Origin: Microbacterium sulfonylureivorans
Lineage (GTDB): Bacteria; Actinomycetota; Actinomycetes; Actinomycetales; Microbacteriaceae
Length of the DNA: 64,000 nt
Reading direction: 5' to 3'
Assembly (NCBI RefSeq): GCF_003999995.1
Contig: NZ_RJAD01000003.1
Location: 62,001 to 126,000, forward strand
Part shown: piece after piece, positions 1-64,000 of the stretch
Position numbering within the stretch: the stretch's first letter is position 1
How the letters are laid out: every line of letters begins with the position of its first letter
Position numbers and translations under genes: made by a program
The notes under the pieces: generated by a model
Seen by the model: the letters and a program-made list of their open reading frames with translations, nothing else
What the model was told of the DNA's origin: nothing
Databases searched by the model: none

Positions 1-1
1 T

Positions 2-112
2 GTCACCGTGCGCGAGGCGGTCATCGAACTCGGGTATGTCGAACGCGGCGAGCTGACGCTCGAGCAGCTCGACGAGAAGCTCGACCTCCTCTCGATGACG
101 CGCCCGGGCTGA
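2..112 (+). CDS. fumC: Fumarate hydratase class II, C-terminal fragment
   Basis: Only the last 36 codons and the TGA stop lie in the window; the gene begins before base 1. The visible end ([16 protein letters not shown], then a Leu/Asp-rich helix ending SMTRPG) matches the C-terminal small domain of class II fumarases, the homotetrameric cytoplasmic TCA enzymes that interconvert fumarate and malate. The family's catalytic residues lie upstream and cannot be checked. fumC near phoH2 and uppS is a known actinobacterial arrangement, which supports the call. The following kinase gene is on the same strand but has its own apparent promoter, so I do not infer one operon. Confidence 0.8.
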
Positions 113-158
113 TCGCCGCCCTGTGCCGCTGGAGCCCGCTGCGCGCGATAATCGGGTG

Positions 159-1670
159 GTGACCCGCCCGACACCGCGGCCGATCCCGGCCCGAGTGAGG
201 ATCCTCGCTGCGATCCTCGCTGTGGCGTGCGTCGGCCTCGCCGTCGTCGGGAGTGTCACCTTCCTGGTGCAGCGGGAGCGCGTGCTGCTCGAAGTCGACC
301 AGCGCCTGAAGGCACAGGTGCAGATCCTGCAGGACGTCGCCGACCCGTCCGACGACGCCGCCTCGACGGATTCCGGAGCCGAGACGGCGAGCGAGCGCCT
401 CGATATGGCGGATTACGAATCCGTCGAGGAGTACCTGTATGTGGCGACCGCGAGGCTGGTGCCGGCGCGGAACGAAGCCGCCGTCGCCATCATCGACGGC
501 GCCGCGCACTACAAGCCCGTCACCCTGTCGGGCTTCGACATCTCCGACGAGGTCGCCCTCATCGACCGTGTCGTCGCCGAGACGGCCGATGGGGCGACCA
601 AGCAGGGCACGGCGGTCACCGAAGACCGTTCCCTCCGGTACATAGCGATCCCGATCGCCATGGAAGGGGACGAGCAGTCCGGCGTGTACGTTCGCGCCAT
701 CGATCTCGGGGCCGAGCTCGAGCCCGTGACGGCGGCCATGGCGACGTATGTCATCGCCGCGCTCGTCGTGCTCGCCGCGATCGGCGTGGTCGGCTGGTTC
801 GTGACAGGGCGCCTCCTGTCCCCCATCCGCCACATGCGCGAGACCGCCGACTCGATCTCGATCACCGACCTGTCGCCCCGTCTCTCGGCACAGGGCAACG
901 ACGACATCTCCGACCTGTCGCGGACGGTGAACTCGATGCTCGACAGGCTGGAGGGCTCCGTCGACGTCCAGCGTCAGCTCCTCGACGACGTGCGGCACGA
1001 GCTCAAGACGCCGATCACGATCGTCCGCGGCCACCTGGAGCTCATGGATCCCGGCGACGCCGGGGATGCGGCATCCGCCCGTGAGATCGGAATCGCCGAA
1101 CTCGACCGCCTCGCACGCCTCGTCGAAGACATCGACCTGCTGGCGGCCGCGGAGGGCGATTCGTATGTGATGGGCGACGTCGACGTCAACGCACTCACCG
1201 CGCGCGTCGGCGAGCTCGTCGCGGTCATCCCCCACCACGACTGGATTGTGGACGCCCACGCCACCGGAGTCGTACGCGGCGATCAGGACCGCCTGCTCCA
1301 GGCGTGGCTCCAGCTGGCCGACAACGCGGCGAAGTACACCCCGGACGGCTCGCAGATCGAGGTCGGAAGCGCCATCGATGCCGAGGGAGCTCATCTGTGG
1401 GTACGCGACCACGGCCCCGGCATCCCGCCCGCGGCTCGTCACCGGATCTTCCGCCGGTTCAACCGCGCCCACGGCAAGCGCGCGGTGGGCGGATCCGGTC
1501 TCGGGCTCGCGATCGTCGATGCGATCACGAAGGGCCACGGAGGAACCTGTACGGTGACCGACACACCCGGTGGCGGCGCCACCTTCACGATCCACCTCCC
1601 GCCCGCGGCCGCCGAGCTTCCGGCACCGGTGCGAGCGGGCGACGTTCTGCAACGGGAGGCATCGGCATGA
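159..1670 (+). CDS. Sensor histidine kinase (HAMP-HisKA-HATPase)
   Basis: A 503-residue membrane sensor kinase. One transmembrane segment lies at about residues 14-36, an extracytoplasmic sensor region follows, and a second membrane segment is at about 187-212, then a HAMP linker. The HisKA phosphoacceptor is His280 in VRHELKTP. The ATPase domain has an N box (LQLADNAAKY), a G1 box (DHGPGIP) and a G2 box (GGSGLGLAIV). I chose the GTG at 159 because GATAAT at 147-152 sits exactly 6 nt upstream, as in a leaderless transcript; GTG codons at 123 and 156 are alternatives without a Shine-Dalgarno. The stop overlaps the next gene's start as ATGA, so it is coupled to the response regulator. The order kinase-then-regulator is the less common one. 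The signal is unknown. Confidence 0.88.
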   Translation: MTRPTPRPIPARVRILAAILAVACVGLAVVGSVTFLVQRERVLLEVDQRLKAQVQILQDVADPSDDAASTDSGAETASERLDMADYESVEEYLYVATARLVPARNEAAVAIIDGAAHYKPVTLSGFDISDEVALIDRVVAETADGATKQGTAVTEDRSLRYIAIPIAMEGDEQSGVYVRAIDLGAELEPVTAAMATYVIAALVVLAAIGVVGWFVTGRLLSPIRHMRETADSISITDLSPRLSAQGNDDISDLSRTVNSMLDRLEGSVDVQRQLLDDVRHELKTPITIVRGHLELMDPGDAGDAASAREIGIAELDRLARLVEDIDLLAAAEGDSYVMGDVDVNALTARVGELVAVIPHHDWIVDAHATGVVRGDQDRLLQAWLQLADNAAKYTPDGSQIEVGSAIDAEGAHLWVRDHGPGIPPAARHRIFRRFNRAHGKRAVGGSGLGLAIVDAITKGHGGTCTVTDTPGGGATFTIHLPPAAAELPAPVRAGDVLQREASA

Positions 1671-2323
1671 CGAGGATCCTCATCGTGGAGGACGAGCCGC
1701 GGATCGCCTCGTTCGTGAGCCGCGGACTCGAAGCGGCCGGGTACGAGACGATCCTCATCGAGGACGGTGCCGAGGCCCTCGCCGTGGCGCTGCGCGGCGA
1801 CGCCGACCTCGTGCTCCTCGACGTCGGGCTGCCGACCATGGACGGCTTCGAGGTGCTCCGCGAGATGCGCGCCCGGGGGTCGGTCGTGCCGGTGATCATG
1901 CTCACGGCGAGATCCAGCACGCGCGACACGGTCGAAGGGCTCGACTCCGGCGCCAACGACTACGTGCCGAAGCCCTTCACCTTCGAAGAGCTCCTCGCCC
2001 GTGTGCGCTCCCGCCTGCGCGAGACGACGCCCCAGCTCGGCGTCGCTGTTTCCCACGGCGACGTGATGCTCGACATCCTCGCCCGCCGCGCGACGGTCGG
2101 AGGCCGCGATGTCGACCTGTCGGCCCGGGAGTTCGCCCTCGCCGAGCAGTTCCTGCGCAACCCCGGCCGCGTGCTCAGCCGGGAGCTCCTGCTGAGCAGG
2201 GTCTGGGGTCTCGACTTCGACCCGGGTTCCAACGTGGTCGACGTCTATGTGCGGTATCTCCGCGGCAAGCTGGGTCCCGATCACATCGTCACCGTGCGGG
2301 GGGCAGGGTACCGCTGGGAGTGA
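1667..2323 (+). CDS. Response regulator, OmpR/PhoB family
   Basis: A 218-residue DNA-binding response regulator. The receiver domain (1-120) has the acidic pocket (VEDEP), the phosphoacceptor Asp52 in LLDVGLP and Lys102 in VPKPF. The C-terminal winged helix (about 125-218) has the OmpR-type pattern (DLSAREFALAEQFL, then VVDVYVRYLRGKL and VRGAGYRW). The start is the ATG that overlaps the kinase stop; AACGGGAGG lies shortly before it. It is the partner of the kinase immediately upstream. Its targets are unknown. A strong terminator follows. Confidence 0.93.
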   Translation: MTRILIVEDEPRIASFVSRGLEAAGYETILIEDGAEALAVALRGDADLVLLDVGLPTMDGFEVLREMRARGSVVPVIMLTARSSTRDTVEGLDSGANDYVPKPFTFEELLARVRSRLRETTPQLGVAVSHGDVMLDILARRATVGGRDVDLSAREFALAEQFLRNPGRVLSRELLLSRVWGLDFDPGSNVVDVYVRYLRGKLGPDHIVTVRGAGYRWE

Positions 2324-2341
2324 GTCCCGACTCGGCGAAGA

Positions 2342-2371
2342 AGCCCCCGGTGCTGGGGGGCACCGGGGGCT
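2342..2371. terminator. Hairpin terminator between convergent genes
   Basis: A 12-bp perfect stem (AGCCCCCGGTGC pairing with GCACCGGGGGCT) around a 6-nt loop, 18 nt after the response-regulator stop and before the stop of the convergent gene at 2401. There is no T-tract, as is usual for actinobacterial terminators, so it could serve both directions. Confidence 0.75.
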
Positions 2372-2400
2372 GGGAAGGGCCGGACTGGGGGATCCGGCCG

Positions 2401-3243
2401 CTATCGATCGCGTCGTTCTGGGGAGTCGCGCGATCGGTCCTTCTTCGCGCCGACGCCGGGCTTCTCTGACCGATTGTCGGCGTTCGCGCCCGCGTTCGCG
2501 GGGCGTTCCTTCGAGGAGTCGGTCTTCTTCGACCGCTCCTGGTCCTTCTTCGTGCTGACGTCGGGGGTGCTGACCCATCCTCCGGAGTCGGAGTCGTCGG
2601 CGCGGCGGTCGGAATCCGAACGGCCCGGACGCTCGGCGTCGACGGGGCGCTCGGAGTCCGTCTGCTGCAGGTTGCGATCGTCCCCTTGCGTGCGGCGGTC
2701 GTCGTCGCGACGGTGGCCCCACGCCGATGCGCGGGCCTTCTCGAGCTTCGCGATCCACGCGTCGATGCGCTCCGCGGACCATCCGAGTCGCACCGCCCGC
2801 TCGCGCACGGAGTCCCACGAGCCCGATGCCTCGGCCTCGGCGATCGCCACGTCGTCACTGGGCGTGACCACTGGGCCCACCGGCGGCTCGGCCGGCGGAG
2901 CGGCCGTCGACGGCGCCACGATCTCGGGTGCGGGCGCCGGCACGACCTCGGCCTTCGCGGCCTCGTCTCCGGCGTCCGGCCCGGGCTCGGGCTCGGGCGT
3001 AACGGTGTCGATCTCGGGCGTCGGGGTCTCGACCGCGCTCGGCGTCTCGTCGGTGCCCCCCGATGCGGCGATGCCCGAAGACGGCACGACCACACGGTCT
3101 GCTTCGACGGACGTCCCTTCGGCGTCGGAGAGGGCCACGGAGTTGGTCAGGGCGACCGCGCAGATCACGGCCACGCTGGCAGCGACGGCGGACATGCCAC
3201 CGACCGCGAGCCGCGTCCGACCTTCCACGCTTGCGCCTTCCAT
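2401..3243 (-). CDS. Membrane-anchored protein with low-complexity extracytoplasmic region
   Basis: I do not recognise a family. The 280-residue protein has a short N-terminal cytoplasmic part and one hydrophobic helix at about residues 13-34 (AVGGMSAVAASVAVICAVAL), a signal anchor or uncleaved signal peptide. A Pro/Glu/Thr-rich stretch runs to about 130. A predicted amphipathic helical segment follows at about 145-175 (WDSVRERAVRLGWSAERIDAWIAK), and then a very hydrophilic Asp/Arg/Ser/Lys-rich tail to the end. The ATG lies at the start of the gene with no strong Shine-Dalgarno. The gene is convergent with the two-component pair. A surface or wall-associated role is only a guess. The opposite strand is also open here but gives an implausible Ser/Arg-rich product. 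Confidence 0.6.
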   Translation of the reverse strand: MEGASVEGRTRLAVGGMSAVAASVAVICAVALTNSVALSDAEGTSVEADRVVVPSSGIAASGGTDETPSAVETPTPEIDTVTPEPEPGPDAGDEAAKAEVVPAPAPEIVAPSTAAPPAEPPVGPVVTPSDDVAIAEAEASGSWDSVRERAVRLGWSAERIDAWIAKLEKARASAWGHRRDDDRRTQGDDRNLQQTDSERPVDAERPGRSDSDRRADDSDSGGWVSTPDVSTKKDQERSKKTDSSKERPANAGANADNRSEKPGVGAKKDRSRDSPERRDR

Positions 3244-3358
3244 TCCGGGTGCGCAGATGGCACCTCATCCATCGTGACAGACCCGACAGCGTGGGAGCGA
3301 GGCGGGGCATGAGACTCTTCTCATGCTGGAAACCCTTTTCCCGGATCCCGGACACAAG

Positions 3359-3393
3359 CAGAGGGGCCGGGATGCAGCATCCCGGCCCCTCTG
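3359..3393. terminator. Strong hairpin terminator after phoH2
   Basis: A near-perfect 17-bp inverted repeat (CAGAGGGGCCGGGATGC and its complement) separated by one base, 5 nt beyond the phoH2 stop on the minus strand. The apex contains GGATGC-A-GCATCC, a word that recurs in the window. Confidence 0.85.
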
Positions 3394-3398
3394 TGCGA

Positions 3399-4754
3399 TC
3401 AGGCGAGCTCGCCCGCTTCGAGCAGGTCGGTGACGAGAGCCGCGATCGCGGAACGCTCGGAACGCACCAGCGTGACGTGGCCGAACAGCCCGTGTCCCTT
3501 GAGCGTCTCGATCACGGACGCGACACCGTCGTGGCGACCGACGCGAAGGTTGTCGCGCTGCCCGACGTCGTGCGTGAGAACGACCCGGGAGTTCTGCCCG
3601 ATGCGGCTGAGCACCGTGAGGAGAACGTTGCGCTCGAGCGACTGCGCCTCATCGACGATCACGAAGGCGTCGTGGAGGGAACGGCCCCGGATGTGGGTCA
3701 GCGGAAGCACCTCGAGCAGTCCCCGCTCGACGACCTCCTCCAGGACGTTCGACGACACCACGGAGCCGAGCGTGTCGAAGACCGCCTGTCCCCACGGGTT
3801 CATCTTCTCGGCCTGGTCGCCGGGCAGGTATCCGAGCTCCTGGCCGCCCACGGCGAAGAGCGGACGGAACACGATGATCTTCCGCTGCTGCTGCCGTTCG
3901 AGCACCGCCTCGAGGGCGGCGCAGAGCGCGAGAGCCGACTTGCCGGTTCCGGCACGTCCCCCGAGCGAGACGATGCCCACCTCGGGGTCGCACAGCAGGT
4001 CGATCGCGATCCGCTGCTCGGCGGACCGCCCGTGAAGGCCGAACACCTCCCGGTCGCCGCGCACGAGCTTGTACGCGCCGTCGCCGGTGACACGGCCCAG
4101 GGCCGAGCCCCGCTCGGAGTGGATGATGAGGCCGGTGTTGACGGGGAGTCCGCGCACGTCGTCTGCGGACCCGACCTCGCTCTCGTAGAGGTCGCTGATG
4201 TCGTCGCCCGACACGTCGATGGTCGAGATGCCCGTCCACCCGGAGTCGACTGCCTGCTCGGCGAGATACTCCTCGGCTGTGACGCCGAGCGACGCCGCCT
4301 TGACGCGCATCGGGAGGTCCTTGGAGACGACCGTCACCTCCTGGCCGTCGGAGGCGAGGTGCATCGCGACGGCGAGGATGCGGCTGTCGTTGTCGCCGAG
4401 GCGCATGCCGGACGGGAGGACACCGGCATCGGTGTTGTTGAGCTCCACGCGAAGGGTTCCCCCCTCGCCGACGGGGACGGGGAAGTCGAGGCGACCGTGC
4501 TCGACGCGAAGCTCGTCGAGATGCCGCAGCGCCTGCCGCGCGAAGTAGCCGATCTCGGGATCGTGCCGCTTGCCCTCGAGCTCGGTGATCACCACGACGG
4601 GGATCACGACGTTGTGCTCGGCGAAGCGGAAGAACGCCCGCGGATCGCTCAGCAGCACCGAGGTGTCGAGGACGTACGTGCGGAGATCCTGGTCCAGGGC
4701 CTCCGCCTGCTCGACGTCCTGACTGTGCTGCTTGTGTGGTGCTCGTGTGGTCAC
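3399..4754 (-). CDS. phoH2: PhoH2: PIN ribonuclease domain fused to PhoH ATPase
   Basis: A 451-residue protein with two domains. The N-terminal PIN-like nuclease (about 25-165) has acidic residues in [18 protein letters not shown] and GDNDSRILA. The C-terminal PhoH P-loop ATPase (about 235-450) has a Walker A motif [11 protein letters not shown] near 265 and Walker [10 protein letters not shown] near 370. Characterised PhoH2 proteins from mycobacteria act as sequence-directed RNA helicases/RNases; a similar cytoplasmic RNA-processing role is inferred. The start is GTG with GGGAG 8 nt upstream. Length and domain order are normal for the family. Three copies of a CGAGTCG element lie upstream. 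No separate antitoxin gene is visible next to it. Confidence 0.92.
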
Positions 4755-4788
4755 AACCCACTCCCGCCCCGGGTGGAGAACCCGGCAG

Positions 4789-4837
4789 TCACGAGTCGAC
4801 CGGTGGTCACGAGTCGTGGGTCCGTGAGGCCGACTCG
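4789..4837. repeat. CGAGTCG-type repeats upstream of phoH2
   Basis: TCACGAGTCG occurs twice as an exact 10-bp direct repeat (4789-4798 and 4807-4816, period 18). Its core in inverted orientation, CGACTCG, is at 4831-4837. All three lie 35-83 bp upstream of the phoH2 GTG, so they could be an operator. This is an inference from position and repetition only. Confidence 0.4.
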
Positions 4838-4942
4838 ACGGGCGCCTTGCCCGTTGTGATGAACGTACGACTCCCCGGCGACACCGGGATCGGCGACACG
4901 CTGTTTCGCGGTTACGGGCGGGTTAATTCCGGATGCCGCGCG

Positions 4943-6064
4943 TCACCACACGCGCGCCGACGAGAACGCCGCGAGGGCGTCGCCGAAGAGCCGCAGGGTG
5001 TCGCCGCCGGTGCCGACGTGGGGCGATATCCGGACCAGGCCGGAGCGCACCGTCACCGTGAGGCCGTGATTGGCCAGAGACGCCGCGAGCGGAGCCGCAT
5101 CCTGAGGCGCGGGCGCGAGGGTGACGATGCCGCCCCGGCGCTCAGGCTCCCCCGGCGTGATGACGGGCACCTCGTATCGGTCGGCGAAGAACATCACGTC
5201 GCGGGTGCGCTCGGAGAGCTCCGCCTCGACCGTAGAGACGCCGATGTCCGTCAGCTCCTGCAGGGCGGTCGCGAGCCGCGCGGCGGCGAGGGTGTCGACC
5301 CCGCTGACGGTGAACGCCTGCGCCGACGCCGCAGGGAGCGGGACGATGTCGAGCGGAAGGTCGCCTTCGACGCCGCCGAACCCGGAGAGAACCGGCGCGA
5401 TCCGTTCGAGCGCGCGCTCGCCGAACCACGCGAAGCCGGTGCCGCGACCCGCCCGGAGCCACTTGTACCCGTTCGAGCAGACGACGTCGGCGGCGGCGTA
5501 GTCGACGTCGACGGTGCCGAAGCCCTGGATCGCGTCGACGATGAGCAGCCGGTCGCCGATGACGTCGCGAAGCGCGGACAGATCTGCTCGATAGCCCGTG
5601 CGGAAGTCCACGAGACTCACTGCGACGGCCCTCGTGTCGTCGGTGAGCGCCTCGCGCACGACATCGGGGCTGATGAAGCCGTCTGCGGGCTCCAGCCACT
5701 GCAGCTCGATCGAGCCCAGCGCCTCGGCGGCGCGCGTCGCCGCGACGGTAAGGCTCGGGAACTCGCCGCGGCCCACGAGGAGACCCCCGGCCAGTCCGTA
5801 GATCGCCTGCATGAGCCCGTACGTGGTCGAGGGCTGCAGAACGACCTGCGAGGCATCCGTGCCGATGAGACCCGCGACCAGCTCACGCGCCTCGCGGGCG
5901 TGATCGCTCACCAGGTCGATGCTCGTCCGCCGGCCGGAGCCCAGGAGCTCCGTGTCGGCCTGCGCTTCGGCGCGCACAGCCGGTGAGAGCGGTCCGAACG
6001 CAGCCCAGTCGAGATACCCCGGTTCCCCATCGAACGACGCCAGGAATGAATCCAGATCCGTCAC
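4943..6064 (-). CDS. Aminotransferase class V-fold PLP enzyme
   Basis: A 373-residue fold-type I PLP enzyme of the class V group (cysteine desulfurase / isopenicillin-N epimerase-like). The cofactor-loop region (QPSTTYGLMQAIYGL) lies at about 80-95. An acidic residue in IVDAIQGFG stacks with the pyridine ring in this family. The Schiff-base lysine is in SNGYKWLRAG at about residue 200. The specific reaction cannot be read from the sequence; a desulfurase active-site Cys loop is not evident, so epimerase/lyase-like chemistry is as likely. I chose GTG 6064 because CAGAAT sits 6 nt upstream; GTG 6070 is an alternative. It follows uppS on the same strand. Confidence 0.8.
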   Translation of the reverse strand: MTDLDSFLASFDGEPGYLDWAAFGPLSPAVRAEAQADTELLGSGRRTSIDLVSDHAREARELVAGLIGTDASQVVLQPSTTYGLMQAIYGLAGGLLVGRGEFPSLTVAATRAAEALGSIELQWLEPADGFISPDVVREALTDDTRAVAVSLVDFRTGYRADLSALRDVIGDRLLIVDAIQGFGTVDVDYAAADVVCSNGYKWLRAGRGTGFAWFGERALERIAPVLSGFGGVEGDLPLDIVPLPAASAQAFTVSGVDTLAAARLATALQELTDIGVSTVEAELSERTRDVMFFADRYEVPVITPGEPERRGGIVTLAPAPQDAAPLAASLANHGLTVTVRSGLVRISPHVGTGGDTLRLFGDALAAFSSARVW

Positions 6065-6122
6065 GGACACATTCTGGCATGCCGGGGCCCGCGCGCGGGG
6101 GCCTCGGCGGATGCCGGTGGAT

Positions 6123-6908
6123 TCAGCTCCCGTAGCGGCGGTCGCGGTCGGCGAAGTCGCGGATCGCCCGGAGGAAGTCCACCTCGCGCAGGTCGGGCCC
6201 CAGCGCCTCGACGAAGTAGAACTCGGAATGGGCGCTCTGCCACAGCAGGAAGTCGCTGAGCCGCTGCTCCCCCGAGGTGCGGATGACGAGGTCGGGGTCG
6301 GGCTGGCCGCCGGTGTAGAGATGCTCGCCGATCTGCTCCGGCGTGAGGCTGGCAGCGAGCTCCTCGAGCGACCCGCCCTCCTCATCGTGCTGCGCGATGA
6401 TGCTCCGCACGGCGTCGACGATCTCGCTGCGCCCGCCGTAGCCCACGGCGAGATTGACGTGCAGGCCGGTGTTGGCCCGGGTGCGCGCCTCGGCGTCGAC
6501 GAGCACGCGCGCGAGCTCGGGCGGCAGCAAGTCGGCGCGCCCGACGTGCTGCACGCGCCAGTCGCGTTCGAGCGACAGCGCGTGCGCGAGCTCGGCGATG
6601 ATCTCGATGAGGTCGGTGAGCTCCTTCGTGTCGCGCTTGCGCAGGTTGTCGGTCGACAGCAGGTACAGCGACACGACGCCCACGCCGACGTCGTCGCACC
6701 ACTCGAGGAACTCCCGCATCTTCGCCGCACCGGCGCGATGACCGTGCGCGGCGGAGTCGAATCCGAGCTGCTTCGCCCAGCGGCGATTGCCGTCGATCAT
6801 CATCGCGACGTGACGCGGCACCGCGCCGGGCTCGAGACGCCGTCGGAGCCGGCTGATGTAGAGGCGGTAGAGGGGGCCCCTGCCCTCGTTCGACCCTGCG
6901 CGCGCCAC
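6123..6908 (-). CDS. uppS: Isoprenyl transferase (cis-prenyl diphosphate synthase)
   Basis: A 261-residue cytoplasmic cis-prenyltransferase that extends allylic diphosphates with isopentenyl diphosphate to make polyprenyl carriers for cell-wall synthesis. The hallmark motif with catalytic Asp39 is seen in MMIDGNRRWAK. The other conserved blocks are present: SLYLLSTDNLRK, LHVNLAVGYGGRSEI, DPDLVIRTSGEQRLSDF and ALGPDLREVDFL. The GTG start has TAGCGT at 6915-6920 exactly 6 nt upstream, so it is probably leaderless. It is divergent from the hemolysin III gene. Whether it makes the long or short (farnesyl-type) product cannot be decided from the sequence. Confidence 0.93.
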   Translation of the reverse strand: MARAGSNEGRGPLYRLYISRLRRRLEPGAVPRHVAMMIDGNRRWAKQLGFDSAAHGHRAGAAKMREFLEWCDDVGVGVVSLYLLSTDNLRKRDTKELTDLIEIIAELAHALSLERDWRVQHVGRADLLPPELARVLVDAEARTRANTGLHVNLAVGYGGRSEIVDAVRSIIAQHDEEGGSLEELAASLTPEQIGEHLYTGGQPDPDLVIRTSGEQRLSDFLLWQSAHSEFYFVEALGPDLREVDFLRAIRDFADRDRRYGS

Positions 6909-7020
6909 ACGCCTACGCTACCCTCCTCGCGACCGCCGCCCTAGCGTGGCACGCAGTCTCAAGCGCGGCGATACTCAGTATGTTCCACTCTCGGCATGCC
7001 GCGACCCCTACTCTGGGTAG

Positions 7021-7764
7021 ATGAGCCGCCGCACCCGACTTCCCCAGGGCCCCGAGGTTCCCGTGCTGCCACTTCTGGACGCCGCGGCCGTCGACGCCGC
7101 CGCCCCCGAGATCAAACCGACCTGGCGCGGCTGGATCCACGCAGTGACCTTCCCCGTCGCGATCGTCGCGGGCATCGTGCTGATCGTCGTGGCCGAGGGC
7201 GCCGCCGCCAAGTGGGCGTGCGCCGTGTTCATGGCGACCTCGCTCCTGCTGTTCGGCAACTCGGCGCTGTATCACCGCTTCAACTGGAGCCCGAAGACCA
7301 GGGCCGTGCTCAAGCGCATCGATCACGCGAACATCGTGCTGCTGATCGCCGGCACCTATGCCCCGATCGCCGTGCTCGCCCTCCCCCCGCAGCAGGGCCT
7401 GATCCTGCTGGTCGTGGTGTGGTCGGGAGCGCTGGTCGGCATCCTGTTCCGCGTCTTCTGGATCAACGCGCCGCGCTGGCTCTACGTGGCGCTGTACCTC
7501 GCGCTCGGCTGGGCTGCTGTGATGTACCTGCCCGACCTGCTGCGCGCCAACGTCGCGATGATGATCCTCGTTGCGGTCGGCGGGCTGCTCTACACCGGCG
7601 GGGCCGTGGTGTACGCCATGAAGCGCCCGAACCCCTGGCCCGGACACTTCGGCTTCCACGAGATCTTCCACGTGTGCACCGTGCTGGCGTTCCTCTGCCA
7701 CTGGACGGCGTGCCTGCTGATCGCCCTCGACCCCCTGACGCCCTCGCTCGGCTCGCCCGGATGA
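7021..7764 (+). CDS. trhA: Hemolysin III / PAQR-family membrane protein
   Basis: A 247-residue integral membrane protein with about seven hydrophobic helices after a cytoplasmic N-terminus. Family histidines are visible: NSALYHRF after the second helix, and GFHEIFH with FLCHW near the C-terminus, the presumed metal site of PAQR proteins. Members of this family have been linked to membrane-fluidity control; the original hemolysin label is not proof of toxicity. The ATG at 7021 follows TACTCT at 7009-7014 by exactly 6 nt, so the transcript is probably leaderless. It is divergent from uppS, an arrangement also found in mycobacteria. Confidence 0.9.
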   Translation: MSRRTRLPQGPEVPVLPLLDAAAVDAAAPEIKPTWRGWIHAVTFPVAIVAGIVLIVVAEGAAAKWACAVFMATSLLLFGNSALYHRFNWSPKTRAVLKRIDHANIVLLIAGTYAPIAVLALPPQQGLILLVVVWSGALVGILFRVFWINAPRWLYVALYLALGWAAVMYLPDLLRANVAMMILVAVGGLLYTGGAVVYAMKRPNPWPGHFGFHEIFHVCTVLAFLCHWTACLLIALDPLTPSLGSPG

Positions 7765-7818
7765 CCTGATCGACGCCGTTGCGCGGCATCAGCCGCGGAA
7801 GGCGAACGGATGCCCCGG

Positions 7819-8124
7819 TCAGCCCTGCGGGCGTGAGCCGGGCTCGCCGGGATCGATGCTCTCGTCGTCGGTCTCGGTCGCCTCGACGGCTCGCGCAGCC
7901 TGCTCCTCGGCGTCGAGCTCCTCGATGATGTCGGCTCGGACCCGGCCACGGCGGATGCGACGCATCATGTCCCACACGAGCACGATCACCGCCACCGCCA
8001 CGAAGACGATCACGACGAAGCCCCAGGGTCCGGGGGTCACCGTCGTCGGATCGGGCAGCGTGGGGGTCGGCGACGGCGTGACGGTCGAGGCCGCCCGCGC
8101 GAGGGCGACGAGCGCATCTTGCAT
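7819..8124 (-). CDS. Small single-pass membrane protein
   Basis: A 101-residue protein. A short Ser/Thr/Pro-rich N-terminal part is followed by one strongly hydrophobic helix at about 33-53 (WGFVVIVFVAVAVIVLVWDMM). A basic stretch (RRIRRGRVR) and an acidic tail rich in Glu/Asp come after, so the tail is probably cytoplasmic. The start ATG has GAGGA about 8 nt upstream. It resembles in size and layout the small membrane protein found near mca in mycobacteria, but I cannot assign a function. It is convergent with the hemolysin III gene and divergent from the DUF4307 gene. Confidence 0.7.
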   Translation of the reverse strand: MQDALVALARAASTVTPSPTPTLPDPTTVTPGPWGFVVIVFVAVAVIVLVWDMMRRIRRGRVRADIIEELDAEEQAARAVEATETDDESIDPGEPGSRPQG

Positions 8125-8228
8125 GAGGTGTCCTCGTTCTGCCCTGTGCGGGCCGTCCGGGTGGCGACGTCCGCGCTCGAGAGCGAATAGCCTGGAACCT
8201 CCAGCCTAAATCTTCCGACGGACCGGCG

Positions 8229-8621
8229 ATGACGACACAGCAGATGCTCGACGAGCGCTACGGGCGCACGCGCTCCCCGCGCCGCCGCTGGGTGATCGGC
8301 GTCGCGATCGCCCTGGGCGCGGCCGTGGTCGCGCTGTTCGGATGGTTCACGGTCTCGGACTCGCTGAACGCGGTCGATGCCGACGCGACGGGGTTCGAGG
8401 TCATCGACGGCCACTCCGTCGCTCTGACCTTCCAGGTCACCGCTCCCCCGGGACGGCCGATCGCGTGCGCGATCGAGGCGCAGGACGAAGAGCACGGCGT
8501 GGTGGGGTGGCGGGTCGTCGAGATCCCGGCATCCGACTCCCACTCGCGGGCCTTCCGAGAGGTCATCCCGACGACCGCCGAGGCGACCACGGGTTTTGTC
8601 AACTCCTGCTGGGTGTCGTAG
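8229..8621 (+). CDS. DUF4307 family membrane-anchored protein
   Basis: A 130-residue protein with an N-terminal cytoplasmic segment (MLDERYGR, typical of DUF4307), one transmembrane helix at about 22-42, and a beta-rich extracytoplasmic domain with two cysteines (PIACAIEAQ and VNSCWVS) that could form a disulfide. The family's function is unknown; it is restricted to actinobacteria and usually lies beside greA and the mycothiol gene mca. Here greA follows immediately, but mca is not present on the other side. Confidence 0.75.
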   Translation: MTTQQMLDERYGRTRSPRRRWVIGVAIALGAAVVALFGWFTVSDSLNAVDADATGFEVIDGHSVALTFQVTAPPGRPIACAIEAQDEEHGVVGWRVVEIPASDSHSRAFREVIPTTAEATTGFVNSCWVS

Positions 8622-8711
8622 TCTGGCCCGACTGCAGTCGACTTACGCCCTGGCCGGGAGCCGGGGCGTTTGACATATCGACCGTCCCCCGCAGATTCGA
8701 AGGAGTCAGAC

Positions 8712-9203
8712 GTGTCCAGCGATGCCCCCGTGACCTTCCTCACGCAGGATGCCTACGACCGCCTCGCCCACGAGCTCGAGGAGCTCTCGACGACGGGTCG
8801 TGAGGAGATCGCGAAGAAGATCGAAGCGGCCCGCGAAGAAGGCGACCTCAAGGAGAACGGCGGCTACCACGCCGCCAAGGACGAGCAGGGCAAGCAGGAG
8901 GCGCGCATCCGCACCCTCCAGCATCTCCTCAAGACCGCGACCGTGAGCGAGGCTCCGCAGAGCACCGGGGTCGTCGAGCCCGGCACCGTCATCACGGCGA
9001 TCGTCGCGGGCGGCGAAGAGGTCTTCCTGCTCGGCAACCGCGAGATCGCCGTCGGCTCCGAGCTCGACGTCTACAGCGAGGCCTCTCCTCTGGGCGCGGC
9101 GATCCTCGGACGCCGCGAGGGTGAGGAGACGTCGTACACCGCGCCCAACGGCCGCGAGATCGCCGTCGAGATCGTCAAGGTCGAGACCTACACCGGGCAG
9201 TAG
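8712..9203 (+). CDS. greA: Transcription elongation factor GreA
   Basis: A 163-residue GreA. The N-terminal coiled coil (about 10-80) has the acidic tip EEGDLKENGGYHAAK, whose Asp/Glu pair positions Mg2+ in the RNA polymerase secondary channel so that backtracked transcripts are cleaved. The C-terminal FKBP-like domain (about 85-163) contains PLGAAILGRREGEE and ends in beta strands. I chose GTG 8712 because AGGAG lies 7 nt upstream; an upstream in-frame ATG at 8670 would add an unrelated stretch. It sits downstream of DUF4307 and converges on ilvA. Confidence 0.93.
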   Translation: MSSDAPVTFLTQDAYDRLAHELEELSTTGREEIAKKIEAAREEGDLKENGGYHAAKDEQGKQEARIRTLQHLLKTATVSEAPQSTGVVEPGTVITAIVAGGEEVFLLGNREIAVGSELDVYSEASPLGAAILGRREGEETSYTAPNGREIAVEIVKVETYTGQ

Positions 9204-9227
9204 CCCACCCCGGGGCCGACCCGGCGC

Positions 9228-10484
9228 TCAGTCGGGGACGACGTTCGCCGCGTACCCCGCCTGCTCCAGCACCGAGATCACGTGGGCGCGGTGCTCCTCG
9301 CCGCGCGTCTCGACGCTCAGCTGAAGGATCACCTCGCTGATCTGCAGGCCCTGACCGTGCCGCGTGTGCAGCACCTCGATGACGTTCGCTCCGGCCTGCG
9401 CGAGCAGGTCGGAGACGCGGGCGAGCTGGCCGGGCCGGTCGGGCAGCGGGATCTGGAGGGTCATGTAGCGGCCGGATGCCGAGAGCCCGTGTGCGACGAC
9501 CCGCTGCAGCAGCAGGGGGTCGATGTTGCCGCCCGACAGGACGGTGACGGTCGGGCCCGACGCCGTGATCTTGCCCGCGAGGATTGCCGCGACGCCGACC
9601 GCGCCGGCCGGCTCCACGACCTGCTTCGCACGCTCGAGGAGCACGAGGAGCGCGCGGGCGATGTCGTCCTCCGACACCGTGACCACCTCGTCGACGAGAT
9701 CGCGGATGATCGCGAACGGCAGATCGCCGGGGCGTGCCACCGCGATGCCGTCGGCGATCGTCGGCCGCGTGGCGACCTCGATCGGATGCCCCGCCGCGAG
9801 CGACGCCGGATAGGCGGCGGAGTTCTCCGCCTGCACTCCGATGACGCGGATCGTGCGCCCTTCCGCGGCCGCGCGGGCCTTGACAGCTGCCGCGACGCCG
9901 GCGACGAGCCCGCCCCCGCCGATGCCGAGCACGATCGTGTCGAGATCGGGGAGCTCGTCCATGAGCTCGAGCCCGAGCGTGCCCTGCCCGGCGATCACGT
10001 CGGGATGGTCGAACGGGTGGATGAAGACGGCGCCGGTGCGCTCGGCGAACTCGGCGGCCAGGCGCAGCGGGGTCTCGACCGTCGCCCCCTCGAGGATGAC
10101 ATCGGCTCCGTAGCCCCGCGTCGCGAGCAGCTTGGGCACGGGCACGCCCAGGGGCATGAAGATCGTCGCCGCGATGCCGAGCGACTTGGCCGCGAGAGCG
10201 ACGCCCTGCGCGTGATTGCCGGCGGATGCCGCGACCACGCCGCGCGCACGCTCCTCCGCGGTCAGCCGCGACAGGCGGTACGTCGCGCCGCGGATCTTGA
10301 ACGATCCCGTGCGCTGGAGGTTCTCGAGCTTGAGGTGCACCGGCACGCCGAGGAGCTCCGAGAGGTGGAGGGACTCGTCGAGCGGGGTGTGGGCGATGAC
10401 CCCGTCGAGCACCGCAGCGGCGTCCTCGAAATCGGCGAGAGTCGGCGGCGAGAGTCGGCGCGCAGGCTGCGAGGTCATGCTCAC
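9228..10484 (-). CDS. ilvA: Threonine ammonia-lyase
   Basis: A 418-residue PLP (fold type II) enzyme that deaminates L-threonine to 2-oxobutanoate, the entry step of isoleucine synthesis. The Schiff-base Lys63 lies in GSFKIRGA. SAGNHAQG, the glycine-rich phosphate loop GIGGGGLVAG and SGGNIDPLLL are also present. A single ACT-like regulatory domain occupies about 335-418 (MTLQIPLPDRPGQLARVSDLL), so this is the short one-ACT form rather than the two-domain E. coli IlvA. The GTG start at 10484 overlaps the stop of the AI-2E gene (GTGA) and has GAGGAGG 8 nt upstream; an ATG two codons later is less well placed. Translational coupling to the transporter is likely. Confidence 0.92.
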   Translation of the reverse strand: MSMTSQPARRLSPPTLADFEDAAAVLDGVIAHTPLDESLHLSELLGVPVHLKLENLQRTGSFKIRGATYRLSRLTAEERARGVVAASAGNHAQGVALAAKSLGIAATIFMPLGVPVPKLLATRGYGADVILEGATVETPLRLAAEFAERTGAVFIHPFDHPDVIAGQGTLGLELMDELPDLDTIVLGIGGGGLVAGVAAAVKARAAAEGRTIRVIGVQAENSAAYPASLAAGHPIEVATRPTIADGIAVARPGDLPFAIIRDLVDEVVTVSEDDIARALLVLLERAKQVVEPAGAVGVAAILAGKITASGPTVTVLSGGNIDPLLLQRVVAHGLSASGRYMTLQIPLPDRPGQLARVSDLLAQAGANVIEVLHTRHGQGLQISEVILQLSVETRGEEHRAHVISVLEQAGYAANVVPD

Positions 10485-11671
10485 GAAGGTGTCCTCCTCG
10501 GACGCGGAACGGTGCTCCAGATCAGGTCGCCGGTCGGACGCGCGCCCGTCTCCCAGGCGCGTTGGGCGAGGTAGACGGCGACGACGTTGACGAACGCGGC
10601 GAGCGGTACGGCGAAGAGGGCGCCGGGGATGCCGGCGATCATCGCGCCGCCGGCGACGACGAGCACGACGGCCAGCGGGTGGACCTTCACCGCCGACCCC
10701 ATGAGGAGCGGCTGGAGGACGTGACCCTCGAGCTGCTGGACCCCGAGAACGACGATGAGCATCCACAGCGCGATCCACGGGCCGTTGTAGACGAGGGCCA
10801 GGAACACGGCGAGCGTTCCGGTGACCACCGCACCGACGATCGGCACGAATGCGCCGAGGAAGACCAGCACGGCGACGGGGATCGCGAGAGGGACACCCAG
10901 CAGGAAGGCGCCGAGGCCGATGCCCACGGCGTCGATGGTGGCGACCAGGAGCTGCGTGCGTGCGTAGTTGACGACCGCCACCCAGCCCGCCCGGCCGGCC
11001 CCGTCGGCCGCGGGGCGAGCCTTCTTCGGGAACAGCCGCAGGGTCCACCGCCAGATCCCCGCGCCGTCGGCGAGCAGGCACAGCAGGATGAAGAACGCGA
11101 GGATGCCGCCGGTCAGGACGTGTCCGACGGTGCTGCCGATCGCGAGCGCCCCCGACCAGAGCAGCTCCGCCTGCTGCTGCAGGAACGCCAGCCCCTGGGC
11201 GAGGAGCCCGTCGATCTGGTCCTCGGTGAGGTGCAGCGGCCCGCTGACGAGGTAGTCGCGGAACCGGTCGACCGCCTCGACGGTGCTCGCCTGCACCGAC
11301 GACCACTGCCGGGTGATCTGCCACGCGACGAGCCACAGCAGTCCGCCGACGATCGCGATGGTGCCGGCGACCGAGATGACGATCGCGAGCCACCTGGGCA
11401 TGCGGCGGCGCAGCATCCAGCTGAAGACGGGCCACAGGAGTGCGGTGATGAGGATCGCGACCAACAGAGGGATGACGAGGAGCTTCAGCTGGATGATCAG
11501 CCAGATGGCGACGCCGATCGCCGCGGCGACCACGAGCAGCCGCCAGGAGTAGGCGGTGACGATGCGCAGGCCGTGCGGCACCGTGCCGGACATCTCCGTC
11601 GTGACGACCCTGCTCCGATCGCGGAGGGCGTCGAACAGCGAGCCTCTGGGCTTATCGTCGGAGCCGCTCAT
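10481..11671 (-). CDS. AI-2E family transporter (PerM-like)
   Basis: A 396-residue integral membrane protein with about eight hydrophobic segments: two or three between 38 and 120, and the rest after about 175. The central soluble loop (about 120-170) is typical of AI-2E/PerM proteins, as is the conserved GAFVPIVGAVVTGTLAV near 285. The substrate is unknown; despite the name, autoinducer-2 export is proven for few members. The ATG has TAGACT at 11678-11683 six nt upstream, so it is probably leaderless. It is the first gene of a two-gene unit with ilvA, suggesting but not proving a link to amino-acid or oxo-acid transport. Confidence 0.85.
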   Translation of the reverse strand: MSGSDDKPRGSLFDALRDRSRVVTTEMSGTVPHGLRIVTAYSWRLLVVAAAIGVAIWLIIQLKLLVIPLLVAILITALLWPVFSWMLRRRMPRWLAIVISVAGTIAIVGGLLWLVAWQITRQWSSVQASTVEAVDRFRDYLVSGPLHLTEDQIDGLLAQGLAFLQQQAELLWSGALAIGSTVGHVLTGGILAFFILLCLLADGAGIWRWTLRLFPKKARPAADGAGRAGWVAVVNYARTQLLVATIDAVGIGLGAFLLGVPLAIPVAVLVFLGAFVPIVGAVVTGTLAVFLALVYNGPWIALWMLIVVLGVQQLEGHVLQPLLMGSAVKVHPLAVVLVVAGGAMIAGIPGALFAVPLAAFVNVVAVYLAQRAWETGARPTGDLIWSTVPRPRRTPS

Positions 11672-11774
11672 TCGGCCAGTCTAGGCGCGTCGCATGCCCC
11701 GCCGGTCATGTGCCCGAGCCCGCCGCAGGGTCGTGCAGGCCCGCGTGTCGGGCCTGCTGATTAGGCTTGCGCGC

Positions 11775-13052
11775 GTGAAGTCGACCCTCAGCGCATCCGA
11801 GGCGCGCCGCATCGCCCTCGCCGCCCAGGGCTTCGGCCGGCCGCGTCCCGCGTCTCCCGGCACGCGGCAGCTCAACCTGGCGCTCGCGCGCATGGCGACG
11901 CTCCAGATCGACTCGGTGAACGTGTTCGCACGATCGCACTACATGCCCCTCTTCTCACGCGTCGGGCCGTACGACACCGCCGCGCTCGATCGGCTGCTGT
12001 TCGCCCAGCGCCCGTCGTACGTCGAGTACTGGGCGCACGTCGCCGCCTTCATCCCCGCGTCCGACTGGTCGCTCTTCCGATTCCGCATGGACGACATGCG
12101 GGCGAAGCACGGGTCCGCGGCCGACGGGTGGTTCGAGCGCCACCGCTCGATCGTCGACTGGGTGCGCGCCGAGCTGACCGACCGCGGCCCGCTCCGGCCC
12201 GCGCAGATCGAGCACGATGCGAAGCAGGCGGCGCGCGGGCCGTGGTGGGATTGGGACGTCGTCAAGCACACCCTCGAATACCTGTGGCTGTTCGGCGAAG
12301 TCGCGATCGCCGGGCGTCGCGGGTTCGAGCGCCGGTACGGGATGGCCGGCGATGTCCTCCCGTCCGACGTCCTGGCGAACCCCGTGCCGCGCGACGACGC
12401 GATCCGCGAGCTGGTCCGCCGGGCCGCAGCCGCGTACGGGGTGGCGACGGCCGCCGACCTCGCCGACTACTGGCGCATCGCGAACCGGCCCGCCGTCGTC
12501 GCCGCGATCGCCGACCTGACCGACGCCGGCGAGCTCGAGCCGGTCACCGTCGACGGCTGGACGACGGGCGGCAGGCCCTCGAAGGCATGGGCGCACCGCG
12601 ATGCCGCCCTCCCTCGCCGAGTCGACGCCACGGCTCTCCTCACACCCTTCGATCCGGTGGTGTGGTTCCGCGACCGCGCCGAGCGGCTGTTCGACTTCGA
12701 GTACCGCATCGAGATCTACACACCCGCGCCGAAGCGCCGGTTCGGCTACTACTCGCTCCCCCTCCTGGTGGGCGACGACATCGTCGGGCGCATCGACCTC
12801 AAGGCCGACCGAGCCGCCTCGACGCTGCGCGTGCAGTCCGCCTGGTGGGAGCACGGCAGACCGGCGGATGCCGCGGCCCGCGTCGCCGACGAGCTCCGCG
12901 CAGCTGCGCGCTGGCAGGCGCTCGAGAGCATCTCGGTGTCACGGTGGGGAGATGCCGTCGACGACATCGCCGATGTGCTGCCCGAGGCTCGACGGCACGA
13001 TGCCGGGCCTGCCGAGCCGGTGGCGCTCGCCGCCGACGAGCCCGCGGGCTAG
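11775..13052 (+). CDS. YcaQ/AlkX-like winged-helix DNA glycosylase (HTH_42)
   Basis: A 425-residue protein of the HTH_42 superfamily, the group that includes E. coli YcaQ (AlkX), which unhooks DNA interstrand crosslinks, and Streptomyces AlkZ. The catalytic signature Q-hydrophobic-D is seen as Gln44-Ile45-Asp46 in ATLQIDSVNVFARSH, matching the AlkX rather than the QxQ AlkZ type. Other conserved parts are YVEYWAHVAAFIP and APKRRFGYYSLPLL. I chose GTG 11775 because TAGGCT at 11762-11767 is 7 nt upstream; the reading frame continues upstream but with atypical composition. Repair of bulky or crosslink alkylation damage is inferred from the family. Confidence 0.82.
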   Translation: MKSTLSASEARRIALAAQGFGRPRPASPGTRQLNLALARMATLQIDSVNVFARSHYMPLFSRVGPYDTAALDRLLFAQRPSYVEYWAHVAAFIPASDWSLFRFRMDDMRAKHGSAADGWFERHRSIVDWVRAELTDRGPLRPAQIEHDAKQAARGPWWDWDVVKHTLEYLWLFGEVAIAGRRGFERRYGMAGDVLPSDVLANPVPRDDAIRELVRRAAAAYGVATAADLADYWRIANRPAVVAAIADLTDAGELEPVTVDGWTTGGRPSKAWAHRDAALPRRVDATALLTPFDPVVWFRDRAERLFDFEYRIEIYTPAPKRRFGYYSLPLLVGDDIVGRIDLKADRAASTLRVQSAWWEHGRPADAAARVADELRAAARWQALESISVSRWGDAVDDIADVLPEARRHDAGPAEPVALAADEPAG

Positions 13053-13055
13053 CGT
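13050..13055 (+). promoter_or_regulatory. -10 box overlapping an upstream stop codon
   Basis: TAGCGT begins with the TAG stop of the YcaQ-like gene and is followed by AGGAGG and then GTG 13062. The spacing of 6 nt to the start codon fits a leaderless promoter. The same AGGAGG could also look like a Shine-Dalgarno but is directly adjacent to the start, too close to act as one. Confidence 0.5.
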
Positions 13056-13061
13056 AGGAGG

Positions 13062-13994
13062 GTGAAGCGCGGAGCCGTCGTCGGGATCGTCGCCGGCGCC
13101 GCCGTCGTCGCCCTCCTCGCCGGCGGCACGTGGTGGTTCGTCACCCGGCCGCAGAGCCCGGAGGACGCAGCGCGCACCTACCTCGACGCCCTCGCGAGCG
13201 GCGACTACGCGACCATCGACGGGATGCTGGGCGACGGTGCCGGCGACATCGAGAGCCTGGTCGAGGAGGCGTTCGTCGGAGCGAGCGGGTACATCACGGA
13301 GCCGGGCATCGCGGAGATCAGCAGCGACGGCGACGGCGCCGCGACGGTGAGCGCGGATGTCGAACTGGGCGGCGAGCCGCGCGAGCTGAGCTTCTCGCTG
13401 GAGGAGACGGACGGCGGTTGGATGCTCGTGGGCGATCACCTCGCGGAGTTGCGCGTCGACACGACACTCGCCGGACAGACCGGCGGCGATGCGGTGTGGA
13501 TCGGCGCCGCGCTCGCGCCCGCGAACATCGACCTGTCGCTGCTGCCCGCCGAGTACGACGTGCAGGCAGCACCGCGCGGCATCCTGTCGGGCACCGCGAC
13601 CGCCGTGGTGAGCACCGACGAGCCCACCACGATCGCCCTCGAGACCACGATCGCACCCGAAGCGACGGCCGCGGCGCAGACGCAGCTCAACGCCTACATG
13701 GACGAGTGCACGGCGACCGCCGCAGAGGTGCCCGAGTCCTGCGGGCTCCGCGTGCCGTGGGCCGTCGATCTGACATCGCTCGACACGATCGCGTTCCGGA
13801 TCGAAGAGCGCCCCGCGGTCGTGCTGTCGGGCGACGGCACAAGGTTCGAGGCGACCGGCGGGGTGGTCGTCGCCACGGCCAGCGGGACCCCGCGCGCCGG
13901 TTCGCCGGCCACGGTCACCTACCGCGCAGACGACTGGGCGCTGCGGGGATCGGTGCGCTTCACCGGCGACGAGATGGTCCTCCTCGTCGGCTGA
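13062..13994 (+). CDS. Membrane-anchored extracytoplasmic protein of unknown function
   Basis: A 310-residue protein with an N-terminal signal anchor (about 4-27, VVGIVAGAAVVALLAGGTWWFVT). A segment like the NTF2/DUF4878-type folds follows (SPEDAARTYLDALASGDYATIDGML, about 32-130), then a beta-rich region with one Cys pair (DECTATAAEVPESCG) near 220-235. NTF2-like similarity rests on that opening pattern only. It starts with GTG, probably leaderless, right after the YcaQ-like gene, and its stop directly abuts the stop of the convergent HTH_42 gene. No function can be assigned. Confidence 0.72.
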   Translation: MKRGAVVGIVAGAAVVALLAGGTWWFVTRPQSPEDAARTYLDALASGDYATIDGMLGDGAGDIESLVEEAFVGASGYITEPGIAEISSDGDGAATVSADVELGGEPRELSFSLEETDGGWMLVGDHLAELRVDTTLAGQTGGDAVWIGAALAPANIDLSLLPAEYDVQAAPRGILSGTATAVVSTDEPTTIALETTIAPEATAAAQTQLNAYMDECTATAAEVPESCGLRVPWAVDLTSLDTIAFRIEERPAVVLSGDGTRFEATGGVVVATASGTPRAGSPATVTYRADDWALRGSVRFTGDEMVLLVG

Positions 13995-15092
13995 TCATGC
14001 CTCCGGCAGTCCCTGCACATCCAGGCCCAGCCAGCGCGCGAGTTCGCGGATCTCAGTGTGGACAGCCTCCGTCGTCTCCGGATCGAACGGGGCGTCCTCA
14101 TGGACGGCGAAGACGCGGAGGACGCCCGCCTTGCGATCGGCCTTGGCATCGAGCTTGCCCACGAACCGGTCGCCGTGCAGGATCGGCAGCGCGAAGTACC
14201 CCCAGCGCCGCTTCACGGCAGGCTTGTACATCTCGAGCAGGTACTCGTACGCGAAGATCTCCTCCAGCCTCTTGCGATCGAAGACGAGCCGGTCGAACGG
14301 CGAGAGGAGCGCCGTGCGCGGCGCGAATCCTTCGACGGCGACGAGCGCCTCGGGGTCGACGCGCCACGTGCCGGGAGTGTCGTCGACGACGGCCTCATCG
14401 CCGATCAGCCCGACGTCGATGGGCTCGATCGGCTGCGCGAGGTTCTTCGCCCGGGCGACGCCGAACGACCTGAGCCGCCGCTCCGCGCGCTCGCGCGCGG
14501 AGTCTTCCGCCGAAACCTCGGGGATGTCGGCCGGGTACACCCGCGCGGCGAGATCGAACAGCCTGCCACCCGAGTCGCGTGACGAGATCGCCACCTCGCC
14601 GCGGAGCACGAGCATCTCGAGAAGCTGCAGGGTGTTGCGGTTGTTCGTCCACCCGGACGAGCGCCACGAGACCTGCGCCGTGTCGGGGATGTCGGCGGGG
14701 CGCAGCGGACCCTCGGCCCGGAGCTTCGCCATGACCTCCCGCCGGAAGACGTCGTTCGCGGCGAGCCAGTCGCGGGCCTCGCGCGAGTGCGGGCGCGTCG
14801 CCATCTCGGGGCGCAGGAGGGGGAGGTCGGCCATGGTGCGGTAGAAGCCGCCCCACTCGAACACCGCGCGGTCCTCCTCGACGAGGCGGGTGAGATCGGC
14901 GGGCTGATACGGCCAGCCGAGCCGGCTCCACAGGATCAGGTCGGCGCTCGGCGCGATCGCAGCGGTCGGCTCGATGTTGACGACCGTCAGCGCATCGATC
15001 GCCTCGACGATGCCCGCCGGGCGCTCGGCCGAGAGCAGCTGGGCATGCACGGCGATGCGTCGCGCCTGCTCACGCGTGAGCCGATGGACCAT
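13995..15092 (-). CDS. Winged-helix HTH_42 protein, divergent YcaQ relative
   Basis: A 365-residue paralogue of the YcaQ-like protein 0.9 kb away: same opening (LTREQARRIAVHAQ), same DRLVFDRKRLEEIFAYEYLLEMYKPAVKRRWGYFALPIL block, same DGRFVGK-like ending (HGDRFVGKLDAKADRK). At the position of the catalytic Q-x-D/Q signature it reads Asn39-Ile40-Glu41 (ALTVVNIEPTAA), so glycosylase activity of the YcaQ/AlkZ type is doubtful. The ATG has TAGCCT at 15099-15104 six nt upstream, so it is probably leaderless. Function unknown; a non-enzymatic DNA-binding role or altered chemistry are both possible. Confidence 0.78.
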   Translation of the reverse strand: MVHRLTREQARRIAVHAQLLSAERPAGIVEAIDALTVVNIEPTAAIAPSADLILWSRLGWPYQPADLTRLVEEDRAVFEWGGFYRTMADLPLLRPEMATRPHSREARDWLAANDVFRREVMAKLRAEGPLRPADIPDTAQVSWRSSGWTNNRNTLQLLEMLVLRGEVAISSRDSGGRLFDLAARVYPADIPEVSAEDSARERAERRLRSFGVARAKNLAQPIEPIDVGLIGDEAVVDDTPGTWRVDPEALVAVEGFAPRTALLSPFDRLVFDRKRLEEIFAYEYLLEMYKPAVKRRWGYFALPILHGDRFVGKLDAKADRKAGVLRVFAVHEDAPFDPETTEAVHTEIRELARWLGLDVQGLPEA

Positions 15093-15148
15093 GAGGCGAG
15101 GCTACTGCGCGCCGCCGACGCCGGGCGGCGGCATCCGCTCTCGTCCCG

Positions 15149-15718
15149 TCAGAACTGGACCCGTGGCGGCTCGGATATCGCGGCTCCGTCGACGACCTCG
15201 AAGAACTCGCGCTCGTGGAACCCGAGGTTGCGCGCGAACAGGTTGTTCGGGAACACCTTGATCTTCGTGTTCAGCTCGCGCACGCCGCCGTTGTAGAACC
15301 GGCGGGATGCCTGGACCTTGTCTTCGGTGTCGACGATCGCCTGCTGCAGCTCGAGGAAGTTCTGGCTCGCCTGCAGCTGCGGATACGCCTCGGCGACCGC
15401 GAACAGCGACTTCAGTGCCTGCTGCATGTGTCCCTCTGCGAGGCCCGCCTCGGCCGGCCCGCCGGCGGTCAAGGTCTCGGCGCGCGCCCGCGTGACGTTC
15501 TCGAACACGGCTTTCTCGTGCGCCGCATACCCCTTCACCGCCTCGATGAGGTTCGGCAGCAGGTCGGCACGCCGCTTGAGCTGTACCGTGATGTCGCTCC
15601 ACGCCTCATCGACGCGCACGTTCAGCTGGACGAGCGAGTTGTAGGTGGCCCAGAGGTAGATGCCGGCGATGGCGACGAGCGCCACGACGATCAGGACCGG
15701 GATCAGCCATTCCCACAT
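15149..15718 (-). CDS. lemA: LemA family protein
   Basis: A 189-residue protein with one N-terminal transmembrane helix (about 5-26, IPVLIVVALVAIAGIYLWA). The LemA core follows: NSLVQLNVRVDEAWSDITVQLKRRADLLPNLIEAVKGY and FYNGGVRELNTKI, ending in NLGFHEREFFEV. Members have an extracytoplasmic N-terminus and a helical cytoplasmic or periplasmic bundle; function is not settled. I chose the ATG at 15718 because GGAG lies 8 nt upstream; an in-frame ATG ten codons earlier has no ribosome site. It is not paired here with the usual TPM-domain gene. Confidence 0.9.
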   Translation of the reverse strand: MWEWLIPVLIVVALVAIAGIYLWATYNSLVQLNVRVDEAWSDITVQLKRRADLLPNLIEAVKGYAAHEKAVFENVTRARAETLTAGGPAEAGLAEGHMQQALKSLFAVAEAYPQLQASQNFLELQQAIVDTEDKVQASRRFYNGGVRELNTKIKVFPNNLFARNLGFHEREFFEVVDGAAISEPPRVQF

Positions 15719-15800
15719 AGCGGGGACTCCGTTCGAGGTTTCCCTCATCCTAGCGAGCGTCGCGCGGCTCTCACCCGCCCGTTCGCCGGACTCTCAGGCG

Positions 15801-17114
15801 TTACCCACCGAGCACGCGCTCGAGGTAGGGGTTGGCGAACAGCCGCTCGGGGTCGAGGCGATCGCGGAGCGCGACGAAGTCGTCGAAGCGCGGGTAGCGG
15901 TCGCGGAGGATCGAGGCATCCAGCGTGTGCATCTTGCCCCAGTGGGGCCGGCCGCCGAAGCCGAGCATGATCTGCTCGACCGCTTCGAAGTACTCGGTCG
16001 GATCGTCGCGCCAGTAGCGGTGGACGGCGATATACCCCGAGGTGCGACCGTGCGCCGTGGACAGCCAGCGGTCGTCGGCCGCGGCGAAGCGCACCTCGAC
16101 GGGGAACGAGATCCGCCATCCCCGCTCGTCCACGAGGGCGCGCAGCTCGTCGAAGGCCGGACGCACGTTCTCGGCCGGCAGCGCGTACTCCATCTCGCGG
16201 AACCGCACCGAGCGCGCCGTCGCGAACACGCGGGACGAGGCATCCGTGAATTCGCGGTCGCCCCACATCTTCACCGACAGCCGGTTGATGCCGGGAATCG
16301 TCGCGGGGATCGTCTTGGCGACGGTGCACGCCACCTGGTGCAGGCCGTTGCCGACGAGGATGTCGTCGACCCACTTGCCGACCGGAGCGAGCGGATGCCG
16401 CGGCGCGCTCTCGGGCAGCCGCGTGTTCGTCTTCGTCATTGCCCGGTCGGTGTGCGGGAACCAGTAGAACTCGAAGTGATCGGCGGCCGCGACGCGTGCA
16501 TCGAGGTTCGCCAGGACACCCGCCAGGTCTTCGGGCTGCTCGACGGCGTGGAGCACGAACGCCGGCACGCACTGCACGGTCACCTCGACGAGGATGCCCA
16601 GCGCGCCGAGTCCGAGCGCGATCGCCGGGAGGAGTTCGGGGTTCTCCGTGTCGCTGACGACGAGCAGGTCGCCGGATGCCGTCACCAGCGTCGCGCCGAC
16701 GATCTGCGTGGCGATGCCCCCGAAGCGAAGGCCCGTGCCGTGGGTGCCCGTCGAGATCGCGCCGGCGATCGACTGGCGATCGATGTCTCCGAGGTTCTCC
16801 ATCGCGAGGCCGTACGGCGCCAGGAGCGCCGGGACCTGGTGGAGCCGCGTTCCGGCGAGGAGCGTCACGCGCGAACGCTCGACATCGGTCGAGACGAGAC
16901 CGCTCAGGTCGGTGAGGTCGAGCAGCACGCCGGGCGCGACCGCGATCCCCGTGAAGCTGTGACCCGCACCGACCGCCTTGACCGGGATCCCCTGAGTCGC
17001 GGCCGCCACGACAGCGCGCTGTACGGCGGCGGTGGTGCGGGGGAACTCGACACGGCGGGGTCGCACCGACTCCGACCGACCCCAGTTCTGCCATCTGCCG
17101 CCCGGACGAGTCAC
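15801..17114 (-). CDS. FAD-linked aldonolactone oxidase (D-arabinono-1,4-lactone oxidase type)
   Basis: A 437-residue flavoprotein of the vanillyl-alcohol-oxidase fold. The N-terminal FAD-binding domain (about 15-185) carries the PP-loop VKAVGAGHSFTGIA and GAISTGTHGTG; the C-terminal ALO-type domain ends with RPHWGKMHTLDASILRDRYPRFDDF. The His in GAGHS is the residue that may carry FAD covalently in this family. Relatives oxidise aldonolactones or sugar alcohols; the substrate here is unknown. GTG 17114 overlaps the stop of the upstream PLP-enzyme gene (GTGA), so the two are coupled. Pairing of these two genes is a recurring actinobacterial arrangement. Confidence 0.87.
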   Translation of the reverse strand: MTRPGGRWQNWGRSESVRPRRVEFPRTTAAVQRAVVAAATQGIPVKAVGAGHSFTGIAVAPGVLLDLTDLSGLVSTDVERSRVTLLAGTRLHQVPALLAPYGLAMENLGDIDRQSIAGAISTGTHGTGLRFGGIATQIVGATLVTASGDLLVVSDTENPELLPAIALGLGALGILVEVTVQCVPAFVLHAVEQPEDLAGVLANLDARVAAADHFEFYWFPHTDRAMTKTNTRLPESAPRHPLAPVGKWVDDILVGNGLHQVACTVAKTIPATIPGINRLSVKMWGDREFTDASSRVFATARSVRFREMEYALPAENVRPAFDELRALVDERGWRISFPVEVRFAAADDRWLSTAHGRTSGYIAVHRYWRDDPTEYFEAVEQIMLGFGGRPHWGKMHTLDASILRDRYPRFDDFVALRDRLDPERLFANPYLERVLGG

Positions 17115-18340
17115 AGGAACGCCTTTCCCTCGCCGCGGTAGGTGGGCACTTCGCCGATGAGGCGCTCGCCGTCCACGACGTGATAACGATCGACCCGCTC
17201 CGCGAGCTCGCCGCTCTTCGAGTGCCGGAACCACACGCGGTCGCCCACGCGGAGGTGGCGCGCCGCTTCGCCCTTGAGCGGCGTCTGCACCTCTCCGGCG
17301 CCTTCGCGCGGGATCGTCTGGAGCCCGGCGGGCCAGACGGGGAGCGGCTGACGTGACGCGACCGGCGGGCCGGACGCGATCCAGCCACCGCCGAGCACCG
17401 TCGCGATGTCGGGGGCGGGCTTGCGCACGACCTCGAGCGCGAAGGCTGCGGCGGGCGCCAGGTCGAACGCGCGGTACCCGTCGAACAGGTGCCCTGCGAG
17501 CAGCCCGCTTCCGGCGGTGAGCTCGGTGACGGACTGATCGGATGCCGTGAACTCCAGGGACCCGGTGCCGCCGCCGTTGACGAACTCGAGCGGCGCGATG
17601 TCGCGCAGCGCCGACACGATCTCGTGGCGGCGCTCGAGCAGTTCGCTCGACGACCGCCGCTGCATCCAGCGGATGACGGTGTCGCCGGATCCGGTCGCAT
17701 CGCCCTGCCCCGCGATCTGGGCCTCGTACATCATGAGCCCGACCAGACGGAAGCCCGGGCGAGCGGCGATGCCCCGGCCGAGCGCGGCGACCTCGCCGGG
17801 CTCGTGGACGGGAGAGCGATGCACGCCGATGTGACCGAGGCCCGGCGCTCGCCATGACGCGTCGGCGTCGATCGCGACCCGGATCTCGGGACGACCACCG
17901 GGTGCCGCCACCGCATCGACGAGGTCGAGCTGCGCGAGATCGTCCACCATCAGGGTGACGCGCGCAGCGGCGCGCTCGTCGGCCACGAGAGCAGCGATCG
18001 CCGCACGATCGGCGGTCGGATAGCCCAGCACGACGTCGTCGTGCGTCTCGGCCAGCCACAGCGCCTCGGGAAGCGTGAAGGCCAGGATGCCGTGGTACCC
18101 CGCCATGGCGAGGGTCGCGTCGATGGCCTCGCGCACGCGCACGGACTTGCTCGCCACGCGGATCGGCACGCCGCCGGCGCGGACGAGCATGTCGAGCGCG
18201 TTGTAGCGGAGCGCGGGCAGGTTCAGGGTCGCGACCGGGCCGGAGACACCGCTGACGGCCCGCGTCACGGCGCCCCAATAGGACGCCGGATCTTTCCAGG
18301 GCTCGGACGCCGTGGGCGAGGACAACAGGTCGAGGCTCAT
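17111..18340 (-). CDS. Amino acid deaminase/aldolase, alanine-racemase-fold PLP enzyme
   Basis: A 409-residue fold-type III PLP protein like D-threonine aldolase/D-serine dehydratase. The N-terminal barrel starts with VATLNLPALRYNALDML and carries the PLP lysine in PIRVASKSVRVREAI (about residue 64). VTLMVDDLAQLDLVDA and EFVNGGGTGSLEF give further barrel and phosphate-site features. The C-terminal beta domain holds a metal/PLP-binding Trp-Phe-Arg-His segment (RVGDRVWFRHSKSGELAER). The substrate is not readable. The ATG lies inside the stop codon of a 9-codon leader ORF (18337-18366) and is coupled downstream to the FAD oxidase, so both enzymes likely serve one pathway. Confidence 0.83.
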   Translation of the reverse strand: MSLDLLSSPTASEPWKDPASYWGAVTRAVSGVSGPVATLNLPALRYNALDMLVRAGGVPIRVASKSVRVREAIDATLAMAGYHGILAFTLPEALWLAETHDDVVLGYPTADRAAIAALVADERAAARVTLMVDDLAQLDLVDAVAAPGGRPEIRVAIDADASWRAPGLGHIGVHRSPVHEPGEVAALGRGIAARPGFRLVGLMMYEAQIAGQGDATGSGDTVIRWMQRRSSSELLERRHEIVSALRDIAPLEFVNGGGTGSLEFTASDQSVTELTAGSGLLAGHLFDGYRAFDLAPAAAFALEVVRKPAPDIATVLGGGWIASGPPVASRQPLPVWPAGLQTIPREGAGEVQTPLKGEAARHLRVGDRVWFRHSKSGELAERVDRYHVVDGERLIGEVPTYRGEGKAFL

Positions 18341-18366
18341 ACGGCCCGCTTCGGGTGCGCGCGCAT
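18337..18366 (-). CDS. Putative 9-residue leader peptide overlapping the deaminase start
   Basis: A minimal ORF, MRAHPKRAV, that starts at an ATG 7 nt after TAGGCT (18374-18379), so it would be the leaderless first ORF of the transcript. Its TGA overlaps the ATG of the PLP-enzyme gene (ATGA). Ribosomes finishing the leader would be placed on the main start, which itself has no Shine-Dalgarno. Whether it regulates or merely delivers ribosomes is inference. Confidence 0.5.
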   Translation of the reverse strand: MRAHPKRAV

Positions 18367-18373
18367 GCGGTCC

Positions 18374-18379
18374 AGCCTA
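18374..18379 (-). promoter_or_regulatory. -10 box built on a TAG stop codon
   Basis: TAGGCT starts with the TAG stop codon of the serine hydrolase gene (18377-18379) and lies 7 nt before the ATG of the short leader ORF. The match to TANNNT and the spacing fit the leaderless promoters seen elsewhere in the window. Confidence 0.5.
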
Positions 18380-19231
18380 GAGCCCGGTGCCGCGCCTGTC
18401 CGACGGCCTGTGGACTCGCCCGGGGGCGAGCTCCCCGCGCAGCCGGCGACCGGTCTCGCGCATCGCGTGGAGCACGCCGTCGCGCACGCTCGGATCCGCG
18501 TCGGGCCGCCACTGCGCGAGCACCGCATACGCGAGTGCACGTTCGCCGGATGCCACGACGCCGACGTCCGCCCGAACGGACACATCGGTCCCGGTCTTGT
18601 TCCACAGCCGGACGCCTCGGTCGGGTTCGCGATGGGCGAGCGGATCGAGCCCGAACTCGCCGGCGACCATCGAGAGGTCGCTGCCGAGCCCGAGCCAGCC
18701 GGTCACCTCCGCGCTCACCTCTCTCCCGACGACCTCGCCCCGATGCAGCCGAGCGGCGAGCGCTGCCAGATCGGCCGCCGACCCGCAGGAGAGGACGGGA
18801 GGATGCTCCGGCCCCCGCACATCCCGCACCCGGTCGAGGAGCGCGGTGTCGTGCAGTCCCAGCCCGCGCGCGGTCGCGGCGACGGCTTCGAGCCCGACGA
18901 CGTCGAGGAGGACGTTCGTGGCCAGGTTGTCGCTCACGGCGCCGACGAGTCGGGCGGCATCGGCGAGACCGAGGGATGGGGCATCCATCACCTGCCACAG
19001 GCCGGAGTCGGCCACGGTGTCGTGCCCGCGTTCGACGGGAGCGGACCGGTCGAGCTCACCTGCCTCGAACCGCCGCGCCAGCTCGATGAGCAGCAGCACC
19101 TTGCCGACGCTGGCGGTCGACAGCGCACGTCCGGGCGCCTGGGCGGCGAGGCGCCGACCGGATGCCGCGTCCACGACGCACCCCGACCATTCGAGTCCCA
19201 CCGCGGGGTCGTCGATCAGCGCCTGGAGCAC
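18377..19231 (-). CDS. Serine hydrolase, class A beta-lactamase/PBP-like
   Basis: A 284-residue protein with the three active-site motifs of the serine beta-lactamase/DD-peptidase fold: Ser-x-x-Lys in STASVGKVLLL (about 40), SDN in GAVSDNLATN (about 100), and KTG in WNKTGTDVS (about 210). The omega-loop ExxLN of class A beta-lactamases is not evident, so I favour a DD-peptidase-like or esterase role over resistance. No signal peptide is seen. The only good start is a GTG 1 nt after the tRNA-Leu 3' end, implying co-transcription with the tRNA and a leaderless mRNA after tRNA processing. A GTG 10 codons later is an alternative. Confidence 0.75.
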   Translation of the reverse strand: MLQALIDDPAVGLEWSGCVVDAASGRRLAAQAPGRALSTASVGKVLLLIELARRFEAGELDRSAPVERGHDTVADSGLWQVMDAPSLGLADAARLVGAVSDNLATNVLLDVVGLEAVAATARGLGLHDTALLDRVRDVRGPEHPPVLSCGSAADLAALAARLHRGEVVGREVSAEVTGWLGLGSDLSMVAGEFGLDPLAHREPDRGVRLWNKTGTDVSVRADVGVVASGERALAYAVLAQWRPDADPSVRDGVLHAMRETGRRLRGELAPGRVHRPSDRRGTGL

Positions 19232-19232
19232 G

Positions 19233-19306
19233 TACCCCCGCTGGGACTCGAACCCAGACTGAAGCGATTTTAAGTCGCCTGCCTCTGCCGATTGGGCTAC
19301 GGGGGC
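19233..19306 (-). tRNA. tRNA-Leu (anticodon UAA)
   Basis: A 74-nt cloverleaf: acceptor GCCCCCG/CGGGGGT, D arm, anticodon stem GGCGA/TCGCT with loop CTTAAAA (anticodon UAA, reads UUA), T arm CTGGG-TTCGAGT-CCCAG, and discriminator A. CCA is not encoded. The variable loop is only 5 nt (TCAGT), whereas Leu tRNAs normally have a long class II arm. A -10-like TACGGT about 15 nt upstream of its 5' end is a likely promoter. The serine hydrolase GTG begins 1 nt beyond the discriminator base. Confidence 0.85.
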
Positions 19307-19337
19307 GCCGCCGCGGCGGACGCCTCCACCGTACCGG

Positions 19338-20762
19338 TCAGCTGCCGGCGGCGGCCTTGGCGGGCGTCTTCTTCGCGGCCGGCTTGGCCGCGACGGTCTT
19401 CGCCACGGGTGCGGCCTCGACGGGCTGGGGCGGACGCGGACGCGCCGCGAACTCCTCGAAGACGTAGCGCGGGCTCTGGACCGTCGACAGGTTCACGAGG
19501 TCGCGGCGGAGCCAGAAGTTGTTCCACCAGCCCCACAGCACGCGCCACTTGCGCTCCCACGAGGGCATCGCCAGGCCGTGGTAGCCGCGGTGGGCGAACC
19601 AGGCGATGAGGCCCTTGAGGGCGATGTTGCCCGACTGGAACACGCCGTTGTAGAGACCGAGGCCGGCCACAGCACCCAGGTTCTTGTGGAAGTACTCGCG
19701 GGGCACCTCGCCGCGCAGGACCGCGACCAGGTTCTTCGCGAGGAGCTTCGCCTGGCGCACCGCGTGCTGCGCGTTGGGCACGCAGTACCCGCCCACGCCG
19801 CCGCCCGAGAGGTCGGGAACGGCCGAGACGTCGCCGGCCGCCCACGCGCCCTCGACGATCTCCTCGTCGGAGCCGACGCGCAGGTCGGCGCGCGTGCGGA
19901 TGCGACCGCGCTCCTCGACGGGGAGGTCACCGCCGCGCACGACGGTGGGGTTGGCCATGACGCCGGCGGTCCAGACGATGAGGTCGGTGGGGATGTTCTC
20001 GCCCGTCGACAGCTCGACGATGCCGTCGACGGCGCTCGTGAGCTGAGTGTCGAGGTGGACGAACGCGCCGCGCTTGGCGAGGTCCTTCAGCACCCACTCG
20101 CTCGTCTTGAGCGACACCTCGGGCATGATGCGCCCCATCGCCTCGACGAGGTGGAAGTGCGTGTCGTCGAAGGTGAGCTGCGGGTAGCTCTTGACCAGCG
20201 ACGAGGCCAGCGAACGGAGCTCGGCGAACACCTCGATGCCGGCGAAGCCGCCACCGACCACCACGACGGTCAGCAGACGCTCGCGCTCGGGACCGGGGGG
20301 CAGCGTCGAAGCCTTGTCGAAGTTCGACATCAGGCGATCGCGGATCGCGACGGCCTCCTCGATCGTCTTGAGACCGATCGCGTTGTCGGCGATCCCGGGG
20401 ATCGGGAAGGTGCGCGAGACGGCGCCGGCGGTGACGACGATCTGGTCGTACTCGAACTCGTACGGCTCTCCGGCGATCGGGGTGATCGTGGCGACCTTGC
20501 CGGCGTGGTTGATGCCGGTGACCTTCGCGGCGACCACGGTGGTCTTCTTGAGGTGGCGGCGCAGAGCGACCACGGAGTGACGGGCCTCGATCGAACCGGC
20601 GGCGACCTCGGGGAGGAAGGGCTGGTACGTCATGTACGGCAGCGGGTCGACGATGGTGACGTCGGCCTCGCCCTTGCGCAGATGCTTCTCGAGCTTCCAG
20701 GCCGTGTAGAAGCCTGCGTATCCGCCACCGACGATGAGGATCTTGGGCACGGTGTTGGTCAC
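19338..20762 (-). CDS. ndh: Type II NADH dehydrogenase (NDH-2)
   Basis: A 474-residue single-subunit flavoprotein that passes electrons from NADH to the quinone pool without pumping protons. It has an FAD-binding Rossmann motif near the N-terminus (ILIVGGGYAGFYTAWKL) and an NADH-binding one at about 165-185 (TVVVVGGGFAGIEVFAEL). GAWAAGDVSAVPD and the quinone-site-like VPNAQHAVRQAKLLAKNL follow. The C-terminal part (about 375-430) has the amphipathic membrane-association region. The last 28 residues are an unusual Ala/Lys/Pro tail (AAKPAAKKTPAKAAAGS). The GTG start has AGGAGGAG about 10 nt upstream. Confidence 0.9.
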   Translation of the reverse strand: MTNTVPKILIVGGGYAGFYTAWKLEKHLRKGEADVTIVDPLPYMTYQPFLPEVAAGSIEARHSVVALRRHLKKTTVVAAKVTGINHAGKVATITPIAGEPYEFEYDQIVVTAGAVSRTFPIPGIADNAIGLKTIEEAVAIRDRLMSNFDKASTLPPGPERERLLTVVVVGGGFAGIEVFAELRSLASSLVKSYPQLTFDDTHFHLVEAMGRIMPEVSLKTSEWVLKDLAKRGAFVHLDTQLTSAVDGIVELSTGENIPTDLIVWTAGVMANPTVVRGGDLPVEERGRIRTRADLRVGSDEEIVEGAWAAGDVSAVPDLSGGGVGGYCVPNAQHAVRQAKLLAKNLVAVLRGEVPREYFHKNLGAVAGLGLYNGVFQSGNIALKGLIAWFAHRGYHGLAMPSWERKWRVLWGWWNNFWLRRDLVNLSTVQSPRYVFEEFAARPRPPQPVEAAPVAKTVAAKPAAKKTPAKAAAGS

Positions 20763-20783
20763 GAGTGGAGTACTCCTCCTGGG

Positions 20784-22064
20784 TCAGCGGCTCGGCGCGC
20801 GGGACGACGATCGGATGCGTCGGACAGCAGCGGTGACGCCGAGCGCCACCAGTATAGCCGTCGCCGTGGCCACCGAGAGCGGCAGCGTCCCGTACAGCAG
20901 GGTGTCCCTCGACGGCAGCAGCGGGGATGCCGCGCGCTCGGCCTGATCGGCGCGCGGGAGCGGCGCGATCTCGACCGGCTCGACCGGCTGCTGCGGCTGC
21001 GGATCGCTCTGGGCGCGTCGGTACAGCCGGATCCACTCGCTCAGGCTGCCCATCGGGTTCTCGGTGACCGCGGGCACCGTGGCGGACACGGCGGCACCGG
21101 CATCCACCAGTCCGTACCCGTAGAGCGGGTCGTGATCGGCGTCGGCTCCCGCCGGCGGCTTGGCCGTCTGGATGATCCGGTTGATGACATTGTCGGCGTC
21201 GAGATCCGGATGCGCCGCCCGCACGAGCGCCGCGATGCCCGCGACGATCGGTGCGGCGCCGCTCGTGCCGTTCCACAGCACGAGCCGGCCGTCGGCGGAG
21301 ACTCCGACGAGTTCTTCGCTGGGGGCGGAGACGCCGATGGTGATGCCCTGCGTCGACGCCTCGACACTGGCCTTTCCGTTCGGATCCACTCCGCCGACCG
21401 TGAGGACTCCGGGGATCGTCGCGGGAGCGCCGACACGGGTGGTGCCGCTCCCCCGGTTGCCCGCGGCGACCACCACGACGACGTCGTGCTCGAACGCGTA
21501 GAGGAACGCGTCATCCCAGCTCTCGTCCCAGTCGGGGACGTTGGTCGTGAGCGACATGTTGATGACGTCCGCGCCGTTGTCGACCGACCAGCGGATCGCC
21601 TCGGCGATCTGCTCCGTGAACGATCTCGAGGCCGCCGACCCGAATCCGACCGACACCGACAGCAGCTCCGCCTCCGGGGCGACGCCGATCATGCCGGTGT
21701 CGGCGCCGGTTCCGCGTCCGGCCGCGAGCGACGCGACCCAGCTGCCGTGGTTGGCGTCGACCGCGCCGACCGGCGTGCGGCCGTCGGGCGTGCCGATGCC
21801 CGAGACGTCCGTCCCGCCGACCACGGCGCCCTCGAACTCCACCGGCCCCTTGCCGATGCCGGTGTCGATCACCGCGATGGTCACGCCCTTGCCGCGGGTG
21901 GTCTCCCAGGCCTTCTCGACCCCGTAGCCGTCGAGCCAGTACTCGGCCGCACGGACCGGGTCCTCCTCCGGAGCCTCCGGGACGCCGGCGGCCGCCGGCG
22001 CGGCGGTGACCAGCGTCAGCGCCGCAGCGGTCGCGATGATCGCCGCGAGAAGGCCACGACTCAT
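20784..22064 (-). CDS. S8 serine protease, mycosin-like, membrane-anchored
   Basis: A 426-residue subtilase with signal peptide (about 1-27, ending AAPAAAG), catalytic Asp in IAVIDTGIG (about 66), His in DANHGSWVASLAAGRG (about 104) and Ser in NGTSGAAPIVAG (about 278). A C-terminal transmembrane helix (about 393-415) is followed by an Arg-rich cytoplasmic end (VRRIRSSSRAPSR). This is the layout of type VII secretion mycosins, but no other type VII genes are in the window. The ATG overlaps the stop of the DUF501 gene (ATGA), suggesting coupling. Its substrate is unknown. Confidence 0.88.
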   Translation of the reverse strand: MSRGLLAAIIATAAALTLVTAAPAAAGVPEAPEEDPVRAAEYWLDGYGVEKAWETTRGKGVTIAVIDTGIGKGPVEFEGAVVGGTDVSGIGTPDGRTPVGAVDANHGSWVASLAAGRGTGADTGMIGVAPEAELLSVSVGFGSAASRSFTEQIAEAIRWSVDNGADVINMSLTTNVPDWDESWDDAFLYAFEHDVVVVVAAGNRGSGTTRVGAPATIPGVLTVGGVDPNGKASVEASTQGITIGVSAPSEELVGVSADGRLVLWNGTSGAAPIVAGIAALVRAAHPDLDADNVINRIIQTAKPPAGADADHDPLYGYGLVDAGAAVSATVPAVTENPMGSLSEWIRLYRRAQSDPQPQQPVEPVEIAPLPRADQAERAASPLLPSRDTLLYGTLPLSVATATAILVALGVTAAVRRIRSSSRAPSR

Positions 22065-22576
22065 CGGGCGTTCCCGGGATGCGCGCAGACGCAGCGCTCG
22101 GGCGACCACGACGACAGCTCGAGAGCACGATCGCCGATCGGGTTCACCCCGGGGCCGGCGGCGAGCGCGTGACCGGCCAGGGCGTGGAGGCACTTGACGC
22201 GCGTGGGCATGCCGCCGGCGGAGATCCCGTCGATCTCCTCCACTTCGCCGTAGGCGGCCCGGTCGCGCAGATAGGCCTCGTGCGCGCGCCCGTAGGCGGC
22301 GGCGACGTCTTCGTCGGCGAGCTCGTCGGACAGCTCGCGCATCACGTGGTCGGCCTCGAGCATCGACATCGCCGCCGTCGCCGCGGGATGGGTCAGGTAG
22401 TAGAACGTCGGGAAGGGAGTGCCGTCGGGGAGACGGGGCGAGGTGGCGACGACGGTGGGATTGCCGCAGACGCAGCGCGCGGCGATCCCGACGACGCCAC
22501 GGGCGGGACGCCCGAGCTGCTCGCGCAGAACGGCGAGGTCGGTGTCGCTGGCAGGGGGGAACGGCACGGTCGTCAC
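22061..22576 (-). CDS. DUF501 family protein
   Basis: A 171-residue cytoplasmic protein with cysteines and histidines arranged as in DUF501: CVCGNPTVVATSPRLPDGTPFPTFYYLTHP near the N-terminus, RVKCLHAL-x-GH in the middle, and CVCAHP at the end, suggesting a metal site. The central THPAA and the KCLHALAGHALA block are diagnostic. Function unknown; in actinobacteria it is commonly found with ftsB and eno, as here. GTG 22576 has TACCCT (22583-22588) 6 nt upstream, so it is probably leaderless. Confidence 0.85.
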   Translation of the reverse strand: MTTVPFPPASDTDLAVLREQLGRPARGVVGIAARCVCGNPTVVATSPRLPDGTPFPTFYYLTHPAATAAMSMLEADHVMRELSDELADEDVAAAYGRAHEAYLRDRAAYGEVEEIDGISAGGMPTRVKCLHALAGHALAAGPGVNPIGDRALELSSWSPERCVCAHPGNAR

Positions 22577-22649
22577 CCCGCAAGGGTATCGGTGGCGCCT
22601 GGGACGAGCCTGGACCGCTCCGCGTCCGTCGACCGCGCGCCGACGCCGT

Positions 22650-23177
22650 CTAGGGAGTCGGTGTCCGAGTGGGCTCCGGGTCGGGTACCCCGACGGTCGG
22701 GGCCTTCACCGTCTGGGCGAGCCCGGCCGCGGCGACCGACCGCACGAGCTGCGACATCCAGTCTGTGGGCGTCTGCTCGACCTCCTCGCTGACGGGGTCC
22801 TGCTCCTGCGGGGCGAGCTCCGGCGGCAGGTCGTTGTCGACGAGATACACCACCTCGCCCGGGCGCACGTAGTACAGCCGCTCGCGCGCCTGGGTTGTGA
22901 TGTAGGCCGGGTCGGTCCAGCGCTCGCGCTGCGCCTCGAGCTCGGCGACATCCTCCCGGCTCACCTCGACGGCGGCCTCGAGTGCGGCGATCTGCTGTCG
23001 CTGGTCGACGTAGGTGCCGATCGTCGGCACGAGCACGAAGGCGGCGAGGACCACCAGGCCGAGCATGATGACCATGAAGCCCGAGAGACGGATGCCCCCG
23101 AGCCAGCCCCGCACGTCGACGGCACGCCCGCCGGCCCGCCGCGGGGCACGAGAAGGGGGAGCCGTCGTCTTCGCCAC
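22650..23177 (-). CDS. ftsB: FtsB/DivIC-like septum formation initiator
   Basis: A 175-residue bitopic protein: a basic cytoplasmic N-terminus, a transmembrane helix at about 33-55 (FMVIMLGLVVLAAFVLVPTI), an extracytoplasmic coiled coil (about 58-88, QRQQIAALEAAVEVSREDVAELEAQ) and the family motif DPAYITTQARERLYYVRPGE at about 92-110. A Pro-rich tail follows. It is part of the FtsB-FtsL-FtsQ complex that activates septal wall synthesis. The GTG start follows GAGGGGGA. It lies 32 nt downstream of eno, a conserved gene pair in actinobacteria. Confidence 0.88.
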   Translation of the reverse strand: MAKTTAPPSRAPRRAGGRAVDVRGWLGGIRLSGFMVIMLGLVVLAAFVLVPTIGTYVDQRQQIAALEAAVEVSREDVAELEAQRERWTDPAYITTQARERLYYVRPGEVVYLVDNDLPPELAPQEQDPVSEEVEQTPTDWMSQLVRSVAAAGLAQTVKAPTVGVPDPEPTRTPTP

Positions 23178-23209
23178 GGCTCCCCCTCTCAGTGCTCTGT
23201 CAGCGGCTC

Positions 23210-24544
<1,335 letters not shown>

Positions 24545-24586
24545 TCAGAGTCTAGTGATGGGGATGCCCGGGCCACAGGCATCCCG

Positions 24587-25270
24587 TCATCGACCGCCGT
24601 CCTGCACGACGATGGCCAGCGCGACGCCGTCGTACCCCTTGAGGTCGAGCGTCTGCAGGGCGGTCGCGTCGAAGCGCGGATCCCGGCCGAGCATCTCGAG
24701 CCCGCGCTGCACCCCGATCACCTGCGGGTTCTCGGTGGCGGGGTTGGCCACCTCTCCCCCGCGCACGGTGTTGTCGACGACCACGACCGTGCCGGGACGG
24801 CCGAGCCGGGCCGCCCAATCGAGGTAGATCGTGTTCGACTCCTTGTCGGCGTCGATGAACACGAGATCGAAGGGCTCGCCCCCCTCGAGCGTCGGCAGCA
24901 CGTCGGCGGCCCTCCCGAGCCTCACCTCGACCTTGGCCGAGACTCCCGCGCGCTCGAGGTTCGCCCGCGCGATGTCGGCGATGCGGGGCTCGGCCTCGAT
25001 CGTGACGATGCGGCCGTCGTCGGGGATGCCGCGCGCCATCCAGATCGTCGAGTACGCGCCGAGCGTGCCGATCTCGAGCACGCGCCGGGCGCCGCTGATG
25101 CGCGCCAGGAGATGCAGGAACTTGCCGTTGACGGGGGCGACCTCGATCGCGGGGAGACCGGCGGCGTTCTGGTCGGCGACGGCGTCGTCGAGTGCGGGGT
25201 CGTGCCCCACCAGGGTCTCGGTGAGGTAGGCGTCGACGCGGCGCCACAGGTCGGGGGTCGGGTCGGTCAT
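24587..25270 (-). CDS. SAM-dependent O-methyltransferase (family 3, CCoAOMT-like)
   Basis: A 227-residue class I methyltransferase. SAM-binding motif I is LEIGTLGAYSTIWMARG (about 67-83). IVTIEAEPRIADIAR and the metal-binding DLVFIDADKESNTIYLDW (about 133-150) follow, then VVVVDNTVRGGEVANP (about 160). This matches the catechol/caffeoyl-CoA O-methyltransferase family with a divalent metal bound by the Asp residues. The acceptor is unknown. I chose ATG 25270; a TTG five codons upstream is the alternative. There is no operon partner. Confidence 0.85.
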   Translation of the reverse strand: MTDPTPDLWRRVDAYLTETLVGHDPALDDAVADQNAAGLPAIEVAPVNGKFLHLLARISGARRVLEIGTLGAYSTIWMARGIPDDGRIVTIEAEPRIADIARANLERAGVSAKVEVRLGRAADVLPTLEGGEPFDLVFIDADKESNTIYLDWAARLGRPGTVVVVDNTVRGGEVANPATENPQVIGVQRGLEMLGRDPRFDATALQTLDLKGYDGVALAIVVQDGGR

Positions 25271-25301
25271 GGCCCCAGCCAACAAGCGGCCGGGGCCGCC
25301 G

Positions 25302-28300
25302 TCAAGCCCGACGGCGCGTGCGCGAGCGGACCCACATCAGAGCCGCCGCGCCGCCGCCGAGCAGCACGATGCCGAGCAGCAGGCTCTGCCACGGCCACAT
25401 GCCTCCCGTGGCCGGAAGCGCGCCAGGTGCGCCCGGCCCCGGCGGAGCGGCCGGATCGGTCGGGTCGACCGGCGGGAACGGTCCGACGACGACGTCGAGG
25501 ATGCAGTCCTCGTCGGCGCACCCGCCGCCCTCACCGGGGACGACCACGGACACCAGGGTCCCGTCGCCTTCGCCCGACGCCGACACCGTGGCGGTGAAGG
25601 TGACGGTCACGGTGGATCCGGGACCGGTGGCCGCCAGCGGTCCGGTCCAGCTGAGAACGCCGCCGTCGACCGTGATGCTCCCGCCGGTCGCATTGACGGA
25701 GGCCGGGTCGATGACCGCGTCGTCGAGCACCCCTGTCAGGTCGTCGAGGAACGACGCGACCGACCACGGCGTCGAGCCGGTGTTGTCGACGGTGATCGTG
25801 TAGAGCACGGCACTGCCGGGGATCACCGGACCGGAGGACGTCGTCGCGACCCGCACCGTGTACGACTCGGTGTCGGTGACTGTCGTGCAGTCGGCCGCGG
25901 TCGGGCACGTGCCGTCCGCGCCGGGGGCCACCGTGTTCGTCAGAACGGCGTCGGCCCCGGTCCCTGCCGGACGGACGACGGCCGGGTAGGTGATCGTCAC
26001 GCTCGCACCCGGGCCCGAGGCGGCCAGCGGCCCCGCCCACGTGAGAGTGCCACCCGTCAGGGATGCCGCGCCCGCGGTCGCACTGATCGCGGCCGGGTCG
26101 ATGGTCGCGTCGTCGAGGACTCGGCTCAGGTCGTCCGAGAGCGTGGCCTCGCCTGCCGCGAACGCGACGGCGCCGGTGTTCTCGACCGTGAGGGTGTAGA
26201 TCGTCGTCTCACCGGGACGCAGCGGCCCCGGGTCGGAGGTCGTCTTGGTCACCGAGAACGCCTTGATCGCGGTGGATGTCTCGCACGAGGCGGACGAGAG
26301 GCACACGCCGTCCGCACCGGGCGCCACCGTGTTCACGAGAACGCCGTCGCCGGACCCGTCACCGGTCTCGACGACCGCCTCGTACGTGATGGTCACGGTC
26401 GCCCCGGCACCGGTCGACGCGAGCGGGCCGTCCCAGCTGAGCGTGGTGCCGCTGAGCGATGCGACACCCGCGGATGCCTGAACGGATGCGGGATCGACGG
26501 TCGCGTCGTCGAGCACGTCCGAGAGGTCGTCGGTGAAGGCGGCCTCACCGTCTGCGAAGGCGTCCGAGCCGACGTTGGTCACGGTGACCGTGTACGTCAC
26601 CGTGGTGCCCGGCGCGACCGTTGCGGCGGCCGACGACGACTTGCCGACGACGAACGCCCGCGTATCGGTCGAGGTCACACAGTCCGCGGCGACCGCGCAG
26701 AGTCCTCCCGCGCCGGGAGCGACGGTGTTGACGAGGGCGCCGTCACCCTGGCCGGATCCGGCCGCCAGGACGACCGCCTCGTACGTGATGGTCACCGTGT
26801 CGTCGCCGGCCGCGGCCCCGAGCGGGCCCGCCCAGCTCAGTGTCGTCCCGGAGAGCGTCGCGGTGCCGCCCGACGCCTGAATCGTCGCCGGATCGATGGT
26901 GGCGTCATCGAGCACGTCGGCGAGGTCATCGGTCAGTGCGGCCTCGCCCGGGCCGAACGCGACCGTGCCGGTGTTCTCGACGGTCAGCGTGTAGGCGATC
27001 GTGTCGCCGGGCGCGGCCGGGCCCGGAGGGGAGGATGTCTTCGTCACTTCGAACGAGCGCACGTCGGTCGTGGTCGCGCAGGTCGCCGCCGCGTCGCACA
27101 CGCCGCCGACGCCCGTGGCGGAGACGCCGTTGGTCAGCTGACGATCCCCGCCGGGCGGGTTCGCGGTCTGGATCTGATACGTCACCGTGACGGTCGCCGC
27201 CGCGCCCGTCGCGGCGAGCGGCCCCGACCACAGCAGGTTGTTGCCCGCGATGTCGACCGATCCCGCCGACGCCGTGATCGAGCCGGGCACGAGCGTGCCG
27301 TTGTCGAGCACGTCGGTCAGGTCGTCGCGGAACCCCGCATAGTCGGCGGGGTAGGGCACGGCGCCGGTGTTGTCGACGGTGACGGTGTACGTCACGAGGC
27401 CGCCGGCGTCGACCACGGCGGCCGAGGCCGTCTTGGCGACCGAATAGGACATGTCCGTCTCGACCGTGCAGGCGGCCGGAGCCATGGCATCCTGCACCGA
27501 CGAGGCGCCGATGGTGTTCGCGATCCCGGTGGCGAACGCCTGCGTGGTGGGAAGCGGCGCCGTGGACGCCACGGCGGGGACGCCGTTCAGGCGCAGGAAG
27601 GTGCCGTTCGCCGCGGTGACGTACACCTCGCCCGAGGAGCGGGCGGCGCCGACGACGCCCATGGGGAGTGTTCCGATCTGCGTCCAGGTGGCCGTCGGCG
27701 AGAGCCGGAAGACGCTCGTTCCGAGAGACGTCGCTCCGGTCTTGGCGAACACCAGCGTGTCGCCGCCGGCGACGGGAACGAGGTCGCCGACGGTGTTCAC
27801 CCCGGTCGGCAGCACCGCGAAAGCGGTCGCGGCCCCCGTCGCGGGGTTCACGCTGTAGATGGTCCTCGACGTCGTCAGGTCCATGAGCAGCGTGTTGGCG
27901 GCCGTGTAGACGAGCGAGCCGCCCAGAATCATCGTGCCCGCCGGCAGGCCGGTGATCGGCCGGGTGAGCGTGGAGGCGCCGGTGGCGGGGTCGATCTGGT
28001 AGAGCGTCTTGGCCGTCGTGGAGGTCTGGGACACGCCCCACAGCACTGCCCCGTTGGGCTGCCACGCGATGTCCTGGTAGTTGCGCTGCAGCGGTACCGA
28101 CGCGCCGAGCGGCGTGCCGTCCGTCGCATACCGCGAGAGTGTGAGCGGGGCGACGCTCGTGTTCGCCCAGATCGTCGAGGGCGGGCACGCCGCGGGCGTG
28201 GGCCGGAGCCGGATGGGCGTCGCGACGGTGCAGGTGCCGGTGCATCCGCCCTCCGCGCCCAGGGTGGTCACCGTGTTGTCGAGCTGCCACGTTCCCGCGC

Positions 28301-29414
28301 TCGGATCGTCCACGACGACCTGGAACGTGACCGTGACCGTCGCGCCCGCCGGGAGGGCGCCCGTCCACGTCAGGGTGCTCGCGGAGACCGAGGCGGAGCC
28401 CGAGGTCGCGGTGATGGAGCCCGGCACGATATCGGCGTCGTCGAGCACCCCCGCGAGGTTGTCGGCGACGTCTGCGGTGCCCGCCGCGTAGTCGACCGAG
28501 CCGAGGTTGTTGATGAGGATCGTGTAGGTCACGGTGTCGCCGGGCGCGGCCGTGGCCACCGACGCCGACTTCTCGACGCCGTACGCCTGGAACGGATCGG
28601 GGTCGCACGAGCCGTCGTCCTGCTGCGACGTCGCGCCGTTGAAGATCGACGTCGTGTTGATGATCTCCGTGGTCGGGAGCACGGCCGTCGACTCCGCCGT
28701 CGGCACGGCGTCGAGGCTGAACATCTCGCCGGTTCCCGTGACCAGATAGATGCCGCCCCCCGATTGGGCCGCCCCCCAGGCGGTGGGCCCGCCACCGATC
28801 CGCGTGAGAGTGCCGTCGGCATGCAGACGGAAGTACGCGCCGCTCACGCCCTCCCAGCCGAGGACCAGGATGTCGCCGTCGGCGAGCTGGAGGAAGTCGC
28901 CGCCGACGATGACGCCCGCGGGCAGAGTGGCGACGAGCGCGGCGACCCCTGTCACGGGATCCACTTCGTAGATCGTCGATCCGCCGCCCAGGAGGAGCGT
29001 TCCGTCGGGGGTCGCGCTCAGCCCCGACGACACGAAGCCGAGGGGATTGCCGTCGAGCGTGATCGCCAGGGACGACGTCTCCGCGCCGGTCGCGGGGTCG
29101 AGCGTGTACAGGGTGGAGTTCACGGTGGGGCTCTGCGCGAAGACCGCATACAGCGTCGTGCCGTCGGCGCCCCACGCGATATCGCCGTACCCGCGGGCGA
29201 GCGGGAGCCTGGGGCCGACCGCCACACCGCTCGGGAGATACCGGATCATCTGGGGCGTCGCGCCCCCGGTGTTGACCCAGATGCGCGCCGGCGGACAGTC
29301 GCCTGGCGCCGCCGCGGCGTGCGGCAGCGGCGACAGAACGAGCAGCGATGCGATGAGCGCGGTGACGACCGCGACCCCCACGGAGATCCGAGTGCGCAAT
29401 CCGACCGATGTCAT
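25302..29414 (-). CDS. Large LPxTG surface protein with DUF11-type repeats
   Basis: A 1370-residue exported wall protein. A signal peptide (about 1-36) ends near AAAAPGD. Two related modules starting CPPARIWVNT (about 40-280) and CPPSTIWANT (about 400-655), with WGADGTTLYAVF-like blades, look like beta-propellers. Six DUF11-type beta-sandwich repeats begin at about 280, 660, 790, 920, 1055 and 1188; each ends with a close Cys pair. A Pro-rich stretch and the sortase signal LPATGG (about 1332), a hydrophobic helix and RRRA end the protein. The last repeat lacks a Lys and an Asn that all five others keep. AGGGGGG precedes the ATG. An adhesin or structural role is inferred; no sortase gene lies nearby. 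Confidence 0.85.
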   Translation of the reverse strand: MTSVGLRTRISVGVAVVTALIASLLVLSPLPHAAAAPGDCPPARIWVNTGGATPQMIRYLPSGVAVGPRLPLARGYGDIAWGADGTTLYAVFAQSPTVNSTLYTLDPATGAETSSLAITLDGNPLGFVSSGLSATPDGTLLLGGGSTIYEVDPVTGVAALVATLPAGVIVGGDFLQLADGDILVLGWEGVSGAYFRLHADGTLTRIGGGPTAWGAAQSGGGIYLVTGTGEMFSLDAVPTAESTAVLPTTEIINTTSIFNGATSQQDDGSCDPDPFQAYGVEKSASVATAAPGDTVTYTILINNLGSVDYAAGTADVADNLAGVLDDADIVPGSITATSGSASVSASTLTWTGALPAGATVTVTFQVVVDDPSAGTWQLDNTVTTLGAEGGCTGTCTVATPIRLRPTPAACPPSTIWANTSVAPLTLSRYATDGTPLGASVPLQRNYQDIAWQPNGAVLWGVSQTSTTAKTLYQIDPATGASTLTRPITGLPAGTMILGGSLVYTAANTLLMDLTTSRTIYSVNPATGAATAFAVLPTGVNTVGDLVPVAGGDTLVFAKTGATSLGTSVFRLSPTATWTQIGTLPMGVVGAARSSGEVYVTAANGTFLRLNGVPAVASTAPLPTTQAFATGIANTIGASSVQDAMAPAACTVETDMSYSVAKTASAAVVDAGGLVTYTVTVDNTGAVPYPADYAGFRDDLTDVLDNGTLVPGSITASAGSVDIAGNNLLWSGPLAATGAAATVTVTYQIQTANPPGGDRQLTNGVSATGVGGVCDAAATCATTTDVRSFEVTKTSSPPGPAAPGDTIAYTLTVENTGTVAFGPGEAALTDDLADVLDDATIDPATIQASGGTATLSGTTLSWAGPLGAAAGDDTVTITYEAVVLAAGSGQGDGALVNTVAPGAGGLCAVAADCVTSTDTRAFVVGKSSSAAATVAPGTTVTYTVTVTNVGSDAFADGEAAFTDDLSDVLDDATVDPASVQASAGVASLSGTTLSWDGPLASTGAGATVTITYEAVVETGDGSGDGVLVNTVAPGADGVCLSSASCETSTAIKAFSVTKTTSDPGPLRPGETTIYTLTVENTGAVAFAAGEATLSDDLSRVLDDATIDPAAISATAGAASLTGGTLTWAGPLAASGPGASVTITYPAVVRPAGTGADAVLTNTVAPGADGTCPTAADCTTVTDTESYTVRVATTSSGPVIPGSAVLYTITVDNTGSTPWSVASFLDDLTGVLDDAVIDPASVNATGGSITVDGGVLSWTGPLAATGPGSTVTVTFTATVSASGEGDGTLVSVVVPGEGGGCADEDCILDVVVGPFPPVDPTDPAAPPGPGAPGALPATGGMWPWQSLLLGIVLLGGGAAALMWVRSRTRRRA

Positions 29415-29604
29415 GGGCCCCCCTGGGTAGTGACGACGCGATGCTACGCCCGCCGATCGCCCGCCTCAAGACTTTCCTATAGGAAATCATCAAATTCGGA
29501 TGAGGTCCCTCCGACGAGGACGGCTCGCGCGGCATCCCGCCGAGGGTCGGCCTGTTGTCGCTGTTCGACAAGGGATGCGGCATCCGCTGTGCGCCTTTGG
29601 CACC

Positions 29605-30084
29605 ATGGCCCGCATGCGCGTGACCCCTCGAAGACTCGCCGTCGGGATGAGCCTGTGGGCTCCGAACCTGTGGAGCGGCATCCGTGTGAAGCGGTTCGCC
29701 GACGACTGGACGAGCGCCACGGTCGAGCTGCACGTGAACCCGATCACCCGCAACTACGTCAAGACGGCGTTCGGCGGCGCGCTGTCGGCGATGACCGACC
29801 CGTACTTCTTCATGCTCGTGATGCACCAGCTCGGGCGCGACCACGTCGTGTGGGACACGCGCGGCGAGATCGAGTTCGTCAAGCCTGGCCGCGGCGTGCT
29901 CACCGCGCACTTCGAGGTGCCCCGCGAGAAGGCGGCAGAGCTGCGCGAACGGGCTCGCGGCGGCGCCAAGGTGCTCGAATGGTTCGAGACCGACATCACG
30001 GATGCCTCGGGCGACGTCGTCGCGCGGGTTCGGCGCGAGGTCTACGTGCGCGAGAAGAAGCGCATCACGGCCTCTGCCGGCTGA
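29605..30084 (+). CDS. DUF4442 hot-dog-fold protein (thioesterase-like)
   Basis: A 159-residue protein with the pattern of DUF4442/PaaI-like hot-dog proteins: a basic start, LWAPNLWSGIRVKRFADDW, the conserved NYVKTAFGGALSAMTDPYFF (the helix region of the fold), a strand pair including WDTRGEIEFVKPGRGVL, and a C-terminal strand RREVYVREKKR. Family members may act on acyl thioesters, but none of the residues seen here proves activity. I chose ATG 29605; another ATG three codons later is possible. No good Shine-Dalgarno is seen. The end overlaps the convergent SGNH gene by 20 bp. Confidence 0.78.
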   Translation: MARMRVTPRRLAVGMSLWAPNLWSGIRVKRFADDWTSATVELHVNPITRNYVKTAFGGALSAMTDPYFFMLVMHQLGRDHVVWDTRGEIEFVKPGRGVLTAHFEVPREKAAELRERARGGAKVLEWFETDITDASGDVVARVRREVYVREKKRITASAG

Positions 30085-30859
30085 GCGCCGCCTCGATCGC
30101 CGGCAGGAGCGCGTCGGCGGTGCGGCGGTATCCGAGCGCGCTCGGGTGGAACCGGTCGAGGCTGAACATCTCCTCAGGATGCGAGATGAAGACGGGACCG
30201 ACCGCGCGCCGCAGCGAGACCGCGGTCGCCCCGGCGCACTCGGCGGCCTCCGCCTGCGCGTCGGCGAGCTGGCGCGACAGGCGCGACCCGAGCGAGCGCA
30301 GCGGCTGCGGCACCGGGCGGAGCGCGCCCAGATCGGGACACGTGCCGACGACGACCTCGGCGCCGATCGCCTGCAGACGGGCGATCGCCGTCTCGAGGTG
30401 ACGCACAGAGGTCGACACCGCGATGCGGTGGGTGATGTCGTTGCCGCCGACCACGATCACCGCGACATCGGCCCGGTAGTCGTCGGGGAGCGCGTCGAGC
30501 TGCGCGCCGACCATGCCCGATTCCGCGCCGACGACGGCCGCCGTGCGCAGACGCACGGGTCTGTGCACGCGTCGTGCCAGGCCCTTCGCGAGACGCGCTC
30601 CGAGCGTGTCCTTGCGCCGCTCCGCCCCCAGCCCGGCCGCGATGGAGTCGCCGACGAGCAGGAGCTCCACGGGCACGCCGTCGTACGAGCGCCGCCAGAC
30701 GCGGTCGGCGTCGAGCGCCCGCTCCCCCAGCGGCTTGCCGATCCGGCGTCGCGCGATCGCCGCCTGGCGGTGCAGCAGAGCCCGTGTGCCGAGGACGACC
30801 GCCCCGGCTCCGACCACTGAGCCCGCGGCGCTCAGCGCGGCGACGCGGGTGCGGCTCAT
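30065..30859 (-). CDS. SGNH/GDSL-family hydrolase
   Basis: A 264-residue esterase-like protein. The N-terminus has a short hydrophobic stretch (VAALSAAGSVVGAGAVVLGTRALL, about 6-29), a likely signal anchor. Block I is LLVGDSIAAGLGAE (nucleophile Ser at about 73). Block III is VVGGNDIT (Asn). Block V is DRFHPSALGY (His near the end), giving the Ser-Asn-His set of the family. It may act on membrane or wall esters; the substrate is unknown. It is divergent from the APC permease gene and converges with the DUF4442 gene. Confidence 0.85.
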   Translation of the reverse strand: MSRTRVAALSAAGSVVGAGAVVLGTRALLHRQAAIARRRIGKPLGERALDADRVWRRSYDGVPVELLLVGDSIAAGLGAERRKDTLGARLAKGLARRVHRPVRLRTAAVVGAESGMVGAQLDALPDDYRADVAVIVVGGNDITHRIAVSTSVRHLETAIARLQAIGAEVVVGTCPDLGALRPVPQPLRSLGSRLSRQLADAQAEAAECAGATAVSLRRAVGPVFISHPEEMFSLDRFHPSALGYRRTADALLPAIEAALSRQRP

Positions 30860-30943
30860 GGGTCGATTCGACCCCGTCCGGGTGAACGCCGTCTGACGCC
30901 GGGGTGAAGCATCCCGTTCCCCTGCGGGCGCTAGTGTTCGCGC

Positions 30944-32197
30944 ATGGCGATGCCCTCTCTGCCCCGCCGTCTCGGTCTCGGCGACGCGGTGTCCATCGGC
31001 CTCGGGTCGATGATCGGCGCCGGCGTGTTCGCCGCCTTCGGCCCCGCTGCCGCCGCCGCCGGGAGCGGGCTGCTCGTCGGACTCGCGATCGCCGCCGTGG
31101 TGGCCTTCGGCAACGCGACGTCGACGGCGCAGCTCGCAGCCGTGCACCCGACGTCGGGCGGCACGTACGCCTACGGCCGGGCGGAGCTCGGGCCGTGGTG
31201 GGGGTTCGTCGCCGGCTGGGGCTTCGTCGTGGGCAAGCTCGCCAGCTGCGCCGCGATGGCGCTCACCTTCGCCGCGTACGCCGCGCCGCCGGGCTGGGAG
31301 CGACCGGTCGCGATCCTGGCCGTGGCCGCCCTCGCCGCGGTCAACTGGTTCGGCATCACGCGCACCGCCCAGGCCACCCGCGTCATCGTGGTCGTTGTGC
31401 TGCTCGCCCTCGCCGTCGCCGTCGCGGCGGCGGCTGCAGCGCCGGACTCCACCGGCTGGCTGTCCCCCGCATCGCTGTGGTCGGGCGGCTGGTACGGCAT
31501 CCTCCAGTCGGCCGGCCTGCTGTTCTTCGCGTTCGCCGGGTACGCGCGCATCGCCACGATGGGCGAGGAGGTCCGCGACCCCGCCCGGACGATCCCTCGG
31601 GCCATCCTCCTCGCGTTCGCCGGCGCGCTCGTCGTGTACGCCCTCGTCGCGGTCGCGGTCCTGTCGACGCTCGGACCGGAGGCGACGGCCGCGTCGACCG
31701 AGCCCGTCGCCGCGGCGACTGCGGCCTCCGGGTGGGCATGGGCGGAGCCCGTCGTGCGGGTGGGTGCGGCCGCGGCATCCCTCGGCGCCCTCCTCGCGCT
31801 CATCGCGGGCATCGGGCGGACCACGTTCGCAATGGCCCGCGAGGGGGATCTGCCCCGCTGTCTCGGGGCGGTGCATCCCCGGTGGCATGTGCCGCACCGC
31901 GCCGACGTCGCCATCGCGCTCATCGTCATCGCCGTGGTCGCGCTGGTCGACCTGCGCGGCGCCATCGGCTTCTCATCGTTCGGCGTACTGCTGTACTACC
32001 TCGTCGCCAACGTCGCCGCGTTCCGTCAGCGCCCGGGCGCGCGCCGGTATCCCCGGGCGCTCCAGGTCGTCGGCGCCGTCGGATGCGTCGTGCTCGGTCT
32101 CACCCTGCCCTGGCAGAGCGTGGCCGTCGGCGTCGTGGTGGCCGCCGCGGGAGTCGGCTATCGGATGCTGCGGCTGAAGTTCACGCGAGCGGCTTGA
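30944..32197 (+). CDS. APC-family amino acid permease
   Basis: A 417-residue transporter with about twelve hydrophobic segments. The first helix carries the APC signature GLGSMIGAGVFAAFGPAAAAAG (about 17-38), where the unwound GSMIGAG binds the amino acid backbone. The consensus GEEVRDPARTIPRAI follows helix 6 (about 205). The C-terminus ends shortly after the last helix. The substrate cannot be told from the sequence. ATG 30944 follows TAGTGT (30932-30937) by 6 nt, so it is probably leaderless. Its end overlaps hisS by 17 bp; neither has a clear terminator. Confidence 0.88.
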   Translation: MAMPSLPRRLGLGDAVSIGLGSMIGAGVFAAFGPAAAAAGSGLLVGLAIAAVVAFGNATSTAQLAAVHPTSGGTYAYGRAELGPWWGFVAGWGFVVGKLASCAAMALTFAAYAAPPGWERPVAILAVAALAAVNWFGITRTAQATRVIVVVVLLALAVAVAAAAAAPDSTGWLSPASLWSGGWYGILQSAGLLFFAFAGYARIATMGEEVRDPARTIPRAILLAFAGALVVYALVAVAVLSTLGPEATAASTEPVAAATAASGWAWAEPVVRVGAAAASLGALLALIAGIGRTTFAMAREGDLPRCLGAVHPRWHVPHRADVAIALIVIAVVALVDLRGAIGFSSFGVLLYYLVANVAAFRQRPGARRYPRALQVVGAVGCVVLGLTLPWQSVAVGVVVAAAGVGYRMLRLKFTRAA

Positions 32198-33494
32198 GCT
32201 CGAGCCCTCCGACGGGGGTTCCGCCGGACACCGTCGCGAACGACGTGTAGCCGTCGGCGGCCGCGCGCTCGAGGAGTGCCTTGAGGTTCTTCGTGCGGTG
32301 CTCCAGGCGCACACGCACGCCGCCGGCCGCGAAGGACGCCTTGTGCGCGAGGAGCTCGCTCGGGGGCACATCCCGGTCGTGCACGAGCACGACGGAGATC
32401 GGAGCGGCGTCGTCCGTCGCATCGACCAGATCGACGATGCGCTCGAAGCCGATCGAGAAGCCGACCGCGGGCACGTCCTGACCGAGGAAGCGGCCGATCA
32501 TGCCGTCGTACCGGCCTCCGCCGCCGAGCGAGTAGTCGACCGACGGGTGGGCGAGCTCGAAGATCGTCCCGGTGTAGTAGCCCATGCCCCGGACGAGGAA
32601 GGGATCGAACACCAGCGGGATGTCGGCGAGCGCCGCATCGTCGGCTGCCGGGCCGGTCGCCGCGCGTGCCGCGGCGACGGCGTCGCCGATGCCGACGAGG
32701 TGCGCGACGACGTCGGCGGGGGCGTCCTCCGGCAGGAGCTTGCGGATCTGCCGCTCGCCGTACGGGTTGTACTCGAGCGTCATCGGGCGGTTCAGGAACG
32801 ACTCGAACGCATCGACCGCGGATGCCGTCGCCCCGCGTTCGCGCAGCCCGGCGGCCACTCCCCCGGGGCCGATCTTGTCGAGCTTGTCGATCGTGATGAG
32901 CACCCCGGGGCGCTCCTCCGGGGTGAACCCGAAGCTGTCGAGCATCCAGTCGAGCACGCGGCGGTCGTTGATGCGGACGCTGCCGCCCTCGAGCCCGAGC
33001 GCGTCGAGGGTGTCGAGCGTCGCCACGATGAGCTCGGACTCGGCGCGGGCCGAGGCATCCCCCATGATGTCGATGTCGCACTGCATGAACTGGCGGTACC
33101 GGCCCTTCTGCGGGCGCTCGGCGCGCCATACGGGCGCGATCTGGATCGATCGGAAGACGGTCGGCAGCTCGCCGCGGTGGCTGGCGTAGAACCGCGCGAG
33201 CGGGACCGTGAGGTCGTAGCGCAGACCGAGGTCGGTGAGCCGGGCGGGATCGTCGGCCGCCGCGCGGACGGCGTCGGCGTCGAGGCCCCGCTTGAGCACG
33301 TTGTAGGCGAGCTTCTCGTTGTCGCCGCCGATGCCCGCGTGGAGGCGCGCGTACTCCTCCATGACGGGGGTCTCGATCTCGTCGAAGCCGTGCACGCGAT
33401 AGCGGTCGCGGATGACGGCGAGCACGCGCTCGCGACGGGCCTTGTCGGCGGGAAGGAAGTCGCGCATGCCGCGCGGAGGATTGACGGATGCCAC
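32181..33494 (-). CDS. hisS: Histidyl-tRNA synthetase
   Basis: A 437-residue class II aminoacyl-tRNA synthetase. It has PRGMRDFLP at the N-terminus, motif 2 (PVWRAERPQKGRYRQFMQCDIDIMG, about 112-136), the histidine-binding LRYDLTVPLARF, the second His-specific block RGMGYYTGTIFE with GGGGRYDGMIG (motif 3 area), and the C-terminal anticodon domain. Charges tRNA-His with histidine. The GTG start is 4 nt after the mazG stop, so they are one unit. Length is typical. Confidence 0.95.
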   Translation of the reverse strand: MASVNPPRGMRDFLPADKARRERVLAVIRDRYRVHGFDEIETPVMEEYARLHAGIGGDNEKLAYNVLKRGLDADAVRAAADDPARLTDLGLRYDLTVPLARFYASHRGELPTVFRSIQIAPVWRAERPQKGRYRQFMQCDIDIMGDASARAESELIVATLDTLDALGLEGGSVRINDRRVLDWMLDSFGFTPEERPGVLITIDKLDKIGPGGVAAGLRERGATASAVDAFESFLNRPMTLEYNPYGERQIRKLLPEDAPADVVAHLVGIGDAVAAARAATGPAADDAALADIPLVFDPFLVRGMGYYTGTIFELAHPSVDYSLGGGGRYDGMIGRFLGQDVPAVGFSIGFERIVDLVDATDDAAPISVVLVHDRDVPPSELLAHKASFAAGGVRVRLEHRTKNLKALLERAAADGYTSFATVSGGTPVGGLELKPLA

Positions 33495-33498
33495 CCGA

Positions 33499-34140
33499 CT
33501 ATGTTGCCAGGTCGGACTCGGCGTTCCGGATCTCGCCGGTGAAGCCCCGCAGCCGCTCGCGCAAGGCACGCTCGGAGTCCCATCCGTTCGCACGCGCCGT
33601 GGCGACGAGCGCGAGAAGCGCATCGCCGAGCTCGGACTCGGACGCCGGCCCGGCAGCCGGGTCCACGGCGACGCCGACCTGCGCACCCTTCGACACGAGC
33701 TTCTGAGCCAGGGCGAGGGACGGCATCCGCTCGCTCACCCCGTCGAGGACGCTGGTGCGCGCGCTCTTCTCGACCGCCTTGGCGGCGTTCCAGTGGACGA
33801 GCACCTCTTCGGGGGTGTTCGCGACGGCGTCGCCGAAGACGTGCGGATGCCTCCGCACCATCTTGTCCGTGAGGCCGCGGGCGACGTCGTCGATGTCGAA
33901 CGGCTCGTCGGCGTCGCGCGACGCGATCTCGGCGTGGAACAGCACCTGCCACAGCAGATCGCCGAGCTCTTCTCGCAGCTCGGAGCGGTCGCCCTCCTCG
34001 ACGGCGTCGATCAGCTCGGCGCTCTCCTCGACGAGGTACGGGACCAGGTCGCGGTGGTCGATCTGCTGCGTCCACACGCACCGGTCGCGGACCGTGCGCA
34101 TCGTGTCGGCCGCCGCCCGCAGCGGGTCGACGCCGGTCAC
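33499..34140 (-). CDS. mazG: MazG family nucleoside triphosphate pyrophosphohydrolase
   Basis: A 213-residue all-alpha NTP pyrophosphohydrolase. The metal-binding acids are seen as EESAELIDAVEEGD and, after a turn, ELREELGDLLWQVLFHAEIA (about 30-70), the E-x-x-E...D/E-x-x-D pattern. Family members hydrolyse NTPs to NMPs, limiting aberrant nucleotides or ppGpp-linked stress. The GTG at 34140 overlaps the nhaA stop (GTGA), so it is coupled to nhaA upstream, and hisS follows after 4 nt. No mazEF toxin pair is present. Confidence 0.88.
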   Translation of the reverse strand: MTGVDPLRAAADTMRTVRDRCVWTQQIDHRDLVPYLVEESAELIDAVEEGDRSELREELGDLLWQVLFHAEIASRDADEPFDIDDVARGLTDKMVRRHPHVFGDAVANTPEEVLVHWNAAKAVEKSARTSVLDGVSERMPSLALAQKLVSKGAQVGVAVDPAAGPASESELGDALLALVATARANGWDSERALRERLRGFTGEIRNAESDLAT

Positions 34141-35318
34141 GACGCCGTCGGCGTCGAGGTGGTGCCCGCCGCGGCGATCGCCGCCTGCTTCCTGTAGTGC
34201 CATGCCCGCCACGATACGAGGATCCCGGCCGCTATGAGCGAGATCACCGAGCCCGCGAGCACACCGAGGATCGCCTGGTCGCGGATCTCGGGCTGGTCGC
34301 CGAAGGCCAGCTCGGACAGCAGCAGCGACACCGTGAACCCGATGCCGCCGAGTGCGCCGGCGGCCAGCAGGTCGCCGAGCTTCAGCGGCGGTGCGGCGCT
34401 GCGGTCGCCGATGCGCAGGGAGATCCACCCGAACACCGTGATGCCGAGGATCTTGCCGACCGGGAGCGCGACGAGCACGCCCCAGAAGGCGGGCGACAGC
34501 TCCCCGAGCGACACCGCCGGAACGGCCACGAGCGCCGCGTTGAACGCGAACAGCGGGAGCACGATCACATTCACCCACGGTTCGAGCTCGTGCCGCACCC
34601 GCAGCGCGGGCCGCTGGGCCATGGCGAGGCCGAGCACGACGCCCGCGATCGTGGCGTGGACGCCGGACTGGTACACGAACGCCCACGTGAGGATCGCCAG
34701 GATGACGAGGACGATGGCGATCGGCACCTTCGCGCGCGAGTCGAGCTGGCGGCTCAGGATGCCGAACAGCACGAGAGTGACGAGCGCGAGCCCCAGCATC
34801 CCGAAGTCGACGTCGGTGGTGAAGAGCACGGCGATGAACACGATGCCCACGATGTCGTCGAGGATCGCCAGCGCGAGGAGGAAGACGCGCAGAGCCGCCG
34901 GGAGCCCCTTGCCGAACACGGCGAGCACGCCGAGGGCGAAGGCGATGTCGGTGGCGGTGGGGATCGGCCAGCCGTCGGCGGCATCGGATCCGAACGCGAA
35001 GACCAGATAGATCGCGATGGGCACGAGCACACCGCCGGCGGCGGCGATCGCGGGCTGCATCGCCTTGCGAGCCGAGTTGAGCTGCCCGGAGGTGAGCTCG
35101 TACTGCAGCTCGACGGCGACGACGAAGAAGAAGATCGCGAGGAGGCCGTCGGCGATCCAGTGATCGACCGTCAGCTCGAAGATCCCGTCGATGCCGACAT
35201 ACGTGTGCAGGAAGTCGTCGACCGGACCGCCGGCCGGGCTGTTCGCGACCACGAGACCTGCGGCCGCCGCAACCAGCAGCACGATCGCGGGGAAGCGGGC
35301 AGAGCGTAACAATGACAT
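34137..35318 (-). CDS. nhaA: NhaA-type Na+/H+ antiporter
   Basis: A 393-residue antiporter with about twelve helices. The ion-binding aspartate pair is present in LALAILDDIVGIVFIAVLF (about 155-175), as is the unwound-helix region PIPTATDIAFALGVLAVFGKGLP. FFFVVAVELQYEL (about 70) and GGIGFTVSLLLSELAF near 345 are also typical. It expels Na+ in exchange for protons. I chose ATG 35318 since GGAAGGA lies 5 nt upstream; an upstream in-frame ATG would add 29 residues with no Shine-Dalgarno. It is divergent from ppc, and a hairpin lies in its leader. It is coupled to mazG. Confidence 0.93.
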   Translation of the reverse strand: MSLLRSARFPAIVLLVAAAAGLVVANSPAGGPVDDFLHTYVGIDGIFELTVDHWIADGLLAIFFFVVAVELQYELTSGQLNSARKAMQPAIAAAGGVLVPIAIYLVFAFGSDAADGWPIPTATDIAFALGVLAVFGKGLPAALRVFLLALAILDDIVGIVFIAVLFTTDVDFGMLGLALVTLVLFGILSRQLDSRAKVPIAIVLVILAILTWAFVYQSGVHATIAGVVLGLAMAQRPALRVRHELEPWVNVIVLPLFAFNAALVAVPAVSLGELSPAFWGVLVALPVGKILGITVFGWISLRIGDRSAAPPLKLGDLLAAGALGGIGFTVSLLLSELAFGDQPEIRDQAILGVLAGSVISLIAAGILVSWRAWHYRKQAAIAAAGTTSTPTAS

Positions 35319-35370
35319 CCGGGTCCTTCCATAGGAGTCGTCGGCGAGGGTCGCCGCGACCTCGCCGACC

Positions 35371-35399
35371 AGACTTCCCGGCACTCCTGCGGGAAGTCT
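35371..35399. promoter_or_regulatory. Perfect 10-bp inverted repeat between nhaA and ppc
   Basis: AGACTTCCCG and its complement CGGGAAGTCT flank a 9-nt spacer. The element is 53 bp upstream of the nhaA start and 71 bp upstream of the ppc start. On the nhaA transcript it could be a 5' UTR hairpin; as DNA it could be a regulator site. It does not match a riboswitch I can name. Confidence 0.4.
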
Positions 35400-35469
35400 A
35401 GCCATGAGGGGACGTCACACGAGGTCGCGCGTGACGAGTGCGAAACACCGCGGCATTACCGTTGATGAC

Positions 35470-38142
35470 ATGCGCGAACTCACCCAGACCGAAGCGATCG
35501 ACCTCGTCGGGCGCTTCGAGGCCGAGCAGGAGATCCCCGAGAGGATGCGCGCCGACGTGCGCATGCTCGGCTCGCTCCTGGGCAGGGTGCTCCGCGAGAG
35601 CGGCTCCCCCGGCCTGTACGACGACGTCGAGCGTCTGCGGATCGCCACGATCCAGGCCTACACCGACGAGACCCCCGAGGCGTTCGCGCGCGCCGCCGCC
35701 ATCGCGGACTCGCTCAGCGTCGCGCGCGCCGACGAGGTCGCGCGGGCGTTCACGGCCTACTTCCACCTCGTGAATCTCGCCGAGGAGCACCAGCGCGTGC
35801 GGATCCTGCGTGAGCGCGACGGCCGCCCCGACCGCGAGCAGGCCACCGACTCGGTCGCCGCCGCGTTCGTGCGCCTCGCCGCCGAGGTCGGCGACGACAC
35901 AGCGCTCGAACGGCTCCAGGCGATGCGCTTCCACCCCGTCTTCACGGCGCACCCGACCGAGGCCCGCCGCCGGGCGGTCTCGTCGAGCATCCGGCGTCTC
36001 GCGACCCTCCTCGAGGAGCACGACGCGTCGCTGCGCAACGGCGCCGACGAGCGCCGCGCCGAGCGGCGCATGCTCGAAGAGGTCGACACACTCTGGCGCA
36101 CCGCGCCGCTTCGGCCCGAGAAGCCGTCGCCGACCGACGAGGTGCGGGCGGTCATGGCGGTCTTCGACGAGACCCTCTACACGGCCGTCCCGCACGTCTA
36201 CCGCCGCGTCGACGACGCGCTGCAGGGACCGGCGGCGGGCGGGCGCGCTCCTGTCGTGCGCCCGTTCGTCCGGATCGGCTCGTGGGTCGGCGGCGACCGC
36301 GACGGCAACCCGTTCGTCACGGCGTCCGTCACCCGCAAGGCGGCGAAGATCGCGAGCGAGCACGTGCTGCTGGGGCTCGAGCGCACGACCAGCCGCATCG
36401 GTCGCACGCTGACGCTGGATGCCGCGACCACGCCGCCCAGCAGCGCGCTCGTCGTGCTCTGGCAGCGACTCTCGGCCGCCGACGAGGACGCCGCGGACGA
36501 GATCGCGAAGCGCTCGCCCAACGAGCCGCATCGCCGCATCCTGCTGCTGCTCGCACGCAAGCTCGCAGCCACCCGCGAGCGCAACGCCGACCTCGCGTAC
36601 CGCGACCCCGAGCTCTTCATTTCCGACCTGCGGGTCGTGCAGGACTCCCTCGTTCAGGCGGGCGCCGCGCGCCAGGCCTACGGGCACCTCCAGCAGCTGC
36701 TGTGGCAGGTGGAGACCTACGGGTTCCATCTGACCGAGCTCGAGGTGCGCCAGCACTCCGCCGTCCACGCCAAGGTGCTCGCCGAGCTCGACGCCGGCGG
36801 CGCCCGATCGGAGCAGACCGAGGAGGTGCTCGACGTCTTCCGCTCGGTCGGGTTCCTCCAGGAGCGCTATGGCCCGCGCGCGGCCGGTCGCTACATCGTG
36901 TCGTTCACGCAGTCGGCGGACGACCTCGCGGCGGTGCATCGCCTCGCGCGCTATGCCGTCGGGCCCGAAGGGGAGGTCCCGGTCCTCGACGTCATCCCCC
37001 TCTTCGAGACATTCGCCGACCTGCAGGCCGCGCCGCGCATCCTCGCCGAGATTGTCGAGCATCCCGAGTTCGCCGCACGTCTGGACGAGACCGGGCGGCG
37101 GCTGGAGGTCATGCTCGGCTACTCCGACTCGTCGAAGGACGTCGGCCCCGTCGCCGCCAACCTCGCGCTGTACGAGGCCCAGGCGGCGATCGCGGCGTGG
37201 GCCCGCGAGAGCGGGATCGAGCTCACCCTCTTCCACGGTCGAGGCGGCGCCCTCGGCCGCGGCGGCGGGCCGGCGAACTCGGCGATCCTCGCCCAGCCGC
37301 CGCACTCGGTCGACGGGCGCTTCAAGCTCACCGAGCAGGGTGAGGTGATCTTCGCCCGGTACGGCGACCCCGCGATCGCGATGCGGCACATCGACCAGGT
37401 CGCCGCCGCCATCCTCCTGGCGTCGTCGCCGTCGAACGAGGAGCGAAACCGCGCGGCCGCCGAGCGGTACGCTGCGGTGGCCGCGACGATGGATCAGGCA
37501 TCCCGCGACCGGTTCTTCTCCCTCGTGAAGGCGCCCGGCTTCGCGCCGTGGTTCGCCCGGGTGACGCCCATGGAGGAGATCGGCCTGCTCGCCCTCGGAT
37601 CACGACCGGCCCGACGCGGACTCTCGGTGGAGTCCCTCGAAGACCTGAGGGCGATTCCGTGGGTCTTCGCGTGGACGCAGGCGCGCATCAACCTCGCCGG
37701 CTGGTTCGGGCTCGGCACGGCGCTCGAGGCTGTCGGCGACGAGCCGCTGCTGCAGCGCGCGTACGACGACTGGCCGCTGTTCCGGACGCTGATCGACAAC
37801 GTCGCCATGAGCCTCGCGAAGGCCGACGACCGCATCGCCCGGCTCTACCTCGAGCTCGGAGACCGCGACGACCTCGCCGCACTCGTGCGCGACGAGATGG
37901 CCCTCACCCGTTCGTGGGTGATCACGATCACCGGCGGCACCGAGCTGCTCGCGAACAAGCCGGTGCTGCAGCGGGCGGTCAAGATGCGCAGCCCCTACGT
38001 CGATGCACTGTCGCTCCTGCAGCTGCGGGCGCTCCGTGCGCTCCGCGATGCCCCCGAGGGCGCGCCGATCGACCCCGAGCAGCAGCGCCTGCTGCTGCTG
38101 TCGGTCAGCGGAGTCGCCGCCGGTCTGCAGAACACCGGCTGA
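35470..38142 (+). CDS. ppc: Phosphoenolpyruvate carboxylase
   Basis: An 890-residue anaplerotic enzyme that carboxylates phosphoenolpyruvate to oxaloacetate. The catalytic His is in PVFTAHPTEARRR (about 160). VGGDRDGNPFV (about 275), the ATP/PEP-loop block LFHGRGGALGRGGGPANSAI (about 585-605) and the C-terminal LSVSGVAAGLQNTG, which holds the regulatory/active-site end, are present. ATG 35470 lies 7 nt after TACCGT (35457-35462), so it is probably leaderless; an ATG 22 codons upstream is weaker. Length is slightly short but complete. Confidence 0.96.
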   Translation: MRELTQTEAIDLVGRFEAEQEIPERMRADVRMLGSLLGRVLRESGSPGLYDDVERLRIATIQAYTDETPEAFARAAAIADSLSVARADEVARAFTAYFHLVNLAEEHQRVRILRERDGRPDREQATDSVAAAFVRLAAEVGDDTALERLQAMRFHPVFTAHPTEARRRAVSSSIRRLATLLEEHDASLRNGADERRAERRMLEEVDTLWRTAPLRPEKPSPTDEVRAVMAVFDETLYTAVPHVYRRVDDALQGPAAGGRAPVVRPFVRIGSWVGGDRDGNPFVTASVTRKAAKIASEHVLLGLERTTSRIGRTLTLDAATTPPSSALVVLWQRLSAADEDAADEIAKRSPNEPHRRILLLLARKLAATRERNADLAYRDPELFISDLRVVQDSLVQAGAARQAYGHLQQLLWQVETYGFHLTELEVRQHSAVHAKVLAELDAGGARSEQTEEVLDVFRSVGFLQERYGPRAAGRYIVSFTQSADDLAAVHRLARYAVGPEGEVPVLDVIPLFETFADLQAAPRILAEIVEHPEFAARLDETGRRLEVMLGYSDSSKDVGPVAANLALYEAQAAIAAWARESGIELTLFHGRGGALGRGGGPANSAILAQPPHSVDGRFKLTEQGEVIFARYGDPAIAMRHIDQVAAAILLASSPSNEERNRAAAERYAAVAATMDQASRDRFFSLVKAPGFAPWFARVTPMEEIGLLALGSRPARRGLSVESLEDLRAIPWVFAWTQARINLAGWFGLGTALEAVGDEPLLQRAYDDWPLFRTLIDNVAMSLAKADDRIARLYLELGDRDDLAALVRDEMALTRSWVITITGGTELLANKPVLQRAVKMRSPYVDALSLLQLRALRALRDAPEGAPIDPEQQRLLLLSVSGVAAGLQNTG

Positions 38143-38309
38143 GCCGGCACGCTCCGGCCCATGCGGACGGGTGGGCGATTCGGCCATCCGGACTCCGGGA
38201 TGCCGGATCTGCGCACAGGAACGGATGGACGGGGCCGCCCTCGCCGCGGTGCCGGCCGACACGCGCGCGGCTCGGCCGCGCTCAGGGTCCGCGGGGCTAC
38301 CGTGTCGGC

Positions 38310-38480
38310 ATGGCACGGATCGTCGTGGCCGAAGTATGTCCCGTGTGCGGGTCGCTCGATGTGCGGGCGACCGAGCCGCGGTGGTTCCGCGTCGAGTTCG
38401 CCCGCCGCGGCGATCTCGACGACGGCTGGGTCGAGCGCCTCGAGTTCGAGTGTCGCGACTGCCGCCTCGTCTGGGACTGA
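38310..38480 (+). CDS. Small zinc-ribbon protein
   Basis: A 56-residue protein with two Cys-x2-Cys pairs (CPVCG near residue 10 and CRDCR near the end), i.e. a zinc ribbon. There is no other domain. Composition, codon use and the leaderless arrangement (TACCGT at 38298-38303, exactly 6 nt before ATG) support it as a real gene. Its function is unknown; small zinc ribbons may bind nucleic acid or a protein partner. Confidence 0.68.
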   Translation: MARIVVAEVCPVCGSLDVRATEPRWFRVEFARRGDLDDGWVERLEFECRDCRLVWD

Positions 38481-38494
38481 AACGGCCGGAGGTT

Positions 38495-38522
38495 CGCGGA
38501 TGCCGCGGCCGCGGCATCCGCG
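38495..38522. terminator. 28-bp perfect palindrome, likely bidirectional terminator
   Basis: A fully self-complementary 28-bp sequence (half-site CGCGGATGCCGCGG) lies between two convergent genes (stops at 38480 and 38557). It forms a strong stem without loop bases and contains GGATGCC and GGCATCC. It may terminate both genes or be a protein-binding site. Confidence 0.6.
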
Positions 38523-38556
38523 ATCGTCGATGGCTGCGCGGGCGCGGCGGTGCTCG

Positions 38557-39156
38557 TCAGTCGACGCGGCGGTCGTCGATGTGGCGGGCGAGGCTGCGGC
38601 CGTACCGCTCGGTGAGCTGCACCATCAGGTCGGGCGTCTCGCGGTCGAGTCCGAACACGTAGCCGGGGAAGTCGAGCTCGCGCTGGGCGGCCCAGATCTC
38701 CTCGTGACGGTCCGGCGGGAGGATCTGCAGGGGATCGCCGACCGCGACCCAGCCGATCGGCACGACGGACTCCGCGGGCAGCGTCGTCCGCAGGTGGACG
38801 ACCGCGTTGATGCGCACCTCGCTGCGTTCCCCGATGCGTGCGCCGTTGAACACGCGTGTGCCGGTCGCGAGGAAGACCTCGTCGCCGACGGTCGCGCCCG
38901 ACACGCTCGCCATCGGACCGACGAGGACGTGGTCGCCGATATGGACGGGATTGGTGGACGTCGCACGGATCAGCGCGTTCTCCATGACGATCACGTTCGC
39001 ACCGAGGGTGATCGCGCCGCCCTCGGCGGTGATGACGGCGCCGTGCAGCACCTGGCAGTCGGCGCCGATCTCGACGTCGCCGCTGATCACCGCGGTTGCC
39101 GCGATCACGGCATCGGGATGGATCCGGGGCTGGGCCCCGAGGTGCTCGAACCGCAT
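38557..39156 (-). CDS. Gamma-carbonic anhydrase-like hexapeptide-repeat protein
   Basis: A 199-residue left-handed beta-helix protein. The hexapeptide repeats run from about residue 15 to 150. The metal-site histidines of gamma-carbonic anhydrases are suggested by CQVLHGAVI, TNPVHIGDHVLVGP and NAVVHLRTTLP, and a conserved IGWVAVGDPLQI block follows. Whether it has carbonic anhydrase activity is unknown; many relatives are acetyltransferase-like or inactive. ATG with GGAG 6-7 nt upstream. The last 50 residues form a C-terminal helix. Confidence 0.85.
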   Translation of the reverse strand: MRFEHLGAQPRIHPDAVIAATAVISGDVEIGADCQVLHGAVITAEGGAITLGANVIVMENALIRATSTNPVHIGDHVLVGPMASVSGATVGDEVFLATGTRVFNGARIGERSEVRINAVVHLRTTLPAESVVPIGWVAVGDPLQILPPDRHEEIWAAQRELDFPGYVFGLDRETPDLMVQLTERYGRSLARHIDDRRVD

Positions 39157-39249
39157 CGTTCGCTCCGTCCTCGTCGGTGGTTGTCAGCGTAGTGCGGCGC
39201 GTGCAGACGACGGGACCGGATGTCGGAAGCCCTCCCTAGTGTCGAACTT

Positions 39250-40584
39250 ATGTACGAATCCCTCCTCGACGATGCACCCGGCTCCGAGCGGTACGTCGAG
39301 GAGGATGCGATGTGGGACGACGCTGCGACCGACGACGGGGTCGACGCCGCCGCGAACCATGGCGCCGCCATGGCCGAGCTCGAAGCGACCACCTACCACG
39401 CACGCGTCGCATTCGCCGAGCAGTACCGGGTGATCGCGCAGGTCGTTCGCGAGGCGGAGGAACAGCCCGAGGTCTGGGTCGGCGCCGACCCGACACTCGA
39501 GCCCGCGTGGTGCGATGCCCGTGGCCGCACCACGACGACCGTCCGGCGGGACCGAATCGAGATCGCCGTGCGTGCGGCGGTTGCCGACATGGCGGTGAGG
39601 CTGCGCCTCGCCGAGACGACGGTGCGCACGCGCGCCGCACATGCCGAGACGCTGCGCCGGCGGTGCCCGCGCGTGTGGGCCGGCTTCCTGGGCGGCATCG
39701 TCCCCGAGCCGAACGCGATCGCCGCCGCACGCCTCGCCGACTCGCTCCCCCACGACGAGCCCGGCCCCTGGGCGCAGTTCGACGGAAGGATCGTCGGGCC
39801 TGCCGAGCGGCTCGCGCCGGCGCGTTTCCGCACGTCTGCGCGGGCGATCCGCGAGCGCGTACACTCCGAGTCGCTCCAAGCCCGGCACGAGCGTGCGGTC
39901 GCCGACCGCGGCGTCTGGCTGACGCCCGAGCTCGACGGCATGGCGACTTTGACCGCGCTCCTGCCTGCGGCGTCCGCGCACGCGCTCAGGGGGCGCCTGG
40001 ATGCCGCGGCCCGCCACCTGCGTTCGGCCGACGACGAGGAGCGCACGCTCGCGCAGCTGCGAGCTGATGTGCTGGGCGACCTGGTGCCGGGTGGATCCAT
40101 GGAGTCAGCCCCGCTTACTCGGGCGACCGTTTCGGTGACCGTGCCGGCGCTGTCGCTTCTGGGGGCGAGCGCCGAACCCGCGATCCTCGACGGCTACGGC
40201 CCGATCGACCTCGAGACGGCGAGCCGGTTGGCTGGTTCGGCGACCTCGTGGACGCGGATACTCACCGACCCTCTGTCGAGCCGGGTGCTCGACGTCGATC
40301 GCGCGGTGTACCGCGTACCAGCCGATCTACGTCGCCGGCTCGGGCCGGCGCATCCGACCTGCGTCTTCCCGGGGTGCGGCCGGTCCTCGGCCGACTGCGA
40401 CCTCGACCACACCGTCGACTGGCAGTACGGCGGCCCGACGTCAGCCGACAACCTCGCGCCACTGTGCCGACCGCACCATCGGCTGAAGCACGAGTCGCTC
40501 TGGGAGTTGCATCGCGCGACCGGGACGCTGTCGTGGACGAGCCCGACCGGTAATGTCACGGACGCCGACCCGCCGCCGTTCTGA
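39250..40584 (+). CDS. DUF222-HNH endonuclease-like protein
   Basis: A 444-residue protein with an N-terminal helical DUF222 region (about 15-300) and a C-terminal HNH nuclease domain (about 360-430). The zinc and active-site residues are CVFPGCGRSSADCDLDHTVDWQYGG and LCRPHHRLKH, the classical Cys-x4-Cys ... DH ... N ... H pattern. Such genes are multi-copy in Microbacteriaceae and are often thought to be selfish or intein-like leftovers; activity is untested. I chose ATG 39250 since TAGTGT (39237-39242) is 7 nt upstream; ATG 39220 is possible. Confidence 0.85.
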   Translation: MYESLLDDAPGSERYVEEDAMWDDAATDDGVDAAANHGAAMAELEATTYHARVAFAEQYRVIAQVVREAEEQPEVWVGADPTLEPAWCDARGRTTTTVRRDRIEIAVRAAVADMAVRLRLAETTVRTRAAHAETLRRRCPRVWAGFLGGIVPEPNAIAAARLADSLPHDEPGPWAQFDGRIVGPAERLAPARFRTSARAIRERVHSESLQARHERAVADRGVWLTPELDGMATLTALLPAASAHALRGRLDAAARHLRSADDEERTLAQLRADVLGDLVPGGSMESAPLTRATVSVTVPALSLLGASAEPAILDGYGPIDLETASRLAGSATSWTRILTDPLSSRVLDVDRAVYRVPADLRRRLGPAHPTCVFPGCGRSSADCDLDHTVDWQYGGPTSADNLAPLCRPHHRLKHESLWELHRATGTLSWTSPTGNVTDADPPPF

Positions 40585-40647
40585 CCGGCGCGCACGAAGG
40601 ACGGCTCGCGGCGGAACGTGCGCCAGCGCGTGCGTGAGGATGGTGGC

Positions 40648-41190
40648 ATGCCTGCGATCGCCCTGCGCCCGTGGCTGCCGACGGATGCGGAGGCGCTTCA
40701 GCGTGCGTTCCTCTCTACTCCGGACCTCGACACGCAGCTCGGCGGCGCCGATCTCTCGAGCGCCGCGAGCGCCCGCGTCTTCCTCGCAGAGTCTCTCTCC
40801 CACGGCGACTCGCGCCGCAACTGGGCGATCGTCGCGGATGGCGTGGCTATGGGGAACGTCGGACTCTCCGCCATCGAGCACCGCCACGACACGGCGTGGG
40901 CGTACTACGGGCTCGCCGAGTCGGCACGCGGGAAGGTCTGCGCGGCGGCAGCGCTCGCGGAGGCCGCGGACTGGGCCTTCGAGAACGACGTCTTCCGCAT
41001 CGAGCTCGGGCACCGCGTGAACAACCCGGCGTCGTGCGCCGTGGCTCGACGAGCCGGCTTCATCGCCGAGGGCATCGAGCGGCAGAAGCTGCGGTACGGC
41101 GACCGGCGCTTCGATGTCGAGCTCCATGCACGGCTTCGCAGCGACCCGGTGCCGGAGCGGCACGGAATGGACGTGACGATCCTCGACTGA
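40648..41190 (+). CDS. GNAT-family N-acetyltransferase
   Basis: A 180-residue acetyltransferase of the RimJ/RimL-like group. It opens with IALRPWLPTDAEAL. GNVGLSAI is the beta4 strand. The acetyl-CoA pyrophosphate loop region YYGLAESARGKVCAAAAL (about 93-110) is a variant of the consensus Q/R-x-x-G-x-G/A. NNPASCAVARRAGFIAEGIER (about 135-155) is the family's final block. The substrate is unknown. GAGGA lies 8 nt before the ATG, or GAGGAT 6 nt upstream could be a -10 box. It is convergent with mfd. Confidence 0.85.
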   Translation: MPAIALRPWLPTDAEALQRAFLSTPDLDTQLGGADLSSAASARVFLAESLSHGDSRRNWAIVADGVAMGNVGLSAIEHRHDTAWAYYGLAESARGKVCAAAALAEAADWAFENDVFRIELGHRVNNPASCAVARRAGFIAEGIERQKLRYGDRRFDVELHARLRSDPVPERHGMDVTILD

Positions 41191-41249
41191 CGGTCGGACG
41201 CCCGATCTCGCGACGTCTCGCCGCCACCGTGTCGGCCCGCGACTTCGCG

Positions 41250-44200
41250 CTACGCCCCGGACTTCTCCGCGCCCGACGTCGCCGTCGCCTCCGCGCCCTC
41301 CGGCTTCGGGGCCGGCCAGAGCTGATCGAGCAGCTGCGCGACCCAGGCGATGAGATCGGCATCCGACACCCGTTCGCCGCCGGCCGTCGGAAGCGGCACG
41401 ACCAGGGCCTCGCCGCCCGAGAGCAGCTTCGCCTTCGGGTGAAGCCGCTGCAGACGCACGCGCAGCGAGTCGGGAAGGTTCGCCGGGGCGACGCGCAGGT
41501 TCGGCCCCATCGCGACGACGTCGGTGAGCCCGGCCTGGGCGGCGCGACGGCGCAGCCGCGCCACCGCGAGCAGTCCCTCCACGTCGGCCGGAAGCTCGCC
41601 GTAGCGGTCCGTGAGCTCCTCGACGACGAGGTCGATCGCCTCGTCCTTCGCGGTGACGGATGCTGCGGCCGACAGCTTCTGGTACGCCTCGAGGCGCAGC
41701 CGCTCGCTGTCGATGTACGACTCGGGGATGCGCGCCTGCACGGGCAGCTCGAGCCGCAGCTCGGCCGGACCCTCGACGTCGTCGCCCCGGAAGGCCGACA
41801 CGGCCTCGCCGATCATGCGGAGGTACAGGTCGAACCCGACGCCGGCGATGTGGCCGGCCTGCTCGGCACCCAGCAGGTTGCCGGCGCCGCGCAGCTCGAG
41901 GTCCTTGAGCGCGACCTGCATGCCGCTGCCGAGGTCGTTGTTCACCGCGATCGTCTCGAGCCGGTCCGCGGCCGTCTCGGACAGCGGCTTCTGCTCGTCG
42001 TAGAGGAAGTAGGCGTACGCACGCTCGCGCGCGCGTCCGACGCGACCGCGCAGCTGGTGCAGCTGCGACAGGCCGTACTTGTCGGCCCGGTCGATGATGA
42101 TCGTGTTCGCATTCGAGATGTCGAGGCCCGTCTCGACGATCGTCGTGCACACGAGCACGTCGGAGCGGCGCTCCCAGAACGCGTCGACGACCTCCTCGAG
42201 GGCGTGCTCCCCCATCTGCCCGTGGGCTACCGCGATCCGCGCCTCGGGCACGAGCTCCGACAGCTCCGCAGCCACCCGCTGGATCGACTGCACGCGGTTG
42301 TGGACGAAGAACACCTGCCCCTCACGGAGCAGCTCGCGACGGATCGCGGCCGCGATCTGCTTGTCGTTGCGCGCGCCGACGTAAGACAGGATCGGATGCC
42401 GGTCCTCCGGCGGGGTCTGCAGCGTCGACATCTCACGGATGCCGGTCACCGCCATCTCGAGCGTGCGCGGGATGGGCGTCGCGCTCATCGCGAGGATGTC
42501 GACGTTTGTCTTGAGCTTCTTCAGCTGATCCTTGTGCTCGACGCCGAAGCGCTGCTCCTCGTCGATGATCATGAGGCCGAGGTCCTTGAAGAGGACTTTC
42601 TCGGTAAGGATCCGGTGCGTGCCGATCACCATGTCGACCGTGCCGTCGGCGAGCCCCTCGACCACTTCGCGCGCCTGCTTGTCGGTCTGGAAGCGCGAGA
42701 GCGCCTTCACCTTGACCGGGAAGCCGGCGAAGCGCTCCGTGAACGTCTCGAGGTGCTGCTTGACGAGCAGCGTGGTCGGCACGAGCATCGCGACCTGCTT
42801 GCCGTCCTGGATCGCCTTGAACGCCGCACGAACCGCGACCTCGGTCTTGCCGAACCCGACGTCGCCAGACAGCAGGCGATCCATCGGGATCGGCTTCTCC
42901 ATGTCGGCCTTGATCTCGTCGATCGTCTGCAGCTGATCGGGCGTCTCGGCGAACGGGAACGCCTCCTCGAGCTCGCGCTGCCAGGGGGTGTCGGGCCCGA
43001 ACGCGTAGCCCTTCGCGGCCATGCGCGCCGAGTAGAGCTTGACCAGCTCGACGGCGATGTCGCGGACGGCCCTGCGTGCGCGACCCTTGGCCGCCGCCCA
43101 GTCGCTGCCGCCCATCTTCGACAGGCTCGGCGCCTCGCCGCCCACGTACTTCGACAGCAGGTCGAGCTGATCCGTCGGCACGAAGAGCTTGTCGCCCGGG
43201 AACCCGCGCTTGGACGGCGCGTACTCGAGCACGAGGTACTCGCGCATGCTCTTGACGGCGTTGCGGCCCCCGCTCGACACCTCGCGCTGCACGAGCTCGA
43301 CGAACCTGCCGATGCCGTGCGTCGCGTGCACGACGTGGTCGCCGGCCTTGAGCTGCAGCGGATCCACCACGTTCTTGCGGCGCGACGCCAGCTTCTTCAC
43401 GACCCGCTGGTCGCCGCCGATCGTCCGGCCGTAGAACTCGGTCTCGGTGAGGACGGCCAGCTTGGCATCGGGCACCTCGAAGCCGCGCTCGAGCACCGAG
43501 ACGACGACATGGGCGACGCCGGGCTCAGGAACCCCGTGCACGTCGTCGACCTTGCGCGCGGCGATCCCGCGCTCGGCGAGGACGTCGCGTGCGCGCTCGA
43601 CGAGTCCGACTCCGGACGCCGCGACCACGACCCGCCAGCCGTCGGCGAGCAGATCGCCGACGTGCGCCGTCGCGCCGTCGACGTTGCCCTGGAACGACGG
43701 CACCGGCGCCCCGGGCACGCGGACGACGGCCGCGGCCTGGAGAGCGACGTCGATGTCGGGGTCGAGCAAGCCCTCGGCCGAGGCATCCGCTTCTCCCGAA
43801 TCGAAGGAGCTCAGCGTCCACCAGACGTCTCCTCGCGCGTGCGCGGCCTCGCGCAGCGCCGGGAGGGTGAGGAAGTCGCCGGCACCGAGGTCGATCGGCG
43901 TCTGCGCCCCGGCCGTCGCGGCGCTCCACGCGGCCTCGAGGAACTCGCGATTCGTGTCGCCCAGCGTGATCGCGCGGGTGACGGAGCGCTCGGGATCGAC
44001 GAGCGCGACGGCCGCGCCCTCGGGCAGGTAGTCGACGACGGTGACGAGGCGGTCGACGACGGCGGGAAGGAGCGACTCCATACCTTCGACGGGGATGCCT
44101 TCCGACATCCGCTCGAGCATGCTGCTGAGGCCGGGGAACTCGTCCTTCAGCTGGCGCGCGCGCCCGCGCACGGCCTCGGTGAGCAGGAGCTCGCGGCTCG

Positions 44201-44894
44201 CGATGAGTGAGACCGCCGGCACCTCACCGGGGAGCGAGCGCTGGTCGGCCACCGAGAACGCGCGGATCTGATCGACCTCGTCGCCGAAGAACTCGACGCG
44301 GAACGGATGCGGCGCCGTTGGCGGGAAGACGTCGAGGATGCCCCCGCGCACCGCGAACTCGCCGCGCCGCGACACCATGTCGACACGGTGGTACGCGAGC
44401 TCGACGAGGCGCAGCGACACCTCTCCGAGCTCGTGCCCGCGGCCGCCCACGACCAGGTCGATCGGCGGGATGTCGGTGAGCCCGGCCGCGAGCGGCTGGA
44501 TCGCGCCGCGCACCGACGCGGTGATGACAAGCGGCGTCTCGCCGTTCCAGCGCGCCACGCGACCGAGAACCTCGAGTCGGTTGCCGACGATCTCGGCGCT
44601 GGGACTCAGCCGCTCGTGCGGGAGCGTCTCCCACGCCGGGAAGTGCAGCACCTCGGCACCGGGCAGGAGCGCGCCCAGCGCGGGCCCGATCGACTCGGCC
44701 CGGCGCCCGGTGGGCGTGATCAGGAGCACGATCGGCGGCTTGCCGGCACTGCGGCGGCGCTCGAGGAGGGCGGAGAGCAGCGGCGCATCGAGACCTTCGA
44801 CCAGCGAGAAGTCGCCGTCGACGGATGCTGCGGCCACCGCATCCCGGAACGACTCAGCCTGCTCGAGGGCGCGCACGATCCCGGGAACTGTCAC
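41250..44894 (-). CDS. mfd: Transcription-repair coupling factor
   Basis: A 1214-residue DNA translocase that removes stalled RNA polymerase and recruits UvrA. The UvrB-homology domain fills about 1-330 (SFRDAVAAA, RGEFAVRGGILDVFPP). The RNA-polymerase interacting CarD-like domain is at about 480-560 (GDHVVHATHGIGRFVEL). RecG-like helicase motifs follow: GDVGFGKTEVAVRAAF (Walker A, about 680), DEEQRFGVEHKDQLK (about 776), SATPIPRTLEMA and QLRGRVGRARERAYAYF. The C-terminal TRCF domain 7 ends near 1150. The GTG start has TAGACT (44901-44906) 6 nt upstream, so it is probably leaderless. Confidence 0.96.
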   Translation of the reverse strand: MTVPGIVRALEQAESFRDAVAAASVDGDFSLVEGLDAPLLSALLERRRSAGKPPIVLLITPTGRRAESIGPALGALLPGAEVLHFPAWETLPHERLSPSAEIVGNRLEVLGRVARWNGETPLVITASVRGAIQPLAAGLTDIPPIDLVVGGRGHELGEVSLRLVELAYHRVDMVSRRGEFAVRGGILDVFPPTAPHPFRVEFFGDEVDQIRAFSVADQRSLPGEVPAVSLIASRELLLTEAVRGRARQLKDEFPGLSSMLERMSEGIPVEGMESLLPAVVDRLVTVVDYLPEGAAVALVDPERSVTRAITLGDTNREFLEAAWSAATAGAQTPIDLGAGDFLTLPALREAAHARGDVWWTLSSFDSGEADASAEGLLDPDIDVALQAAAVVRVPGAPVPSFQGNVDGATAHVGDLLADGWRVVVAASGVGLVERARDVLAERGIAARKVDDVHGVPEPGVAHVVVSVLERGFEVPDAKLAVLTETEFYGRTIGGDQRVVKKLASRRKNVVDPLQLKAGDHVVHATHGIGRFVELVQREVSSGGRNAVKSMREYLVLEYAPSKRGFPGDKLFVPTDQLDLLSKYVGGEAPSLSKMGGSDWAAAKGRARRAVRDIAVELVKLYSARMAAKGYAFGPDTPWQRELEEAFPFAETPDQLQTIDEIKADMEKPIPMDRLLSGDVGFGKTEVAVRAAFKAIQDGKQVAMLVPTTLLVKQHLETFTERFAGFPVKVKALSRFQTDKQAREVVEGLADGTVDMVIGTHRILTEKVLFKDLGLMIIDEEQRFGVEHKDQLKKLKTNVDILAMSATPIPRTLEMAVTGIREMSTLQTPPEDRHPILSYVGARNDKQIAAAIRRELLREGQVFFVHNRVQSIQRVAAELSELVPEARIAVAHGQMGEHALEEVVDAFWERRSDVLVCTTIVETGLDISNANTIIIDRADKYGLSQLHQLRGRVGRARERAYAYFLYDEQKPLSETAADRLETIAVNNDLGSGMQVALKDLELRGAGNLLGAEQAGHIAGVGFDLYLRMIGEAVSAFRGDDVEGPAELRLELPVQARIPESYIDSERLRLEAYQKLSAAASVTAKDEAIDLVVEELTDRYGELPADVEGLLAVARLRRRAAQAGLTDVVAMGPNLRVAPANLPDSLRVRLQRLHPKAKLLSGGEALVVPLPTAGGERVSDADLIAWVAQLLDQLWPAPKPEGAEATATSGAEKSGA

Positions 44895-44958
44895 CGGACG
44901 AGTCTATTCCGGGTGGCGGACACCGGGTGCCGGATCCGCCACCTCGTAGGATGAGCGC

Positions 44959-45681
44959 GTGAGCGACCCCGCCGAGCCGACGCCCCCGCAGACTCCGCCG
45001 CAGCAGAGCGCGCCACCGTCGGACTCGGCCGTGCCGGCCGTGCCGCAGGCGCCGGCCGCGTGGGCGGCGCCCGGTGCTCCCCCGTTCGGCGCACCGGTCG
45101 CGCACGACCCGGCGGCGGGCTACGCGCCGCCTGCGGGGTACGCGATCCCTCCGGGCTACGCGGCCCAGCCCACCGGGCCGACGGCGGCCGCCTCCTCGGC
45201 CGCCCCGTACGCCCCGCCGGATTACGGCCAGGGGTACGCACCGGCCCCCGGGCCGTACGCGGCGGGCCCGGCATCCGTCCGCCCCGCGTCGGCGGGAGGG
45301 CGGCGCCTCGGCGTGGTCGCGCTCGTGGTCGCGCTCGTCGCGACCGTCGGTGCCGCGATCAGCGTCGCGATCGCGGCGTTCTCCATCGGGCTGGGTGCCG
45401 GACGCGAGATCGCGATGCGTCCGATCGACGCCGACTTCGACTGGTCCTACCTCTCCGCGGTGCGGGAGTGGGTGCTCCTCGCGGAGGTCACGTTCTGGCT
45501 GGGGACCGCGCTCGGCCTGTGGGCGCTCGTGCAGGGAGTCATCGCGCTCGTGAAGGGCCGCGGGCGTGGCGCCGCCATCGCCGCGATCGTCGTCGCGGCG
45601 CTCGGGCCCGTGGTGTTCTTCGTCGTGCTGCAGGGATTTCTCACCGCGGGCATGGCGGCCGGGTCGAGCGTCGGCGGCTGA
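44959..45681 (+). CDS. Pro-rich membrane protein (DUF4190-like)
   Basis: A 240-residue protein. The N-terminal half (about 1-110) is a disordered Pro/Ala/Gly/Tyr-rich tract with PPGYA and YAPP repeats. The C-terminal half has three hydrophobic segments (about 115-145, 172-198 and 205-235), resembling DUF4190-type proteins of unknown role. GTG 44959 lies 6 nt after TAGGAT (44947-44952), so it is probably leaderless. It is divergent from mfd, with the two apparent start points 65 bp apart. Confidence 0.7.
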   Translation: MSDPAEPTPPQTPPQQSAPPSDSAVPAVPQAPAAWAAPGAPPFGAPVAHDPAAGYAPPAGYAIPPGYAAQPTGPTAAASSAAPYAPPDYGQGYAPAPGPYAAGPASVRPASAGGRRLGVVALVVALVATVGAAISVAIAAFSIGLGAGREIAMRPIDADFDWSYLSAVREWVLLAEVTFWLGTALGLWALVQGVIALVKGRGRGAAIAAIVVAALGPVVFFVVLQGFLTAGMAAGSSVGG

Positions 45682-45823
45682 CGCCCGCCGGTCCGACTCT
45701 TTTCCGGTTACGCGCGAGTCGTACCGGGAGCCGCGTGAGCGCGACGCCACAGGCCGAGTCGAGAGTGTGGCGCAGCGTGCACGCGTTGCGGCATAGTTCA
45801 GTGAGCGACCGAAGGAGACAGCA

Positions 45824-46336
45824 TTGTCGATCACCCATGAGCCCCATGTGGCCCCTGATGTGGCGTCGGTGCTCCCGGGACGGGAAGTGGTTGCCAGGCT
45901 CCGTCGGGTTCTCATCGTCTCGCTCGCCGCAGCCTTGATCTATCCCGCGTTCATGAGGGCCAGCGCGGGCTACTGTGCGGGCGGCTTCGATGGAGCCGAC
46001 GGCTTCGTCGATGCTGCCGGCAGGCCGGTCGACGAGGCTCCCACATGCATCCAGTTGTCGCTCGGCCCCAGTCCGCTGGTGTACTTCGGCATCGCCCTGA
46101 TCGTTCTCTTCGCGATCGACCGCGTGCTGAAAGCGGCCGACGAACCAGCCGCGCTGCGGATCCTCGACCGTGCAGCGGCGGGCGTGGTGGTGCTGGTGCT
46201 CGGAGCGGTCGTTATCTCCCAGGTGTGGTTTCACCTGATCCCCATCGATGAGTTCATGTCGGGATCGTTCTCGTTCCTCAGCCCCTTCCCCTTCGGGTTC
46301 ATCGAGAGCTCGACCTCACCCGTCACCGCTCCGTGA
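45824..46336 (+). CDS. Membrane protein of unknown function
   Basis: A 170-residue protein with three probable transmembrane helices (about 29-50, 88-103 and 118-138). Two cysteines in the first extracytoplasmic loop (SAGYCAGGF and APTCIQL) may be disulfide-bonded. The start is TTG 45824 with GAAGGAG 6-7 nt upstream. It lies downstream of another small membrane-protein gene but has its own promoter-like CATAGT. I do not recognise a family. Confidence 0.65.
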   Translation: MSITHEPHVAPDVASVLPGREVVARLRRVLIVSLAAALIYPAFMRASAGYCAGGFDGADGFVDAAGRPVDEAPTCIQLSLGPSPLVYFGIALIVLFAIDRVLKAADEPAALRILDRAAAGVVVLVLGAVVISQVWFHLIPIDEFMSGSFSFLSPFPFGFIESSTSPVTAP

Positions 46337-46433
46337 CCCCGACTCGCTCGGCGCGGCGGCGATCCACGCGGCTCGGAGGGCGAGAACGCCGCGCGCTGAG
46401 GCGCATCCCGGGCGTTCGCCCAGACCCCGGCTG

Positions 46434-47018
46434 CTAGACCCGCGGTGCGTGGTGCTTCTGCTGCGCAGCCAGGAGGCCCTCGTCGACCAGCTGCTCGACG
46501 GCGTCGGCGGCGTCGCCGAGCAGGATCGGCAGGTTCTTGCGCTCGGTCGCGCCGAAGGGGTCGAGCACCCAGTCGGCCGGGTCCTGCCGGCCGGGAGGAC
46601 GCCCAATGCCCACGCGCACCCGAGCGAACTCCCCGGAGTCGAGCGCCTTCGCGACGTCACGCACGCCGTTGTGCCCGCCATGGCCGCCGCCGGTCTTGAG
46701 CTTGATGGTGTCGAACGGGATGTCGAGCTCGTCGTGCACCACGACGACGTGCTCGGGCTCGACGCCATAGAACTTCGCGAGCCCGGCCACGGGCCCACCC
46801 GACACGTTCATGAACGTGTTGGGCTTCGCGAGGATGAGCTTGGCGCCGCCCGGACGCAGCCAGGTCTCGGCCACTCGGGCGTTCGCCTTGTGCGCACGGA
46901 ACGACTCGCCGCGCCTGGCGGCGAGCTCGTCCACGACGAGCTGCCCGACGTTGTGCCGGGTGAGCTCGTAGCGGGGTCCCGGGTTGCCTAGTCCCACGAT
47001 CAGCCACGCCTGTGCCAT
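46434..47018 (-). CDS. pth: Peptidyl-tRNA hydrolase
   Basis: A 194-residue enzyme that releases peptides from peptidyl-tRNAs dropped by ribosomes. Signatures: WLIVGLGNPGPRYELTRHNVGQL with the catalytic His (about 22), KPNTFMNVSGG (about 70), VVHDELDIPFDTIKLKTGGGHGGHNG (about 93-118) and ARVRVGIGRPPG. ATG 47018 has AAGGG upstream. It follows rplY across a terminator-like hairpin, as is common in actinobacteria. Confidence 0.95.
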   Translation of the reverse strand: MAQAWLIVGLGNPGPRYELTRHNVGQLVVDELAARRGESFRAHKANARVAETWLRPGGAKLILAKPNTFMNVSGGPVAGLAKFYGVEPEHVVVVHDELDIPFDTIKLKTGGGHGGHNGVRDVAKALDSGEFARVRVGIGRPPGRQDPADWVLDPFGATERKNLPILLGDAADAVEQLVDEGLLAAQQKHHAPRV

Positions 47019-47069
47019 CTGCGCTGTGCCCTTCAGAGTGCGATGTGTGATGCCTGCCGGCTCCGACGG

Positions 47070-47106
47070 CGAAGCCCGCCCCCTCAAGTATCGGGGACGG
47101 GCTTCG
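47070..47106 (-). terminator. Hairpin after rplY
   Basis: CGAAGCCCG (47070-47078) pairs with CGGGCTTCG (47098-47106) with a further CCCC/GGGG inner stem, 20 nt after the rplY stop on the minus strand and before pth. It could terminate rplY or attenuate transcription into pth. Confidence 0.65.
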
Positions 47107-47126
47107 ACGGATGCTGCGGCGAGTCC

Positions 47127-47771
47127 TTACTCGGACTCGGCCTCCTTGGCCTCCTCGGCGACCTCGGCCTGCTCAGCGGCGACCTCGGCGTCGGCAGCGG
47201 CGATCTCGTCCTCGGCGGCGAGCGTGGCCGACGGAACGGAGATCGCGATGATCAGCGTCTCGGGGTCGACGGCGAGCGTCGCGCCCTTGGGCAGCGTGAG
47301 GTCGGCAGCGGTGATGTGCGTGCCCTCCTCGAGGCCCTCGACGTCGAGCTCGATGCGCTCGGGGATGTGCGTGGCCTCGACCTCGAGCAGGACCGTGTTC
47401 GCGTCCTGCGCGGCGATGGTGCCGGGGGCGGGCTCGCCGGTGACCGTGATCGGGACGTCGACCTGGATCTTCTCGCCCTTCTTCACGACGAGGAGGTCGA
47501 TGTGCTCGATGATCTGGTGCACGGGGTCCTTCTGGACGTCCTTGACGAGCGTGAGCTGGTGCGTGCCGTTGACGTCGAGCTCGAGCACCACGTTCGCGCG
47601 GCGGATGAGCAGCGCGATCTGGTGGCCCGGCAGGGCGACGTGCACGGGGTCGGTGCCGTGGCCGTAGATGACGGCGGGGATCTGGCCGGCGGCGCGGAGG
47701 CGGCGGGCGTAGCCCTTGCCGAAGTTCTCGCGGACTTCGGCGTGGACCTTGGTGTCGGTCTCGGTCGACAT
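47127..47771 (-). CDS. rplY: 50S ribosomal protein L25/general stress protein Ctc
   Basis: A 214-residue two-domain L25 (CTC/TL5 type). The N-terminal 5S rRNA-binding domain occupies about 5-95 (NFGKGYARRLRAAGQIPAVIYGHGTDPVHVALPGHQ) and the C-terminal TL5 beta domain about 100-185. The last 30 residues are a Glu/Ala-rich acidic tail (AAADAEVAAEQAEVAEEAKEAESE is typical of this lineage's L25). ATG with GAGGAG upstream. The gene has a long, structured leader (47772-48000). Confidence 0.94.
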   Translation of the reverse strand: MSTETDTKVHAEVRENFGKGYARRLRAAGQIPAVIYGHGTDPVHVALPGHQIALLIRRANVVLELDVNGTHQLTLVKDVQKDPVHQIIEHIDLLVVKKGEKIQVDVPITVTGEPAPGTIAAQDANTVLLEVEATHIPERIELDVEGLEEGTHITAADLTLPKGATLAVDPETLIIAISVPSATLAAEDEIAAADAEVAAEQAEVAEEAKEAESE

Positions 47772-47822
47772 GGTTTCTCCTCGCGGGCGTGAGCCCGTTC
47801 TGATCGCGGGTCCGCTCAGGTG

Positions 47823-47952
47823 GCGGGCCCAGGTATTGGGGGTTGTCTCTCGACTCGAACGCACACGCGTGAGGAAAGCCATGGGCCCGCTCCACCGCGT
47901 CGATCACGGATGCCGCATCCCGCCGATCAGGCGGGTGCGAGGCATCCCTCGC
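47823..47952 (-). promoter_or_regulatory. Structured region upstream of rplY
   Basis: The 325-nt gap 47772-48096 holds no gene. It has three inverted repeats: CCCGCC/GGCGGG (47919-47935), GCGAGG/CCTCGC (47937-47952) and a longer-range pair GCGGGCCCA/TGGGCCCGC (47823-47831, 47882-47890). Read toward rplY they would lie in a 5' leader, compatible with autoregulation by a ribosomal protein. The start of transcription is unknown. Confidence 0.35.
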
Positions 47953-48096
47953 CGAAGTTCAAGCGTCAAGTCTACCAGGGGGCGCGGCGAAGCCCAGACG
48001 CGCGTGAGCGGGGCCGTGCGAGGAGCTCTCCGCGATCGAAAGCCACCGGCCCGCTACGATGAGGGACGCACCCGATTCGCCCACGGAGGAACCCCG

Positions 48097-48219
48097 ATGG
48101 ATTACGGCTTTCTGTCCCACGCACTGCTGTGGCTGATCGGCGCGATGGCCGCCCTCGGCGCCCTCCTGACGATCGGTGCGTTCTGGTCGATGGGGCGCGC
48201 GAGCTACCGCAAGGACTGA
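48097..48219 (+). CDS. Small 40-residue membrane protein
   Basis: A 40-residue protein, MDYGFLSHALLWL... with one transmembrane helix (about 8-28) and a short basic tail (MGRASYRKD). GGAGGA lies 6-7 nt before the ATG and a -10-like TACGAT about 40 nt upstream, so it looks expressed. It is divergent from rplY and lies before gnd. It has no assignable function. Confidence 0.6.
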   Translation: MDYGFLSHALLWLIGAMAALGALLTIGAFWSMGRASYRKD

Positions 48220-48332
48220 GGTCCCGTTCTCACAAGCCGCGCACCGCGCCGGTGAGCACTGCGCCAACAGCGTGTAACACCGACACGCCAGACTCTAGGC
48301 TGGAATCCCCACCTCGAACATCAGGAGCACGT

Positions 48333-49922
48333 GTGTCTTCGAACGACCCCTCGGCACAGACGAACATCTCGACCGATCGCGATGACGAGCCGGGCTCGAC
48401 CAAGGAGCACGAGGGAGCGCCCTCGCCCGAAGACGTCGTGCGGCCCGTCCCCGATGCAGAGGGACCCGATTCGCCGGCGTCGCCCGCTGCGAACATCGGT
48501 GTCGTCGGTCTGGCGGTGATGGGCTCGAACCTGGCCCGCAACCTCGCCAGCCGCGAAGGCAACACCGTCGCGATCTACAACCGCAGCCACGAGAAGACCG
48601 ACACGCTGATCGCCGAGCACCCCGAGGCGGGTTTCGTGCCCGCCTTCTCGTACGAGGAGTTCGCCGCGTCGCTACAGAAGCCCCGCACCGCGATCATCAT
48701 GGTCAAGGCCGGCGGTGGCACGGATGCCGTCATCAACGCCCTCGTCGACGTGTTCGAGCCGGGCGACATCATCGTCGACGGCGGCAACGCTCTGTTCACC
48801 GACACGATCCGCCGCGAGAAGGCCGTCCGCGAGACGGGCATCAACTTCGTCGGCGCCGGCATCTCCGGCGGCGAGGAGGGCGCGCTCCTCGGACCCTCGA
48901 TCATGCCCGGCGGCTCCGACGAGTCCTGGGTCACCCTCGGCCCGATCCTGAAGTCGATCGCCGCGATCGCCGAGGGCGAGCCCTGCGTCACTCACATCGG
49001 CCACGACGGCGCGGGCCACTTCGTGAAGATGGTCCACAACGGCATCGAGTACGCCGACATGCAGCTCATCGCCGAGGCGTACGACCTCATCCGCCGCGGC
49101 ACCGGCAAGTCCCCCGCCGAGATCGCCGACGTGTTCGCCGAGTGGAACGCCGGCGAACTCGAGTCGTACCTCATCGAGATCACCGCCGAGGTGCTGCGCC
49201 AGGTGGATGCCGAGACGGGCAAGCCGCTCGTCGACGTGATCCTCGACCAGGCCGGCGCCAAGGGCACCGGCGCGTGGACCGTGCAGACCGCCCTCAACCT
49301 CGGCGTGCCCGTGTCCGGCATCGCCGAAGCCGTCTTCGCGCGCTCGCTGTCGAGCCACCCCGAGCAGCGCGCCGTGTCGGGCGGCCTCCCCGGGCCCGTC
49401 GAAGGACTGACCGTCGACGACGCCGACGCGTTCATCGAAGAGGTCCGCCTCGCGCTGTACGCCTCGAAGATCGTCGCGTACTCGCAGGGCTTCGACGAGA
49501 TCCGCGCCGGCGCCGCCGAGTACGACTGGTCGATCGACCTCGGCGCGGTCTCGAAGATCTGGCGCGGCGGCTGCATCATCCGCGCCCAGTTCCTCAACCG
49601 CATCGCCGACGCGTACGCCGAGACCCCCGAGCTACCCGTGCTCCTCACCGCGCCGTACTTCGTCGAGGCCCTCGGCCGCGCGCAGGCGGCATGGCGCCGG
49701 ATCGTCTCGACGGCCGCGGCGGCGGGCATCCCCGCCCCCGCGTTCTCGTCGTCGCTCGCGTACTACGACGGCCTGCGTGCCGAGCGTCTGCCCGCCGCTC
49801 TCGTGCAGGGCCAGCGCGATTTCTTCGGAGCCCACACGTACCAGCGCGTCGACAAGCCCGGCACGTTCCACACGCTGTGGTCGGGCGACCGCACCGAGAT
49901 CGAGGCCGAGGACACGCACTGA
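48333..49922 (+). CDS. gnd: NADP-dependent 6-phosphogluconate dehydrogenase
   Basis: A 529-residue enzyme of the oxidative pentose phosphate pathway that decarboxylates 6-phosphogluconate to ribulose 5-phosphate, giving NADPH. The dinucleotide fold starts at about 52 (IGVVGLAVMGSNLARNLA). GAGISGGEEGALLGPSIMPGG (about 172), the catalytic KMVHNGIEYADMQLI (about 232) and the IWRGGCIIRAQFL block (about 410) follow. Its first 50 residues are an acidic, disordered Ser/Asp/Pro/Glu extension not found in usual 470-485-residue Gnd. The GTG start has AGGAG 5 nt upstream and TAGGCT (48296-48301) about 32 nt upstream, which supports the long form. Confidence 0.93.
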   Translation: MSSNDPSAQTNISTDRDDEPGSTKEHEGAPSPEDVVRPVPDAEGPDSPASPAANIGVVGLAVMGSNLARNLASREGNTVAIYNRSHEKTDTLIAEHPEAGFVPAFSYEEFAASLQKPRTAIIMVKAGGGTDAVINALVDVFEPGDIIVDGGNALFTDTIRREKAVRETGINFVGAGISGGEEGALLGPSIMPGGSDESWVTLGPILKSIAAIAEGEPCVTHIGHDGAGHFVKMVHNGIEYADMQLIAEAYDLIRRGTGKSPAEIADVFAEWNAGELESYLIEITAEVLRQVDAETGKPLVDVILDQAGAKGTGAWTVQTALNLGVPVSGIAEAVFARSLSSHPEQRAVSGGLPGPVEGLTVDDADAFIEEVRLALYASKIVAYSQGFDEIRAGAAEYDWSIDLGAVSKIWRGGCIIRAQFLNRIADAYAETPELPVLLTAPYFVEALGRAQAAWRRIVSTAAAAGIPAPAFSSSLAYYDGLRAERLPAALVQGQRDFFGAHTYQRVDKPGTFHTLWSGDRTEIEAEDTH

Positions 49923-49955
49923 CCTTGCGCCCCGGCTGATCGGGCCATGATCCGG

Positions 49956-49990
49956 GAGAGGCCCCGTCGAGTGATCGACGGGGGCCTCTC
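49956..49990. terminator. Bidirectional hairpin terminator between gnd and the FAD oxidase
   Basis: A strong inverted repeat with GAGAGGCCCC-type arms (49956-49970 and 49975-49990) separated by 4 nt. It lies between two convergent genes, 33 nt after gnd and 9 nt before the stop of the oxidase. Confidence 0.8.
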
Positions 49991-49999
49991 TCGTAGGCC

Positions 50000-51325
50000 T
50001 CAGGCGGGCACGACGTTGTGATTGCGGCAGAAGAGATTCTGCGGGTCCCACTGCCGCTTCACGGCGGCCAGGCGGGCGATCGTCTCGGGCGCGTACATGC
50101 GCGACACCATGGCCGGGTCGGTGGACACCGTGAAGTTGCCGTACAGGGCCTCGCCGAGCGCCTCGATGGCATCCCACTCCGCCTGGATGAGCGGCCGGTT
50201 GTCGTCATGGACGAGACCCGGGATGTCGAACGCGCCGGCCATCGCGAACCAGGTCGCGCTGCGGGCGGGGAAGGCCGTGTCGTCCTGCGGCACGTCGCCG
50301 TACGCCCCGCCGAGCGAGCGGAGGAACAGCACGGACGCCTGGTTGGCCTCGCGGAACGACGCGAGGCGGTCGACCGCCTCGTCGGTGAGGTCTGCGAGAA
50401 GCGTGTTGCCGCCGACGAAGCCGGGCATGGGCTGGTCGGGGTCGGCCGCCGGCATGTCCATGAGGATGTCGGGGTACGACCGGACTCCGAGGTCGGTCTC
50501 GGTCACGCCGTCGAGCGCCAGGAGCGGCGCGAGCGCGGCGCGGGCGGCGTCTTCGTCGTCGCCGATCCAGCACGCCGTGATCGCGGCGCCGCCGGGCGCG
50601 CTCGGGTCCATCTCCGGGACGTCCATGTACGTGACGGTGAGCTCGCGCGGGGCGTCCTTCATCGTGTCGCGCAGCGCGCGCAGCACCGGGCGGGCGTCGC
50701 CGGCGACCCCGAGGGTCGCGAAGACGACCGACGAGAGCGCGTGCGCCCGGAAGTCGAAGCGGGTGACGACGCCGAAGTTGCCTCCGCCGCCGCGCAGCGC
50801 CCAGAGGAGATCGGCGTGCGACTCGTCGTTGACCTCGATCACCTCGCCGCGCGCGGTCACGAGCTGCGCGCCGACGAGCTGATCGGCGGCGAGGCCCCAC
50901 GCACGGACCATCCAGCCGATGCCGCCGCCGAGCGTGAGCCCGCCGACGCCGACGGATGCCGTGTCGCCCGAGCTCACTCCCAGGCCGTGCTCGGCGAGTA
51001 TCGCCGCGACGGCACCCCAGGTCGCCCCGCCGCCGACGTGCACGAGGGTGCCGTCGACGGAGACGGAGTCGAGCGCGTCGAGGTCGAGCGTCACGCCGCC
51101 CGGAACGGCGCCCCAGGCGCTGTGGCCGCCGCCGCGCACCATCACATCGAGTCGTTCGGACGACGCGTAGCGGACGGCTGCGCGCACGTCGTCGACGGAG
51201 GAGGCCCGCACGACGACGGTCGGCTCGCCGATGCCCGAGTGGAAGGAGCGGGCGGCATCCCATTCGGGGTCGCCCGGCTTGACGACCGTTCCGGCCGCGA
51301 GGTCAGTCAGAGAGAGATCAGTCAC
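50000..51325 (-). CDS. FAD-binding BBE-type oxidoreductase
   Basis: A 441-residue flavoprotein of the berberine-bridge/6-hydroxynicotine oxidase type. The PP-loop VMVRGGGHSAWG (about 65-76) contains the His that binds FAD covalently. GLTLGGGIGWMVRAWG (about 130) and LLWALRGGGGNFGVVTRFDF (about 170-190) complete the FAD domain. The BBE C-terminal signature ends with KRQWDPQNLFCRNHNV. The substrate is not readable. I chose GTG 51325 because TACCGT (51333-51338) is 7 nt upstream; an ATG ten codons earlier has neither box nor ribosome site. Confidence 0.87.
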   Translation of the reverse strand: MTDLSLTDLAAGTVVKPGDPEWDAARSFHSGIGEPTVVVRASSVDDVRAAVRYASSERLDVMVRGGGHSAWGAVPGGVTLDLDALDSVSVDGTLVHVGGGATWGAVAAILAEHGLGVSSGDTASVGVGGLTLGGGIGWMVRAWGLAADQLVGAQLVTARGEVIEVNDESHADLLWALRGGGGNFGVVTRFDFRAHALSSVVFATLGVAGDARPVLRALRDTMKDAPRELTVTYMDVPEMDPSAPGGAAITACWIGDDEDAARAALAPLLALDGVTETDLGVRSYPDILMDMPAADPDQPMPGFVGGNTLLADLTDEAVDRLASFREANQASVLFLRSLGGAYGDVPQDDTAFPARSATWFAMAGAFDIPGLVHDDNRPLIQAEWDAIEALGEALYGNFTVSTDPAMVSRMYAPETIARLAAVKRQWDPQNLFCRNHNVVPA

Positions 51326-51359
51326 CCGCGCCACGGTAATGGGGACCGGCGACATCCCG

Positions 51360-52370
51360 CTAGAGCCACCCCTTGCGCTTGAAGATCACATACAGCGTGA
51401 GCGAGGTGGCGGCCATCAGGCCGACAGCCATCGGGTAGCCCAGAGTCCAGTGGAGTTCGGGCATGTGATCGAAGTTCATGCCGTAGATCGTGCCCACGAG
51501 CGTCGGCGCGAAGAGGATCGCCGCCCACGCCGTGACCTTCTTGACCTGCTCGTTCTGCTCGAGGCCGAACTCCGCCATGCGCCGCATCGCCTCGTTGTTC
51601 TCCTGGTCGACCATCGTGGAGTGCACGGTCAGCGCGCTGTCGAGGGTGGGGCGGAAAGCGTCCACCTTGTCGACGATGCGCCGCGCATGGTCGTCGACGT
51701 CGCGGATCGCCGGCACCTCCTCGGCGTGCGAGGACTCCTTCACGATCTGCTGGAGCCGGTCGAACATGTCGACCAGGGGCGTCGTCGCGTGCTGCAGGTC
51801 GATCACCTCGCGCTGAAGACCGAAGATGCGCTTCGAGACGGCGGGATCGCCGGAGAACAGCTCGTCCTCGATCTCGTCGATGTCGTTCTCGACGCCCGCG
51901 ACGACAGGCTCGTACTGGTCGACGATGTCGTCGCAGACCGCCCAGACGACGGCGAACGGTCCGTGGGCCAGCACGTCGGGCCGGCTCTCCAGGCGCTGCC
52001 GCACCGCCCCGAGGTCGGGGTTCTCGGCGTGCCGGATCGTGATCACGTAGTCCGGGCCCACGAACACGTGCACCTCGCCGAACTCCACGGTCTCCGTCTC
52101 GTCCAGGTAGCGCGCGGGCTGGAGGACCAGGAACGTCATGTCGCCGTACCGTTCGAGCTTCGCGCGCTGATGCCCCTTCAGCGCATCCTCCACCGCGAGC
52201 GCGTGCAGGTCGAGCAGTCCGGCGAGCTCGCTCATCTCCTCGTGGTCCGGCCGGTAGAGGCCGATCCACGCCATACCGCCACGGGACCGGGCATCGGCGA
52301 GCGTCTGCGCGACCGTCCCCCCGAACACCCGTCGGCCCTCGATGTACACGGCGGCATCCACGAGCGTCAT
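51360..52370 (-). CDS. corA: CorA-family Mg2+/Co2+ transporter
   Basis: A 336-residue homopentameric divalent-cation channel. A large N-terminal cytoplasmic domain (about 1-270) with long helices is followed by two transmembrane helices. The selectivity motif is the intact GMN of TIYGMNFDHMPEL (about 292-304). The C-terminus is basic (IFKRKGWL). ATG with TAGGGT (52377-52382) 6 nt upstream, probably leaderless. It is divergent from the epimerase gene with overlapping promoter regions. Confidence 0.92.
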   Translation of the reverse strand: MTLVDAAVYIEGRRVFGGTVAQTLADARSRGGMAWIGLYRPDHEEMSELAGLLDLHALAVEDALKGHQRAKLERYGDMTFLVLQPARYLDETETVEFGEVHVFVGPDYVITIRHAENPDLGAVRQRLESRPDVLAHGPFAVVWAVCDDIVDQYEPVVAGVENDIDEIEDELFSGDPAVSKRIFGLQREVIDLQHATTPLVDMFDRLQQIVKESSHAEEVPAIRDVDDHARRIVDKVDAFRPTLDSALTVHSTMVDQENNEAMRRMAEFGLEQNEQVKKVTAWAAILFAPTLVGTIYGMNFDHMPELHWTLGYPMAVGLMAATSLTLYVIFKRKGWL

Positions 52371-52413
52371 GGAGCCACCCTAGGTCAGCGGCGCCGGGGC
52401 TAGTGTCGGAACC

Positions 52414-53409
52414 GTGACCAGCAGGCGAGTGCTCTACATCGGCGGAACCGGAACCATCAGCGCAGCGTGCGTGCGGCGCAGCGTGGCGGCAGGCGACGAC
52501 GTCGCCGTGCTCAACCGAGGCTCGTCGCGCCGCCCGCTCCCCGACGGCGTGCGCGAGCTCGTCGCGGACGTCCGCGACGCGCGAGCGGTGCAGGATGCGG
52601 TCGGGGATGCCGGGTTCGACGTCGTCGCGGAGTTCCTCGCGTTCACGCCCGACCACGTGCAGCAGGACCTCGACCTGTTCGAGGGGCGCATCGGGCAGTA
52701 CGTCTTCATCAGCTCGGCGTCGGCCTACGAGAAGCCGCCGAGGCGGCTGCCGGTGACCGAGTCGACGCCGCTGCGCAATCCGTTCTGGCGCTACTCGCGC
52801 GACAAGATCGCGTGCGAGGACGTCCTGGTCGGCGCCCACCGCGAGCGCGGGCTGCCCGTCACGATCGTCCGCCCGTCGCACACCTACGACGAGCGCCTGC
52901 TGCCGACCCTCGGCGGCTGGACCGACATCGAGCGGATGCGCGCCGGCAAGCCGGTCGTCATCCACGGCGACGGCACGAGCCTGTGGACCATCACGCACTC
53001 CGACGACTTCGCAGTCGCCTTCACGGGGCTCCTCGGCAACCCCGCGGCGATCGGCGAGGCGTTCACGATCACCGGGACGCACGCGCCCAGCTGGAACCAG
53101 ATCTACGGCTGGCTCGCCGACGCGGCCGGGGTCCAGCATCCTGATTTCGTGCACGTCGCGTCCGACACGATCGCCGCGTTCGAGCCAGAGCTGGGCCCGA
53201 CCCTCATCGGCGACAAGGCCCACTCGATGCTCTTCGACAACGCCAAGGTGACGGCGCTCGTGCCGGACTTCCGCACGACGATAACGTTCGACGAGGGTGC
53301 CCGTCGCATCCTCGCCCACTACGACGCCCACCCCGACGAGCAGCGCGTCGACGCGGACCGCGATGCGCTGTTCGATCGCATCGCGGCCCACGCCCGGTCC
53401 GCAGGCTGA
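52414..53409 (+). CDS. NAD-dependent epimerase/dehydratase-family protein
   Basis: A 331-residue extended-SDR protein. The NAD-binding Rossmann motif is VLYIGGTGTISAACVRR at the N-terminus, where the third glycine is Ser. FISSASAYEKPPRRLPVTE corresponds to the family's Ser/Tyr region (YxxxK is not strictly kept: the Lys follows Tyr by one). VRPSHTYDERLLPT and GDGTSLWTITHSDDFAVAF match nucleotide-sugar epimerase relatives. The exact reaction is unknown and catalytic competence is uncertain. GTG 52414 lies 7 nt after TAGTGT, so it is probably leaderless. Confidence 0.78.
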   Translation: MTSRRVLYIGGTGTISAACVRRSVAAGDDVAVLNRGSSRRPLPDGVRELVADVRDARAVQDAVGDAGFDVVAEFLAFTPDHVQQDLDLFEGRIGQYVFISSASAYEKPPRRLPVTESTPLRNPFWRYSRDKIACEDVLVGAHRERGLPVTIVRPSHTYDERLLPTLGGWTDIERMRAGKPVVIHGDGTSLWTITHSDDFAVAFTGLLGNPAAIGEAFTITGTHAPSWNQIYGWLADAAGVQHPDFVHVASDTIAAFEPELGPTLIGDKAHSMLFDNAKVTALVPDFRTTITFDEGARRILAHYDAHPDEQRVDADRDALFDRIAAHARSAG

Positions 53410-53412
53410 CGC

Positions 53413-54138
53413 CTAGCGCGTGATGTCGCGCACGGTGCCGCGCTCGAGGCGCAGGCGCCGCCGTGCCCGCTTCGCCACCGCAGAGTCGTGCGTGACCACG
53501 ATGAGCGTCAGCCCCTCGGCGCACAGTGCCTCGAGCACGGCGAGGATCTCGTCGCGCATGCTCTCGTCGAGGTTGCCCGTGGGCTCGTCGGCGAGGAGCA
53601 CGCGCGGCCGCTTGACGATCGCGCGGGCGATCGCGACGCGCTGCTGCTGACCGCCGGAGAGCTCGCCGGGGCGGTGGTCGCCGCGGTCATCGAGCCCGAC
53701 GTGCGCGAGCGCCTCGGCGACGCGCACCGTGCGCTCCTCCTTCGGCAGGCCGAGCGGCTCCAGCGCCATGTCGACGTTCTCCGCCGCCGTGAGCGTCGGG
53801 ATGAGGTTGAATCCCTGGAACACGAACCCGATCTCGCGGGCGCGCACCCGGCCCAGCTCGGCGTTCGAGGCCTCGGCCAGATCGATCTCGCCGAGGCGGA
53901 CGCTCCCCGTGGTGGGCCGGTCGAGCGCTCCCAGCAGCTGCAGGAGCGTGGACTTGCCGCCGCCGGTCGGTCCCTGGATGGTCACGAAGTCGCCCTGCGA
54001 GATGTCGAGGTCGACGCCGGCGAGCGCCTTCACGACGCGGTCCTTCTGACGGTAGGTGCGGGTGACGCCTGCCAGTCGGTACAGCGCGGGGGGCGCGGCA
54101 TCCGTCTGCGTCGTCGCCTCGGGGTCGAGCATGGTCAT
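53413..54138 (-). CDS. ABC transporter ATP-binding protein (MacB/LolD type)
   Basis: A 241-residue ATPase with Walker A QGPTGGGKST (56-63), Q-loop VFQGFNLIPTL, signature LSGGQQQRVAIARAI and Walker B VLLADEPTGNLDE, then the H-loop VVTHD. This matches the MacB/LolD (3.A.1.125/122) class that drives mechanotransmission by FtsX-type permeases rather than classic transport. I chose ATG 54138, preceded by AGGAGA at 7 nt; ATG 54201 would add 21 residues. It is the partner of the permease upstream (54210). The divergent two-component system 1.7 kb away probably controls both. Confidence 0.92.
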   Translation of the reverse strand: MTMLDPEATTQTDAAPPALYRLAGVTRTYRQKDRVVKALAGVDLDISQGDFVTIQGPTGGGKSTLLQLLGALDRPTTGSVRLGEIDLAEASNAELGRVRAREIGFVFQGFNLIPTLTAAENVDMALEPLGLPKEERTVRVAEALAHVGLDDRGDHRPGELSGGQQQRVAIARAIVKRPRVLLADEPTGNLDESMRDEILAVLEALCAEGLTLIVVTHDSAVAKRARRRLRLERGTVRDITR

Positions 54139-54209
54139 CGTCGGTTCTCCTGTCGTGTGCGGGTCGATGGTCGCGTCTGCGGGTGCGGTGGAGTCGGTCA
54201 TGGGATGCC

Positions 54210-55670
54210 TCACGAGACCGATCGCAGTGCTTCGGCAGGACTCAGCCGCGCGGCACGCCATCCGCCGAACGCTCCGGCGACGAGTCCGCCCAAGAGGGCG
54301 AGGCCGAGCGCCGCCACGACGACCCACAGTGTGACGGGGGCGTGGAGCACGATCTCCGTCGCCCCCTGCTGGAGGGTGTTCGCGAAGCCGCCGCCGGGGC
54401 CGCCCATGTTCTCTCCTCCGGGGCCGCCCTGCGTGACCGGCCCGGTCGACGGCGCGGTCGAGATGGTCGGCGACACGAGGTTGATCGCCCAGATGCCGAG
54501 GAACCCGATCACGAGCCCCGCGGCGCCGCCGAGGAGTCCCTGCACCACGGACTCCCCCGCGACCTGGCCGACGACGCGGCCGTTGGACCAGCCGATGGCC
54601 TTGAGCGTGCCGAACTCCCGGGTGCGGCGCGAGACGCCGGAGATGGTGAACAGCACGGCGAGGGCGAGCGCGACGGCGAGCACGATGATCGACAGCCACG
54701 TGCCGAGGTTCGTGATGAGCGACGACGCACTCGAGAGCGATCCGGAGACGTTCGCGGCGAGGTCGGACTGCGAGCTGACGGTCGCGTCGGGCAGCGCCTC
54801 CTGCAGGTCCTCCTGCACGGCGGTGATCGCGTCGGACGAATCGGCCTGCACATACACCGTCGACACCACGTCGCCGGTACCGGCGAGCGTCTGCGCGACG
54901 TCGAGGGGGATGTACACGTTCGCCGCCGTGTCGGCCTCGCTCGACGTGGAGGCGACGATGCCGACGACCTCGAACTCCTCCCCGCCGACGTCGATGGCGT
55001 CGCCGACGGCGACCTCCGCGGTCGAGGCGTATGCGGCGTCGAGCACGGCGACGTTCTCGCCCTCGTCGCCGGATGCGAGCGCCCGCCCGTCGCTGAGGCT
55101 CACGGCCGACATCGGGCCCACCTCCGACTCGGCCGGCTCGATGCCGAGCACGGTGAACGAGTCGACGTCGAACGAGCCGCCGCCGAATCCTCCACCGCCG
55201 CCGTCCTGAGGCGGCGCCTGACCGGTGGTGCCCGACTCGGTCGGGGGCGGCGGCAGCTCGCCCGAGAACGTCATGTTCGTGAGGCTGAGTGCGCCGGATG
55301 CCGCGGCCACCCCGTCCACACCGGACACGGTGTCGAGCACGCTCGCCTCGAGGGTCGCGCGCATCGGCTCCGAGACGAGCCGGGACTGGCTGAGCTCGGT
55401 GGTGCCGTCGTCGGCGGTCTCGCCGCCGTCCTCGCCGAACTCGAACGCCTGGCCGCGACCTGCTCCAGGCTCGGCCATCGCGCCGGTGACCGTGAGGTCG
55501 GTGCCGACGCCGTAGACCGACTCGAGCGCCTGTGCCTGAGCGTCGCGCACGCCGGCGGCGAGCGAGTTGACGATCATCACGAGCGCGATGGCGATCGCGA
55601 GTCCGGTCGCGACGATGATCGTCTGCTTCTTGCGGCCGGCCAGTTCCCGCCGCAGATACGTTCCGTACAT
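54210..55670 (-). CDS. FtsX/MacB-type ABC permease
   Basis: A 486-residue permease with the MacB topology: an N-terminal helix (about 16-38), a large extracytoplasmic domain (about 40-325), then three more helices (about 330-355, 375-405 and 450-470). The large domain has a Gly-rich insert (GGGGGFGGG, about 155-165) and a second Gly/Pro-rich loop (GGPGGENMGGPGGG) is found between later helices. GVSRRTREFGTLKAIGWSNGRVVGQVAGES is the conserved coupling region. Good GGAGGAG site before the ATG. It likely exports or releases an envelope compound; the substrate is unknown. Confidence 0.9.
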   Translation of the reverse strand: MYGTYLRRELAGRKKQTIIVATGLAIAIALVMIVNSLAAGVRDAQAQALESVYGVGTDLTVTGAMAEPGAGRGQAFEFGEDGGETADDGTTELSQSRLVSEPMRATLEASVLDTVSGVDGVAAASGALSLTNMTFSGELPPPPTESGTTGQAPPQDGGGGGFGGGSFDVDSFTVLGIEPAESEVGPMSAVSLSDGRALASGDEGENVAVLDAAYASTAEVAVGDAIDVGGEEFEVVGIVASTSSEADTAANVYIPLDVAQTLAGTGDVVSTVYVQADSSDAITAVQEDLQEALPDATVSSQSDLAANVSGSLSSASSLITNLGTWLSIIVLAVALALAVLFTISGVSRRTREFGTLKAIGWSNGRVVGQVAGESVVQGLLGGAAGLVIGFLGIWAINLVSPTISTAPSTGPVTQGGPGGENMGGPGGGFANTLQQGATEIVLHAPVTLWVVVAALGLALLGGLVAGAFGGWRAARLSPAEALRSVS

Positions 55671-55749
55671 GGGTCTCCTCCCGGCAGGCGAGGTGCCGGC
55701 CGTCGAGAGCGAAGCTAGGGACCGCGTCGATGCAGAACTCCAGCGGAGG

Positions 55750-55820
55750 CTATGAACCGGTTATGTGCGCGCTTCCGCACTCACAGCATCCGCATAGCGC
55801 TCGCCATAGGAAGCACATAG
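55750..55820. promoter_or_regulatory. CTATG repeat operators between ABC exporter and its two-component system
   Basis: On the plus strand CTATG (55750-55754) and TTATG (55761-55765) are 11 bp apart. On the minus strand the same word, read as CATAG on plus, occurs at 55793, 55805 and 55816 (periods 12 and 11). An 11-bp period of direct half-sites is the hallmark of OmpR-family dimers. The inner set overlaps the region 20-35 bp upstream of the regulator's start; CACAAT (55830-55835) is a likely -10 box. Confidence 0.6.
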
Positions 55821-55841
55821 GAACGCGAGCACAATGGACCC

Positions 55842-56570
55842 ATGACCAACGCCACGCCCGCACTCCTGCGTCCCGACGGCTCGCCCCTGCGCGTGCTCGT
55901 CGTCGATGACGAGCAGATGCTCACCGACCTCCTGTCGATGGCCCTGCGCATGGAGGGGTGGGAGGTGCGCACCGCAGGCTCGGGCTTCCAGGCGCTCCAG
56001 GCGGCCCGCGAGTTCTCGCCCGACGCCATGGTGCTCGACGTCATGATGCCCGACCTCGACGGCATGGCCGTGCTGCAGCGCCTGCGCCAGTCGGGCGACG
56101 ACGTGCCGGTGCTCTTCCTGACCGCGAAGGACGCCGTGAGCGACCGGGTCGCGGGTCTCACCGCCGGCGGCGACGACTACGTCACGAAGCCGTTCTCACT
56201 CGAAGAGGTCGTGGCGCGCCTGCGCGGCCTCATGCGCCGCGCGGGAACGGCGCACGCGTCGGGCGCGGAGCCGATCCTCCGCGTCGCCGACCTCACCCTC
56301 AACGAGGACAGCCACGAGGTCGAGCGGGCCGGCGCCGAGATCGAGCTGACCGCGACCGAGTTCGAGCTGCTGCGCTACCTCATGCGCAACCAGCGCCGGG
56401 TCGTCTCGAAGGCGCAGATCCTCGACCGCGTCTGGAACTACGACTTCGGCGGACGCTCCAGCGTCGTCGAGCTGTACATTTCCTACCTCCGCAAGAAGAT
56501 CGACCACGGCCGCGATCCCCTCATCCACACGGTGCGCGGCGTCGGCTACATGATCAAGGCCCCGCAATGA
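55842..56570 (+). CDS. Response regulator, OmpR/PhoB family
   Basis: A 242-residue regulator. The receiver domain has LVVDDEQM, phosphoacceptor Asp66 in MVLDVMMPD and Lys in VTKPFS; the winged helix has ELTATEFELLRYLMRNQRRVVSKAQIL and VVELYISYLRKKID. An extra 14-residue N-terminus precedes the receiver core. The ATG is probably leaderless (CACAAT 6 nt upstream). It is coupled to the following kinase by ATGA. The adjacent CTATG repeats are its likely sites, so it probably regulates itself and the divergent ABC exporter. Confidence 0.93.
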   Translation: MTNATPALLRPDGSPLRVLVVDDEQMLTDLLSMALRMEGWEVRTAGSGFQALQAAREFSPDAMVLDVMMPDLDGMAVLQRLRQSGDDVPVLFLTAKDAVSDRVAGLTAGGDDYVTKPFSLEEVVARLRGLMRRAGTAHASGAEPILRVADLTLNEDSHEVERAGAEIELTATEFELLRYLMRNQRRVVSKAQILDRVWNYDFGGRSSVVELYISYLRKKIDHGRDPLIHTVRGVGYMIKAPQ

Positions 56571-58147
56571 CCGACGCCCGAACCGAGAACCCGGCGGATG
56601 CCGCGGCCGCTCCCCCGGCGCGGGACGAGGCATCCCGTCGTCGGCCCTGGACGCTGCAGAACAAGCTCATCGTCACCGTCGTCGCGATCACGTCGCTGAT
56701 CATGGTGCTCGTCGGAGTGACGACGAGCGCGATCCTCGGGACCGTCCTCGAGGACAGCCTGACGAACCAGGTGAAGAGCTCGGCCCAGCGCACGGCGGCG
56801 ATGGTGCGCCAGCCGGTGGCGTCGGGGATGACGGCGGAGCAGATCCTCAATCAGATGCCCCAGCAGCCCGGCTTCCTCCTCGCCGTGCAGGCACCGCTCG
56901 GAGAGCCGACCGCGGCCTACGTCGACTCCGACGGTGCGGTCGTGGCGCTCACGACCGACCAGATCACCCAGCTCGTGGACGGCCTCCGCAGCGATACGCC
57001 GTTCGTCGTCACGATCGACGAGGTCGGGACCTTCCGGGTGGACGGCGAGTCGGGCGTCGTGGTCGGAATCTCCCGCGATCAGGTGGCCGTCAACATCGGG
57101 CGGATGCTCACGACGATCGGCCTGCTGACGCTCGGTGGCCTCATCCTCCTCGCCCTGGCCACCGCGTGGACGATCCGGGCCGGCCTCGCGCCGCTGCGCG
57201 CCGTCGCCGACACGGCCGAGCGCGTCTCGAGGATCCCGCTCGACCAGGGCGAGGTCTCGATCCCCGAGCGCGTTCCCGCGCGACAGGCCGATCCCCGCAC
57301 CGAGGTCGGCCGAGTCGGCGAGGCGCTCAACACGCTCCTCGACCACGTCGGCACGTCGCTGACCGCGCGTCAGCGCAACGAGGAGCGCATGCGCACCTTC
57401 GTGGCCGATGCCAGCCACGAGCTGCGGACGCCGCTCGCGTCCATCCGCGGCTACTCGGAGCTGTCCCTGCGCGCCCTCTCGAAGGACCACCGCGCCGCCA
57501 CGATCGAGACGACCGAGGCGTCCCTCGAGCGCATCCAGGCGCAGTCGCTGCGCATGACGACGCTCGTCGAGGACCTGCTGCTGCTCGCCCGGCTGGACGA
57601 GGGGCAGGAGCTCGTCTACGGCACGGTCGACCTGACCCGCCTCGCGATCGAGGCCGTCGGCGACGCCCGACCGGCGGGGCCCGACCACCAGTGGGTCATG
57701 GACCTCCCCGACGCCCCGGTGCAGATCGCCGGCGACACCGGCCGCCTGCACCAGGTCGCCGCCAACCTGCTCGCGAACGCGCGCACGCACACGCCCGCCG
57801 GCACGACGGTCACGGTGACGGTCGAACGGGATGCCGACACCGCCGTCCTGCGCGTCCACGACGACGGCCCCGGCATAGAGCCGACGCTGCGCGACGAGCT
57901 CTTCGAGCGGTTCTCGCGCGCCGACCGGTCGCGCGCCCGCCAGACGGGCGGCACCGGGCTCGGCCTCTCCATCGCCCGAGCGATCGTCGACGCGCACGGC
58001 GGCACGATCTCGGTCGAGAGCGTTCCCGGGGACACGACCTTCGAGGTGCGTCTTCCCGCCAGACCTCTCGACCCGGCCGACAGCGCCGTCTCCGAGGAGC
58101 CGACGATGGACGCTCCCGCCGACGAGGACCAGCCCGTCACGCCCTAG
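56567..58147 (+). CDS. Sensor histidine kinase of the exporter-linked system
   Basis: A 526-residue kinase. A cytoplasmic N-terminus (1-30), first transmembrane helix (about 33-57), extracytoplasmic sensor domain (about 58-175), second helix (about 182-203) and HAMP are followed by HisKA with His284 in VADASHELRTPLASI. The ATPase domain has an N box (QVAANLLANARTHT), a G1 box (HDDGPGI) and a G2 box (GGTGLGLSIARAI). A Pro/Glu-rich tail ends it. It starts at the ATG overlapping the regulator stop. The input may be an envelope stress exported by the neighbouring ABC system. Confidence 0.92.
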   Translation: MTDARTENPADAAAAPPARDEASRRRPWTLQNKLIVTVVAITSLIMVLVGVTTSAILGTVLEDSLTNQVKSSAQRTAAMVRQPVASGMTAEQILNQMPQQPGFLLAVQAPLGEPTAAYVDSDGAVVALTTDQITQLVDGLRSDTPFVVTIDEVGTFRVDGESGVVVGISRDQVAVNIGRMLTTIGLLTLGGLILLALATAWTIRAGLAPLRAVADTAERVSRIPLDQGEVSIPERVPARQADPRTEVGRVGEALNTLLDHVGTSLTARQRNEERMRTFVADASHELRTPLASIRGYSELSLRALSKDHRAATIETTEASLERIQAQSLRMTTLVEDLLLLARLDEGQELVYGTVDLTRLAIEAVGDARPAGPDHQWVMDLPDAPVQIAGDTGRLHQVAANLLANARTHTPAGTTVTVTVERDADTAVLRVHDDGPGIEPTLRDELFERFSRADRSRARQTGGTGLGLSIARAIVDAHGGTISVESVPGDTTFEVRLPARPLDPADSAVSEEPTMDAPADEDQPVTP

Positions 58148-58183
58148 CCGAACCAGGTCGGCGGTCGTGACCAGACCCGTCCG

Positions 58184-58203
58184 GCCCGCCCCCGGGGGTG
58201 GGC
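58184..58203. terminator. GC-rich hairpin between convergent genes
   Basis: GCCCGCCCCC and GGGGGTGGGC form a nearly perfect 10-bp stem with a single G-T pair, without a loop tract. It lies between the kinase stop and the stop of the reductase gene. Confidence 0.45.
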
Positions 58204-58206
58204 AGG

Positions 58207-59778
58207 TCAGTAGCCGCTGAAGGCGTCGGTGGTGATCGACCGGGCCTTCTCGAGCGCCGGCGCGAGGTCGGCGATGAGTCCGGCCGGACCGGAGATGTAC
58301 GCGTGGCGTGCCGCGATGTCGGGCACGACGGTCACGAGACCCTCCGCGTCGAGCCGCACACCGCGCGCCCAGAGCCAGTTCGCAGGCAGATCGGCCGGCC
58401 GGTCGCGCGTGAACACGACGACCGATATCCCGGCTGCCTCGAGATCGGCGCGGTACGCGAGCTCGGACGCGTCCGAGGCGACGTAGACGAGCACGATGTC
58501 GCGCTCCTCGCCCGCCGCACGCATGTGCCGGATCTGCGAGACGAACGGCGTCACGCCGATGCCCGCCGCGACCATGAGGATCGGGGCGCCGTCGCGCTTG
58601 GGAAGGACGAAGTCGCCCCACACGCCGGTGATCGCCAGCCGCTCCCCCGGCGCCACCCGGGCGAGCGCCTTCTTGTACGAGGACTGCGGCTTCGCCGACG
58701 CGGCCGAGCTCTCCTTGAAGGCGACGCGAAGGAGAGGAAGGTCTTCGGGCGCGGAGGCGATGCTGAATTCGCGGCGCGTGCCGCGGGCGTCGGGGTGCGC
58801 GTGCGGCACCTCGAGCTCGAGGTACTGGCCGGGGACGAACGACAGCCGGTCGTGCACGCGGAACGTCAGCTCCTGCACGGTCGGCGTGCGCTCGGCTCGG
58901 GAATCGAGGGTGAGCCGCACCGCGGTGCGGACCGCGAACGCGAAGGCGACCGCGTTGCCGATCAGCAGGGCGCGCTCCTGCCCGAGCGAGATGTCGCCGA
59001 GCGGGATCGGCCATCCGGCCAGCACGCCGACGATCGCGGCCACCGTGAACTGCTGCCAGCGACGCGGTGGGAGCGTGAGCGGCTCGGACAGCATGAACGC
59101 GCCGAGGAACAGGAACGGCGACGACCACAGGATCTGCCAGAACACGGTCATCGAGTCGACGACGGCTCCGGCCGCCTGCAGCTGCGCGGCGGTGCGGAGC
59201 ACCGCGATCGCGACCGCGATCACGAGGAACACCGCCACCACGCGGATCTTCTCGGTGCGCCACAGCACGGCGAGGCCGAGCACGACGACGGGCAGCGCGA
59301 GCGCCTGCGTGCCGACCCACCACGACGACGCTCCGAGTGCCGGCCACGCGATGCTCAGGAGGGTGAGAACGGTCGCTCCGACGGCGGCCGGGTTGAAGAT
59401 GTGGCGCCCTCGCCACGCGAGGAGGTACTTCGAGAGGGAGGCCGCGGCCGCCGCGATCGCGATGCCGCCGAGCGCGGCGACATCGAGCGTCGGGCGCAGC
59501 ACGAAGAGCAGGATGTGCGCGGTGATCAGCGACGACTCGAGGCGCCAGGGCAGGTGCAGGACGCGCTGGGCCGCGGCATCCACTCCCACGCAGACGGCGG
59601 AGAGGACGGCGAGCGTCGCGATCAGCTCGAGAGGAGAGGGCCCGACCAGATCGAAGAACGACAGCACGAGCGACGTGACGGCGAGGGCTGCCAGGGCGAG
59701 GTAGACGACGCGGTACATCGAGACGCGCCCCAGGAGGGCGAAGACGCGGTTCCAGACCGCGGTGACGGATCCGAGCAC
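58207..59778 (-). CDS. NqrB/RnfD-like membrane protein fused to a ferredoxin-NAD(P)+ reductase-like module
   Basis: A 523-residue fusion. The N-terminal 300 residues have about eight to nine hydrophobic helices with RGRHIFNPAAVGATVLTLL (about 123-140), a pattern of RnfD/NqrB subunits. The C-terminal part is an FNR module: FAD motif TRREFSIAS (about 345), a glycine-rich nucleotide loop MVAAGIGVTPFVSQIRH (about 405), and YISGPAGLIADLAPAL near the end. There is no Fe-S cluster. NAD(P)H electrons could go through FAD into the membrane domain. GTG is one nt after the MOSC stop. Fourth gene of a flavinylation operon. Confidence 0.8.
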   Translation of the reverse strand: MLGSVTAVWNRVFALLGRVSMYRVVYLALAALAVTSLVLSFFDLVGPSPLELIATLAVLSAVCVGVDAAAQRVLHLPWRLESSLITAHILLFVLRPTLDVAALGGIAIAAAAASLSKYLLAWRGRHIFNPAAVGATVLTLLSIAWPALGASSWWVGTQALALPVVVLGLAVLWRTEKIRVVAVFLVIAVAIAVLRTAAQLQAAGAVVDSMTVFWQILWSSPFLFLGAFMLSEPLTLPPRRWQQFTVAAIVGVLAGWPIPLGDISLGQERALLIGNAVAFAFAVRTAVRLTLDSRAERTPTVQELTFRVHDRLSFVPGQYLELEVPHAHPDARGTRREFSIASAPEDLPLLRVAFKESSAASAKPQSSYKKALARVAPGERLAITGVWGDFVLPKRDGAPILMVAAGIGVTPFVSQIRHMRAAGEERDIVLVYVASDASELAYRADLEAAGISVVVFTRDRPADLPANWLWARGVRLDAEGLVTVVPDIAARHAYISGPAGLIADLAPALEKARSITTDAFSGY

Positions 59779-59779
59779 G

Positions 59780-60337
59780 TCACACCGCCTGGAGGGGCTC
59801 GTGGGCGCCTGCGGGCGGCACGATGCGGATGCCGTCGCCCGGCCGCACCTCTCCTCCGGTGAGCACGATCGACATGACGCCGGCCAAGCGCACGGTGGCT
59901 CCCCCGTCGTCGACGTACACGAGCTCCTTCATCAGCCCCTCCGACAGTCCGTTGATCTGGGTGCAGGGATTGCGGAGCCCCGTGAGCTCGACGACGGCCT
60001 CGTCGCCGATCTCGAGCCGCGTCCCGCGCGGAAGGCCGAGCAGGTCGACCCCCGACGTGGTGATGTTCTCGCCCATCGCCCCCGGATCGATCCGGTGGCC
60101 GCGCTCGTCCATCTCGGCGAACAGCTCGGCGTGGATGAGATGCACCTGCCGCAGGTTGGGCGTCGACGGATCGCGCCGCACGCGGGAGAGGTGCTGCACC
60201 GTCGCCCCGGCGTGCGCATCGCCCTCGACGCCGAAGCCGGCGATCAGGGTGATGGCCTCGCGCGTGGGCTTGCTGAAGCGGTGCGCGTCGTCGCGGGCGA
60301 CGGCGACGACCTGTCCGAGGGGAAGCGAGTCGGTCAC
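59780..60337 (-). CDS. MOSC-domain protein
   Basis: A 185-residue single-domain MOSC protein. The conserved region includes EGDAHAGATVQHLSR (about 37-52), GAMGENITTSGVDLL (about 87-100) and GLRNPCTQINGLSEGL with the Cys (about 124) that can carry a persulfide. MOSC proteins handle sulfur for molybdenum cofactor, or detoxify with YiiM-like reductases. The GTG start overlaps the apbE stop (GTGA). Its place in a flavin operon is unusual; a sulfur-relay or reductase-partner role is inference. Confidence 0.82.
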   Translation of the reverse strand: MTDSLPLGQVVAVARDDAHRFSKPTREAITLIAGFGVEGDAHAGATVQHLSRVRRDPSTPNLRQVHLIHAELFAEMDERGHRIDPGAMGENITTSGVDLLGLPRGTRLEIGDEAVVELTGLRNPCTQINGLSEGLMKELVYVDDGGATVRLAGVMSIVLTGGEVRPGDGIRIVPPAGAHEPLQAV

Positions 60338-61239
60338 CTCTCCACGCTAGCCTCTCGGCGGAAGAGGTCGGCGCGGCAGCCGGGCGACCAGTCCACGCGG
60401 CCGTCGGTGGTCATCCGCACCCACTCGACGCCCCAGTCGTGCGCGAGGCGCGGTCCCCCGTCGAAGAAGAGCGCCGTGGCGATGGCGTCTGCGCGCATCG
60501 CGGTGGGCGCCACCGCCCAGGTCGCTGCGACGGTGTGCACCGGAACGCCTGTCCGGGCGTCGAGCACGTGATGCAGGCCGTCGCCCCACGCGCGCCGGTT
60601 CACCGCCGACGCGCAGAGTGCGGCATCCGTCACCTCCCAGACGCCGATCGCGCGGCGCGCATCGAACGGATGCTCCAGCCCGATCCGCTGCGGAGCGCCG
60701 CGCACGGCCATGTCGCCCCCGGCGTCGACGACGAAGCCGCCCGGGGAGGCGAGCGCCACCACGTCGGCCACGAGGTCGACGAGCCGGCCCTTTCCCAGCG
60801 CGCCCACGTCGATCGTCGCGGGGCGGTCGAGGGCGAGGATCCCGTCGTGCCACGTCAGTGCGCGTACCCAATCCGCAGGCGCCGCGACGGGCACGCCGGC
60901 GGTGAGCGAGTAGCCCGCGTCGTAGCCCAGGCGCTCGAGGGATGCCCCGATCAGCGGGTTGACGGCGCCGCCCGTGGCATCGGACAGCTCGACGAACGCG
61001 TCGAGCATCGCTGCGGCGTCGGGCGGCGCGGGCACGGCCCCTCCTGCGGACGCGAGCGACCCGACGAGCGAATCGGCGCGGAATCGCGACCAGGCCGCGT
61101 CGAAGTCGTCGATCACGGCCGCGACCCGCTGCCGCGTCTTCTCACCGAGCGGTGCGTCCGCCACGATCTCCCACGCCGTGCCGATCGCGTCGAATCGCCA
61201 CGTGTCGCCGGTGGACTGCGCCGGCACCGGGCGGGACAT
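60334..61239 (-). CDS. apbE: FAD:protein FMN transferase (ApbE)
   Basis: A 301-residue ApbE. The blocks are GTAWEIVADAPLG, FDAAWSRFRADSLVGSLA, GAVNPLIGASLERLGYD, the Mg2+/FAD-binding IDVGALGKGRLVDLVADVV (about 142-160), GFVVDAGGDMAVRG and HHVLDARTGVPV. ApbE links FMN covalently to Ser/Thr of FMN_bind or NqrB/RnfG proteins, usually outside the membrane, but no signal peptide or lipobox is apparent at this N-terminus. It lies 3 nt downstream of the FMN-binding lipoprotein, its likely substrate, and its stop overlaps the MOSC start. Confidence 0.92.
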   Translation of the reverse strand: MSRPVPAQSTGDTWRFDAIGTAWEIVADAPLGEKTRQRVAAVIDDFDAAWSRFRADSLVGSLASAGGAVPAPPDAAAMLDAFVELSDATGGAVNPLIGASLERLGYDAGYSLTAGVPVAAPADWVRALTWHDGILALDRPATIDVGALGKGRLVDLVADVVALASPGGFVVDAGGDMAVRGAPQRIGLEHPFDARRAIGVWEVTDAALCASAVNRRAWGDGLHHVLDARTGVPVHTVAATWAVAPTAMRADAIATALFFDGGPRLAHDWGVEWVRMTTDGRVDWSPGCRADLFRREASVER

Positions 61240-61242
61240 CGC

Positions 61243-61713
61243 TCAGAGGGCCGCTTCGGCCTTGATCGCGTCGATCGCCTGGTTGAAGCCGCTGCTCGTC
61301 AGGGACGATCCGGCGACGCGGCTGACGGAGATCTCGTCGATGTCCTCGCCGACGACGACATCGGAGATGCCGCCGATGAACTGGCCCTGGTATTGCTCGG
61401 ACTCGGCCTTCTGCGGATCGCCGACGACCTCGACCGCCGTGATGACGTCGCTGTCGAGCGTGACGGTGACCGAGATCGTCTCGACCGTCTCGGGCGTCGA
61501 GTACGAGCCCTCGGCGGTGTAGGTGCCGTCGGCGTAGGTCGCGGCGCCGCCGGTGTCGGTGCCGGTCGTCCCGGCGTCCGAACGCGTGTCGGTCGAGGCG
61601 TCGTCGGCGGCCGGGGAGCATCCGGCGAGCAGGACGATGCCTGCGACCGCGGCGACGGTCGCGCCGGCGCGGAGAGAGCGAGCGGGACGTGTGGCGACGG
61701 CGGTGCGGATCAT
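61243..61713 (-). CDS. FMN-binding domain lipoprotein
   Basis: A 156-residue lipoprotein: signal sequence with lipobox LLAGC (Cys at about 32), a Ser/Thr/Asp linker (about 33-57) and one FMN_bind domain (about 58-156) beginning YADGTYTAEGSYSTP. The flavin-attachment site, usually S/T-G-A-T, corresponds to VAGSSLTS near 137-144, where Ser takes the place of Thr. ApbE next door would attach FMN there. It would then carry electrons at the outer membrane face. AGGAGG lies 6 nt before ATG. It is the first gene of the operon. Confidence 0.85.
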   Translation of the reverse strand: MIRTAVATRPARSLRAGATVAAVAGIVLLAGCSPAADDASTDTRSDAGTTGTDTGGAATYADGTYTAEGSYSTPETVETISVTVTLDSDVITAVEVVGDPQKAESEQYQGQFIGGISDVVVGEDIDEISVSRVAGSSLTSSGFNQAIDAIKAEAAL

Positions 61714-61783
61714 GGTGGTCCTCCTGGGTCGTTGGTGTCGAGGTCGGCGCTCGCAGGTCGGCGCCGTGAGGGGATCCTGACAG

Positions 61784-61798
61784 CGCTCACTATGAGCG
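61784..61798 (-). promoter_or_regulatory. Palindromic site upstream of the flavinylation operon
   Basis: CGCTCA-CTA-TGAGCG, a perfect 6-bp inverted repeat with a 3-bp spacer, lies 71 bp upstream of the first gene of the operon. A regulator site is plausible; the regulator is unknown. Confidence 0.4.
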
Positions 61799-61814
61799 AC
61801 CTCTGAAGGAGGTC
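61798..61814 (-). terminator. Weak hairpin downstream of prs
   Basis: GACCTC and GAGGTC flank a 5-nt loop, 35 nt after the prs stop on the minus strand. There is no T-tract, so terminator function is uncertain. Confidence 0.35.
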
Positions 61815-61848
61815 ACGTTCGGATGCGCCCGATCGTTCAGATCCGGCG

Positions 61849-62883
61849 TCAGGCCGCCCCGTCGAACATGCTCGTGACCGATCCGTCCTCGAAGACCTCG
61901 TGGATCGCGCGAGCGAGCAGCGGCGCGATCGGGAGGATCGTGAGCGTCGGGAAGCGCTTGGAGTCGGGGATCGGGATCGTGTCGGTCACGACGACCTCGT
62001 CGATCGCGTCGCTCTGCAGACGCTGCGCGGCCGGGTCGCTGAAGATCGGATGGGTCGCCGCCACGATCACCTTGACGGCCCCGTTGGCCTTGAGCGCCTC
62101 GGCCGCCTTCACGATCGTGCCGCCGGTGTCGATCATGTCGTCGACGAGGAGACACACCCGTCCGCTGACGTCACCGACGATCTCGTTGACCGTGACCTCG
62201 TTCGCGACATTCGGGTCGCGGCGCTTGTGGATGATCGCGAGCGGCGCGCCCAGGCTGTCGGACCAGGTGTCGGCCACGCGCACCCTGCCGGTGTCGGGCG
62301 AGACGACCGTGAGCTTGGCGCGGTCGTCGTCGCTCAGCGTGTTCTGGAAGTACTCGAGCAGCACGGGCTTGGCGAACAGATGGTCGACCGGCCCGTCGAA
62401 GAAGCCCTGGATCTGCGCAGCGTGGAGGTCGACGCTCATGACGCGGTCGGCGCCCGCCGTCTTGAGCAGGTCGGCGACGAGACGGGCGCTGATGGGCTCG
62501 CGCCCACGGCCCTTCTTGTCCTGCCGCGAGTACGGGTAGTACGGCGCGACGACGGTGATCCGCTTCGCGGACGCGCGCTTGGCGGCATCCAGCATGATCA
62601 GCGTCTCCATGAGCCACTCGTTGACCGGAGGCCCGAAGCTCTGGATCAGGAAGAAGTCGCAGCCGCGGATCGACACCTCGAACCGGGTGAGGATCTCGCC
62701 CGACGCGAACGTGCGGTACTCGGTGGGCACCAGCTCGGTGCCCAGATGCTCGGTGACCTCCGCCGCGAGCGCCGGGTGCGAGCTTCCCCGGGCGATGACC
62801 AGCCGCTTCTTGGTCTTGGCGACCAGTCCGGGTGCGATGTCGTTATCGCGATCGAGTTCAACGGTCTTCTTCTTGCGCCCCAT
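61849..62883 (-). CDS. prs: Ribose-phosphate pyrophosphokinase
   Basis: A 344-residue PRPP synthase that transfers pyrophosphate from ATP to ribose 5-phosphate. Core signatures: ARGSSHPALAAEVTEHLG, SFGPPVNEWLMETLIMLDAAKRASAKRITVVAPYYPYSRQDKK split across the ATP-binding region, SVDLHAAQIQGFF (PRPP/phosphate), and LLVDDMIDTGGTIVKAAEAL (the PRPP-binding loop). About 25 extra N-terminal residues (GRKKKTVELDRDND) precede the core. The ATG lies 26 nt inside glmU, with AGAAGG 6 nt upstream, so the genes overlap and are coupled. Confidence 0.94.
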   Translation of the reverse strand: MGRKKKTVELDRDNDIAPGLVAKTKKRLVIARGSSHPALAAEVTEHLGTELVPTEYRTFASGEILTRFEVSIRGCDFFLIQSFGPPVNEWLMETLIMLDAAKRASAKRITVVAPYYPYSRQDKKGRGREPISARLVADLLKTAGADRVMSVDLHAAQIQGFFDGPVDHLFAKPVLLEYFQNTLSDDDRAKLTVVSPDTGRVRVADTWSDSLGAPLAIIHKRRDPNVANEVTVNEIVGDVSGRVCLLVDDMIDTGGTIVKAAEALKANGAVKVIVAATHPIFSDPAAQRLQSDAIDEVVVTDTIPIPDSKRFPTLTILPIAPLLARAIHEVFEDGSVTSMFDGAA

Positions 62884-64000
62884 CGTCCGCCTTCTGTGCG
62901 GACCGAGCCTTGGCCGCGGCATCCGCCGCGCCTGTTCCCGGTCTGTTGTTCTCGACCCACCCCTCGACATTGCGCTGAGGGGCCACGCTGAGAGCCAGGG
63001 CACCGGCGGGAACATCCTTGCGGATGACCGCCCCGGCCCCGGTCTTCGCGCCGTCTCCGATCCTAACGGGCGCGACGAAGACGTTGTGCGAGCCGGTGTG
63101 CACCTCGTCGCCGATCTCGGTGCGGTGCTTGGTGATGTCGTCGTAGTTCGCGGTGATCGCGCCGGCGCCGAGGTTCACCCCCGTGCCGATGGTCGTGTCG
63201 CCGATGTACGACAGGTGCGGCACCTTGCTCCGCTCGCCGATCGTGGAGTTCTTCGTCTCCACGAAGGTGCCGATCTTGCCCTTGTCGCCCAGGTACGTGC
63301 CCGGGCGGAGGTAGGCGAAGGGCCCGACGGTGGCCCCGGCGCCGATCACGGCGAGCGTCGCGTCGGTGCGGGTGACCACCGCGTTCTCCCCCACCTCGCA
63401 GTCGACGAGGCTCGTGTCGGGACCGATCGTCGCGCCGGCGCCGATCGCCGTGGCCCGCAGGATGTGCGTGTTCGGCAGCACCGTCACGTCGGGAGCCAGC
63501 GTCGCGGTGACGTCGATCCATGTGGTCGCGGGGTCGAGGATCGACGCTCCCTCGAGCTGCCAGCGGCGCACCGTCCGGGCGTTGAGCAGTCGCGCGGCCT
63601 CGGACAGCTGCACGCGGTCGTTCACCCCCAAGGCGGCCGAGGCGCTCGGTGCGCTCGATGCGGCGACGACGAGCCGCGAGGCGCGCAGCAGGGCGACCAC
63701 GTCGGTGAGGTACTTCTCGCCCTGCGCGTTGGCTGTGCCGACGAGGGCCAGGTGGGTGCGCAGGGCGGGCGCCTGGAAGACGTAGACCCCCGCGTTGATC
63801 TCGGTGACGGATGCCTCGTCCGCCGTCGCGTCCTTCTGCTCGACGATGCGCGACACCGCGCCGTCCACGTCGCGGATGACGCGGCCGTAGCCGGTGGCGT
63901 CGTCGACGACGGCGCTCAGCACGGTCGCCGCCGCCGCGCCGGAGCGGTGCGCGCTGACGAGCGCCGCGAGGGTGCCCGCCTCGAGGAGCGGAACGTCACC
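62858..64000 (-). CDS. glmU: Bifunctional GlmU, C-terminal part (5' end outside window)
   Basis: The last 380 codons of GlmU, which makes UDP-GlcNAc for cell-wall precursors. The visible N-terminal pyrophosphorylase end begins at GDVPLLEAGTL and includes TEINAGVYVF. The left-handed beta-helix acetyltransferase domain follows (RPGTYLGDKGKIGTFVETKN, GAGAITANYDD, GDEVHTGSHNVFVAPVRIGDG). A tail of Ala/Lys/Asp (GAADAAAKARSAQK) ends it. It overlaps prs by 26 bp. The start of the gene is beyond the window's right edge. Confidence 0.93.
   Translation of the reverse strand, partial: GDVPLLEAGTLAALVSAHRSGAAAATVLSAVVDDATGYGRVIRDVDGAVSRIVEQKDATADEASVTEINAGVYVFQAPALRTHLALVGTANAQGEKYLTDVVALLRASRLVVAASSAPSASAALGVNDRVQLSEAARLLNARTVRRWQLEGASILDPATTWIDVTATLAPDVTVLPNTHILRATAIGAGATIGPDTSLVDCEVGENAVVTRTDATLAVIGAGATVGPFAYLRPGTYLGDKGKIGTFVETKNSTIGERSKVPHLSYIGDTTIGTGVNLGAGAITANYDDITKHRTEIGDEVHTGSHNVFVAPVRIGDGAKTGAGAVIRKDVPAGALALSVAPQRNVEGWVENNRPGTGAADAAAKARSAQKADDGAQEEDR

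Follow-up and report, generated by a model that had tools for sequence, protein, structure and literature searches.

Genetic organisation of the locus

Within the window, the whole analysed stretch of 64,000 nucleotides from Microbacterium sulfonylureivorans, four minus-strand genes follow one another in the order lipoprotein, ApbE flavin transferase, MOSC-domain protein and NqrB/RnfD–FNR fusion, with 3 bp between the first two, a 4 bp overlap of the second with the third and 1 bp between the last two (Table 1); the coordinates thereby confirm the close packing on one strand, with gaps or overlaps of at most 4 bp, described in an earlier note on this DNA. A scan for the sigma-70 consensus, which says little for a high-GC actinobacterium, gave no promoter-like site, and a terminator scan of the locus returned nothing.

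Table 1. Coordinates (window numbering) and sequence features of the four genes.
Feature	Coordinates	Strand	Properties
Lipoprotein of predicted FMN_bind fold, 156 aa	61243..61713	-	Signal peptide; lipobox LAGC, Cys32; motif SRVAGSSLTS; predicted FMN site Ser137
ApbE flavin transferase, 301 aa	60334..61239	-	PF02424, 127.7 bits; without signal peptide
MOSC-domain protein, 185 aa, GTG start	59780..60337	-	PF03473, 55.1 bits; invariant MOSC Cys is Cys125; optional member
NqrB/RnfD-like membrane domain (about 1-281) and FAD/NAD(P)H reductase (about 285-523) in one protein	58207..59778	-	

Distribution of the core genes

The fusion is matched in 151 of 159 Microbacterium genomes (8 without a match), and the three-gene set of lipoprotein, ApbE and fusion is common to most of the genus, the fourth gene, MOSC, being optional. 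A search for the four-gene order in other actinobacteria, suggested in the earlier note, gave 38 loci from other Microbacteriaceae genera (one locus for each genus with a match), of which 37 have the three-gene core and none has the MOSC gene. In the rest of the phylum, 22 of 296 genomes gave a match at E 1e-30, with a full-length fusion in five and the reductase part only in the other 17. A 760 aa open reading frame in one genome (G009, locus L069), resembling an ApbE–NqrB–FNR triple fusion, was taken for a frameshift because its Arg/His-rich junction appears to be out of frame. Pfam models miss many lipoproteins and membrane domains of this branch, so the published count of these systems is probably too low. 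Almost all Microbacterium sampled carry the system, and surveys resting on Pfam models and signal peptides are suggested to have overlooked many of its copies.

The membrane domain–reductase fusion

The N-terminal NqrB/RnfD domain (PF03116) and the C-terminal PF00175 module lie in a single protein, for which structure prediction, as proposed in the earlier note, returned RnfD/NqrB and FNR/NqrF folds. Among 113 distinct fusions, an alignment that leaves out L069, identical sequences and fusions under 400 bits in the other-genera set, R335 and R336 are conserved in 113, F338 in 111 and S339 in 106, with G406, G408, T410, P411 and G497 in 113 each and a C-terminal Tyr in 111; by their motifs these are FAD- and NAD(P)-binding positions. 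In the same 113 proteins no Cys is conserved and no more than two His reach 70%, which leaves the fusion without an apparent Fe-S or haem path.

The canonical flavinylation motif D..[ST]GA[ST] occurs in 0/113 membrane domains, leaving the earlier statement that ApbE flavinylates NqrB-type proteins without support here, and the membrane-domain flavin is probably non-covalent; a non-canonical covalent site may yet lie at residue 157, within WWVGT, since this residue is Thr or Ser in 95/113. Loss of the canonical covalent site matches the loss published for the NQR/RNF-like class, a system described by Méheust 2021 (PMC8238504) and Huang 2024 (PMC10979944) and defined by exactly this union of membrane domain and reductase. 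Neither the one-protein merger, held to be distinctive in the earlier note, nor the small number of subunits is accordingly a novelty, as the published class definition includes the two.

Proposed electron route and acceptor

The three-gene core is likely to be a minimal electron exporter of the NQR/RNF-like class, with one-way flow to an FMN-lipoprotein outside the cell and then to an extracytoplasmic acceptor. At the inner side of the membrane, NAD(P)H would reduce the FAD of the C-terminal FNR module, electrons would cross via a flavin in the NqrB/RnfD-like domain to the ApbE-attached FMN of the external lipoprotein, probably at Ser137, and the lipoprotein FMN would hand them to the acceptor. 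Gene order, conservation and folds are here read from sequence and models, with cofactor loading and the direction of flow as what we infer. The path from NAD(P)H through FNR module and membrane domain to a flavinylated lipoprotein had been put forward in the earlier note and is the best-supported reading; the literature already gives it for the NQR/RNF-like system, as a one-way course from NAD(P)H to FAD, membrane flavin and external FMN-lipoprotein (PMC8238504, PMC10979944). Counting against it, an ApbE that lacks a signal while its target is exported clashes with the usual picture of a secreted ApbE, export signals being common in ApbEs though not universal.

No neighbour shared across genera that would name an acceptor was found in 45 loci. 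Ten neighbour clusters (each in 6–17 of the 45 loci) were annotated from one member each, as Hsp20, thiamine-binding, GNAT, isocitrate dehydrogenase-like, ABC exporter type, methyltransferase DNA-binding domain, subtilase, GT87, MFS and carbohydrate kinase-like, none of them general or indicative. Were Fe(III) or ferric siderophores to accept the electrons, the same outward route would serve iron uptake as an assimilatory ferric reductase, which is conceivable but unlikely: a VIT1 iron transporter occurs in six published NQR/RNF-like clusters (PMC8238504), whereas an iron transporter family is found neither among the ten annotated neighbours nor in the six flanking window genes scanned.

The GSSLT motif and its ApbE clade

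The lipoprotein is predicted to adopt the FMN_bind fold expected of an ApbE substrate; the window protein has no Pfam FMN_bind match, and its profile gave only weak matches when compared with the PDB by sequence, the best being the signal peptide of another lipoprotein. Pattern matching finds a lipobox in 95 of the 107 lipoproteins called. The NQR/RNF-like class asks for an ApbE or FMN_bind gene no more than five genes from the fusion and for a target gene whose product has a signal peptide or a lipidation site; the adjacent genes here qualify only with the lipoprotein taken as FMN_bind by fold, Pfam missing the lipoprotein and the ApbE being signal-less.

GSSLT is present in 106 of 107 lipoprotein rows (which include some genomes twice), the exception being a paralogous system. 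In place of the substrate motif D-x-x-[S/T]-G-A-[S/T] the window protein carries S-R-V-A-G-S-S, differing at three of the five defined positions, and the Asp is kept in 18/106 rows. Flavinylation of the lipoprotein is not certain given this departure, although FMN is probably attached by ApbE to Ser137 of VAGSSLTS. If GSS were instead a decayed site, with the lipoprotein holding FMN without ApbE attachment or holding none, the replacement of the canonical D, [S/T] and A and the missing Pfam match would be explained; that reading is improbable, since the replacement is nearly invariant across rows from four families, which speaks against decay, and is accompanied by an ApbE clade in which Ser, His and Asp are conserved, even on another contig in one genome (G016).

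The residues in question, S211, H224 and D251, are invariant in 23 aligned ApbEs and were equated with the published Ser-His-Asp triad by profile alignment to solved ApbEs. GSSLT lipoproteins pair with their own ApbE clade, also where unlinked, in a tree of selected sequences (28 GSS-type rows, 12 of 29 GAT-type ApbEs together with L147, and 8 query rows) in which three rows have long branches; 6 of the 29 GAT-type loci lack a motif match in called proteins. The motif tracks the ApbE clade and not the fusion as such, because the full-length fusion of G868 (L147), on a low-GC contig, comes with the canonical DTVSGAT motif and with an ApbE for which the GAT-type model gives the higher score (137 against 59 bits).

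None of 114 ApbEs (identical sequences, those without the start-of-core motif and those below 150 bits in the other-genera set being left out) has a hydrophobic 15-mer in the region that runs from the upstream stop, or the end of the sequence, to the core, and the window ApbE has an in-frame stop two codons before its ATG; in 4 of 28 GAT-type ApbEs, an extension upstream of the called start contains a hydrophobic stretch ahead of the core. No match to EetB, the known exporter of FAD, was found in 59 genomes. The ApbE thus appears to stay in the cytosol, and flavinylation there followed by export of the lipoprotein is plausible, as the enzyme has no visible signal and EetB no match. Motif, ApbE type, the want of a recognisable signal and of an FAD-exporter match are likewise drawn from sequence and models, and from these we infer attachment at Ser137 and flavinylation ahead of export.

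We tentatively propose, as a serious possibility, an actinobacterial ApbE clade that would transfer FMN from cytosolic FAD to a Ser of a lipoprotein precursor (V[A/S]GSSLTS, not DxxSGAT) before Sec/lipoprotein export, orthogonal to the canonical pair of the same cell. Should ApbE remain in the cytosol, the rule by which extracytoplasmic flavoproteins depend on exported FAD fails here, and Sec must pass a protein already carrying FMN; the altered motif with its own ApbE clade would amount to a second specificity for ApbE flavin-tagging.

The MOSC gene

The inserted MOSC gene, said in the earlier note to set the operon apart, is real but optional: of the 151 Microbacterium genomes with a fusion, 18 have it next to that gene, it is missing from all 38 loci of other genera, and it has left deletion scars that show repeated loss with the other three genes intact. 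Distribution and scars rule it out as a core subunit. We regard it as an optional passenger with its own cytosolic role, probably Moco-dependent.

A working partnership, in which the FNR module would feed a Moco-bound cytosolic MOSC reductase much as cytochrome b5 reductase or CysJ serves mARC and YcbX, tying N-hydroxyl detoxification to the exporter, is improbable. The gene does lie between ApbE and fusion, with the invariant Cys kept in 32/32; a 2018 paper (PMC5818509) has MOSC enzymes acting with electron-transfer proteins, and YiiM then without a known partner. The gene moaA, present in the genome studied here, occurs in 26 of 27 Microbacterium genomes with a MOSC homologue and in 109 of the 132 others (Fisher p = 0.08). 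Against partnership, the gene is absent from most Microbacterium sampled, its label on the fusion tree needs seven changes (six forced by supported branches), the scars spare the rest of the operon, 9 of 27 homologues are encoded away from the operon (one of them in a genome where the fusion gave no match), and G395, with MOSC in the operon, gave no moaA match.

Comparison with known systems

Na+-NQR and RNF share with this locus the NqrB/RnfD fold, an NqrF-type reductase and an NqrC/RnfG-type FMN subunit; in contrast to them, the fusion here has no conserved Cys for Fe-S centres and no canonical FMN motif in its membrane domain, and the membrane subunits NqrD/NqrE or RnfA/RnfE (PF02508) were found over the cut-off in 0/59 Microbacterium genomes (two weak matches fall short of it, neither in the genome studied). 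As in the Listeria EET system (PplA-FmnB-EetB), a surface lipoprotein is predicted to be tagged by an ApbE-type enzyme, but in Listeria the transferase is outside and FAD export by EetB-FmnA is needed, whereas here the ApbE has no export signal and EetB no match in the 59 genomes.

A second, canonical (MsrQ-like) flavinylation system lies elsewhere in the same genome (G000 C1, L001); this system, the GSSLT motif and the ApbE without an export signal were all absent from the earlier note. The MsrQ-like actinobacterial system likewise combines a small exported FMN_bind protein with an ApbE next door, and differs in its ferric-reductase-like membrane protein, canonical DMVSGATYTS and other ApbE clade.

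The closest likeness is to the NQR/RNF-like system, with its NqrB/RnfD-like–PF00175 fusion, NqrC/RnfG-like FMN_bind subunit, ApbE, membrane domain without the canonical covalent site and proposed one-way outward flow. Inward flow, with an external donor reducing the lipoprotein FMN and electrons ending on NAD(P)+ inside, is very improbable, for although FNR-type modules are reversible in principle, the NAD(P)H potential favours the outward direction, the published proposal is outward, and apart from the core no gene cluster occurs in more than 17 of 45 loci and no external oxidase is among those annotated. The outward exporter proposed here departs from that system in that GSSLT replaces [S/T]GA[S/T], the ApbE is signal-less and forms a separate clade, Pfam often misses the lipoprotein and membrane domain, and MOSC is present in part of Microbacterium. 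The core operon type is therefore one already described; what is unusual in this branch is the tagging sequence, together with a tagging enzyme that is apparently inside the cell.

Operon layout and an optional MOSC gene

The four minus-strand ORFs are packed as tightly as the earlier note had described: lipoprotein and ApbE lie 3 bp apart, ApbE and MOSC overlap by 4 bp, and 1 bp parts MOSC from the fusion. The host genome (3.79 Mb, 99.99% complete, with the 64 kb window on its contig C3) has Microbacterium as its nearest named relatives. Clusters matching the converging neighbours in position and length occur at only 8/45 and 7/45 loci (seven of the 45 being Microbacterium), and an Hsp20 cluster occurs at 8/45 compared loci.

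Coordinates of the operon, its neighbours and related loci
Feature	Location	Coordinates	Strand	Description
Operon	window	61713-58207	minus	four ORFs
Neighbours	window	53413-58147	opposite to operon, converging on it	ABC transporter whose permease is of MacB/FtsX type, followed by a response regulator and a histidine kinase
Second flavinylation system of host genome	G000 (own genome) C1, about 1832163; locus L001	17-2561		membrane protein resembling ferric reductases (MsrQ-like); DMVSGATYTS-bearing FMN_bind protein; canonical-group ApbE
Hsp20 gene	locus L072	8641-9093	same strand	downstream of fusion

The MOSC gene, previously singled out as an insertion, is present in the operon and proves optional. 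Homologues occur in 27/159 Microbacterium genomes, 18 adjoining the fusion and nine elsewhere (one of these in G164, a genome with no fusion match), in 24/49 Microbacterium loci, some from the same species, and in none of 38 loci from other genera. Remnants of both MOSC ends flank a deletion at loci L015/L115, L016, L017 and L026, the fusion tree requires seven changes of MOSC label, six forced by supported branches, and the invariant Cys is kept in 32/32 sequences. Given this patchy distribution, the remnants, the label changes and the kept Cys, MOSC is a travelling, probably Moco-dependent gene set into the operon; a functional tie to the reductase is possible and not needed.

Distribution of the core

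The fusion is present in 151/159 Microbacterium genomes, in 118/299 Microbacteriaceae genomes spanning 39/85 genera, and in 24/345 genomes of the class, 15 of these 24 lying outside Microbacteriaceae. Among the other-genus loci, one for each other genus with a match, first-pass calls from a gene caller tuned to the window were undercounts; lipoprotein and fusion are found at 38/38 and ApbE at 37/38, counts that take in L069, with its frameshift, and L091, with its lipoprotein 2.4 kb off. Co-occurrence in relatives is thereby borne out for the three-gene core (37/38), without MOSC. At L146 (genome G586) the fusion gene carries one internal TAA and is possibly a pseudogene, its lipoprotein and ApbE genes being open. 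JASDDH010000013.1, a record labelled Planococcus sp. APC 4015, also contains a four-gene operon of Microbacterium type, with a fusion 76% identical; mislabelling or contamination of that assembly is probable.

This one-genus sample of 151 already surpasses the 127 clusters in 127 genomes, chiefly from Actinobacteria and the candidate phyla radiation, tallied by Méheust et al. (PMC8238504). Genome collections have become larger in the meantime, but detection thresholds matter too, since at E 1e-3 PF04205 is matched by only 12/28 lipoproteins and PF03116 by only 11/28 fusions, and the operon ApbE, having no signal peptide, offers the published filter nothing to detect.

Pairing of lipoprotein motif and ApbE type

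Whereas the published flavinylation motif of ApbE substrates is given as D-x-x-[S/T]-G-A-[S/T] (PMC12052999), 106/107 called lipoprotein rows have G-S-S-L-T, with Ala (95), Ser or Gly just ahead of it, some genomes being entered twice; the single exception belongs to the other flavinylation system of its genome. At class level all 21 of the called lipoproteins have GSSLT; loci outside Microbacteriaceae contribute 14 of these, one of the 15 such loci, L139, having no called lipoprotein. The paralogous MsrQ-like pair within Microbacterium carries DM[V/I]SGAT[Y/V/F]TS at 23/29 loci, the ApbE of that system being matched in 29/99 genomes.

In an ApbE tree of 49 selected rows, three with long branches, a single group (97/95) takes in the 28 GSS-type rows (ApbEs paired with GSSLT) together with three query rows, separate from the GAT type (99/95), which is paired with canonical SGAT. 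At L071 in G016, a genome of genus g17, the lipoprotein directly adjoins the fusion with no ApbE between; three g17 genomes, searched because of this absence, hold GSS-group ApbEs (361-375 bits, against 44-56 with the other model), located on a different contig from the fusion in G016 and G159 and adjoining a second fusion in G097. Motif and enzyme type thus travel as a pair even when unlinked. L147, on low-GC contig C59 of an Actinomycetota genome (G868), holds an NQR/RNF-like set whose motif is canonical (DTVSGAT); this contig may have come from a candidate phylum as contamination.

Proposed site of flavinylation

No hydrophobic 15-residue stretch lies between upstream stop and core in any of 114 GSS-type ApbEs, 105 of which have such a stop, and in the window ApbE an in-frame stop lies two codons upstream of the ATG. 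The called lipoproteins carry a lipobox in 95/107 rows, some starts being truncated, and a Tat-type RRxφφ in 0/107. The simplest reading of these sequences would be flavinylation in the cytosol, followed by lipoprotein export; cytosolic ApbE has a precedent, with soluble fumarate reductase as target. In Listeria, by contrast, the transferase is described as acting externally and depending on EetB-exported FAD (PMC9973259), whereas here ApbE has no visible export signal and PF07456 (EetB) is matched in 0/59 Microbacterium genomes. It is also possible that ApbE leaves the cell without a classical signal, or that an FAD exporter other than EetB operates. Among the text passages and listed papers searched, no description was found of a signal-less ApbE with an exported lipoprotein target.

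Predicted electron path and relation to known systems

In the proposed path, NAD(P)H reduces the FAD of the reductase module, and electrons pass to a flavin within the membrane domain, as suggested by the NQR/RNF-like class, and from there to the lipoprotein FMN and a further acceptor. RxFS, GxGxTP and a C-terminal Tyr are kept in nearly all of 113 fusions; the lack of any conserved Cys, together with only two conserved His, speaks against Fe-S or bis-haem paths. Flavin content, direction of flow and acceptor route are proposals from sequence and predicted structure.

For the classic Nqr/Rnf pumps, 59 Microbacterium genomes yielded no match above the cut-off and two weak ones beneath it. The NQR/RNF-like system as modelled by Huang et al. 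(PMC10979944) has lost the covalent site from its membrane subunit, and likewise the canonical motif is found in 0/113 membrane domains here; residue 157 is Thr or Ser in 95/113 fusions, and a non-canonical covalent flavin site there may be possible. The fusion that had been taken to set the operon apart is real, but it is not distinctive: precisely such a fusion, at most five genes from ApbE or FMN_bind, already defines the NQR/RNF-like system of Méheust et al. (PMC8238504).
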